Shown: one piece after another, positions 1-30,063 of the stretch | Layout: every line of letters starts with the position of its first letter | How positions within the stretch are numbered: the first letter of the stretch is position 1 | IMG/VR virus record: IMGVR_UViG_3300036985_005042 | Coordinates: 1 to 30,063 of that record | Origin: a virus | Reading direction: 5' to 3' (one strand) | Length of the DNA stretch: 30,063 bases | Notes under the pieces: generated by a model | The model's database searches: none | What the model was told of the DNA's origin: nothing | The model's input: only the letters and a program-made list of their open reading frames with translations | Made by a program: the position numbers and the translations under genes

Positions 1-200
1 CCCATGTTCTACAATGCCATGAATTATTTCATGGAGTGCAGTTCTAAGTTCTTGTTCTTTTGAACACTTTAAAATTTTTATTGAGTGCTTTGAGTAACTG
101 ATTTGACCCCATAAAGATTCTCCGTTCCATCATGATCCACCAAAAACTTATCAGACTCTATAGTTAAAGAATAAGGAACTACGCAAATTTTTACTTTCAT
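1..200 (-). pseudogene. HExxH metallopeptidase-like phage protein, frame-disrupted and cut by the window edge
   Basis: The ATG at 200 has a clear AGGTGA ribosome binding site and opens MKVKICVVPYSLTIES, but this frame stops after about 40 codons. The neighbouring frame carries WGQISYSKHSIKIL and then LHEIIHGIVEHG, an HExxH zinc-protease signature of the kind found in small phage ImmA/IrrE-like proteins. The two halves read as one protein if a single base is added in the GGGG run near 82-86 (giving LYGGQISYSK). Either the gene is truly broken, it uses a programmed shift, or the sequence has a one-base error. The active-site half is intact up to the left end. The substrate is unknown; family relatives cleave phage repressors, but nothing here shows that. 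Confidence 0.6.
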
Positions 201-319
201 TTTATTTCACCTATGAATGGAGTGTAAGAATTATCGTTCATACAAACATAATTTCACCGTTAATTTTTTCAATTCGATAAATCTATAGTATCATAATTAA
301 CACTCAAATAGCGTCCCAT
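197..319 (-). pseudogene. remnant of a small gene split over three frames
   Basis: Just after the helicase-loader stop, an ATG at 319 with AAGGAG upstream reads MGRYLSVNYDTIDLSN and stops. A second frame then reads RIEKINGEIMFV and stops, and a third reads NDNSYTPFIGEIK, ending in an ATGA overlap with the start at 200. Joined, the pieces make a plausible protein of about 42 residues. Its GEIK ending and ATGA overlap match the end of the gene at 2872-3069. Two single-base changes would restore one frame. The reconstruction is an inference; the separate fragments and the ribosome binding site are directly visible. Confidence 0.35.
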
Positions 320-1024
320 TTATTGCTCCTTGTTTGAAAGTTGTTTTACAGTTCTATTTTTTTCTCTAAGGTCATCACCTGACATTGTAATTATTATACC
401 GCTTGAAATCCTGCTAAATAATCGTTCACTTTGCCGCTCTTTAATTTCGATAGATGTCAAATTCGTTGTGATAATTGTTGGTTTCATATCCATGTATCGG
501 CTGTTTATAACCTGATAAAGAGAAGAAAGCGCGTACTCACTCGATTTCTCAGTTCCTATGTCATCAATGCAAAGTATTTTTACAGCCTTCCATTTCAACA
601 AAAGCGAACTTTCGGTTTCTGTTCCATCATCAAACGACCCTCGAAGTTGTTGCATCATATCAACGGCACAAACAAACAAACCGTATTCACCATTGATTTT
701 GAACCACTCTCTAAGCATAGCAACAGCCAAGTGTGTTTTACCAGTACCTGCTTTAACCCCTGTTATTAGCGCGAACTCTCCACTTTTAGACACTATCCAA
801 CCATTAGCCATAGAAACAGCCTCAGAAGTATTAAAGTCGCTCAAACAGGCAGTTTTGTACCTTTCTCGGATACCGTTAGCAAACGATGGTGGCAACACTA
901 GTTTAACCGATCCGCTTTCGCATGATTCACATTTGGTTTCATTGATGTATGCAGTAACACACATTAATTCAACACCACAAACGCAACAACTCCCCATTTG
1001 CATATTGTACGATTCAGAACCCAT
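320..1024 (-). CDS. DnaC-type AAA+ replicative helicase loader
   Basis: This 234-residue protein has the layout of phage and bacterial DnaC/DnaI helicase loaders, which bring the host replicative helicase onto phage DNA. Residues 13-35 carry cysteine pairs (CCVC and CESC) that look like a small zinc-binding region. Walker A is GVKAGTGKTHL at about 89-99, Walker B is ILCIDDIG at 150-157, sensor 1 is TTN at 186-188, and RLFSRI at 201-206 fits the arginine-finger region. The start overlaps the end of the upstream replication initiator gene by 11 bases, so the two are probably translated together. The ribosome binding site is weak, which fits translational coupling. IstB-type transposition ATPases share this fold, but the neighbour argues for phage replication. 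Confidence 0.88.
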   Translation of the reverse strand: MGSESYNMQMGSCCVCGVELMCVTAYINETKCESCESGSVKLVLPPSFANGIRERYKTACLSDFNTSEAVSMANGWIVSKSGEFALITGVKAGTGKTHLAVAMLREWFKINGEYGLFVCAVDMMQQLRGSFDDGTETESSLLLKWKAVKILCIDDIGTEKSSEYALSSLYQVINSRYMDMKPTIITTNLTSIEIKERQSERLFSRISSGIIITMSGDDLREKNRTVKQLSNKEQ

Positions 1025-1766
1025 TTTCTTCTACAGCCTTCCTATTACGGTCTTCGGAGTAATCAACAGATTTTTCGTCAAGCCACCTTTTACCGTTTAT
1101 GTAAGTTGATGGCATAGGAATGTATTGCCCTTTTTCTTTTGTCCATGATTCTTGCTTGCATTGCCATTCAAGAGCTTTTAGAATTAGCGTTACAACTAAA
1201 TGTTTCTCAGTTACCCTTGACCAAGCTTTTTCTGCTGTACCTCGTGAACTCTTTTTCGGGTAGTGCTTATACCACATATCAAAAGTTTCATCTTGCTGTT
1301 TTGGTTTTGTTTCCTTCTTACACTCTTCTTTCTTATCTTTTAATACAGATACAGATTCAGATTCAGATTCAGAGTGTGAACTCACTGTGAACTCACAGTG
1401 ATTCACAGTTGACTTATTTTCTCTGTAATCCCTCATATAAATTCTGTGCTTTTCCCTTTTCGTATCATCATGCAACCTATATTTGTCGTTGTTTAGTATA
1501 ATCCAACCGCCATTTACTTTTTCAACTCTTCTGCCTTCATTATCAGGGGTTCTACTATCAAAGTCGGGAGACTCTAAAGAGTTTATGGCAGTATCAAATT
1601 CTTCTTTGGTAATATTCGCAGCTCTTTGTAACCCTTGTCTAGATGTTGCAACAAATCCGTATTCATCTTTTAGTGCAAGCATTGTAATCCATAAAACTCT
1701 CGTAGATAATGGTTCGAACCAAATTGAACTCATAACTATACCACTATCAAGTTTTGCAAATGGCAT
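1014..1766 (-). CDS. phage replication initiator / replisome organiser
   Basis: The 250-residue product starts MPFAKLDSGIVMSSIW. That ATG has AGGTGA six bases upstream; an ATG ten codons earlier lies inside a hairpin and has no such site. The first 90 residues look like the winged-helix N-terminal domain of phage replisome organisers (LSTRVLWITMLAL, then SRQGLQRAANITKEEF). A KREKHRIYMRDYREN segment and a Ser/Glu-rich linker follow. The C-terminal part (FDMWYKHYPKKSSRGTAEKAW through YIPMPSTYINGKRWLDE) is typical of phage O-like and primosomal proteins. It lies directly upstream of the helicase loader, the classic initiator-loader pair. The replication origin may lie in or near this gene, but no clear iteron set is visible inside it. 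Confidence 0.82.
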   Translation of the reverse strand: MPFAKLDSGIVMSSIWFEPLSTRVLWITMLALKDEYGFVATSRQGLQRAANITKEEFDTAINSLESPDFDSRTPDNEGRRVEKVNGGWIILNNDKYRLHDDTKREKHRIYMRDYRENKSTVNHCEFTVSSHSESESESVSVLKDKKEECKKETKPKQQDETFDMWYKHYPKKSSRGTAEKAWSRVTEKHLVVTLILKALEWQCKQESWTKEKGQYIPMPSTYINGKRWLDEKSVDYSEDRNRKAVEENGF

Positions 1767-1791
1767 AAAATCACCTAATAAGGAAAGCCCT

Positions 1792-1887
1792 CCCATCTAA
1801 AGTGCGTGACATACTTTAGATGGGTTACTTTTTACAGTTAATGCCACAAGGAGCATTTGGGCGAAATTTCAACTTGAGTTGTCACGC
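1792..1887 (-). promoter_or_regulatory. hairpin with loop-complementary sequence upstream of the replication initiator
   Basis: The non-coding stretch 1767-1910 contains a perfect 12-bp inverted repeat, CCCATCTAAAGT at 1792-1803 against ACTTTAGATGGG at 1813-1824, with a 9-base loop. Seven of the loop bases (GCGTGAC, 1804-1810) are exactly complementary to GTCACGC at 1881-1887. On the leftward mRNA this could form a pseudoknot a few bases before the initiator's ribosome binding site. Read as DNA, the arms are centred 21 bp apart, about two helix turns, so a dimeric operator is the alternative. There is no U-tract on the leftward strand, so it is not a standard terminator. Confidence 0.55.
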
Positions 1888-1910
1888 TCGTACAGTAAAT
1901 ATAATTCATG

Positions 1911-2477
1911 CTACGCTATGTATTTTGTTTTTAAGGCATAACAAAATGCACCTATAAGCAAAACATAGTTATCTTCGCCTTCTTGTTTAGCTTTTTCTAA
2001 AAATTCTTCGTGAGTGCCTTTAAAGCATCCTGCTTCAATTCTAATTACTGACCCATCGGTCGCTATTTTAATTTGTCTTCCAGTGCCATCAATGTTTGAC
2101 AGGCAAAATATTTGGTTACATTTTATGCTGTTGTGTTTGCACTCGTCGCCAAGTTTGCACTCGTCGCCAAGTTCGCACCCGTCGCCAAGTTCGCACCCGT
2201 CGCCAAGTTCGCACCCGTCGCCAAGTTCGCACCTGTCGCCAAGTTTGCACTCGTCGCCAAGTTTGCACCTGTCGCCAAGTTCGCACCCGTCGCCAAGTTC
2301 GCACCAGTCGCCAAGTTTGCACCCGTCGCCAAGTTCGCACCCAACAAATATAACGAAATTAGGGAAAACAACATTATTGCCAAACACCTCATTTCCAAAT
2401 TTAGCTTGCTCTCCACCAACATCATCAATCCACATTTTGTGCAACTTCAAAATTTCATCTAATTTAGACTGTTCCAT
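1911..2477 (-). CDS. hexapeptide-repeat solenoid protein
   Basis: The protein has 188 residues, with a strong AGGAG site five bases before the ATG. The N-terminus (LDEILKLHKMWI, then GGEQAKF) resembles the cap of phage pentapeptide-repeat proteins, and so does the C-terminal part (RIEAGCFKGTHEEFLEKA). The middle instead has eleven near-identical six-residue units, consensus GC(E/K)LGD. This period fits the hexapeptide pattern of left-handed beta-helices, with Leu as the inward aliphatic residue and Cys at the small-residue position, rather than the five-residue (A/N)LxxA pattern. Less regular FGN/FPN units precede it. The cysteines would form a ladder on one face. Function is unknown. The repeat count may vary between relatives because the DNA is an 18-bp tandem repeat. 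Confidence 0.75.
   Translation of the reverse strand: MEQSKLDEILKLHKMWIDDVGGEQAKFGNEVFGNNVVFPNFVIFVGCELGDGCKLGDWCELGDGCELGDRCKLGDECKLGDRCELGDGCELGDGCELGDGCELGDECKLGDECKHNSIKCNQIFCLSNIDGTGRQIKIATDGSVIRIEAGCFKGTHEEFLEKAKQEGEDNYVLLIGAFCYALKTKYIA
2139..2336. repeat. eleven tandem copies of an 18-bp coding repeat
   Basis: Eleven consecutive 18-bp units of the form gcacNcgtcgccaagttY run from 2139 to 2336, followed by a 6-base partial unit. Differences are limited to a few positions, and in the leftward frame most alter the first residue of each unit or E versus K. The unit lacks stop codons in every frame, so long spurious open frames appear on both strands. The protein frame is fixed by the flanking non-repeat sequence and the ribosome binding site of the gene at 1911-2477. 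Confidence 0.95.
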
Positions 2478-2501
2478 ATATCTCCTTTATTAAAATTAGT
2501 G

Positions 2502-2783
2502 TTAAATATTCTCATCCAAAACAAACTTGTGATTATCACACGCACACCCTCTATCCGTTTCGTTTAACTCCATTTCAAAAACTAATTTTATACCACCGTT
2601 TGGTAATTGGACACGTTTAAAATCATACGCCGGCATTTCACATTTGCAGATAGTGAAGCCGTGTGGGTGTTCTTTCGTTGGCAAAGCGTTACCTAACCAT
2701 TTGCAATTTGTGCAATCCCGATCATCTATTTTAGGCTCGGGGGGATCAAGAGAACGGTCGTATGCGCTTACAGGTAGGATCAT
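2502..2783 (-). CDS. small cysteine-rich protein, function unknown
   Basis: The 93-residue product has an AGGTGG site about eight bases before the ATG, and the start overlaps the stop of the preceding small membrane gene (CTATGA). Cysteines are grouped as CTNCKW near residue 24, CKC near 47 and CAC near 82, which suggests a metal-binding or disulphide-linked fold. I do not recognise the family. It lies in the leftward block of small early genes. Such genes in phages often act on host functions, but nothing in the sequence points to a target. Confidence 0.7.
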   Translation of the reverse strand: MILPVSAYDRSLDPPEPKIDDRDCTNCKWLGNALPTKEHPHGFTICKCEMPAYDFKRVQLPNGGIKLVFEMELNETDRGCACDNHKFVLDENI

Positions 2784-2875
2784 AGTTTACCACCTGCCAA
2801 AAGTGCTGCAATGTAGATAAAAATAGGGATTACGCACCCAATTAAGATAGATTTAATTATTTCTTTTGTTGTCAT
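2780..2875 (-). CDS. 31-residue single-pass membrane peptide
   Basis: The ATG at 2875 follows GGGGA and overlaps the stop of the gene at 2872-3069 (ATGA). The stop overlaps the start of the gene at 2502-2783. The peptide begins MTTKEIIKS and is then almost entirely hydrophobic (ILIGCVIPIFIYIAALLAG), enough for one membrane helix with the N-terminus probably in the cytoplasm. The precise fit between its neighbours on both sides supports a real gene despite its length. Function unknown. Confidence 0.6.
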   Translation of the reverse strand: MTTKEIIKSILIGCVIPIFIYIAALLAGGKL

Positions 2876-3069
2876 TTTATTTCCCCAATTAGTAATGCAC
2901 CGTGATTAAAAGCGCGGTATTGTGGTTGTTTTACCCGAGCAATAAAATTTATATACCCGGAGTTATTAGTTTTAGTTTCTATCGTGGCTCCACACTCTCT
3001 AATTCTGCGATAAAAATAGAGTGCTTGTTTGCACCAAAATGAAAATTTTTTGCTATTTAAACTCTCCAA
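2872..3069 (-). CDS. 65-residue unknown protein with TTG start
   Basis: The reading frame has no ATG or internal methionine. The best start is TTG at 3069, five bases after CAGGAT, inside the last codons of the upstream gene, so translation is probably coupled. The product is basic and aromatic in its first half (FSFWCKQALYFYRRIRECG) and ends HGALLIGEIK. Its stop forms an ATGA overlap with the next small gene. I do not recognise a family. Confidence 0.55.
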   Translation of the reverse strand: MESLNSKKFSFWCKQALYFYRRIRECGATIETKTNNSGYINFIARVKQPQYRAFNHGALLIGEIK

Positions 3070-3376
3070 AATCCTGAATTATTTCTTTACCTTTTTCTTT
3101 GACACCGTCCATTTTTTCCGAACTGTAAGCCGAAGTGTACCAAATACCGCTACCAACATACCTGATGTCTATTATGCGAGCAAGCTCGATTACTTTATTA
3201 TCGTAATCTCTCGTTTGTTCCAATTCTTCAGTATTTAACATCGTTTCTCTATCATCTAATTCACAAGCAGAACTCAGTTCAAAACCGTTAGTTTCGATAG
3301 TGGTGTCTCTACCGTCGTTTTTATCAACACCAACCATCAACAACTTCAATTCTTTTTTTGCTGTTTCGAAATTCAT
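3053..3376 (-). CDS. 107-residue unknown early protein, first gene of its transcript
   Basis: A strong AAGGAG site lies eight bases before the ATG at 3376. The product is acidic and charged (MNFETAKKELKLLMVGVDKN ... EKGKEIIQDFGEFK), with no membrane segment and no recognised motif. It is the first gene downstream of the leftward promoter element at 3425-3450. The next gene starts within its last codons. Function unknown. Confidence 0.7.
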   Translation of the reverse strand: MNFETAKKELKLLMVGVDKNDGRDTTIETNGFELSSACELDDRETMLNTEELEQTRDYDNKVIELARIIDIRYVGSGIWYTSAYSSEKMDGVKEKGKEIIQDFGEFK

Positions 3377-3424
3377 CTTAACTCTCCTTGTTAGCGAGTT
3401 GCTTAATTGCCCCTCACATGTAAA

Positions 3425-3450
3425 TAATATGCAACAAAAAGCAACAATTA
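3425..3450 (-). promoter_or_regulatory. leftward promoter element with two 10-bp-phased TTGTTG boxes
   Basis: On the leftward strand two TTGTTG boxes sit exactly 10 bp apart (CAACAA at 3442-3447 and 3432-3437 on the top strand), directly followed by an AT-rich -10-like ATATTA. The same arrangement, with a third box, occurs at 4581-4614 ahead of the other leftward transcript. There is no ordinary -35 at 17 bp, so the boxes may bind a phage activator or repressor. Transcription would reach the gene at 3053-3376 after a short leader. Confidence 0.5.
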
Positions 3451-3642
3451 TTTTATTTTATTTTTCGTGTAAATAAAACCAGCCTCTATCAGTTCGATAG
3501 TTTGTTGTGTCATTCGGTAATTACATTTCAATTTATCTATCACCACTTTTTCAAGTACGCCAAGCAAGGCTAAATCTTCGATCAGTCGCGCGCACGTGGT
3601 TAGCGGCGCGTGGTTGTGTGTTATACGGTAGCTACTTGCTAC
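3448..3642 (-). pseudogene. possible gene remnant without a start codon
   Basis: An open frame of about 64 codons runs leftward to a TAA at 3448-3450. Its last 45 codons read like real protein (RLIEDLALLGVLEKVVIDKL, later MTQQTIELIEAGFIYTK). The frame is closed by a TAG just before codon 1, and no ATG or ribosome binding site is present until the late MTQQ. It may be the 3' end of a gene cut when the GC-rich island was inserted, or a short gene with an unusual start. Family unknown. Confidence 0.3.
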
Positions 3643-3682
3643 CTATAGAAATTAACTCGGAAATGTTGATTACATTTCCCCA

Positions 3683-3734
3683 CTCAAGCCTGAGCAGTCA
3701 CCGCTCAAACTGGAGCAGTCACCGCGCAAGCCGG
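3683..3734. repeat. two and a half copies of a 21-bp direct repeat
   Basis: Units at 3683-3703 and 3704-3724 match at 18 of 21 positions and share the core GAGCAGTCACCG. A partial third unit (CGCAAGCCGG) follows at 3725-3734. The 21-bp period equals two helix turns, as in iterons or repressor arrays. The gene-free stretch 3377-3906 otherwise holds only the promoter element, the gene remnant and the inverted repeat described separately. Confidence 0.7.
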
Positions 3735-3861
3735 CTGGCGTAGAATTCACCGCCCTGCTTTAAGGGATTAAGACTCAAGAACTGTGCCGCTATTTGTATG
3801 TTGCATGCGACACCGTTACAAGCACCCTGAATTATCGGACATGTTGAATGTTTGAGCGGTG
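3699..3861. repeat. 12-bp inverted repeat flanking 139 bp
   Basis: CACCGCTCAAAC at 3699-3710 is perfectly inverted as GTTTGAGCGGTG at 3850-3861. The left arm overlaps the 21-bp repeat array. The enclosed sequence has no convincing gene. The arms could be recombination or protein-binding sites, or ends of a small mobile element, but no target duplication was seen. Confidence 0.5.
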
Positions 3862-3906
3862 TGCGGCATTGCATACTGCGGCTGTTGTTGTGTGCTGGCC
3901 GTTTCC

Positions 3907-4092
3907 TTAGTGTTTGGCGGCGGCTCCTCGCCAAGGACGGGCGATCTTCGCTTCGAGCCACTCGTGCAACGCTAATCTGATTTGCCCGGCCAATGTGCGC
4001 TGTTCGGATTCCGCTATTTTTCCCAGTTCGGCTTTCGCATCCGAATCAACGCGAATTTTTATTACATTAGTTTGTTTGGCTGGTTGTTTCAT
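3907..4092 (-). CDS. ribbon-helix-helix DNA-binding protein
   Basis: The 61-residue product starts at the ATG at 4092, eight bases after GGAG and overlapping the previous stop (ATGA). The core VIKIRVDSDAKAELGKIAES (residues 10-29) and QIRLALHEWLEA (37-48) form the strand-helix-helix pattern of Arc/MetJ-type repressors. The basic, low-complexity tail ends RPWRGAAAKH. Such proteins bind DNA as dimers and often control their own operon. The repeat arrays on both sides are possible targets. It lies in a GC-richer island than its neighbours, which suggests separate ancestry. An antitoxin role is possible but not supported by a recognisable toxin partner. Confidence 0.72.
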   Translation of the reverse strand: MKQPAKQTNVIKIRVDSDAKAELGKIAESEQRTLAGQIRLALHEWLEAKIARPWRGAAAKH

Positions 4093-4517
4093 ATTTTCTC
4101 CGCCGTGCGCCGGATACGATACATTTCCACCGCCGCGTCGGTGCAACGGTATTCCCTGCCTCCGCCAGCCATCGTCACAAATCCGGCAGAAACGATGTAC
4201 TGAGTATTTCCGACGAAATACTCAATGAAAACCTCACATCCGTAGCATAAATTGATATAACACACCCTCCGCCGATATGTATCGGCGTCTAATCGGTACT
4301 CTCTCCACTGCTCCGACGTGGAGGATTCCGGAATTGACTTACGGACCAACTCTATCAGTCGATCCTCCGAAATGTGCCCGACATACGCCGGGCACCCATC
4401 AACATTAGGCTCTGCCGCAATGGCGGCCAGTGAGGATCTGAGTATCTGCGCAGATCCCGCAGCTGGGTTGATTTTTGCCACTATGTCAGCGGCATTCGAT
4501 TTGATCATGTAATCCAT
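4089..4517 (-). CDS. 142-residue unknown protein paired with the ribbon-helix-helix gene
   Basis: The ATG at 4517 has AAGGAG five bases upstream. The product begins MDYMIKSNAADIVAKINPAA. Its middle has charged helices (ISEDRLIELVRKSIPES) and a cysteine-containing stretch (CYINLCYGCEVFIEYFVGN). No known motif is recognised. Its stop overlaps the start of the DNA-binding gene, so the two form one unit behind the promoter element at 4581-4614. Codon usage is GC-richer than in the surrounding phage genes. Confidence 0.65.
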   Translation of the reverse strand: MDYMIKSNAADIVAKINPAAGSAQILRSSLAAIAAEPNVDGCPAYVGHISEDRLIELVRKSIPESSTSEQWREYRLDADTYRRRVCYINLCYGCEVFIEYFVGNTQYIVSAGFVTMAGGGREYRCTDAAVEMYRIRRTAEKI

Positions 4518-4580
4518 AAAAACTCCTTTTCTTGCTCTCTCCGGTTACGCCGGATCGGTGCAGGATTTTTGCCTACACCT

Positions 4581-4614
4581 TTAATATACAACAAAAAACA
4601 ACAAAAAACAACAA
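4581..4614 (-). promoter_or_regulatory. leftward promoter element with three 10-bp-phased TTGTTG boxes
   Basis: Three CAACAA boxes on the top strand start at 4589, 4599 and 4609, exactly one helix turn apart. On the leftward strand they are followed at once by TATATTAA, a good -10. The element matches that at 3425-3450 over TTGTTG(T/C)ATATTA. The leader then runs about 60 bases to the gene at 4089-4517. Even phasing on one DNA face is typical of a bound regulator. Confidence 0.55.
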
Positions 4615-4629
4615 TTATTTACAAAAAAA

Positions 4630-4785
4630 TGCAAATATATTGCAAATAAATATAAAACTGTTAATATTTACATATATTTATTAATAGTTTGTAATATATT
4701 TATCAATAGCATAAATAGCGTTTTATATGTAAATCGGGATTTTGTATGTAGTTTACATTAGTTTACATTGCACCACATTTGCACC
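4630..4785. repeat. cluster of short direct repeats in the divergent control region
   Basis: The gene-free stretch 4518-4962 is very AT-rich and holds several repeat pairs: TGCAAATA at 4630 and 4641, ATATTTAT(T/C)AATAG at 4674 and 4696, TAGTTTACAT at 4749 and 4759, and TTGCACC at 4768 and 4779. Spacings of 10, 11, 11 and 22 bp put each pair on the same face of the helix. This fits operators for early/late control or an origin. No gene is seen here. Confidence 0.55.
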
Positions 4786-4835
4786 GGTAATGTATTTTTC
4801 CAATACGATCCATCGAAAGATTTTGTGTTTTGACC

Positions 4836-4864
4836 TTGATTTTTGCTGTAGAATTGTGTATACT
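4836..4864 (+). promoter_or_regulatory. rightward sigma70-type promoter of the late block
   Basis: TTGATT at 4836-4841 and TATACT at 4859-4864 are separated by exactly 17 bp, a near-consensus sigma70 promoter. Transcription would start near 4871, just before the hairpin at 4877-4926, and read into the lipoprotein gene and the structural genes. No other comparable rightward promoter is seen until 26205. Confidence 0.65.
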
Positions 4865-4876
4865 TATATTAACAAC

Positions 4877-4926
4877 ACCCCACAAGCCTCTTTAGTTTTT
4901 TAAACTAAATGCTCAAATCGTGGGGT
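4877..4926 (+). promoter_or_regulatory. nested RNA hairpin at the 5' end of the late transcript
   Basis: ACCCCAC (4877-4883) pairs with GTGGGGT (4920-4926), and inside it TTTAGTTT (4891-4898) pairs perfectly with AAACTAAA (4902-4909) around a 3-base loop. AGC/GCT can extend the arm. The structure begins about six bases after the expected transcription start and ends 36 bases before the first late gene. No U-tract follows, so it is not a plain terminator. Its place is like that of phage antitermination or leader RNAs (the put sites of HK022 are a known example), but the sequence itself is not recognised. Confidence 0.5.
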
Positions 4927-4962
4927 TAATTTTTTATAAACATAATTTAACGGGAGAAAGTT

Positions 4963-5280
4963 ATGAAATTGATATGCGTATTATTTTTCTGGCTGTTTTT
5001 TGTAGGGTGCTCAAAAAATTCGGTAACCTCACCAATTGATACCGCCGCAATCGTTAGTATACAAGCTGGGCAAGATGTTAAAAATTTGACCGTTTACAAA
5101 AACGGTGATTCTTCAGCCGTAATTAAAAAATACATCGAAAAGAACAAACAATTTGACACAACTATTTTTTGCAAAATAGGTGACACTCTAAAATTTTCAG
5201 CTCGTTATCATTCTAATTTAGTGCTTGAATACTCGGGGAATTTTGTGATACTTTGTGATCGTACTATTTTTATTCAATAG
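4963..5280 (+). CDS. small phage lipoprotein
   Basis: This 105-residue protein starts MKLICVLFFWLFFVGCSKNS: a basic start, a hydrophobic stretch and a VGC lipobox with Cys16 as the likely lipidated residue. The mature part (about 90 residues) is predicted mostly as strand and has two further cysteines. A GGGAG site precedes the ATG. It is the first gene after the late promoter and leader hairpin. Some phage lipoproteins block superinfection or host receptors; that role is an inference from position and type only. No family was recognised. Confidence 0.7.
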   Translation: MKLICVLFFWLFFVGCSKNSVTSPIDTAAIVSIQAGQDVKNLTVYKNGDSSAVIKKYIEKNKQFDTTIFCKIGDTLKFSARYHSNLVLEYSGNFVILCDRTIFIQ

Positions 5281-5289
5281 GGGTTTTTT

Positions 5290-6492
5290 GTGAGCGATAT
5301 AAAATGGCAGTTAATGTCAGTGTCTAAAATAAAAAATAATCCAAACAATCCTCGATTAATTAATGATGATAAGTTTATTAAGCTTGTGAAAAGCGTTAAA
5401 CAGTTCCCGCAAATGCTTGAATTAAGACCGATAGTAGTAAATAAAGACATGATAGTTTTAGGCGGCAACATGCGCCTTAAAGCGTGCATAGAAGCGGGAA
5501 TAAAAGAAGTCCCTGTTATTGTCGCTGATAATTTAACCGAAGAACAGCAAAAAGAGTTTATTATCAAAGACAATGTTTCAGGTGGTGAATGGGACTGGTC
5601 TGTGCTTGCCAATGAATGGGATCAAGGAGAGTTAGTAGAGTGGGGAGTGGATTTGCCTGTTGTAAAAATACAAGATGAAATTTTAGACACTATATCAGAT
5701 GAGGGAATCCCATCCGATATTAGAACAATTACTAAATATGGTGATATTTGGGAATTTAATAACCACAAATTGGTATGCGGAGATAGTACCTCGCAAACAG
5801 ATATTGAAAAATTGTTAAATGGTTGCACTTGTGATGTTTACGTATTCGATCCACCTTATGATTTAGTAGAATTATATCAAAATGCTATGCCAGTTAAAAA
5901 CAATGATAGTCAAAAGTTAGTATTAATGTGGGATTTTAAAAGATTTGGTGTTGCCTCACACATGGCTATTGAAGCTGGTTGGAATCCATTGTATGAATTT
6001 ATTTGGGATTGTTGCCAAAGCTGGTATACTCCAAATAGACCGCTCGCAAGACATAAAAGCATTGGTATATTTGGAGATAATGAACATTTTAATACAGATT
6101 TGGCAATAATAAAAGATGGCAAAAACAGAGGTAATAAAAAAACTGTTAAAAACACTCGTGGGTCATATGAATACACCCCTCTTGATGGGGCAAAACATAT
6201 ATCTACAGTTGAACAATTTTCTAACTGCCAAGAACGCGATGAACACGGGCATGGAAAACCTGTTAGTTGGATTACTCCCATATTTGCTGGTATAGGTGGG
6301 AATATATATTTAGATTTATTTGGAGGTTCAGGATCAACGATAATAGCCTGTGAAAAGTTAAATAAAAAATCTTATACTATGGAGATCGAACCAAAAAATT
6401 GCGATATGATTGTTCAAAGATATAAAAAATTTTGTGAAGTAAATAATATAAATAGCAGCTTTAAGCTTAATAATGAGATATATTTATTTTAG
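5290..6492 (+). CDS. ParB-like domain fused to a DNA adenine/cytosine-N4 methyltransferase
   Basis: The protein has 400 residues and starts at GTG 5290 after an AGGGG site. Residues 10-95 form a ParB/Srx-like domain (PRLIND, then LRPIVVNKDMIVLGGNMRLKA, with GGNMR at 58-62). A methyltransferase domain follows, with catalytic motif DPPY at 187-190 and the AdoMet-binding motif LFGGSGST at about 343-350. Motif IV precedes motif I, the order of beta-class N6-adenine or N4-cytosine enzymes. Such fusions are common next to phage terminases. They methylate phage DNA against restriction or may mark it for packaging. The target sequence cannot be read from the protein. No restriction partner is present, so it is an orphan enzyme. 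Confidence 0.85.
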   Translation: MSDIKWQLMSVSKIKNNPNNPRLINDDKFIKLVKSVKQFPQMLELRPIVVNKDMIVLGGNMRLKACIEAGIKEVPVIVADNLTEEQQKEFIIKDNVSGGEWDWSVLANEWDQGELVEWGVDLPVVKIQDEILDTISDEGIPSDIRTITKYGDIWEFNNHKLVCGDSTSQTDIEKLLNGCTCDVYVFDPPYDLVELYQNAMPVKNNDSQKLVLMWDFKRFGVASHMAIEAGWNPLYEFIWDCCQSWYTPNRPLARHKSIGIFGDNEHFNTDLAIIKDGKNRGNKKTVKNTRGSYEYTPLDGAKHISTVEQFSNCQERDEHGHGKPVSWITPIFAGIGGNIYLDLFGGSGSTIIACEKLNKKSYTMEIEPKNCDMIVQRYKKFCEVNNINSSFKLNNEIYLF

Positions 6493-6532
6493 CACATCGG
6501 CAATGTCGCCATTGATGGCAAAGGAGATTGTT

Positions 6533-7306
6533 ATGAGTATTTATGAACCGCAGGGTAGAGCGAGAGAGTATTCCCCATTAGCTTTAAACTATTTTAGAGG
6601 ATGCGACAACGGTTGCAAATACTGTTATGTTCCTCCAATGATGGTTAGATTTAATAAAAATTATTGCCATGAAACAGTTTTAATTAATGTTGATTTTGAA
6701 AAAATTGAAAAATCAGCAAAAAAAATGGAAGGTTGCAACAAACAAATATTGTTATCATTTACAACAGACCCATATTGTAATGCTGAATCAGGGGAAACAA
6801 ATGAGGTTTTAAGAATATTAAATAAATACAATCACAAAGTCGCGATTCTAACTAAAAACCCTAACAAAGCGATGCGGGATGTTTATATATTTAAAAAATT
6901 TGGAGATAGATTAAAAATAGGCAGCACATTAGTTTTCAACAATCCCAAAGATTGCAATGAGTGGGAGGGTGGGGCGGAAGTATCTGAAATAAGAATTAGC
7001 GCTTTAAATGAATATAAATTACAAGGAATAAAAACATGGGCAAGCTTTGAGCCTGTTATCGATCCAAAGCAATCATTGTCTATGTTAAAAAAAGCATCTG
7101 AATTTATTGACCATGTAAAAATTGGAAAAATAAATAACTACCAAGGAATGGATAAAAATATTGACTGGGCGCAGTTTATCCATGATTCTGTCGCTATTTG
7201 CAGGGATTCCAATCTAAAGTTTTATGTAAAAAAAGATTTAATAGCATTTAACAAAACGGTGTTTTTATCAGGTAAAGAGGTCGATGAAGACGCTTTAAAC
7301 TTGTAA
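6533..7306 (+). CDS. radical SAM protein, spore-photoproduct-lyase-like group
   Basis: The ATG at 6533 follows AAGGAG; a longer open frame upstream lacks a site. Of 257 residues, the N-terminus reads GRAREYSPLALNYFRGC, then CDNGCKYC with C24, C28 and C31, the CxxxCxxC motif that binds the 4Fe-4S cluster. The rest keeps the fold's pattern: LLSFTTDPYC at about 74, VAILTKNP at about 103, WASFEPVIDP at about 174. The GRAREYSPLALN start resembles the Rv2578c/SplB-related group, often annotated as DNA-repair photolyase-like. The reaction is unknown. Placement between a DNA methyltransferase and terminase suggests action on DNA or a nucleoside, but this is inference. Confidence 0.8.
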   Translation: MSIYEPQGRAREYSPLALNYFRGCDNGCKYCYVPPMMVRFNKNYCHETVLINVDFEKIEKSAKKMEGCNKQILLSFTTDPYCNAESGETNEVLRILNKYNHKVAILTKNPNKAMRDVYIFKKFGDRLKIGSTLVFNNPKDCNEWEGGAEVSEIRISALNEYKLQGIKTWASFEPVIDPKQSLSMLKKASEFIDHVKIGKINNYQGMDKNIDWAQFIHDSVAICRDSNLKFYVKKDLIAFNKTVFLSGKEVDEDALNL

Positions 7307-7314
7307 TGTACTAT

Positions 7315-7344
7315 AAATAGGTTGTCTTAAAAACCAGCCTATTT
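7315..7344 (+). terminator. weak hairpin between radical SAM gene and terminase
   Basis: AAATAGGTTG (7315-7324) pairs with CAGCCTATTT (7335-7344) with one GU pair and a 10-base loop. It follows the radical SAM stop by a few bases. There is no uninterrupted T-run after it, so it may be a processing or partial termination site rather than a strong terminator. Confidence 0.35.
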
Positions 7345-7365
7345 AATTTGAAAGAAATTTGAACT

Positions 7366-7743
7366 ATGGCAAACAACCAAAATTTAAGACCGCCGAAGTT
7401 TGGCGAGGTTAGAAACCCTCATGGGAGACCAAAGGGGGCTCGAAATTTATCTACCGTATTGCGTGAGATGCTCGATACCAAAATCGATGTTGATATGCCC
7501 GATGGCACGAAGTCAAAAAAGGATTTTCGGGATATAATCATACAGAAATTGATTAAGAAAGCTTCCACTGGTGACTTAAAAGCCATAGACATGATAATGG
7601 ATAGAACTGATGGTAAGCCATGCCAAGCTGTAGATGTAACAAGCCTTGGTGAAAAAATAACAAACGTACCAACGTTCACCGTGGTCGATGAACAATTAAA
7701 AAACGATATTATTAATGTTTGGGATAAAAAGGCTAATGCGTGA
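7366..7743 (+). CDS. terS: terminase small subunit-like protein (DUF5681 type)
   Basis: This 125-residue protein has the N-terminal PPKFGEVRNPHGRPKGARN motif of DUF5681-type proteins found beside large terminases. A helical middle follows (FRDIIIQKLIKKASTGDLKAI), then DRTDGKPCQAV. The small subunit recognises phage DNA and regulates packaging by the large subunit. Its last codon overlaps the GTG start of the large terminase (GTGA), giving tight coupling. The ribosome binding site is weak (GAAAG). The DUF assignment is from motif recall; the role follows from the family and the neighbour. Confidence 0.75.
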   Translation: MANNQNLRPPKFGEVRNPHGRPKGARNLSTVLREMLDTKIDVDMPDGTKSKKDFRDIIIQKLIKKASTGDLKAIDMIMDRTDGKPCQAVDVTSLGEKITNVPTFTVVDEQLKNDIINVWDKKANA

Positions 7744-8945
7744 AGATCATACCAACAAGGGTATTCCGTGACAATCTAAACGCATTTAAAAGCGGCAGGC
7801 GCAGAGCATTGAACGAAGGTGGCACGGGCAGTAGTAAAACATATTCAATAATGTCTCTATTGATTTACCTCGCAATAACAGCTCCAAAAAAAATAACAAT
7901 ATCGGTAGTTTCAGAATCTTTGCCACACCTAAAACGCGGATGCCTTAGGGACTTTGAGAACATTTTAGGATCAATGTATGATCCAAAAAGGTTCAACAAA
8001 TCAGAGTTTATTTACCAATTTGATAATTGCACATTCGAGTTTTTTAGTGCTGACGTATCAACAAAATTACGTGGTGGACGGCGCGACATTCTGTATATCA
8101 ATGAGTGTAACAATATCACGTATGATAGTTATAGAGAGCTTGACATTCGTACTTTTCTTTTCACATTTTTAGATTGGAACCCTACAAGCGAATTTTGGAT
8201 ACATCAAAACAATCTACAAAACGAACCTGAGAACTTTTATATACATAGCACATACCTTGATGTAAAAAAAATATTGCCTTTAATGGATGAGATAGACCAA
8301 GTAAAAATAAAATCGGTAATTGACAATATCGAGAGCAACAAAGACAAAGACCCAAACTGGTGGAACGTTTACGGGCTCGGTAAACTCGGGAAGATCACTG
8401 GGCTTGTGCATCCTTGTTTTGAAGTGGTCGACGAATTGCCACCAAGAAATAGATGTATAGAGCTATTTGGTATGGATTTCGGGTTTGCTAATGACCCCAC
8501 CGCATTAACACAAATTTTGTTTTATGGTGACGCTGTTTACCTGCACCAATTAATCTACAGAACAAATATGACAAACCAAGATATAAGCGAGGCGATGGGC
8601 AATATCGGGTTGCAAAAGCGTATGGATGTGATAATCTGCGATAGTGCAGAGCCGAAAAGTATAGAAGAGTTGTATCGCGAAGGGTGGAATGCAAAGCCTG
8701 CCACAAAGGGCGAAGGTTCCGTTATGACTGGCATTCAAAAATTAAACCAACTAAAAATTTATGTTACAAAAAGCAGTATAGACATAATAAAAGAGCTGAG
8801 GAACTATCGCTATACAACCGATAAATATGGCGATTTAACAAATAAACCAATAGATATGTACAATCATGCTATGGATGGCGTAAGGTATGCTGTAATGCAT
8901 CAGCTCGCATCTATGCACGGCTTTGGTGCTACAGTTCGCATCTAA
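7740..8945 (+). CDS. terL: terminase large subunit
   Basis: The 401-residue packaging motor and nuclease starts at GTG 7740. The ATPase domain has Walker A GGTGSSKT at 27-34 and Walker B DILYINE at 116-122 with catalytic Glu122, followed by the coupling region LDWNPTS. The RNase-H-like nuclease domain shows its acidic residues in GMDFGFANDP (Asp246), ICDSAEP (Asp301) and DMYNHAMDGVRYA (Asp372, Asp379). The protein is complete. It cuts concatemers and drives DNA into the head through the portal encoded next. The short length fits the Terminase_6/PBSX-like group. Confidence 0.93.
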   Translation: MKIIPTRVFRDNLNAFKSGRRRALNEGGTGSSKTYSIMSLLIYLAITAPKKITISVVSESLPHLKRGCLRDFENILGSMYDPKRFNKSEFIYQFDNCTFEFFSADVSTKLRGGRRDILYINECNNITYDSYRELDIRTFLFTFLDWNPTSEFWIHQNNLQNEPENFYIHSTYLDVKKILPLMDEIDQVKIKSVIDNIESNKDKDPNWWNVYGLGKLGKITGLVHPCFEVVDELPPRNRCIELFGMDFGFANDPTALTQILFYGDAVYLHQLIYRTNMTNQDISEAMGNIGLQKRMDVIICDSAEPKSIEELYREGWNAKPATKGEGSVMTGIQKLNQLKIYVTKSSIDIIKELRNYRYTTDKYGDLTNKPIDMYNHAMDGVRYAVMHQLASMHGFGATVRI

Positions 8946-8988
8946 CCACGAATTATATTTGCAGTATATCTCTCAAAGGAGTTTTTTT

Positions 8989-10434
8989 ATGGAAGATCAA
9001 AAAATTGGTGGTGTATCCACTACAAAAGGGATGAACCCACCGATGGCTATTAATAACGCCAGTTCGGAAGCCGTTGCAGAGTCGACAACTTCTTTTGTAA
9101 ACCCCGAGGGTATCCCCGTTTGGGAGTTTATCAAGCATTGCTACGAAGGGAGCAACGGTTTTTTGTCGTCCACATACCTATTCCCATTCAAACGTGACGC
9201 TTACTATAACACGCGCCGACAGATGACTAAGTATGTCAACCTATTCAAACCTGCAATTGATGCGAGCGTTGATCCTATTTTTAATAACGAAATTGAAAGA
9301 ACAGTCACAGGCACAGGCGATAATTATTTACTTGACTTTATAGAAAATTGCAATGGTGCGGGGCTACCTCTAACAAAGTTTATGCACGACTTTGCGCGTA
9401 ATAGTAAATTATGGAGTATGTGCCACGTTGTAGTATTCCCTGTTGATCCTGAAAAAGTTGGCAGCCTGCCATTTGTAAAGATCATAGAACCGCAAACTAT
9501 GGTATCTATCACAAGCGAAAAAGCAGGATACGCAACACGGATACGATGGAAAATAAGCGATAAAATAGAGCAAGAGGTTACAGAATTATCGTTTATTGAG
9601 TACACCCGAGAAGAAGGAAAAGACGGCAAACTTGGTGAGTGGGGAATAAGCGAAGAGGTGCCCCACGGTTTATCATACTCCCCTATTGTGCAACTAAGCG
9701 TCGACGGTTGTTTGATGCGTAAAGACGAATTACCGCATCCGACAATGCTTAATATTGTCAATTTGTGTTTAGAGCATTTCAACACGAAATCACTTATCGC
9801 AATACAAAAGCGATTTCAATCTTTCAGCATTTTGCGCGGGAGTGGCATTACTCCACAAACGACCGATGTAGGAGTATCAAACCTTATCATACAGGATAAC
9901 GGGGCGACAATCCCGCTCGATTATATTTCTCCCGATGTTAATTGCTTGAAAGTGTTGTTTGAAGACTGCACTAATACTAAAACAGATATTCGCGAGGCGT
10001 TCAAACAAATTGGTGTTGTCGGTGTTGTGGAGGCGAAAAGCGGAATCGCTAAAGAATGGGATTTTAGAGCCGAGGAATCGGTATTAAAATCTACAAGTGA
10101 AGAATGTAAAAATGCAGAGGTGAAAATACTTTCAATTGTTGCTGAGTATCTTATCTCTAAGGGATTGCAAATTGATGTTGTGTATAAAGATAAATTTAGT
10201 CCTGATACTACGAGCGCAGACGTAGCTATGTTGCAAGAGACTCTAAATATGGTTGCAAACAAGTCTCTGAAAGAAGCTATCGAGGACGAAATAGCAATTA
10301 AGCTTTTTGCTCATAAGCCCGAAGCATTGGACAAGCTGAAAACTATGATGGAATCCGCCCGCAAGACTACTGAGCTAACAGAAAACAGCGACGGTACATT
10401 TGTTGATCCAAAAGATAATGGTAATCAAGAATGA
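8989..10434 (+). CDS. portal protein
   Basis: The ATG at 8989 (MEDQKIGGVSTTKG) has AAGGAG seven bases upstream; the longer open frame from 8923 overlaps the terminase end and has no site. The 481-residue protein has the features of portal proteins. KYVNLFKPAIDASVDPIF and LLDFIENCNGAG lie in the wing. A helical stretch follows (NIVNLCLEHFNTKSLIAIQK), then FSILRGSGITP, and late helical residues cover the stem/crown region (EAFKQIGVVGVVEAKSG). The acidic, Gly/Asn-rich tail ends NGNQE. It forms the dodecameric DNA channel at one head vertex. The position directly after terminase and before the MuF-like gene is standard. Confidence 0.85.
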   Translation: MEDQKIGGVSTTKGMNPPMAINNASSEAVAESTTSFVNPEGIPVWEFIKHCYEGSNGFLSSTYLFPFKRDAYYNTRRQMTKYVNLFKPAIDASVDPIFNNEIERTVTGTGDNYLLDFIENCNGAGLPLTKFMHDFARNSKLWSMCHVVVFPVDPEKVGSLPFVKIIEPQTMVSITSEKAGYATRIRWKISDKIEQEVTELSFIEYTREEGKDGKLGEWGISEEVPHGLSYSPIVQLSVDGCLMRKDELPHPTMLNIVNLCLEHFNTKSLIAIQKRFQSFSILRGSGITPQTTDVGVSNLIIQDNGATIPLDYISPDVNCLKVLFEDCTNTKTDIREAFKQIGVVGVVEAKSGIAKEWDFRAEESVLKSTSEECKNAEVKILSIVAEYLISKGLQIDVVYKDKFSPDTTSADVAMLQETLNMVANKSLKEAIEDEIAIKLFAHKPEALDKLKTMMESARKTTELTENSDGTFVDPKDNGNQE

Positions 10435-11489
10435 ACCAAGCCGAAAAAGCGGTAAAAAAAGCGAGCCGAGGGCTTGACAAAATCTTTGATGTAATATACA
10501 AAGATATTGACAAAATCGACTTGCTTAATACTGCGCCGAATGATGTTAAAAAGAAGATAAAGGCTGTAGTCTCGGGATACGAGCAAGAAATACGAGATGT
10601 GGTTTTATCGGGTATTGATACCGCTATCGGTGTTTCTCCATTGTCAAAAATTGTGCGTGACCAATACAAAGTGGGTGGGCTGTCAAAACTTTACGACAAA
10701 GATAATTTAATTGACTTGATTTCGAGCAGTGTTGAAAAGTCAATATCGACATACCAAAACTATAACCAAGCAACAAGAGAGTTGCGCGGGATAATGACCA
10801 AATCCGTCGACCATGTAAAAGCTGTTAAGCGATTGCAAGCGAGTGCCAAAGATGCTTTTAGGATTGCAACAACCGATGCAGAGAAAACAAGAGCGTTGAG
10901 CACGATTAATAAAACAAAGCGACTATTAGAGAAAGAAAATATTAGCAAAATATCATTGAGAACATTAGGGCAAGAAGTATCGACTGGATTGCCGAAAGAC
11001 CTATCAAAGTCACTTGATAAAGCTATCAGAGATAAAGCAAAATCCGATGCAATGCGAGTGGTGCGCACAGAGTATGCAGGGGCGTATGGGGACACTGTGT
11101 TGTCAGAGGCGTATAACGATGATAGAGTAGTTGCCGTGCAATTTACTCTTAACAGTTCGCACGACATTTTTGACATATGCAATTTTCACACAGAGGCGAA
11201 TTTGTACGGGCTTGGTGAAGGTGTTTACCCAAAAGACAAGCAACCCGAGTATCCTTTCCACCCGAATTGCATGTGCAAGATAGACCAGGTGTATATCGGT
11301 GAGGTTGACCCTTCAAAAGAGAAAAACTTTGACCGCAAAGAAGGCAAAAAATACCTTGATAGTTTATCTACAACGCGCAGAGAAGAGCTCTTGGGAGTAA
11401 ATGGCAACGAGCTATACGAGAACGGCACTAAGTGGGAAAAAACGCTACTGAATTACAACGGGCAGAAACAATTTACCCCTGTTAAGTAA
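10431..11489 (+). CDS. MuF-like minor head protein
   Basis: This 352-residue protein starts in an ATGA overlap with the portal stop. The N-terminal 250 residues are helical and lysine-rich. The C-terminal domain has the MuF signature: DAMRVVRTEYAGAYGD at about 204, VQFTLNSSHDIFDICNFH near 235, and YPFHPNCMCKIDQV at about 273 with the HPNC-C motif. MuF proteins are few-copy internal head proteins needed for head morphogenesis or ejected with DNA. In many phages the C-terminus carries toxin domains; none is visible after residue 300 here. Confidence 0.87.
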   Translation: MNQAEKAVKKASRGLDKIFDVIYKDIDKIDLLNTAPNDVKKKIKAVVSGYEQEIRDVVLSGIDTAIGVSPLSKIVRDQYKVGGLSKLYDKDNLIDLISSSVEKSISTYQNYNQATRELRGIMTKSVDHVKAVKRLQASAKDAFRIATTDAEKTRALSTINKTKRLLEKENISKISLRTLGQEVSTGLPKDLSKSLDKAIRDKAKSDAMRVVRTEYAGAYGDTVLSEAYNDDRVVAVQFTLNSSHDIFDICNFHTEANLYGLGEGVYPKDKQPEYPFHPNCMCKIDQVYIGEVDPSKEKNFDRKEGKKYLDSLSTTRREELLGVNGNELYENGTKWEKTLLNYNGQKQFTPVK

Positions 11490-11608
11490 CCAAAACTTAA
11501 AAAAACAAGGTATAAATCGGTAAAAAATACCGAAATATATACACTTTTACTTAAAAACGTATTATATTCATAATATAACCACGCCCGTTGAGGCAAAGGA
11601 GATTCAAA
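11490..11608 (+). promoter_or_regulatory. AT-rich spacer with hairpins and a weak promoter-like sequence
   Basis: This 119-bp gap before the scaffold gene holds a perfect TCGGTA/TACCGA hairpin at 11517-11533, then an AT-only palindrome TATTAT/ATAATA near 11562-11577. TTAAAA and TATAAC spaced 17 bp (11551-11579) could be a weak promoter. Phages often boost scaffold and coat expression at this point. The evidence is modest because of the AT bias. Confidence 0.3.
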
Positions 11609-12298
11609 ATGTTAGATGCAACAATTTTAGAGGGCGTTGACCCTGCAAAAGTTGAACAAATTACCGCCGCCGTAACGACGTTGATCGAAGCGGAAAAGCA
11701 AAAAGGCATTCAAGAAAAATCAGTGAAAAGCGCGGAAGTGAAAAAGTGGATGACGCAGTATATGACTGTGAAGGACACTTTGAAGGACGTTTTGGGACGT
11801 GACATTGAAGACCCAATCGAAGCTATTCGAGGGTTTAAAAGCACACCACAAAACGGACAAAACAACCCGATCATTGACACGCTAACAAGACAGGTCAAAG
11901 AGCTAACGGAGAAATTCACAGCTAAAGACCAAGAGGCTACGCAGTCACAAAAGAAGTTGTTGGAAAAAGACGCCGCAAGCGTTTTAGACAAAGCTCTTGG
12001 TGACAATGTGGCTGGCAAAGACCTTGTTATTTCGCACCTGCTGCAAGCTTATGAAGTTAGGCGCGATGAAAGCGGGAACCCTTATTTTGCAAAAGGTGAC
12101 GAAACTTTTGAAGTTGGAAAAGTTGCAGAAAATTTCTTGAAAACTCGCCCTGATCTCATACGGGCAAACGAAAGAAACGGAATACCAAACCGCCAACCTG
12201 CAAATGCAGGAGGCAAAACAATTACCCGCGAACAGTGGAACAATCTTAAACCATCTGAAAAAGAGGCGGTTTATAAAGCGGGCAACAAAATCATCTAA
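11609..12298 (+). CDS. head scaffolding protein
   Basis: The ATG at 11609 follows AAGGAG by eight bases; a TTG-initiated longer frame contains that site and is rejected. The product (229 residues) is highly charged and helical (EAEKQKGIQEKSVKSAEVKK, VKELTEKFTAKDQEATQSQK) and ends with ITREQWNNLKPSEKEAVYKA, a short helical module common in capsid scaffold/assembly proteins. Position directly before the coat gene, with 11 bases between, matches scaffolds, which guide procapsid assembly and then leave. No protease motif is visible. Confidence 0.78.
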   Translation: MLDATILEGVDPAKVEQITAAVTTLIEAEKQKGIQEKSVKSAEVKKWMTQYMTVKDTLKDVLGRDIEDPIEAIRGFKSTPQNGQNNPIIDTLTRQVKELTEKFTAKDQEATQSQKKLLEKDAASVLDKALGDNVAGKDLVISHLLQAYEVRRDESGNPYFAKGDETFEVGKVAENFLKTRPDLIRANERNGIPNRQPANAGGKTITREQWNNLKPSEKEAVYKAGNKII

Positions 12299-12309
12299 GG
12301 AGAATACAA

Positions 12310-13479
12310 ATGGCTTCTGCAAATACTCTTACTGGTCTTATCCCTACAATTTATACCGCTCGTGACATTGTTAGCCGTGAACTTATCGGTGCTATTCCTG
12401 CGGTCACAACTAACGCCTCTGAATCAAGTGCGGCAAAAGATCAGGTTATTCGTGTTCCTATCGTACCTACAGTTACGGCAAGCGATATTGCCGCTGGTGC
12501 TACTGCAAGCGACGCGGGAGGGCAGTCGGTAGCATATACAGATATGACAATCTCAAAAAGCCGAAAAACGGAAATTATGTGGACTGGTGAAGAACAGACT
12601 TCTATAAATGCAAATGGGGATCAATACAACCCTATTCTCGCGAATCAATTTGCACAAGCTTTCAGAACACTTGCAAATGAAGTAGAAGCAGATTTATGCG
12701 GACTGCATACCACTTTCTCTCGTGCTTACGGCACTGCCACTACTGCACCTTTTGCATCAGCTTTCACCGATTCTGCACAGATTTCTAAAATCCTTGATGA
12801 CAACGGGGCTCCCGGTGGTGACCGTTCGTGTGTACTGAATACTACAGCCGCCGCGAATTTGTCAACTCTTCTTAAAGGCAACTTTACAAATGGTGGAACC
12901 ACAGCGGCTCTTAGTGGAGAGCTTTTGAATCTTGATAATATCAGCTTCAGAAAATCGGCACAGATTAAACGCCCTGCCGCTGGTGATATGGCAAGTGCTT
13001 CGACGGTATCAGGTGCGCTCACTGTTGGTCAAACTACTCTTACTCTCAAGAATGCAACGGGAACGGGTACAGTATCGGCTGGTGACATTATCACAATTGC
13101 AAACGATACCAACAAATACGTTGTTGCCGCGGCTTCGTTCGCTGGTGCAAACCCTGCAACAGGGGACACTATTACGCTTGCCGCACCAGGTATCCGCATG
13201 GCTCAAGGTGCAGCTGAACGAATCCTAACGGTTGTCGCTGTTTCGTCTCGCAATATGGCATTCGTTAAGAGCGCACTTATATTGCTTGCACGCTCTCCGA
13301 TTATGCCTGTTGGTGGTGACTGTGCCGACGATGTTATGATCGTTTCTGACCCTGTTTCGGGATTGCCTTTCCAAGTGGCATTGTATCGCCAGTACCGTCA
13401 AGCAAAAATGGAAGTCGGGCTTGCATGGGGTGTGAAGAATATCAAACCTGCGCATACTGTGATTTTGCTTGGTGATTAA
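12310..13479 (+). CDS. major capsid protein, P22 coat-like
   Basis: The 389-residue protein has an AAGGAG site nine bases upstream. The N-terminus (ANTLTGLIPTIYTARDIVSR) and the following ELIGAIPAVTTNAS region match the P22 gp5-type coat family of HK97-fold proteins. An inserted beta-rich segment at roughly 230-300 (SGALTVGQTTLTLKNATGTG and GDIITIANDTNKYVVAA) corresponds to an accessory domain, followed by the FQVALYRQYRQAKMEVGLAW C-terminal strand region. It builds the icosahedral shell. Codon use is less AT-rich than in its neighbours, as is usual for a highly expressed coat gene. Confidence 0.9.
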   Translation: MASANTLTGLIPTIYTARDIVSRELIGAIPAVTTNASESSAAKDQVIRVPIVPTVTASDIAAGATASDAGGQSVAYTDMTISKSRKTEIMWTGEEQTSINANGDQYNPILANQFAQAFRTLANEVEADLCGLHTTFSRAYGTATTAPFASAFTDSAQISKILDDNGAPGGDRSCVLNTTAAANLSTLLKGNFTNGGTTAALSGELLNLDNISFRKSAQIKRPAAGDMASASTVSGALTVGQTTLTLKNATGTGTVSAGDIITIANDTNKYVVAAASFAGANPATGDTITLAAPGIRMAQGAAERILTVVAVSSRNMAFVKSALILLARSPIMPVGGDCADDVMIVSDPVSGLPFQVALYRQYRQAKMEVGLAWGVKNIKPAHTVILLGD

Positions 13480-13494
13480 TAACGTTAAATAAAC

Positions 13495-13512
13495 GGCGGT
13501 GTAAAAGCCGCC
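13495..13512 (+). terminator. GC hairpin downstream of the coat gene
   Basis: GGCGGT (13495-13500) pairs with GCCGCC (13507-13512) around the 6-base loop GTAAAA, followed by CTTTAAAA. Only three Ts follow, so termination is probably partial. It would raise coat mRNA relative to downstream genes. Confidence 0.5.
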
Positions 13513-13524
13513 CTTTAAAACACT

Positions 13525-13935
13525 ATGAAAATCACGGAACAATTAAGATTGTTAAATACAACTAACACCACCTCCGAAAGAATCATTAAAGCGGTGGAGG
13601 CTTGTTTGTTATCATCTGCTAAAATAATTGCAACGGTTGCACAAAAGAATCACCCCACATTTAAGAACATCACTGGTAACGCTGAGCGCTCTATCAAGTA
13701 TAGAATAACAGAGGATAATAATGTTATTGCCAGCGAGGTCTATTTGGATGGTGCTACAGCTTCGAGCGGGTGGAAACGTGATAAAAAGTATCCATACAGT
13801 GCGTTTTTGAATGATGGGACAACCCGAGGGATTAGAGCTGGCAATTTTATTCGGAATGCTTACCTTGCTAAAGCTGGTTCGATAGCTAAAGAGACGAAAG
13901 ATTCAATTAACAGAGCTTTAAGGAGCGTATTCTGA
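13525..13935 (+). CDS. head-tail connector / neck protein, HK97 gp10-like
   Basis: This 136-residue basic protein reads MKITEQLRLLNTTNTTSERI, has a central beta region (AERSIKYRITEDNNVIASEV), then YPYSAFLNDGTTRGIRAGNF and a C-terminal helix. The YxxFLNDGT motif followed by Arg-rich FIRNAY resembles HK97 gp10-type tail-completion proteins. It has no strong ribosome binding site because the hairpin of the coat gene lies just upstream. It ends in a TGATG overlap with the next gene. Confidence 0.6.
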   Translation: MKITEQLRLLNTTNTTSERIIKAVEACLLSSAKIIATVAQKNHPTFKNITGNAERSIKYRITEDNNVIASEVYLDGATASSGWKRDKKYPYSAFLNDGTTRGIRAGNFIRNAYLAKAGSIAKETKDSINRALRSVF

Positions 13936-14348
13936 TGTCTTACACACCGATATATTTCACCGTCGATGAAATTACCGATAATTTGGCGTCTAAATTCGTT
14001 CATTCGCAAGACAATCGGCTTGACAAATGGTATGAGTATGCCGACAAAAAGGTGAACACTTTGGCGTTGACACTTGGTGTTGAAGTTGACGACATTGTAA
14101 TTCCTGTTTTTGAAACTATCAAAGAGTATGCAATCTATTCTTTATACATCAAAATGTTTACCGATGTTTATGGAGAAAACGACGTCGATGTACCTGACGA
14201 AGAATCATATTTCCGTAAAAAAGAAGGTTACAAAAGTGATAGAGACGAACTATTAACAGGGATTACCGCGAATATGTTTTTACTCGGTGCGAACGGGGCT
14301 TTAACGCAATCAAGTTTTGTTGGTACCATCTATCTAAATAGGATTTAG
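13935..14348 (+). CDS. head-tail connector protein, adaptor-like
   Basis: The 137-residue product starts in a TGATG overlap, with AGGAG nine bases upstream. It is mainly helical and acidic (VDEITDNLASKFVHSQDNRL, LDKWYEYADKKVNTLALTLG, IKEYAIYSLYIKMFTDVYG). Size, helical content and place in the gene order suit a head completion adaptor that sits under the portal. No diagnostic motif is seen, so the call rests mainly on position. Confidence 0.55.
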   Translation: MSYTPIYFTVDEITDNLASKFVHSQDNRLDKWYEYADKKVNTLALTLGVEVDDIVIPVFETIKEYAIYSLYIKMFTDVYGENDVDVPDEESYFRKKEGYKSDRDELLTGITANMFLLGANGALTQSSFVGTIYLNRI

Positions 14349-14352
14349 CAAA

Positions 14353-14790
14353 ATGAGCATTGAAACAACAAAGCAAGCGATGATAGATTTGATGCACACC
14401 TATACTGGTAATTATGATTGGTCTGCAATCAAATTTGACTGCTTTGATTTGGCTCAAGCTCGAAGCGATATTCATGCAGAGATAGAGGTGTCGAGTGATA
14501 ATGCTAATGGAGAACCAATAACGCGCAACAAGTGGCATTTAACACGTTATTTGATTACCATACACCCTTCTATTGTACCAAGCACACAAAGAGGTGTAAA
14601 AAGCCTGTCTAACAAAGCGTACAGCGATATTATGGAAGATTTGTCGCACATATTTTTTGACACGATAGCAGGGGTGGTAAATCAATTGAGTATAAAATAT
14701 ATAAGCAGTACAAAAACTATGATACAAACAAACATAACACACCGCCCGTGTAAAATTGTCACTGAGTGGGAAGTGTTACACCAAGTATAA
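14353..14790 (+). CDS. tail completion / minor tail protein, assigned by position
   Basis: This 145-residue protein has a strand-rich middle (RNKWHLTRYLITIHPSI) and a helical stretch (NKAYSDIMEDLSHIFFDTIA). The pattern and place, one gene before the major tail protein, suit a tail terminator or completion protein that caps the tail tube and joins it to the head. Sequence motifs are not diagnostic. A modest AGGA site precedes the ATG. Confidence 0.5.
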   Translation: MSIETTKQAMIDLMHTYTGNYDWSAIKFDCFDLAQARSDIHAEIEVSSDNANGEPITRNKWHLTRYLITIHPSIVPSTQRGVKSLSNKAYSDIMEDLSHIFFDTIAGVVNQLSIKYISSTKTMIQTNITHRPCKIVTEWEVLHQV

Positions 14791-14801
14791 GGAGCAAAAA
14801 T

Positions 14802-15755
14802 ATGGGTACTTCATTGACAGAATCAAGGGTGTTGATGTTTAAGATTCAAGCGGCGGAGCGGACGGTAGAATCCTCGCTAACAAGCACAAACATTATTGCC
14901 GTTGGCAAAGATTTCAAACACGAACTTGACATTGAACACACGAAGCTTGAACGAACACGCGGGCTATTGGGACAGGATGGTGTTGTCCGAGGTCTTGGCA
15001 AGGGCGTGCTTGAATTTACTGTACCTGTGATACCTTCGGCTACACCTGCAAGTGTACCTCCGAATGTAAACGACGTTTTAAAGTGCGGTGGTCATACACA
15101 AACAAAAGACACGAATGCTTGGGTATATACTCCTAATCTTACAGGCACAGGTTATAAGGATTGCACCGTTCAAAGTTCAAGCGGAGACAAAACATCGGGG
15201 GATTGCATGTTGTTCAAATCATACAATCACATTCTCGCACTTGAATTGTCCGCTGAAGCTGGCAAACCTTTTTACCTTAAAGCAAGCGGAGAAGGCTGTA
15301 TTGCGGAGGTTCCTGCGGCTGGTACTCACCCGCTTTCTGCAACCGCTCTTGATGAGTTTGAAGTACCACCGTGCTTCCTTGGTGGAACTGTCACTATCGA
15401 CGCATTAACAGTGCAATTGCAAAAGTTCATGCTTAAAACAGGGCTCAAGGCTGTACTCGATAAAGACCCAGAAGCGGCGTATGGTTATGCAGGCAACACG
15501 GTGACTCTCGTAAATAACGAGTTCACTTTCACCTTTTTGGATAAAGATTTCTCGGCTAATTCTCCTTTTGCATACCTTGCAGCAGCAAGCAAAATAGCAT
15601 CTATAAATATCTTGTCAAATACTATTGATATTACGGGTAGTGATTTTGTTTTATCGAAAGCCCCGACCGTATCAAGTGCCGACGGAATAGACCAGTTCGA
15701 ACTAACTGGGTATTTTCTTGACAATGACTATGTAATCACTATTAACCACGCTTAA
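14802..15755 (+). CDS. major tail (tube) protein
   Basis: The ATG at 14802 (MGTSLTESRVLMFKIQAAER) has AAGGAG eight bases upstream and replaces a longer frame that overlaps the previous gene. The 317-residue product is beta-rich and neutral (HELDIEHTKLERTRGLLGQ, VRGLGKGVLEFTVPVIP), as expected for a tail tube subunit. It lies immediately before the chaperone pair and tape measure, the standard position. No sheath gene lies beside it, which supports a non-contractile tail. The sequence family is not recognised with certainty. Confidence 0.72.
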   Translation: MGTSLTESRVLMFKIQAAERTVESSLTSTNIIAVGKDFKHELDIEHTKLERTRGLLGQDGVVRGLGKGVLEFTVPVIPSATPASVPPNVNDVLKCGGHTQTKDTNAWVYTPNLTGTGYKDCTVQSSSGDKTSGDCMLFKSYNHILALELSAEAGKPFYLKASGEGCIAEVPAAGTHPLSATALDEFEVPPCFLGGTVTIDALTVQLQKFMLKTGLKAVLDKDPEAAYGYAGNTVTLVNNEFTFTFLDKDFSANSPFAYLAAASKIASINILSNTIDITGSDFVLSKAPTVSSADGIDQFELTGYFLDNDYVITINHA

Positions 15756-15764
15756 GAGGGAAAA

Positions 15765-16070
15765 ATGATACCAGCATTTATGAAGGAAGATGTTTCGATT
15801 GTTTCTGACGGCGTTACATTCCGTTTTCTCCCTATCACTGTTGAATTAGATAGGGAAATAAATGCGGCGTTTGACATCATCGAGGATCGTGTGAAGTTTA
15901 AACAAAAGATAAGCGCGATCTTTGATAGAGTAATAATCGAACCAGTACCAAAGGACTTGAAAAAGAAGTCCGTAAAACCTTCTGAAGTTTATACCTTCGA
16001 TGAAATGCTGGTATGCTTTAGGCTTTGGAGAGAGGCAAATACTCTTTCTCCCGAGGAAAAAAAAAGCTAA
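15765..16070 (+). CDS. tail assembly chaperone, short form (lambda G-like)
   Basis: The 101-residue product has an AGAGGG site and begins MIPAFMKEDVSIVSDGVTFR. Its helical, charged C-terminus ends NTLSPEEKKS and the stop comes directly after an A9 run. In long-tailed phages the gene between major tail and tape measure makes a short chaperone and, by ribosomal slippage, a longer one that both bind the tape measure during tail assembly. Position and the slippery end give the assignment; sequence similarity to lambda G is not evident. Confidence 0.75.
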   Translation: MIPAFMKEDVSIVSDGVTFRFLPITVELDREINAAFDIIEDRVKFKQKISAIFDRVIIEPVPKDLKKKSVKPSEVYTFDEMLVCFRLWREANTLSPEEKKS

Positions 16071-16453
16071 TATGTGCCGTTTCGATGATGTTCGAACCGA
16101 ACACGTTTGTATTTGACTGCAACACGTGTGTTGATGCGAAGAAGAAAAACAACGAATGCCGTAGTGAAAATTATGGCATTTCTTTTATGCCTGAATGCGT
16201 TTGCGGTGGTAATAAAAATTGTTTAATTTGTCATGGTGAAAATAAGTTCAAAGTTTTTCAATGCCCGAGGACTTTATGCGACAAAGAAACAAATTTTATT
16301 GTCGAATGTCAATATGACCTTGACAAATGGGGTCGGTTTCCCGATGGTTGTGGGCGTCTTTTTCAGCCTGTAAAATTGCTTGAAGCGTTTAGCGTAGTAA
16401 GAGCCGTAATTGATAGAAAGCACGCATTAGAAATGGCTAAACAAGGGAAATAA
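15765..16453 (+). CDS. tail assembly chaperone, frameshifted long form (lambda GT-like), cysteine-rich
   Basis: Slippage by -1 at 16058-16064 joins the first 100 codons of the short form to 129 codons of the overlapping frame, about 229 residues in all. The second part has no good start of its own: the first ATGs (MMFEP) lack a ribosome binding site. The extension carries many cysteines in pairs (FDCNTC, CVCGGNKNCLIC, CPRTLC, DGCG), like a zinc-ribbon or two. That is not seen in lambda T. It ends one base before the tape measure ATG. The zinc-binding role is inferred from spacing only. Confidence 0.75.
16057..16065 (+). other. -1 ribosomal frameshift site on an A9 run
   Basis: Nine As at 16057-16065 follow GAGG. 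The zero frame reads GAA AAA AAA AGC TAA. The heptamer A AAA AAA at 16058-16064 allows both tRNAs to slip back one base and continue as AAG CTA ATA TGT in the -1 frame, which stays open to 16453. A GAGG sequence just upstream could act as a stimulating internal Shine-Dalgarno. A small hairpin, GTTCG/CGAAC at 16090-16102, lies 25 bases downstream, farther than usual. Confidence 0.8.
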
Positions 16454-16454
16454 T

Positions 16455-18371
16455 ATGGCTGAAAATACCGATATAGTTAGACTAAGGTTAGAACTTGAAG
16501 ACGTTCTATCTTCGAAGTTTAAAAAAGCTACTGAGGATATTAAGAAATCTCTTTCCGATACCAAGCAAAAGGTAAGTGAGAATAAGTCTGCGTTTAGTGG
16601 TCTTGCCGATGAATGGCGCGGCGGGTTTTCAAGTGCATTAAGCGGTGCGGTAAAAGGGTTTATCGGCTTCCAAGTTGTAAGCAAAACCACCCAATTTTTA
16701 ATGGATGCACGCAGAGAGTACAAAGACGCCGCGCAAGGGCTTTTGCAGCTTAAAACAGCCTTAAACGGTAGCACCGTTGCTCTCGAAGAGCAAGCAAAAG
16801 CACTTAGTAAAAAGCTTGTAATTGATGACGATGACATTATCTCTATGCAAGCGCAACTTGCTATGTACATCAAAAACGGCGATCAAATAAAGAAGCTAAC
16901 GCCCGCCGTTATTGACCTTGCAAAAGCCAAAGGTATGAATTTATCGCAAGCGGCTGGTTTGGTTGCTCGTGGAATTGCCGACGATAGCGAAGAGCTGGGG
17001 AGATTAAAAATATCGGTTGAAGGTGCGAAGGGTAGTATGGAGCGTATTGACTCTGTTGTAAGAGGGTTGACTGCAAACTTCGGAGGTCAAGCGGAGGCAA
17101 TAGCGGCAACGACAGACGCTATTGATAGAGGAGGTTTGTCGTGGAAAAATTTTAGTGAACAGATTGGCGAAGTGATGCACCAAGTATTTGGTGGTAGAGT
17201 TTCTAAAGAAGTGACCCCATTAGGCAGAGCAACACAAGATTTAGAAATATATACAAAACAACTCGTAAAAGCACAAGAACAAGCGAAAAAACAAGACCCT
17301 ACAGGGTCAATGTTTTTCCCCGAAGTTAATGCGTTGCAAGTTAAGGTACAAGAAACGCAAAAAATCGTTGATGAATTTAACGCAAAAAAAGCGGCTTCTG
17401 ATAAAGCTTATAATGATAAAATTGCAAGTGATGCAAAAGCTTCTGCTATAAAAGCAGAGGAAGAAATTTCTAAAGAAAGAAAATCAATACAAGATAAAGC
17501 AAGAGACGAACACGTAAGAGCTCAAACAGAACAAATTGAAACGACATCAAGAATTGCATCGGCTAATGTTGATTTATATATGGAAGGCTACGACGCACAA
17601 CTTGCGAACGAGGCAATATTTTATGACAAAGAATTACAACTTGCTAAATTGAACAAGCAAAATTTAGAAGTGGTTACAATCGAACATAATGCAAGAATGA
17701 AACAGATACAAGATGAAGAAGCTTTAAAAGTAAAAGATTACGAAGAAAAGAAGCAAAAAGAGCGAGATGAATATACCAAAAATCTGCAAACTATCCAAAT
17801 TACTATGCAGAACGAACTCGATGCAAGCAGTAAGCAAAGTTTTGACGCATGGGTAAAGCAAGAAAAAGAAAAGGCGAAAATAGCAAGTGATAATAGACGA
17901 AACGAAGTAGCAAACGGTATTTCTTCAGCGGGTCAATTGTTTAGTGCAATTGCCGATTCAAACAAGCGCACAGCTAACGAGAAAAAAAATATAGCACGTG
18001 TTGAAGCTGGCATCAACACAGCCGTTGCGGTAACGAAAGCGTTGCCTGATCCGTTTGCCGTAGCGTTTGCGCTTGCTATGGGGATAGCCCAACAGGTGGC
18101 AATCTCTAACGCTAAATTTGCTACAGGGACACCATACGCAAGCGGTGGCACTGCTTTAGTTGGCGAACGCGGTCAAGAGCTTATAGATTTGCCACGAGGG
18201 GCAACGGTTCGAAATAACTACGAGACACGTAATAGCTATGGTGGCAATACTGTCGTGTTAAATGTAACCGATAATAGCGGCAATTTAATCGACACTTTTA
18301 CGCGACAAATAAAACGCGGTGACGCCGACAGCATGGTGCAGGAGTTACTTGCACGGGCTGGTGCAATGTGA
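16455..18371 (+). CDS. tape measure protein
   Basis: The 638-residue product begins MAENTDIVRLRLELEDVLSS and is dominated by long helices. A conserved-type region (KKLTPAVIDLAKAKGMNLSQ, ISVEGAKGSM) lies at about 155-200, and a long coiled coil at about 270-480 (EEISKERKSIQDKARDEHVR, EDYEEKKQKERDEYTK-like). A hydrophobic stretch lies near 520-555 (LPDPFAVAFALAMGIAQQVA). The C-terminus has GTALVGERGQELIDLPRGA, a motif typical of tape measure ends. At the usual 0.15 nm per residue the tail would be near 95 nm. The gene overlaps the next one by GTGA. Confidence 0.9.
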   Translation: MAENTDIVRLRLELEDVLSSKFKKATEDIKKSLSDTKQKVSENKSAFSGLADEWRGGFSSALSGAVKGFIGFQVVSKTTQFLMDARREYKDAAQGLLQLKTALNGSTVALEEQAKALSKKLVIDDDDIISMQAQLAMYIKNGDQIKKLTPAVIDLAKAKGMNLSQAAGLVARGIADDSEELGRLKISVEGAKGSMERIDSVVRGLTANFGGQAEAIAATTDAIDRGGLSWKNFSEQIGEVMHQVFGGRVSKEVTPLGRATQDLEIYTKQLVKAQEQAKKQDPTGSMFFPEVNALQVKVQETQKIVDEFNAKKAASDKAYNDKIASDAKASAIKAEEEISKERKSIQDKARDEHVRAQTEQIETTSRIASANVDLYMEGYDAQLANEAIFYDKELQLAKLNKQNLEVVTIEHNARMKQIQDEEALKVKDYEEKKQKERDEYTKNLQTIQITMQNELDASSKQSFDAWVKQEKEKAKIASDNRRNEVANGISSAGQLFSAIADSNKRTANEKKNIARVEAGINTAVAVTKALPDPFAVAFALAMGIAQQVAISNAKFATGTPYASGGTALVGERGQELIDLPRGATVRNNYETRNSYGGNTVVLNVTDNSGNLIDTFTRQIKRGDADSMVQELLARAGAM

Positions 18372-19219
18372 TAATAACAAAGGGACTATCAAGCGTAACC
18401 GTAGATCAACCATACTACGGGTATAAAGTTGTAGTAACGCCAAAAATTTCTCGGGTAGAAATTGGTGGGACTAATAATATTTCGTTCTACGATTACGGGT
18501 CTGAGTTCGATCAATGGGTTTTAGAAGTGCCGACAAACATTTTAACGAAGACACAACAAACAGCATTCGAATCGTTTATCTCAAGCGATATAAGGCGCGG
18601 CACGGTAGTGACAATGAGCGCGCTCGATGGGTTCTACCCCTCAACGCCTTTATACGGTTATACAGGCTCTTTCGGCGTCATTTTCCTGCCTGACAAATTC
18701 GGGCATGGGAAGCAACAGGATAAACCTTATTTGTATTGGTCGAGTAAATATACCGCTTTAATTTCCACCCGCCCAAGTGCCGTTACCGTTGATTACACAA
18801 GTGACAACGGGCATTTTAGAATCGGGAGTGTCGACAATTTGCGTTGTTTGCAATACCACGCCGACAGCACAAGGAAAAGCGCAATCGGGTATTCAACCCA
18901 ATTCAAAACTTTATCGGCAACATCAATTACTACAGTCGATTTAAAATCAGATTCTGACGTTTTCGAAACTAAATTCGAGTTAGAGCTTTCTGGCAAGGCT
19001 TGTGCCGCAATCGTGAAGTATTTTTTGATAGACCGAAATCTTGATGATATAGAAATTGAAGTCCCCGCAAACACTTGGCTGTTTGGAGTTGGTATTGGGG
19101 AATCTGACGGAAGCGGAACGTTTAAAGTACACATTACCAACGAAGATTTTGAGTTTGATCATTTTGAATTTAACCGATGGCGCGTAACAATTAACGCTCG
19201 ATACTATGAAACGGTATAA
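18368..19219 (+). CDS. tail tip protein in distal-tail position
   Basis: Starting at GTG in a GTGA overlap with the tape measure gene, this 283-residue protein is beta-rich (GYKVVVTPKISRVEIGGTNN, FELELSGKACAAIVKYFL, HFEFNRWRVTINARYYETV). Its place between tape measure and the large hub-like protein is that of distal tail (Dit-like) proteins, which form the ring at the tail end. No diagnostic motif was found, and the ribosome binding site is weak, so coupling to the tape measure is likely. Confidence 0.55.
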   Translation: MIITKGLSSVTVDQPYYGYKVVVTPKISRVEIGGTNNISFYDYGSEFDQWVLEVPTNILTKTQQTAFESFISSDIRRGTVVTMSALDGFYPSTPLYGYTGSFGVIFLPDKFGHGKQQDKPYLYWSSKYTALISTRPSAVTVDYTSDNGHFRIGSVDNLRCLQYHADSTRKSAIGYSTQFKTLSATSITTVDLKSDSDVFETKFELELSGKACAAIVKYFLIDRNLDDIEIEVPANTWLFGVGIGESDGSGTFKVHITNEDFEFDHFEFNRWRVTINARYYETV

Positions 19220-19221
19220 AA

Positions 19222-22128
19222 ATGATTGAACCACTTGCAATACAGATAAAAATAGAAGGTGATTACACTGGGAATGCTGGCGTTTTAGCTTGGGGGGCAA
19301 CATATGCGAGCGGTTACACTACTATTAAGCTTGCAGAGGTTGCCGACGCCTTTCCTGACGCTTATAAAGTAGGGGCTTTGATCCCTTGGGGTATCGGGGA
19401 CATTACAGGAGGCGCAGATATAAAGCTTGGTGGGGGCATTGACAAAAAGAAAGCTATAACAGTGTCAATAGCGTATCAATGTTTGCTATTGCAATCGCTT
19501 GAAGCGGCAATGGCTCCATTATACGGCTGGAAGATCGAAATACATGCCATCGACGGTGTCAATGATCCAAAAACTATATTTACTGGAGTTCTAACTGGTA
19601 GAGACTTAAAAACAGAAACTGAATTTGATTTGACTATAGAAAGCGCGTCTATCTCTACGCCTGTTTTGCTTGGGGACTTAATTCAAAGCGCCACAGAAAC
19701 AAAAATGTCACCTGTTATATTTGGTAATATGTACGAAAACGAAGCAACAGGAATGGCAAAATATGAGGTAACAACTAACACGATTGAAAAATATAAATGC
19801 TCTGATGTTGGGACTGATGACGAAACTATTCTTGCAACACAATCAGGGTATCCATATTGGATTAAAACACCTACAAATAATACAAAAATAAGAATAACAA
19901 GCACTATTGATGGCTCTTTATATATTTCAGATTCTTCAAATTTTGCTACATTATATTATACTGGTGGTCTTGTTGCGAATGTTATTTTATTGGCTGATGA
20001 ACTTAATTATAAATATGTAAAAATTTATGGTGGTGAAGACGATGGACTTTGCGTACCTATAAAAAGAATTGTTAAAACATTAGGGGTAGGATTAACAATA
20101 GAAGCAGAAAGCATTAAAACCTATGACCCCGCTATTAATGTTTCTATTGAGTTTATTAGGTCTGAATATGAATTTAAAACAGATAAACTTGCCAAAGGGT
20201 TTTATGGCGTTGCTAATTCTGCAGAAACTCTATCGCCTGTTATTTACACAGTAGATAAAACATATAATCCTTTATTGTCATACTTAAACGCGACATCAAC
20301 AGAAATATCTATACCAACTGAAATTTCAAACAATGAGCGCGATGTTATTTCAATAACTCCACAAAAAATAGATGCTAACTATGTCCCGTTAATAGCAGGT
20401 AACCCACCCATTGTAAATTTAACTGGTGCCCCAAGCGGTGACGACTTTGTTAATGGCGCATTCTCAAACCTTAAAAGAGGAAGTAGCGCAGGGCTTATAT
20501 ACATCAACAATGCAACAGCAACAGCGGGGGCTTCCCCTTCGCATATTGGTTTTGATATAGAGGAAATGAATAGTAATTTATGGGCTACTGATAGGGGTTA
20601 TTGCTTGTATTCATTTAATGGTACTCCATCAACAAGACAAGTCGTATTGTATGTTTTAGAGATACCACAAGAACCCGACGAATATTTTTATAATATGGAT
20701 TTAGCCGTGCAATGTTATTCTATGATAGACGGAGTTAAAACCTATAATCGCATTTTTGGAATATCTTCTTTTTCAGGTGAAATTATAAACGGTGTTGTTA
20801 ATGCGTCATACGACAACACACCTGAAGGTTCATCGAGTATAGGTTGCAACCAAACATTCATTCGGGGAACATCAAAAAGCAGATACATAGACGAATCATT
20901 GTATAATACTCCTCCTTATTTTAAAATAAATAATTATGTTGATGAAGAATCTTTGAGAGTTATAAATTACCCGTTGCAAGTTGATATAACAAAGTCAATA
21001 AATAAATCTGTTTTAGGCACTGCGAAAACAATAATAGGTATTGCTTTTAGTATAGAAAATTCTCTATCAGGGGTTTACACAGTCAAATTTACCCCTTATG
21101 GTGTAGAAAAAGCCAAAACGTGTGACGCTATCGCTGACACGATATTTATTCCTACTATAGGGCGCAAGCATTGGGATGATGAGATCACTGACGTTTTAAC
21201 ACAAGCCGAAGATATTGCAGAAAGTATTAAGCGTTGCGAAATTTGGGATAATACCGACGTAACAAACGGATATAAGACTAACGCAGATATTAATACTGGC
21301 ACATCATACGGCGGCTTTGAATGCAACCCAGTAATACAAAAAATTGGGGTAGCATCTTTCCAGCTCGAAGAGAGCAAAGCTAAAAGCGATGATGCCTTGT
21401 TGATGCTTTCGCGAGAGCACAATATGATGCTTTACGATGATAAAGACGGAAAATTTTCTTTGGGGTTATTTGACAGACTTGAAGGCTCAATTACAATGCG
21501 ATCTATAGCACAAGCTGACATAATCGGAGCACCTGATATTAACAAGTATTTTTCATCTGATAATATTATATGCGAGCCTGTTCTTTCTTACAATTACGAT
21601 ATAGGTTTTGAAAGGTTCAAATCTACTATTGAGGTCACGAATGTAGATAAAGCCACTTACCAAGATAGTTACGTTGCAGGCATAAACTCAACAGGTGATT
21701 ATAAAGAATCAATTTGGGAACTCTTCAAGAGTTTATATACAAAAGTCGGTAAGAAAATAAAACAGAGTAGCAACTCTTTTGAGTTTAAAACTATAAAAGA
21801 TGAACAAACCGCATACGCTTGGTTATGGCGTTATGGCTTAATGTGCGATTCTGATAAGCTAACAATACAAGTGCCGTACGAAGATTGGTACGATGTTACT
21901 TTCGGTGAGCACATTATGGTTAATCTTAAATTTCATACATCGAACGCAGATAGAGAATTGATAGTTACCGATTACCGTATATCACGAAAAAAAGCCGTTG
22001 TTACCATTACAGGTGTTTTATTATCGGCAACTGATTTGTTGACAACACCAAGAATACAAGAGCTACCATTAACAGCAAGTAAAAAGCAAGATGTTGATTT
22101 GAACGCAACTAAAAAGCAAGGGGTTTAA
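19222..22128 (+). CDS. large tail tip hub / tail-associated protein
   Basis: The protein has 968 residues. The N-terminal 170 look like a hub domain (KKKAITVSIAYQCLLLQSLE, YGWKIEIHAIDG, IFTGVLTGRDLKTETEFDLT). The C-terminal 250 include YGLMCDSDKLTIQVPYEDWY and FGEHIMVNLKF, then DYRISRKKAVVTITGVLL, like the strand pattern that closes phage hub proteins. The middle (about 190-640) is long, beta-rich and Thr/Ser/Asn-rich. Its DNA is more AT-rich than the ends, which suggests a variable, host-facing insertion. The C-terminus repeats KKQDVDLNATKKQGV. It has the position of Tal-type proteins. Confidence 0.65.
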   Translation: MIEPLAIQIKIEGDYTGNAGVLAWGATYASGYTTIKLAEVADAFPDAYKVGALIPWGIGDITGGADIKLGGGIDKKKAITVSIAYQCLLLQSLEAAMAPLYGWKIEIHAIDGVNDPKTIFTGVLTGRDLKTETEFDLTIESASISTPVLLGDLIQSATETKMSPVIFGNMYENEATGMAKYEVTTNTIEKYKCSDVGTDDETILATQSGYPYWIKTPTNNTKIRITSTIDGSLYISDSSNFATLYYTGGLVANVILLADELNYKYVKIYGGEDDGLCVPIKRIVKTLGVGLTIEAESIKTYDPAINVSIEFIRSEYEFKTDKLAKGFYGVANSAETLSPVIYTVDKTYNPLLSYLNATSTEISIPTEISNNERDVISITPQKIDANYVPLIAGNPPIVNLTGAPSGDDFVNGAFSNLKRGSSAGLIYINNATATAGASPSHIGFDIEEMNSNLWATDRGYCLYSFNGTPSTRQVVLYVLEIPQEPDEYFYNMDLAVQCYSMIDGVKTYNRIFGISSFSGEIINGVVNASYDNTPEGSSSIGCNQTFIRGTSKSRYIDESLYNTPPYFKINNYVDEESLRVINYPLQVDITKSINKSVLGTAKTIIGIAFSIENSLSGVYTVKFTPYGVEKAKTCDAIADTIFIPTIGRKHWDDEITDVLTQAEDIAESIKRCEIWDNTDVTNGYKTNADINTGTSYGGFECNPVIQKIGVASFQLEESKAKSDDALLMLSREHNMMLYDDKDGKFSLGLFDRLEGSITMRSIAQADIIGAPDINKYFSSDNIICEPVLSYNYDIGFERFKSTIEVTNVDKATYQDSYVAGINSTGDYKESIWELFKSLYTKVGKKIKQSSNSFEFKTIKDEQTAYAWLWRYGLMCDSDKLTIQVPYEDWYDVTFGEHIMVNLKFHTSNADRELIVTDYRISRKKAVVTITGVLLSATDLLTTPRIQELPLTASKKQDVDLNATKKQGV

Positions 22129-22132
22129 TAAT

Positions 22133-24706
22133 ATGGAAAACGTATACAACGAAGTTGGCGCGACATTCGAGCAAAGGCACTTGATGAACCAAACAGAGGC
22201 GAATCTTACCGCCGCCATGCGTCCTTGTCAAGTAGGCGTTATAACTGGTGGTGATAGCAGATTATTAATCAATGACGACGCTGGTAACAAGGCAAAAACG
22301 GTTGTGACTAAAGGCACCGATATTGCGGCTGGCGCAGTGCCTAAGTTTACTACAAAAGGGCAACAAATCGCATCCGCTATTACTGATGATGGATCAACGG
22401 TAGAAGTAAGCTCTCCACTATTAGTCGACGGCTCATTATCGGTCATAGATCAAGTAATCGAAGTTGAATCTACAGTTTTGCCGTCGAGAAATACAGTGAC
22501 ATTATGGGAAACAGGATTTGCCGATCCTGACAATATCGTAGTGTCTTACAATGGGACTACAAGAAAAGTTACAGTTACAAATAAACTTGGTGGGGCTAAT
22601 AAAATATCTGCGTTGTTCCAAGGGAATTATGTGCTTGCGTTTGAGGTTACTTCTTACGAAAGCGCGGCACACGATGCGGCGGATAATGAGTATTGGCTTT
22701 ATCATAATGGCACAAGCTTTGTATGGGCAAATTCTTTCCCAGGCATGGAATATATTTTAATTTCTCTTGCGTATCGTGATGGAGCCAATTTTTGCATTAG
22801 AGAATGCCATGGGGCACAACTTCCATCCGCCTCACATGAGTTAAATCATAAAAACGTAGGGGCAACTTTGGCTTCAGGTGGTGACTTATCAAACTACACT
22901 CTTAATAATACTACCGAAACAAATCGCCGCCCTCAAATTTCTGAAACTATTATTAGTGATGATGGCTTAAACACCACAAATCCCGCTCTTACCACGAATA
23001 GTTATTCATGGTTGTATTTATCAGGTGCAAACTCCGCAAATATGGAATCTGACAAAACCGAAATAGTTAATTTATCAACGAATAGACCATATTATAATCA
23101 GTTTACTGGTGGAGCTTGGGAACAAACGCTAATGGGAAATGGAGCATATCAAAAACTATTTGTTATGGCTATACCATCAACATCAGATACCGAATGCCAA
23201 AAGAAACGATACTTATTTATTCAAGGACAATCATCAAGCACGACGCTTGCAACTATTCAAGCTTTGACTTTCGCAAATGTCAATCTTGGTCATATTGCTA
23301 ATGTACTCCCCGAGTTCGTGCCGATTGCTGAAATTATAATACAATATAATTCTGCTGGTGGTGGTACATGGCAATTAATAAGCGTATCTAAATTACTTGG
23401 TTCTCAAAAACAGCAGATTGGAATTATTGCTGGTAATTATTTGTCAACGGTGTCAACAACTGCCCCAATAAGCGGGAATGGGACGGCTGGGTCACCAATA
23501 GTATTAAATTCATTAGGAACTCAAAATAGTATTGCTAAATTTGATGCAAACGGGCATCCATCGAATAGCTCGATTGCCGATGATGGGATAACGGTTGAAA
23601 CTACCAGTGATTTGGTAATCAAGAAAAATGGTGCTAAAATATTATTAGGGAATGCCTCTACTATTGGTAACGGAGGAGAGGGTGATCCTTATGGGGTAAT
23701 ATGCAGAAGAATAATTCCTTTAGGACAGGGAGCTTCTCAAGAAAAAACAGAATTGATTATATTTAATGCAAACGATCCAACAGAGGGAATCAGTGGTGCT
23801 GATCGAATTGGGTTAAGAGCACCTGAATTATTATTACAAACATTTGATAATTCTGACGTTGAAGATATTGACAACGATAATGGTTATGTACCACATATTC
23901 AGCTTGATAAAGATGGTTATCTAAATTCAGTCCACAAAAACGGGGAAGCGCTTGTCGTTAATGGTGCAATAAAAAAAGGTGCGACTATAACCGATCAAAG
24001 TAAAACAAGAGGGTTAGACATTGTTGGTTATTTAGATGCAGATTGTGGCAGCACTGCGCATGCAGTTACTATTACTGGTAAAAATTCAAATATTTCGCAT
24101 GGTTGTGTTGCTATAAACGCTGTAAAAAATACGAGTACCAGTTTGGATGCGGGAGATGTAATTCTTGATATAGAAAATAACGGTACTAATAAAGTGCAGG
24201 TTCAAGGCAATGGTGATATAACTACGCTGGCAGGTGTTTCTGCTGCTAAATTATCAGTAGGGGCGACAAACAGCTCAATACCAACTTATGCTGTTGCTCA
24301 ATTCGATAGTGCTTCAAAAGGGTTATTAATACCAAGAGTGACCCGCACTGCCAGGGATGATTTAATTGATAACTCTGCGACCTCAGGAATCATCGCGTAC
24401 AACTCAACAGATAATCAGCTATTTGTAAAAGGTGGGGCAAACTACTTATTATCAGTTCCTGCGTGCCCAGCGCATGGAACTTTGGTTGGTAATTTTGCAG
24501 CTACAACAATATCACTTAATCCAAACTTCAAATACGCAAGAGCTGAAAGTATTTTTTGGTATCGACTTGGAAAAGTTGGTAGTGCAGTAGCGGAAGAGAA
24601 GTATGTAAATGCGGTTGATATTGGTAGTGGTATTTACGGGCTGCAATACACTGGATTAGGTGATTCATTCCCACAAGTTCTTGAATGGCGATTGGTGCAA
24701 ATATGA
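22133..24706 (+). CDS. tail fibre / receptor-binding protein
   Basis: The ATG lies after AAGGGG in this 857-residue protein. The N-terminus (MENVYNEVGATFEQRHLMNQ) is likely the attachment domain. The body is beta-rich with glycine, serine and asparagine repeats. Two similar segments read GQQIASAITDDGSTVEVSS (about 83) and NSSIADDGITVETTSD (about 480), so the shaft has internal repeats. Near the C-terminus DSASKGLLIPRVTRTARD and SGIIAYNSTDNQLFVKGG match a module common in fibre proteins of phages and in adhesins of Bacteroidota. The last 90 residues are probably the receptor-binding tip. No intramolecular chaperone domain is visible. Confidence 0.82.
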   Translation: MENVYNEVGATFEQRHLMNQTEANLTAAMRPCQVGVITGGDSRLLINDDAGNKAKTVVTKGTDIAAGAVPKFTTKGQQIASAITDDGSTVEVSSPLLVDGSLSVIDQVIEVESTVLPSRNTVTLWETGFADPDNIVVSYNGTTRKVTVTNKLGGANKISALFQGNYVLAFEVTSYESAAHDAADNEYWLYHNGTSFVWANSFPGMEYILISLAYRDGANFCIRECHGAQLPSASHELNHKNVGATLASGGDLSNYTLNNTTETNRRPQISETIISDDGLNTTNPALTTNSYSWLYLSGANSANMESDKTEIVNLSTNRPYYNQFTGGAWEQTLMGNGAYQKLFVMAIPSTSDTECQKKRYLFIQGQSSSTTLATIQALTFANVNLGHIANVLPEFVPIAEIIIQYNSAGGGTWQLISVSKLLGSQKQQIGIIAGNYLSTVSTTAPISGNGTAGSPIVLNSLGTQNSIAKFDANGHPSNSSIADDGITVETTSDLVIKKNGAKILLGNASTIGNGGEGDPYGVICRRIIPLGQGASQEKTELIIFNANDPTEGISGADRIGLRAPELLLQTFDNSDVEDIDNDNGYVPHIQLDKDGYLNSVHKNGEALVVNGAIKKGATITDQSKTRGLDIVGYLDADCGSTAHAVTITGKNSNISHGCVAINAVKNTSTSLDAGDVILDIENNGTNKVQVQGNGDITTLAGVSAAKLSVGATNSSIPTYAVAQFDSASKGLLIPRVTRTARDDLIDNSATSGIIAYNSTDNQLFVKGGANYLLSVPACPAHGTLVGNFAATTISLNPNFKYARAESIFWYRLGKVGSAVAEEKYVNAVDIGSGIYGLQYTGLGDSFPQVLEWRLVQI

Positions 24707-25221
24707 AAATATATATTCCTATGGAAACAAGACAACACGTTGAGCCATTAGCACTTGGTTCCATTTTAGATCAAACTATTTCATGCGATGTCGTATGCTG
24801 TTTTACCGACGGCGTAATAAATACAAATAGTAATATTCGGAACCCAAAAGACAACAAAGCTAAGTTTGAAGGGGAAGGGTTAGGCAGGAACATAGCTTTG
24901 CAAATGGCAATTGAAGCGGACGACGAGTTTTTTATCATGCAAGATCGTGATATTGTTCATTTAAAAGAAAATAATTTCAATGATGCAATTGAAATGCTTA
25001 AAAAAAATCAAAAAATTGATGCTGTTATTCTTCCGTTCGTTGATGGAATACAGCCTTCTCATAAACGCATTGCATGTACTGTAATAAGAACAAGCTCTAT
25101 TATCAATTTTAAATTTATCACGGATTATAAAAATGGAGTTTGTTGTCATTGTAATAAATTTTCAAATGAAATAACTACCGAATGGCTTGGGATTGAAAAA
25201 AGAATATACGAGATAATTTGA
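24703..25221 (+). CDS. glycosyltransferase family 2-like protein
   Basis: The ATG at 24703 overlaps the fibre stop (ATGA). The 172-residue product begins MKIYIPMETRQHVEPLALGS, then ILDQTISCDVVCCFTDG, which resembles the nucleotide-sugar-binding start of GT-A glycosyltransferases. FIMQDRDIVHLKE supplies a DxD-like Asp-Arg-Asp metal site, and EGLGRNIALQMAIEA resembles the helix before it. It is shorter than complete family 2 enzymes and lacks a clear acceptor domain. Placed right after the fibre, it might glycosylate the fibre or host surface sugar. Both the fold and the role are inferences. Confidence 0.5.
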   Translation: MKIYIPMETRQHVEPLALGSILDQTISCDVVCCFTDGVINTNSNIRNPKDNKAKFEGEGLGRNIALQMAIEADDEFFIMQDRDIVHLKENNFNDAIEMLKKNQKIDAVILPFVDGIQPSHKRIACTVIRTSSIINFKFITDYKNGVCCHCNKFSNEITTEWLGIEKRIYEII

Positions 25222-25222
25222 T

Positions 25223-25822
25223 ATGAAGATATTAATAATAGACGACGACATTCAAAAAGCGAATTTGCTTTCAGAGCGAATAAGCGAACATGAAATATCT
25301 ATCGAGACTGATCCATTTAAGGCGGTTAGCAAAATAAGAAACAGATACGATGCCGTTTTGTGTGATGTGTTTTTTGATGCTAAAGAGCAGGGTGGAAAAA
25401 TCCTTGACATGTTTATATCTGCAAAAAGTTGCCGGCTGCCAGTTTTGTACAGTGCAGCAAAAGAAGCTATTATAAACAAGCCTGTAGAAAGTGCAGCCTA
25501 CGACTTCAATGATTTAATAGAAAAATTGCCGATGCTTTTACGCAACTTGGGGGAAGAACAGTACGAGGAACAACCAAGTAATAACAATGGTAAAATATTT
25601 GGTCGTAGGGAATCAGATAGCAAGCCTCAATACAACAAAGATTTGTGTGATTTACGCCATGTTGAGGAGTTAAAATCAATCGAAAAAATAGAAACTAATC
25701 ATGACAAATTAAGTCTTGAGGTAAAAAACCTTAAAGACGCGACGAACAACAAATTTCTATCGCTTGCAGTAGCTTTAATTATGTTACTAATAGGGATTAT
25801 AACTAAACAATACATCCATTAA
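25223..25822 (+). CDS. receiver-like domain fused to coiled coil and C-terminal membrane anchor
   Basis: Residues 1-90 of this 199-residue protein look like a response-regulator receiver: KILIIDDDI with the acidic pair at Asp7-Asp9, YDAVLCDVFFD with phospho-acceptor Asp48, LPVLYSA with Ser77, and NKPV with Lys86-Pro87. The gap from Ser77 to Lys86 is only nine residues, shorter than in full receivers, so one helix/strand unit is reduced. A charged linker (105-140), a coiled coil (HVEELKSIEKIETNHDKLSL) and one membrane helix (about 176-194, LAVALIMLLIGII) follow. The coiled coil plus anchor resembles XhlA-type lysis proteins. It starts one base after the previous stop and precedes the holin. 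Phosphorylation is unproven. Confidence 0.6.
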   Translation: MKILIIDDDIQKANLLSERISEHEISIETDPFKAVSKIRNRYDAVLCDVFFDAKEQGGKILDMFISAKSCRLPVLYSAAKEAIINKPVESAAYDFNDLIEKLPMLLRNLGEEQYEEQPSNNNGKIFGRRESDSKPQYNKDLCDLRHVEELKSIEKIETNHDKLSLEVKNLKDATNNKFLSLAVALIMLLIGIITKQYIH

Positions 25823-25836
25823 CCGAGGGTATTATT

Positions 25837-25938
25837 ATGACAAAAGAAAAAATATGCATCGTGGCGAAGCACACTTTATATTTATTAGAATCGGTATTAT
25901 TTGTACAATTATTGGCTATCGTGTTGGTTAAAATTTAA
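25837..25938 (+). CDS. 33-residue membrane peptide
   Basis: The ATG at 25837 follows GAGGGT by seven bases. The peptide begins MTKEKICIVAKH and then has a hydrophobic run (VLFVQLLAIVLVKI) that can span the membrane. It lies between the receiver-coiled-coil gene and the holin-like gene, so a lysis-related role is possible. Size alone limits certainty. Confidence 0.5.
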   Translation: MTKEKICIVAKHTLYLLESVLFVQLLAIVLVKI

Positions 25939-25952
25939 CTTCATAGGTAGAT

Positions 25953-26159
25953 ATGAAAACAAGCGCAAAATGGCGGTTAAATGCCCGTGATTACGTTCAA
26001 GGGGTGTTAGTGTCGGTACTGTCAAGTGTCGGGGCATTAGCGGTCACCATGCTAAGCAATGGCGGTAAAATAGAGTGGAAAACCATTGGTGTGACTGCTA
26101 TTGCATCAGCTATAGGTTATTTGCTTAAAAAGCTTCCTCAAAGTGACGTGCAAAAATGA
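25953..26159 (+). CDS. holin-like membrane protein
   Basis: An AGGTAG site precedes this 68-residue gene. After a basic N-terminus (MKTSAKWRLNARD) come two hydrophobic segments, about 16-33 (VQGVLVSVLSSVGALAVT) and 43-59 (TIGVTAIASAIGYLLKK), with a short polar turn and a charged C-terminus. This suits a class II holin, which makes the membrane lesion releasing endolysin. The M15 peptidase gene follows 735 bases later. No sequence family is certain. Confidence 0.65.
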   Translation: MKTSAKWRLNARDYVQGVLVSVLSSVGALAVTMLSNGGKIEWKTIGVTAIASAIGYLLKKLPQSDVQK

Positions 26160-26204
26160 TAATCGACACCGCTGTGAATAAAAATGCAAAATAATTAAAA
26201 AACA

Positions 26205-26234
26205 TTGCACACTTGGTAAAAAATGTAGTATATT
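26205..26234 (+). promoter_or_regulatory. sigma70-type promoter for the structured RNA
   Basis: TTGCAC at 26205-26210 and TATATT at 26229-26234 are 18 bp apart. The expected start is at about 26240-26242, exactly where the long-range stem of the RNA begins. It could also supply an independent transcript for the lysis genes if the terminator is read through. Confidence 0.6.
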
Positions 26235-26239
26235 ACTGC

Positions 26240-26343
26240 AGAGCTTAGGAACTCACTAAACAAAAATTGCCCGCTTATGTACTCCCGTGCGTAAGTTTAA
26301 CCCGAATACGAACCCTAAGCTCTAGTTCGGGTTTGGGCTTTTT
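26240..26343 (+). ncRNA. candidate structured RNA, about 104 nt, between holin and endolysin operon
   Basis: The 202-base gap 26160-26361 holds no gene but is dense in structure. P1: AGAGCTTAGG (26240-26249) pairs perfectly with CCTAAGCTCT (26314-26323). P2: CTTATGTAC (26274-26282) pairs with GTGCGTAAG (26287-26295) with two GU pairs and loop TCCC. P3: AACCCGAA (26299-26306) pairs perfectly with TTCGGGTT (26326-26333). P1 and P3 cross, so they form a pseudoknot or are alternatives. The 2-base link between P1 and P3 makes a stacked H-type form difficult, so switching is favoured. A T5 tract ends the unit. It may be an independent small RNA or a cis-acting leader for 26362. I match it to no known family. 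Confidence 0.65.
26299..26343 (+). terminator. intrinsic terminator of the structured RNA
   Basis: AACCCGAA/TTCGGGTT forms an 8-bp stem around a 19-base loop, followed by TGGGC and TTTTTAATTTT. Five bases lie between stem and T-run, so pairing of GGGC (26335-26338) with GCCC (26269-26272) or a shift to the second AACCC (26311-26315) may form the final hairpin. It lies 18 bases before the next gene, a layout seen in attenuators. Confidence 0.6.
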
Positions 26344-26361
26344 AATTTTAAAGGGGGTTTT

Positions 26362-26898
26362 ATGCAATATCGTGAGATGATTAAAAATGTCGATGTGATT
26401 CGAGAAGGGGACGAGTACAACCAAAATGGTACATGGGTAAAGTTCGAATTATCTATTGGCGAGGTACTTTCAGAGATTGCCGATTCTCGCCGACCTCTGC
26501 CCGACTTGGCGTCTTTGCCGGTTGGTAAAATTGTTTGGCATGAGCCGGTGTTAATTAAATCTAATGGATATGTTTTTAAAGCTGCTTATGTGACAAGCGG
26601 TGGAGAGATATTTGGATTGAACAAAGACGGTCATTCTCGTAGTTGTTACAACTATCAAGCTGTGCATTATAACGCAATGCCCGAAGAACCTGAGCAGCAA
26701 AAAACGAAAATGGTTGATCTAACCGATCTCGAAATTATCGAGGCGTTGAAGCAAAATGGTTGTGTTTTGAAACATACCCTTGGGGCGTTACATGGGTGTT
26801 GGACTTCTACTATGCAAAAACAAAACTATAAAATCTGCTACAACCATTTTGCCGATCCACAGGTTTGGCAAGAGTTGAAGAAAGAGGTGCCGGTATGA
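26362..26898 (+). CDS. 178-residue unknown protein downstream of the structured RNA
   Basis: The ATG follows AAAGGGGG by six bases. The first half is beta-rich (KIVWHEPVLIKSNGYVFKAA, YVTSGGEIFGLNKDG). The second half has a helical segment (LTDLEIIEALKQNGCVLKHT) then HGCWTSTMQKQNYKICYN and ends WQELKKEVPV. There is no signal peptide or membrane segment. It is the first gene after the RNA and overlaps the endolysin start (ATGA), so its expression may depend on the RNA. Family not recognised. Confidence 0.65.
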   Translation: MQYREMIKNVDVIREGDEYNQNGTWVKFELSIGEVLSEIADSRRPLPDLASLPVGKIVWHEPVLIKSNGYVFKAAYVTSGGEIFGLNKDGHSRSCYNYQAVHYNAMPEEPEQQKTKMVDLTDLEIIEALKQNGCVLKHTLGALHGCWTSTMQKQNYKICYNHFADPQVWQELKKEVPV

Positions 26899-27380
26899 GC
26901 TTGCTATATCCAAAATACGCACAATTAAAACTCGGTGTCCCTACATCTCCAAAGCCAACAGATTGTTTATTCATCGACGTTCCCGAGGAATTGCGCGATC
27001 ATTTTCCAAAACGTATTTACGTAGGAAGATGTATTGCAACACCGCTTGCTAATGCTCTTGCGGCAATTGCGTCTCGCCGGCTTCACGATCTAATTGAGAC
27101 GTGGGACGGATGCTATAACGTTCGTAAGGCTAGAAAAAATAGCCTCGATTGGTCTCTTCACTCTTGGGGTGTGGCGGTTGATTTTAACCAAGTTAATAAC
27201 CCTCAAGGTATTATTCCTGATATTAAAGTTAGGATTAACAAAAAACTTGTAGAGTGTTTTACAGATAATGGATTTGAATGGGGTGGTGATTGGCATTTGC
27301 CAAGTACTGATTGTATGCACTTTCAACTTTCAAAAGAGACTTTTGACAAACAGTATGAGCGTTTTTACGAGGTGAAATAA
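26895..27380 (+). CDS. M15-family peptidase endolysin
   Basis: The ATG at 26895 overlaps the previous stop, with GAGGTG upstream; the protein has 161 residues. The zinc site of D-Ala-D-Ala/L-Ala-D-Glu peptidases is visible: SLHSWGVAVDFN gives His89 and Asp96, and DCMHFQL gives Asp139 and His142, with the conserved FEWGGDWH before it. It cuts peptide links in peptidoglycan. With no signal peptide it needs the holin to reach the wall. No separate wall-binding domain is present. Its stop overlaps the next start (TAATG). Confidence 0.85.
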   Translation: MSLLYPKYAQLKLGVPTSPKPTDCLFIDVPEELRDHFPKRIYVGRCIATPLANALAAIASRRLHDLIETWDGCYNVRKARKNSLDWSLHSWGVAVDFNQVNNPQGIIPDIKVRINKKLVECFTDNGFEWGGDWHLPSTDCMHFQLSKETFDKQYERFYEVK

Positions 27381-27559
27381 TGCCACTAACCTACGACGAA
27401 GCCGCCGATTTGATGCCTGAGTTTATTACGAGTTGTAAGTATTTTCGAGATGTAACAGTGCCAAAAGTAGCTTACGGGTGTGCCTTTGGTCAATCCGAAA
27501 AAGTGGCTAACCATATTTTTTCATGCCGAAACTGTCCGCTTGGAAGGAATGGTGAGTGA
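27380..27559 (+). CDS. 59-residue cysteine-containing protein
   Basis: It starts in a TAATG overlap with the endolysin, with GAGGTGA ahead of it, and ends overlapping the HNH gene. The sequence starts MPLTYDEAADLMPEFITSCK, then has VAYGCAFG and ends FSCRNCPLGRNGE. Four cysteines, two as CRNC, could bind zinc. Function unknown, but precise overlaps on both sides argue for a real gene. Confidence 0.6.
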   Translation: MPLTYDEAADLMPEFITSCKYFRDVTVPKVAYGCAFGQSEKVANHIFSCRNCPLGRNGE

Positions 27560-27924
27560 TGAAAATTGACCGTGTAAAAGTTTACCAAAAATGCAATGGT
27601 CATTGCGCTTATTGTGGTTGCGAAATAACGATTAAGCAAATGCAAATAGACCATGTATTCCCTCAATTGCTCTCACATCACGAACCTGAGTTTGATAAAA
27701 ATAGATTCGCAAATTTAATGCCTTCTTGTCACAAATGCAATAACCACAAAGGTGGAATGAAGTTAGAGTTTTGGAGAAGTGAACTACAACGTCAAGTTAA
27801 AATGTTACATAACAATAGTCAATTTATGAGAGCTTTAAGATATGGTCAAATTGCAATTACAGAAACACCGATAGTTTTTTATTTTGAAAAACCACCACTT
27901 GACAAAGGAGAAAAACTAACATGA
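27559..27924 (+). CDS. HNH endonuclease
   Basis: Of two possible starts I chose the ATG at 27559 after GGTGAG, giving 121 residues. The HNH core is clear: GHCAYCG zinc pair, then IDHVFP with the catalytic His after Asp, NLMPSCHKCNNHKGG with Asn and the second CxxC. A helical C-terminal part follows. It may be a free-standing homing-type nuclease or assist packaging and DNA processing. It lies far from terminase, with the lysis genes, which fits a mobile HNH gene. It overlaps the next gene by ATGA. Confidence 0.85.
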   Translation: MKIDRVKVYQKCNGHCAYCGCEITIKQMQIDHVFPQLLSHHEPEFDKNRFANLMPSCHKCNNHKGGMKLEFWRSELQRQVKMLHNNSQFMRALRYGQIAITETPIVFYFEKPPLDKGEKLT

Positions 27925-28241
27925 CACAAGATGAATTATTTAAAAAAATAGTCAAATTTAAAACCGATAACCATGATTTGCCTGTAAAGTTTTGTGTTAA
28001 CAATGAAACTTGCTGTGAAGATAGTGGTTGGTCGTTACATAAGATTATAAAAATTGAAATTTCTCCTTGGTATCAAGAAAAAGATCGATTTTATACCGAT
28101 GAAAACAAAATTAAAGACGTTTTAACCGACCAAGCCGAATCAGAATTTGGTATTGATATTTTAGATCATGTTATTGACAAAGTAGTTGAAGAACGATACA
28201 AAAAATTAGTCACGCAAGCAATTTGCATTTACACTGGTTGA
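27921..28241 (+). CDS. 106-residue acidic protein, function unknown
   Basis: AAGGAG stands 12 bases before the ATG, which overlaps the HNH stop. The product is acidic (MTQDELFKKIVKFKTDNHDL ... ERYKKLVTQAICIYTG) with a CVNNETCCEDSGW segment and a helical C-terminal half. No known motif was recognised. Confidence 0.65.
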   Translation: MTQDELFKKIVKFKTDNHDLPVKFCVNNETCCEDSGWSLHKIIKIEISPWYQEKDRFYTDENKIKDVLTDQAESEFGIDILDHVIDKVVEERYKKLVTQAICIYTG

Positions 28242-28244
28242 CAA

Positions 28245-28337
28245 ATGAGAACCAACATGAAAAACCTTAAAATAAAAACAAACTTAGAGTTTGTTGAAAT
28301 TGCATTTTTTTTAAATGGTATTATATGTCGCAGTTAA
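28245..28337 (+). CDS. possible 30-residue peptide
   Basis: A frame from the ATG at 28245 reads MRTNMKNLKIKTNLEFVEIA then FFLNGIICRS and stops. It has no clear ribosome binding site; a second ATG at 28257 is preceded by GAGA. The 3' end overlaps the next small frame. It may be spurious or a fragment. Confidence 0.22.
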   Translation: MRTNMKNLKIKTNLEFVEIAFFLNGIICRS

Positions 28338-28495
28338 AAATGAATTATTGTTGTTGTGGAAATTATTTAACAACAGATTATTATATCTTTTTGTTGCACC
28401 AATACAGCTGTGACAAAGCTAAGGAAGAAAATTTACAACAACAACCAACTACTAAGTCGCACACAACTTGGAGCAATTATGATAAACTTTCCTGA
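28325..28495 (+). CDS. 56-residue small protein, tentative
   Basis: The frame starts MSQLKMNYCCCGNYLTTDYY, with three adjacent cysteines followed by Gly-Asn, a hydrophobic IFLLHQ segment and a polar C-terminus rich in Gln and Thr. There is no good ribosome binding site. Its 3' end overlaps the start of the broken gene at 28479. Codon pattern suggests coding, but it is not secure. Confidence 0.38.
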   Translation: MSQLKMNYCCCGNYLTTDYYIFLLHQYSCDKAKEENLQQQPTTKSHTTWSNYDKLS

Positions 28496-28674
28496 CAACG
28501 CACGCACAAGAGGACATCGACAATTTTAATAGCAAGAAAATAAACCAATCAAATGTACTCGAAAAATTAATTGCTAAATGGGAAACAGAGATTGGAAGTT
28601 ATATTCCAAATGCTCCTATTTACAGAAAATTTATAGAGGAAGCAAAAGAGTATCTAAGAAAGGCAATAAAGTGA
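28479..28674 (+). pseudogene. small helical protein gene with a one-base frame break
   Basis: An ATG at 28479, well spaced after GGAG, reads MINFPDNARTRGHRQF and stops. One base out of phase, the frame reads EDIDNFNSKKINQSNVLEKL, IAKWETEIGSYIPNAPIYRK and FIEEAKEYLRKAIK, ending at 28674. The pieces join if one base is removed near 28512 (ARTEDIDNF). That would give about 64 residues, mainly helical and charged. The stop overlaps the next gene start (GTGA). Sequence error, +1 shift or true loss cannot be told apart. Confidence 0.5.
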
Positions 28675-28811
28675 CTGAAAATGAAACCATTATTAAATTA
28701 TTGAATTTAATTCCATTGTTGGAATGTAATGTATGTGAAAAAAAAGTAACTAAAAATTGGAAGCAATGCCCACAGTGCGGAACAAAATTTAAGGGAGTGA
28801 AAAATGACTAA
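28671..28811 (+). CDS. 46-residue zinc-ribbon protein
   Basis: GTG at 28671 overlaps the previous stop (GTGA), with AAGG eight bases upstream; a longer frame upstream crosses the coding part of the preceding gene and is rejected. The product reads VTENETIIKLLNLIPLLECN, then CNVC and CPQCGTKF: two CxxC pairs spaced 10 residues, a zinc ribbon. It could bind nucleic acid or protein. The next gene starts inside its last codons. Confidence 0.6.
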   Translation: MTENETIIKLLNLIPLLECNVCEKKVTKNWKQCPQCGTKFKGVKND

Positions 28812-29310
28812 TAATTTTTTCAAAACAGCGTTTTTCGTTTTGGTTATCGTGATATTGCTAATCATTTTGTTTAACCGTGGATGTGAAAAACCTGTTCATA
28901 ACACAACCACAACAACTACAATTTATGACACCATACTAACTCATGACACTATCACTCGCATAATCCCCGCAACCTCGTTTGTGCGGGTAGTGGTGCGTGA
29001 TACAATGATATTACACGACACTACGGAAGGTGAGCTGGTTATTGATACTCTTGGGTGCATTAAGGGTGAGTTTAAAACCCCCGATAGTGCAAAGTTTGAA
29101 TGGCAAGCGTGCTCTATTGACTTACCTTTAGTGTTGCGTGAACCGATTAATTGGGAAGTTAAATACGTTGCACCGCCAAAAATAGTTGCTCATGAAATAC
29201 GAGTTGATACGGTAGTTAGTCCGAGGTTTTGGCGCGAGTTAAAAATAGGTTCGTGCTGCATTGGAATAGGGATTGCTGCAGGGGCTTTGGTTTGGGAGTA
29301 TGCGCGATGA
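28804..29310 (+). CDS. membrane protein with Asp-Thr-rich stretch
   Basis: The 168-residue protein has an N-terminal membrane helix (about 8-23, FVLVIVILLIILF), then a Thr-rich segment and repeated Asp-Thr-Ile motifs (IYDTILTHDTITR, VVRDTMILHDT). A second hydrophobic segment lies at about 148-163 (CCIGIGIAAGALVW). The layout resembles DUF6808-type proteins of Bacteroidota phages (by recall). A cell-envelope role such as a spanin-like helper is possible but unproven. An AAGGGAG site precedes the ATG. The start overlaps the zinc-ribbon gene. Confidence 0.65.
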   Translation: MTNNFFKTAFFVLVIVILLIILFNRGCEKPVHNTTTTTTIYDTILTHDTITRIIPATSFVRVVVRDTMILHDTTEGELVIDTLGCIKGEFKTPDSAKFEWQACSIDLPLVLREPINWEVKYVAPPKIVAHEIRVDTVVSPRFWRELKIGSCCIGIGIAAGALVWEYAR

Positions 29311-29402
29311 TTATTTTCACACCTTATCAACTCCAAAAACTATATTTAAGCAGAGGGTCAAAACATGAAAAAATCAAAGTTTCGTATTGCCTCAGAATGT
29401 GA
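29307..29402 (+). CDS. possible 31-residue peptide
   Basis: An ATG overlapping the previous stop (ATGA), with GGGAG nine bases upstream, reads MIIFTPYQLQKLYLSRGSKH and runs to a TGA at 29402. It overlaps the better supported gene at 29365 by 38 bases. It may be a short coupling peptide or a chance frame. Confidence 0.3.
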   Translation: MIIFTPYQLQKLYLSRGSKHEKIKVSYCLRM

Positions 29403-29535
29403 CGATAACCAAACACCCATTAAAGGTCGATTGATCGACATTAATAAGTGTTTCCACGATGAGACGACGAACCTTTGGCATGCTCTATGTCCGTACTGTA
29501 CGTATAAGTGCAAGATTGAGGTTAAACATGCGTAA
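29365..29535 (+). CDS. 56-residue protein with a CPYC zinc-like motif
   Basis: An AGAGGG site precedes the ATG at 29365. The product reads MKKSKFRIASECDDNQTP and LIDINKCFHDETT, and ends LWHALCPYCTYKCKIEVKHA. Four or five cysteines (SEC, KCF, CPYC, KC) fit a small metal-binding domain. Its last bases overlap the next start. Family unknown. Confidence 0.6.
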   Translation: MKKSKFRIASECDDNQTPIKGRLIDINKCFHDETTNLWHALCPYCTYKCKIEVKHA

Positions 29536-29632
29536 CACAAAAGACGAATACTATTTAACCGCCATTGTTGTTTTAGGTATGTTCGCATTTGTTTATTTCG
29601 CATTTGAAGCCTTGAAAATTTGGAGCCGATAA
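29528..29632 (+). CDS. 34-residue membrane peptide
   Basis: ATG at 29528 follows GAGGTT by five bases and overlaps the stop of the gene before it. The product starts MRNTKDEYYL, then TAIVVLGMFAFVYFAFEAL, one membrane-spanning helix, and ends KIWSR. The stop overlaps the next start (TAATG). The tight packing on both sides supports it. Confidence 0.55.
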   Translation: MRNTKDEYYLTAIVVLGMFAFVYFAFEALKIWSR

Positions 29633-30045
29633 TGAAACTTTACATTGAAATTCACAATTGGCGGCAATGGTTTGATGTTAACGGCAAACTATGTCAAGAG
29701 GTAATATCCGATGTTTACACGTATCTTCCAAAACTTGACCCGAACTACCTATGGCAACACCTTTGTATTGCAACTGTCGAAATAGATTTTCCTGTTGATA
29801 AAATTCCAGCTATGCGAATACCAATTACAATACCGTTAACCGATGGTGTTTTTGCAGAAAACGAGATGAGGGATTTAATGGAGCAGTATTGGGATTCTGA
29901 GGTTGGTAGTGTATACCCTGATATGGTAATACTCGAATCGTTTTTAACAGCTACACAATATGCCGAGGCTCAAAGAGTGGTGCAAGTTGCTATTGAGCAG
30001 TATATCACAATGTGCGATACTGTAGAGGTGCCAAATGACAATTAA
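29632..30045 (+). CDS. 137-residue unknown protein
   Basis: The ATG at 29632 overlaps the previous stop (TAATG) and follows GGAG by eight bases; an in-frame TTG four codons earlier is unlikely. The acidic product starts MKLYIEIHNWRQWFDVNGKL and ends ITMCDTVEVPNDN. It has strand then helix character and no recognised motif. The next gene begins inside its last codons. Confidence 0.68.
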   Translation: MKLYIEIHNWRQWFDVNGKLCQEVISDVYTYLPKLDPNYLWQHLCIATVEIDFPVDKIPAMRIPITIPLTDGVFAENEMRDLMEQYWDSEVGSVYPDMVILESFLTATQYAEAQRVVQVAIEQYITMCDTVEVPNDN

Positions 30046-30063
30046 ATACCGTAACGTCGCTGC
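30035..30063 (+). CDS. start of the next gene, cut by the window end
   Basis: An ATG at 30035 after GAGGTG, overlapping the previous gene by 11 bases, opens MTIKYRNVA before the sequence ends. Only the ribosome binding site and overlap style support it. Confidence 0.4.

Follow-up and report, generated by a model that had tools for sequence, protein, structure and literature searches.

A divergent receiver-like domain joined to a predicted membrane anchor in a viral protein encoded upstream of an endolysin gene

The window analysed here is the whole of a 30,063-base IMG/VR virus record, possibly a fragment. At 25223-25822 it holds an uninterrupted plus-strand frame of 199 codons, a real ORF encoding a 199-aa protein, and the features of this protein and of the genes around it are as follows.

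24685-25221, plus strand: upstream gene, weakly glycosyltransferase-like (TIGR04282 E 0.0016, far under the cut-off)
25223-25822, plus strand: gene of the 199-aa protein, made up of a receiver-like domain, a linker, a helix and a C-terminal membrane span
25223-25558, plus strand: receiver-like domain, residues 1-112 (PF00072, REC profile, structure model and PDB matches)
25241-25249, plus strand: D7-D8-D9; the first two match the acid pair in the alignment, where the D7 column is near-invariant and that of D8 invariant
25364-25366, plus strand: D48, predicted phosphoacceptor (invariant column in 11 receivers)
25451-25453, plus strand: S77, at the conserved Thr/Ser position by alignment
25478-25483, plus strand: K86-P87, a possible match to the conserved Lys-Pro (two-sequence alignments, global hhalign)
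25523-25525, plus strand: K101, competing choice for the conserved Lys (larger MAFFT alignment, hmmsearch)
25628-25660, plus strand: QYNKDLCDLRH, residues 136-146; the same stretch occurs unchanged in a stand-alone phage protein that lacks a receiver (L001:4992-5282)
25634-25747, plus strand: long helix, probable coiled coil (single-sequence model; crude heptad score 0.47)
25748-25804, plus strand: membrane span, residues about 176-194 (span prediction; pLDDT about 90 at residues 181-190 in the single-sequence model)
25837-25938, plus strand: hydrophobic 33-aa ORF lying after the receiver gene and before the holin-like ORF; no informative family match
25953-26159, plus strand: 68-aa ORF, called holin-like by inspection only
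26910-27380, plus strand: M15-type endolysin (PF13539 2.6e-15; PHROG endolysin 1.5e-9)

The stop codon of the upstream gene and the start codon of the receiver gene are separated by a single base. The original prediction had placed the protein just before a holin-like gene; an M15-type endolysin does follow further downstream, but the 33-aa ORF intervenes, and the 68-aa ORF at 25953 gave no match in a search with holin families. A single membrane helix had also been expected in the C-terminal half, and span prediction bears this out, the span being preceded by a helix that the single-sequence model draws from residue 138 to 198, at low confidence ahead of residue 162. XhlA proteins consist of a helix and one C-terminal membrane span, and the 199-aa protein resembles such lysis proteins in having this arrangement near lysis genes, whereas it differs from them in carrying a receiver and in showing no sequence match. 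The description 'XhlA-like' did not find confirmation, because no XhlA model matched in Pfam (E up to 10) or PHROGs (E up to 1) and the crude coiled-coil score was borderline, lying just under the threshold of 0.5. Residues 133-185 match, at 39% identity, a 96-aa stand-alone protein in the record L001, and that protein has no receiver.

Evidence that residues 1-112 form a divergent, receiver-like domain comes from several kinds of search. Residues 3-101 align with positions 1-99 of the 111 in the Pfam Response_reg profile (PF00072) at E 0.014 and 16 bits, which does not reach the gathering cut-off of 30.2, and the E value becomes 1.1e-4 when scoring is restricted to the window record. PHROGs gave phrog_5982 (E 0.003) and phrog_731 (E 0.0039), both of which also match the clear receiver of the viral record L258, together with the unnamed phrog_6052 (E 0.33). 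NCBIfam matches of the receiver part were to ZraR and CpxR, a PDB sequence search returned three response regulators (E 0.43-0.49), and all the nameable sub-threshold matches to residues 2-101 are receivers. A profile built from nine receivers of one MAG scored 8.2 bits, a value reached by 14 of 20,000 shuffles. A 16-REC profile scored 31.5 bits, a score reached by none of 50,000 shuffles (best shuffle 12.6), and this figure is favourable since nine of its 16 members are viral receivers that were found with queries including the 199-aa protein itself.

A single-sequence structure model was uninformative (pLDDT 43) and showed no receiver fold. An AlphaFold model computed with an alignment of ten viral receivers, truncated past beta4 to leave the C-terminal half unconstrained, reached pLDDT 75.6 and pTM 0.68 and is biased by that alignment. 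When it was searched against the PDB with Foldseek, the best 50 matches appeared from their titles to be receivers or response-regulator proteins, with E values down to 1.1e-5, and structural comparison gave best Z values of 15-16; in VIA-align, rows 13 and 16 (Dsk2 and USP11) have titles that name no receiver. No confident non-receiver fold appeared, in keeping with the receiver assignment that had been proposed. It could still be argued that an unrelated alpha/beta domain resembles a receiver by chance, given the modest Pfam E value and the failure of the single-sequence model; we judge this very improbable, because the shuffle tests, the NCBIfam matches and the PDB structural matches all speak for a receiver. 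The Pfam match, the profile scores, the model and the span prediction together support the proposed tethering of a receiver domain to a membrane helix, and we hold this receiver and membrane-anchor anatomy of the 199-aa protein to be very probable.

The catalytic landmarks that had been listed for the domain stood in part. D7, D8, D48 and S77 align with catalytic positions, and the small residue A78 directly after S77 is kept, but the assignment of K86-P87 as the Lys-Pro is contested by the alignments that favour K101 and by the AlphaFold model, in which residues 81-88 form a low-confidence loop and beta5 lies at 92-93. The conserved beta5 Lys could be K86, K101 or neither. If K86 is correct, the distance from S77 is 9 residues, compared with a Thr/Ser-to-Lys spacing of 22 in 7 of 7 bacterial receivers; moreover, the alpha4 region is reduced or lost and the proline at D+4 is absent. 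These departures leave room for a degenerate pseudo-receiver that is kept only for protein-protein contact and carries out no phosphotransfer. According to a section of PMC12632262, pseudo-receivers typically lose key residues and the D+4 and D+8 preferences, and the uncertain Lys, the poorly defined loop and the missing proline would agree with such a loss. However, the acid pair, D48, S77 and A78 are all retained and only the Lys is in doubt, and we regard a pseudo-receiver as rather unlikely.

Compared with single-domain response regulators of the CheY/DivK type (PF00072), the 199-aa protein has the same predicted fold, acid pair and phosphoacceptor Asp, with a Ser at the Thr position, and differs in staying under the Pfam cut-off, in its reduced alpha4 and uncertain Lys, and in the fused membrane anchor. 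Phage-encoded receivers and kinases are also known, among them the receiver domains of phrog_731 and phrog_5982 and two BFVD entries (a response regulator of Myoviridae ctrnx29 and a hybrid kinase of Alteromonas phage PT11-V22), but none of those listed shows a fusion of a receiver with a membrane helix, as judged by their names. A further comparison is with cREC (PF20274), likewise a divergent receiver borne by phages, as described in part of PMC7824862. A 437-aa protein at L257:3038-4351 has a C-terminal cREC domain (PF20274 2.5e-12). This L257 domain is among the two top-scoring pairwise partners of the 199-aa protein (40.4 bits, against 38.5 to L258), and both have one additional residue in the loop between beta3 and alpha3, as might be expected if the domain at 25223 were of the cREC type and processed cyclic phosphates. 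Against this, PF20274 did not match the 199-aa protein at E up to 10 with filters on, the HSMN stretch of the L257 domain is YSAA in the 199-aa protein, and the neighbouring ORFs, when read, showed no recognisable NAD or RNA-repair gene, so we consider a cREC-type function highly unlikely.

Searches of viral contigs, phages, genomes and related records turned up nothing akin to the fused protein, which may therefore be a one-off. Viral contigs gave one match only, confined to the C-terminal half, and a last viral scan found none; among 50,697 phage records there was no relative of the receiver part, and the four matches to residues 1-110 all had E values of at least 1. Plasmids contained no relative (2 records match part of the protein at E 9), nor did genome contigs contain one of the fused protein. 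Among 37 terminase-related virus records (the L001 record and 36 of 74 terminase loci), the 199-aa protein matched only the L001 record, in the C-terminal half, and with the window included PF00072 was found in 1 of 38 records, the window itself. Fifty of 80 capsid relatives yielded neither the 199-aa protein (0/50) nor PF00072 (0/50), the former search having no positive, so that its empty answer carries no weight. A motif search for other Cys-His plus membrane proteins returned the known relative and otherwise apparent noise, and none turned up when 7,145 ORFs were scanned using a weak bacterial profile, with which the 199-aa protein itself scores only 8.2 bits. Matches of other viral receivers to phage records were set aside, being mostly unannotated and suspected of bacterial contamination. 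As for the host, the one relative of the terminase in a named genome lies on a short contig of a Dehalococcoidia MAG, and its best phage matches are to Phocaeicola-type phages at about 42%, which is insufficient to name a host. A literature search that lay largely outside subscription journals found no description of a membrane-tethered phage receiver, and a search on the name PT11-V22 gave only kinase papers among the matches listed.

Scans with the receiver part identified nine other viral receiver records, counting duplicates once (L257, L258, L260, L261 with L262 and L263, L264, L265, L266, L267 and L268), and in several of them the receiver gene adjoins a membrane gene. The L258 receiver gene shares an ATGA overlap with a gene for a 120-aa membrane/coiled-coil protein, a similar gene overlaps the receiver gene in L260, and in L267 the receiver overlaps the following membrane/coiled-coil gene by ATGA. 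Moreover, a 55-aa membrane ORF has a 4-base overlap with the receiver gene in L265, and a six-span protein starts 29 bases after the receiver in L261. Membrane and coiled-coil neighbours are thus present in 3 of the 9 records, against 6 of 253 background ORFs by a crude score, three of these six reading as the very neighbours of the receivers; finding at least three among 18 neighbour places has a post hoc p of 0.001-0.008, and any membrane neighbour in 5 of 9 records a post hoc p of 0.055. Phage identity is indicated for L265 by terminase and tape measure genes and for L260 by a Dda-like helicase, and rests on the IMG/VR assignment for L258 and L267; L266 adjoins a flagellin-like ORF and may be bacterial, and L264 and L268 are also uncertain.

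The L258 and L260 pairs resemble the 199-aa protein in that a receiver is tied to a membrane/coiled-coil protein, and the L258 receiver is 40% identical to it over residues 1-50, whereas they differ in consisting of two genes, in an N-terminal membrane span and in a near-normal alpha4 spacing. Thr/Ser-to-Lys spacings beside membrane genes are 20 in L258, 18 in L260, 18 in L261 and 15 in L265, and elsewhere 22 in L264, 20 in L266 and 22 and 22 in L268, the values for L258, L260 and the second L268 receiver being set by eye where the motif script gave 21, 19 and 17. L267, whose pair is nearest to a kinase, has the normal spacing of 22. On the basis of these pairs the 199-aa protein looks like a single-chain version of a receiver and membrane/coiled-coil pair that recurs in phages; the likeness is one of anatomy, and the membrane partners in the other records have their span at the opposite end.

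Of 11 records searched for HATPase, 4 contained it (those of L258, L264, L267 and L268), and the window is not among them. A histidine kinase is likewise encoded in two of the three records in which a receiver gene overlaps a membrane/coiled-coil gene: in L267, a 139.6-kb virus record, a HATPase kinase gene (L267:4363-5304) starts about 950 bases past the receiver end, and the record of L258 encodes a hybrid histidine kinase of 1051 aa that combines PAS, GAF, HisKA, HATPase and receiver domains (L274:2598-5753). We raise, tentatively and as a rather doubtful generalisation, the idea of a recurring membrane-tethered receiver module, made as two overlapping genes or as one fusion, that taps histidine kinases of the host membrane and to which some phages add a kinase of their own. 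Such a module would amount to a phage-run two-component branch that controls the state of the host envelope or the timing of lysis. The separate overlapping-gene versions offer several systems for testing this idea.

The surroundings of the gene suggest another role, in which phosphorylation of D48 alters assembly of the coiled coil and hence holin triggering, making the protein a switch for lysis timing. The gene sits between tail and glycosyltransferase-like genes on one side and the small hydrophobic ORF, the holin-like ORF and the M15 endolysin on the other, and in the related phage G016 a 105-aa membrane/helix gene is similarly placed before an ORF that is peptidase-like by eye. PMC12642591 describes a precedent in phage N4, where the lysis regulator gp62 and a pinholin domain are both cytoplasmic. 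However, this argument for a lysis role is positional only, drawn from gene order: no holin family was matched, the receiver and membrane pairs of the other viral records have no tie to recognised lysis genes in the parts read, and the Lys and the alpha4 region that a phospho-switch would require are doubtful. We consider a lysis-timing switch unlikely.

Receivers are mostly soluble signalling parts, and their docking to kinases occurs through alpha1. Our preferred reading, which falls somewhat short of probable, is that the membrane-tethered receiver docks on a histidine kinase of the host membrane and serves as a decoy or sink, or as a kinase holder. The helix/coiled coil and the C-terminal span would hold the receiver on the cytoplasmic side of the host membrane, where its kept alpha1 side could dock on a membrane histidine kinase; this kinase would be the host's, because none was found by HATPase search on the window record, which may be a fragment. 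The docked receiver might then act as a decoy or phosphate sink, or hold the kinase, and host envelope signalling may be altered late in infection. We infer this mechanism from the kept acid site, the reduced output face and the membrane tether. The alpha4-beta5-alpha5 surface is the receiver output face according to a portion of PMC12632262, and the reduction of the alpha4 region, which belongs to that usual face, is consistent with a domain that serves for reception or binding and drives no DNA-binding output. A receiver that a phage anchors in the membrane would give a virus an unusual means of reading or blocking host kinases.

Other genes of the window were recorded in passing. A 188-aa protein at 1911-2477 consists mostly of CELGDG-type repeats. 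By inspection, the protein at 5290-6492 is ParB-like and methyltransferase-like, with a relative in L058 at 36%, and that at 6473-7306 is like Radical-SAM proteins or spore photoproduct lyase, with a relative in L097 at 36%. Downstream of the endolysin gene, an HNH endonuclease is encoded at 27556-27924 (PF01844 1.4e-6).

Follow-up and report, generated by a model that had tools for sequence, protein, structure and literature searches.

The late leader of phage lambda, which runs from pR' to tR' (the 6S RNA, antiterminated by Q), consists of a promoter, a leader of 100-200 nt and an intrinsic terminator, followed by the lysis genes. In phage HK022, two structured RNAs, the put sites, head two operons; they are adjacent stem-loops, conserved in sequence, and lead polymerase to read past terminators. 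Small operon-head RNAs with internal complementarity are also found in satellite phage P4 (CI RNA) and phage P1 (C4 RNA). Structured RNAs act against toxins as well: RCd22, an abiF-motif RNA, acts in trans to neutralise its toxin (PMC12373285), and a pseudo-ToxI is found in phage PhiTE (PMC3475682). Like the virus described here, cyanophage S-CREM1 carries an abiF RNA (PMC9964418).

Here we describe a predicted pseudoknotted RNA, about 105 nt long, that occurs twice in one virus record and once in a related virus, each time at the head of an operon. Taken one by one, the stems prove to be within chance level; judged by its stems only, the initial annotation's case would be weak. The recurrence of the same knot before lysis and replication genes, and in another virus, suggests an undescribed family of regulatory RNAs.

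Results

The virus record and its genes

Our window, the whole stretch of DNA that was analysed, comprises positions 1-30,063 of record IMGVR_UViG_3300036985_005042 and is virus DNA without end repeats. The minus strand carries genes for a DnaC-like loader and a replication initiator; the plus strand carries methyltransferase, terminase, portal, capsid and other genes, and then those for a small holin-like protein and the endolysin. The terminase finds its best match among named phages in Bacteroidota phages (42%), which alone is insufficient for assigning a Bacteroidota host, since ribosome-binding sites are common in the record. The 178-aa protein encoded directly upstream of the endolysin has no Pfam, PHROG or PADLOC match. 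The upstream neighbour of the lysis genes (25223-25822, plus strand) encodes a protein with the receiver-like start of a response regulator (MKILIIDDDIQKANLL...) and a hydrophobic C-terminal stretch, which found no match in a PHROG search. An HNH endonuclease (phrog_2118; 27556-27924, plus strand) lies within the lysis operon, and copy C (see below) adjoins an HNH-like gene in the other phage. Positions 3600-3740 are intergenic, GC-rich (the rest of the record is 39% GC) and strongly folding, with a repeated GAGCAGTCACCG, and are possibly an origin region.

A predicted RNA with crossing stems before the lysis genes

Between the holin-like gene and the gene for the 178-aa protein, the initial annotation had placed a promoter-driven structured RNA with crossing stems (copy A; Table 1). 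Its promoter-like hexamers, TTGCAC and TATATT at 18-nt spacing, are present and score weakly in a consensus scan (9/12, in a neighbouring register), which returns 37 such sites in the window versus 28 in shuffles. Base by base, we reconfirmed that the 10-bp long-range stem (S1) is perfect, that the 8-bp stem (S2) crosses it and that a T5 tract follows. The 9-bp hairpin at 26274-26295 with its two G-U pairs (P2) likewise holds, and G26273-U26296 extends it by one pair. Folding also brought out a fourth, closing helix (P1) that the initial annotation did not list. The end of copy A is flagged by a simple terminator scan, whose site count is at chance level.

Table 1 Features of copies A and B and their neighbouring genes in the window.
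Feature	Position	Strand	Remarks
Holin-like membrane protein, 68 aa	25953-26159	+	5' of copy A; by eye, without family match
Copy A, promoter-like hexamers	26205-26210, 26229-26234	+	TTGCAC, 18-nt spacer, TATATT; read from sequence
Copy A, S1 5' strand	26240-26249	+	AGAGCTTAGG; predicted RNA 5' end
Copy A, P1 5' strand	26269-26272	+	GCCC; pairs with GGGC 26335-26338
Copy A, P2 hairpin	26273-26296	+	10 bp, UCCC loop; folding
Copy A, S2 5' strand	26299-26306	+	AACCCGAA; 8 bp with TTCGGGTT
Copy A, S1 3' strand	26314-26323	+	CCTAAGCTCT; inside S2 loop; perfect complement of AGAGCTTAGG, 10 bp
Copy A, S2 3' strand	26326-26333	+	TTCGGGTT; pairs with AACCCGAA
Copy A, P1 3' strand and T5	26335-26343	+	GGGC, then T5 (26339-26343); terminator-like end; folding
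First gene 3' of copy A, 178 aa	26362-26898	+	AAAGGGGG precedes start
Endolysin (Peptidase_M15_4)	26895-27380	+	family search
Copy B, -10-like hexamer	1898-1903	-	TATATT, without good -35
Copy B, S1 5' strand	1880-1887	-	GCGTGACA
Copy B, P1 5' strand	1859-1862	-	GCCC
Copy B, P2 hairpin	1840-1857	-	AATGCT/GGCATT, CUCC at loop
Copy B, S2 hairpin	1792-1824	-	12 bp; 9-nt loop holding S1 3' strand TGTCACGC (1811-1804)
Copy B, P1 3' strand and T-rich tract	1784-1790	-	GGGC, then short tract (TTTCC)
Replication initiation protein	1014-1766	-	immediately 3' of copy B; ATG 1766 after AGGTG

The anatomy recurs ahead of replication genes

A list of crossing stems in the same record contained a pair at 1792-1824 / 1804-1887 that is not AT-rich and was chosen by structure only. 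This pair belongs to copy B (minus strand, 1887-1785), a second occurrence of the full anatomy of copy A that had been missed in the initial annotation. The elements on the minus strand run TATATT, S1, GCCC, P2, S2 hairpin, GGGC, TTTCC and AGGTGATTTTATG, the last of which is likely the start of the replication initiator. Copies A and B thus have a common element order that includes the GCCC/GGGC closing helix; the weak points of copy B are its poor -35 and its weak T tract. Read at its longest, the replication initiator would begin at an in-frame ATG (1796) that falls within S2 of copy B (stem strand 1792-1803, minus strand); we regard ATG 1766 as the likelier start. The DNA upstream of the two copies aligns with a score that one other, unrelated tile exceeds among ~1500 tiles; as stand-alone evidence this similarity is not significant, ranking second in the window, with other phages scoring higher.

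We searched 1.1 Mb of fetched phage DNA with a descriptor made up only of a 5' strand, a hairpin and a T-rich tail. The top rank went to a site in another phage (L089, minus strand, 8118-8020), followed by copy B and copy A. This third copy, copy C, spans 8118-8004 on the minus strand of L089, which belongs to a virus record of 48.9 kb; the terminase there is ~50% identical to that of our phage. Its S1 has 11 bp, its S2 10 bp and its P2 7 bp; P1 is formed by CCC-AA-GGC with GCC-AA-GGG and is followed by T7. Six bases after the T7 stands the ATG of an HNH-like gene, and next comes a Lin1244_N protein (replication operon). The P2 loop reads CUCU in copy C versus CUCC in copies A and B, and copy C has no sequence that can be aligned with either; it may be related to them by descent, and convergence is possible. 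All three copies are intergenic, with the T-rich tract ending 6-18 nt 5' of the operon's first ATG. The GC-rich stem and T tract before the gene read GGGC-T5 in copy A, GGG-T7 in copy C and, weakly, GGGC-TTTCC in copy B. The structured RNA with crossing stems proposed for the lysis operon is supported as such and is not specific to lysis, given that copies B and C precede replication operons.

Recurrence, not single stems, exceeds chance

Taken singly, the stems of copy A are within chance for a 30-kb window. The window holds 5 pairs of perfect 10-bp arms within 84 nt versus ~2 expected from shuffles. Of 300 shuffled windows, 49 contain crossing 8- and 10-bp stems, as do only 19 of 20,000 shuffles of the copy A stretch. 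The nested folds of copies A, B and C have z-scores against shuffles of -3.1, -3.2 and -3.9, and about 25 of the 1499 window tiles equal or better the value of copy A.

The signal above chance is the recurrence of the full anatomy. Over 1.34 Mb, a full descriptor matched copies A, C and B only (scores 32, 31 and 30; next 24 under looser settings), a margin that is partly tuned, the descriptor having been made after all three copies had been seen. In controls, 30 first-order Markov replicates of 1.1 Mb gave 9 matches with a top score of 27, 42 second-order Markov replicates of 1.34 Mb gave 18 matches (top 27), and the reversed sequence gave 2 (top 26). A further candidate in record L103 (8634; score 32 with a looser descriptor) has an S1 of 7 bp that is not flush with the S2 loop and fails the full descriptor.

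The crossing stems could form together

The initial annotation had argued that a 2-base link hinders stacking and had proposed two alternating folds. By known loop geometry, however, a hairpin loop that keeps its 3' side stacked should be able to pair with a strand from elsewhere. Between the S1 3' strand and the S2 stem, the gap on the 3' side of the loop measures 2, 0 and 1 nt in copies A, B and C, and that on the 5' side 7, 1 and 4 nt. Because of this flush 3'-side placement and the loop geometry, the 2-base link should be no obstacle to the joint stems. By a rough rule-of-thumb sum, which is not a proper pseudoknot model, the knotted folds come to -38, -36 and -43 kcal/mol against -31.5, -31.8 and -37.4 kcal/mol for the best nested folds, placing the knot ~4-7 kcal/mol lower in each copy. 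Gaps and energies thus favour a simultaneous knot over alternation: by this modelling, S1 and S2 can form together as a pseudoknot rather than as two exclusive folds. A switch driven by another molecule is conceivable. In predicted folds of the growing copy A transcript, S1 has appeared by a length of 85 nt; S2 and P1 join it by 100 nt, when the T tract is being synthesised.

Among the three copies, differences on both sides that keep pairing occur in 8 of 8 columns of S1, 8 of 8 of S2, 5 of 6 of P2 and 2 of 3 of P1; with helix columns aligned by structure and a descriptor that demanded pairing, these counts measure recurrence of a fold and are not a phylogenetic test. Since the copies cannot be aligned by sequence, the compensated columns speak for a recurring fold and do not prove common descent.

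Homologues and known families

Sequence searches returned no homologue of copy A, either by blastn against phages and plasmids or by DNA-pattern scans of viral and genome contigs. Relatives reached through the proteins of ORF 24685, ORF 26362 and the endolysin did not carry the element either. A single-sequence covariance model of copy A found copy A only. About 80 related records, mostly fragments, contained no further copy, and the stretches fetched around replication-initiator relatives in Pseudomonas and other phages contained no such RNA. A 16-mer match in L087 is coding DNA with no pairing partner and was set aside as chance.

The annotation matched the element to no RNA family, in agreement with a permissive covariance search of Rfam 15, in which copies A, B and C gave chance-level matches only, none reaching the gathering score. 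Readings as a tRNA-like RNA or a member of a known family found no support, and a limited literature survey of partial coverage turned up no described equivalent. By inspection, each of the three loci holds one unit, with no tandem pseudoknot repeats of the type III antitoxin kind. No toxin gene is recognisable directly 3' of the copies, where the 178-aa protein (A), the replication initiator (B) and the HNH-like protein (C) are encoded.

An abiF RNA (RF03085) lies at 4878-4926 on the plus strand (39.3 bits versus a cut-off of 37). It heads the rightward operon and is flanked by a promoter-like TATATT on its 5' side and a T-rich tract on its 3' side. With copies A and B counted in, structured RNAs stand at three operon heads of this phage. 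The RF03085 model matches this site and not copy A or B. The 30,063-nt record contains no Abi_2 gene, and the orphan abiF RNA might serve the phage as a decoy antitoxin that counters an AbiF toxin of the host.

Discussion

At the level of sequence, the predicted anatomy, its position and its recurrence with differing stem sequences are established. The reading that we favour, and hold to be somewhat probable, is an operon-head RNA of ~105 nt with its own promoter, an S1-S2 loop knot, a P1-closed terminator and readthrough into the operon. Transcription would start at the RNA's own promoter, with the 5' end near S1. The S1 5' strand would pair with the apical loop of the S2 hairpin, which, closed by P1, would form an intrinsic terminator, with P2 in between. 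The knot would tie down, and perhaps protect, the 5' end. Because the knot ties this end and the element ends T-rich, most transcripts should stop at the tract as a compact, stable RNA. A fraction would read on into lysis genes (copy A) or replication genes (copies B and C), and S1, able to pair while S2 is still being made, may tune how often the terminator acts.

How the RNA acts could be otherwise. It may be a free, trans-acting small RNA whose exposed P2 loop pairs with Shine-Dalgarno sequences, or which binds a protein, its operon-head place being incidental. The promoter-like and terminator-like ends of copy A, the CUCC at the P2 loop of copies A and B and a predicted pairing of the P2 segment with a phage start region at 18368 (-21 kcal/mol) are consistent with this. 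We nevertheless judge it unlikely: that pairing is the best of 32 sites tried and its start codon is uncertain, the CUCU of copy C leaves no conserved seed, and all three copies adjoin the first gene of an operon. More doubtful still is a two-state attenuator in which S1 excludes S2/P1, or the hairpin CCUAAGCUC/GGGUUUGGG, and the choice of whether to terminate or read through falls to a ligand, a protein or an antisense RNA. This hairpin overlaps the S1 3' strand in copy A and adjoins the T tract (-10.7 kcal/mol), and S1 is the first stem to form during transcription. However, this hairpin was noticed in copy A only, without a systematic search of B and C, and the flush S1 3' strand suits co-formation, as the rough energies do.

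Decoys come to mind with the abiF RNA that this phage carries without an Abi_2 gene, and with the precedents of trans neutralisation (PMC12373285) and pseudo-ToxI (PMC3475682). That copies A-C are themselves RNA decoys or antitoxin mimics against a host abortive-infection toxin seems to us very improbable, as they match neither abiF nor other Rfam families and lack repeats, and family search identified none of the genes that follow them as a toxin. A wider proposal, in which the two pseudoknots and the orphan abiF RNA form a combined attenuator/anti-defence class, both gating transcription and serving as decoys that draw off RNA-binding defence proteins of the host, is improbable too. There is, finally, little to be said for ordinary terminator and promoter DNA with a coincidental crossing stem: each stem is within chance and the copies were known when the descriptor was designed, but the full anatomy recurs with scores above any in the null.

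If confirmed, the favoured operon-head reading would add an undescribed phage RNA family with stems too diverged for sequence search; copies B and C were revealed by structure search only. It would also show how an RNA can have its 5' end tied into its own terminator, a possible means of controlling termination or RNA stability where replication and lysis operons begin.

Compared with the small RNAs of P4 and P1, our element differs in having no antisense target in the window (no complement of at least 11 nt) and no Rfam C4 match. HDV-like ribozymes resemble our element in a 5' strand paired across an enclosed domain and a knotted fold; here, in contrast, the 3' strand of S1 is enclosed by a hairpin loop instead of standing between two hairpins, and no ribozyme model matched. 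ToxI, which is pseudoknotted, and the abiF RNA RCd22 share the arrangement of promoter, structured RNA, terminator and gene, whereas copies A-C lack tandem repeats, a recognisable toxin gene and an Rfam match. Unlike the put stem-loops of HK022, the stems of copies A-C vary in sequence, cross each other and end in a terminator-like tract. With the lambda late leader, copy A has in common a promoter, a leader, a terminator-like end and lysis genes. We know of no pseudoknot of this kind in the pR'-tR' leader. The phage also differs from lambda in that no Q-like gene was recognised, and in that the same type of leader here heads the replication operon as well.
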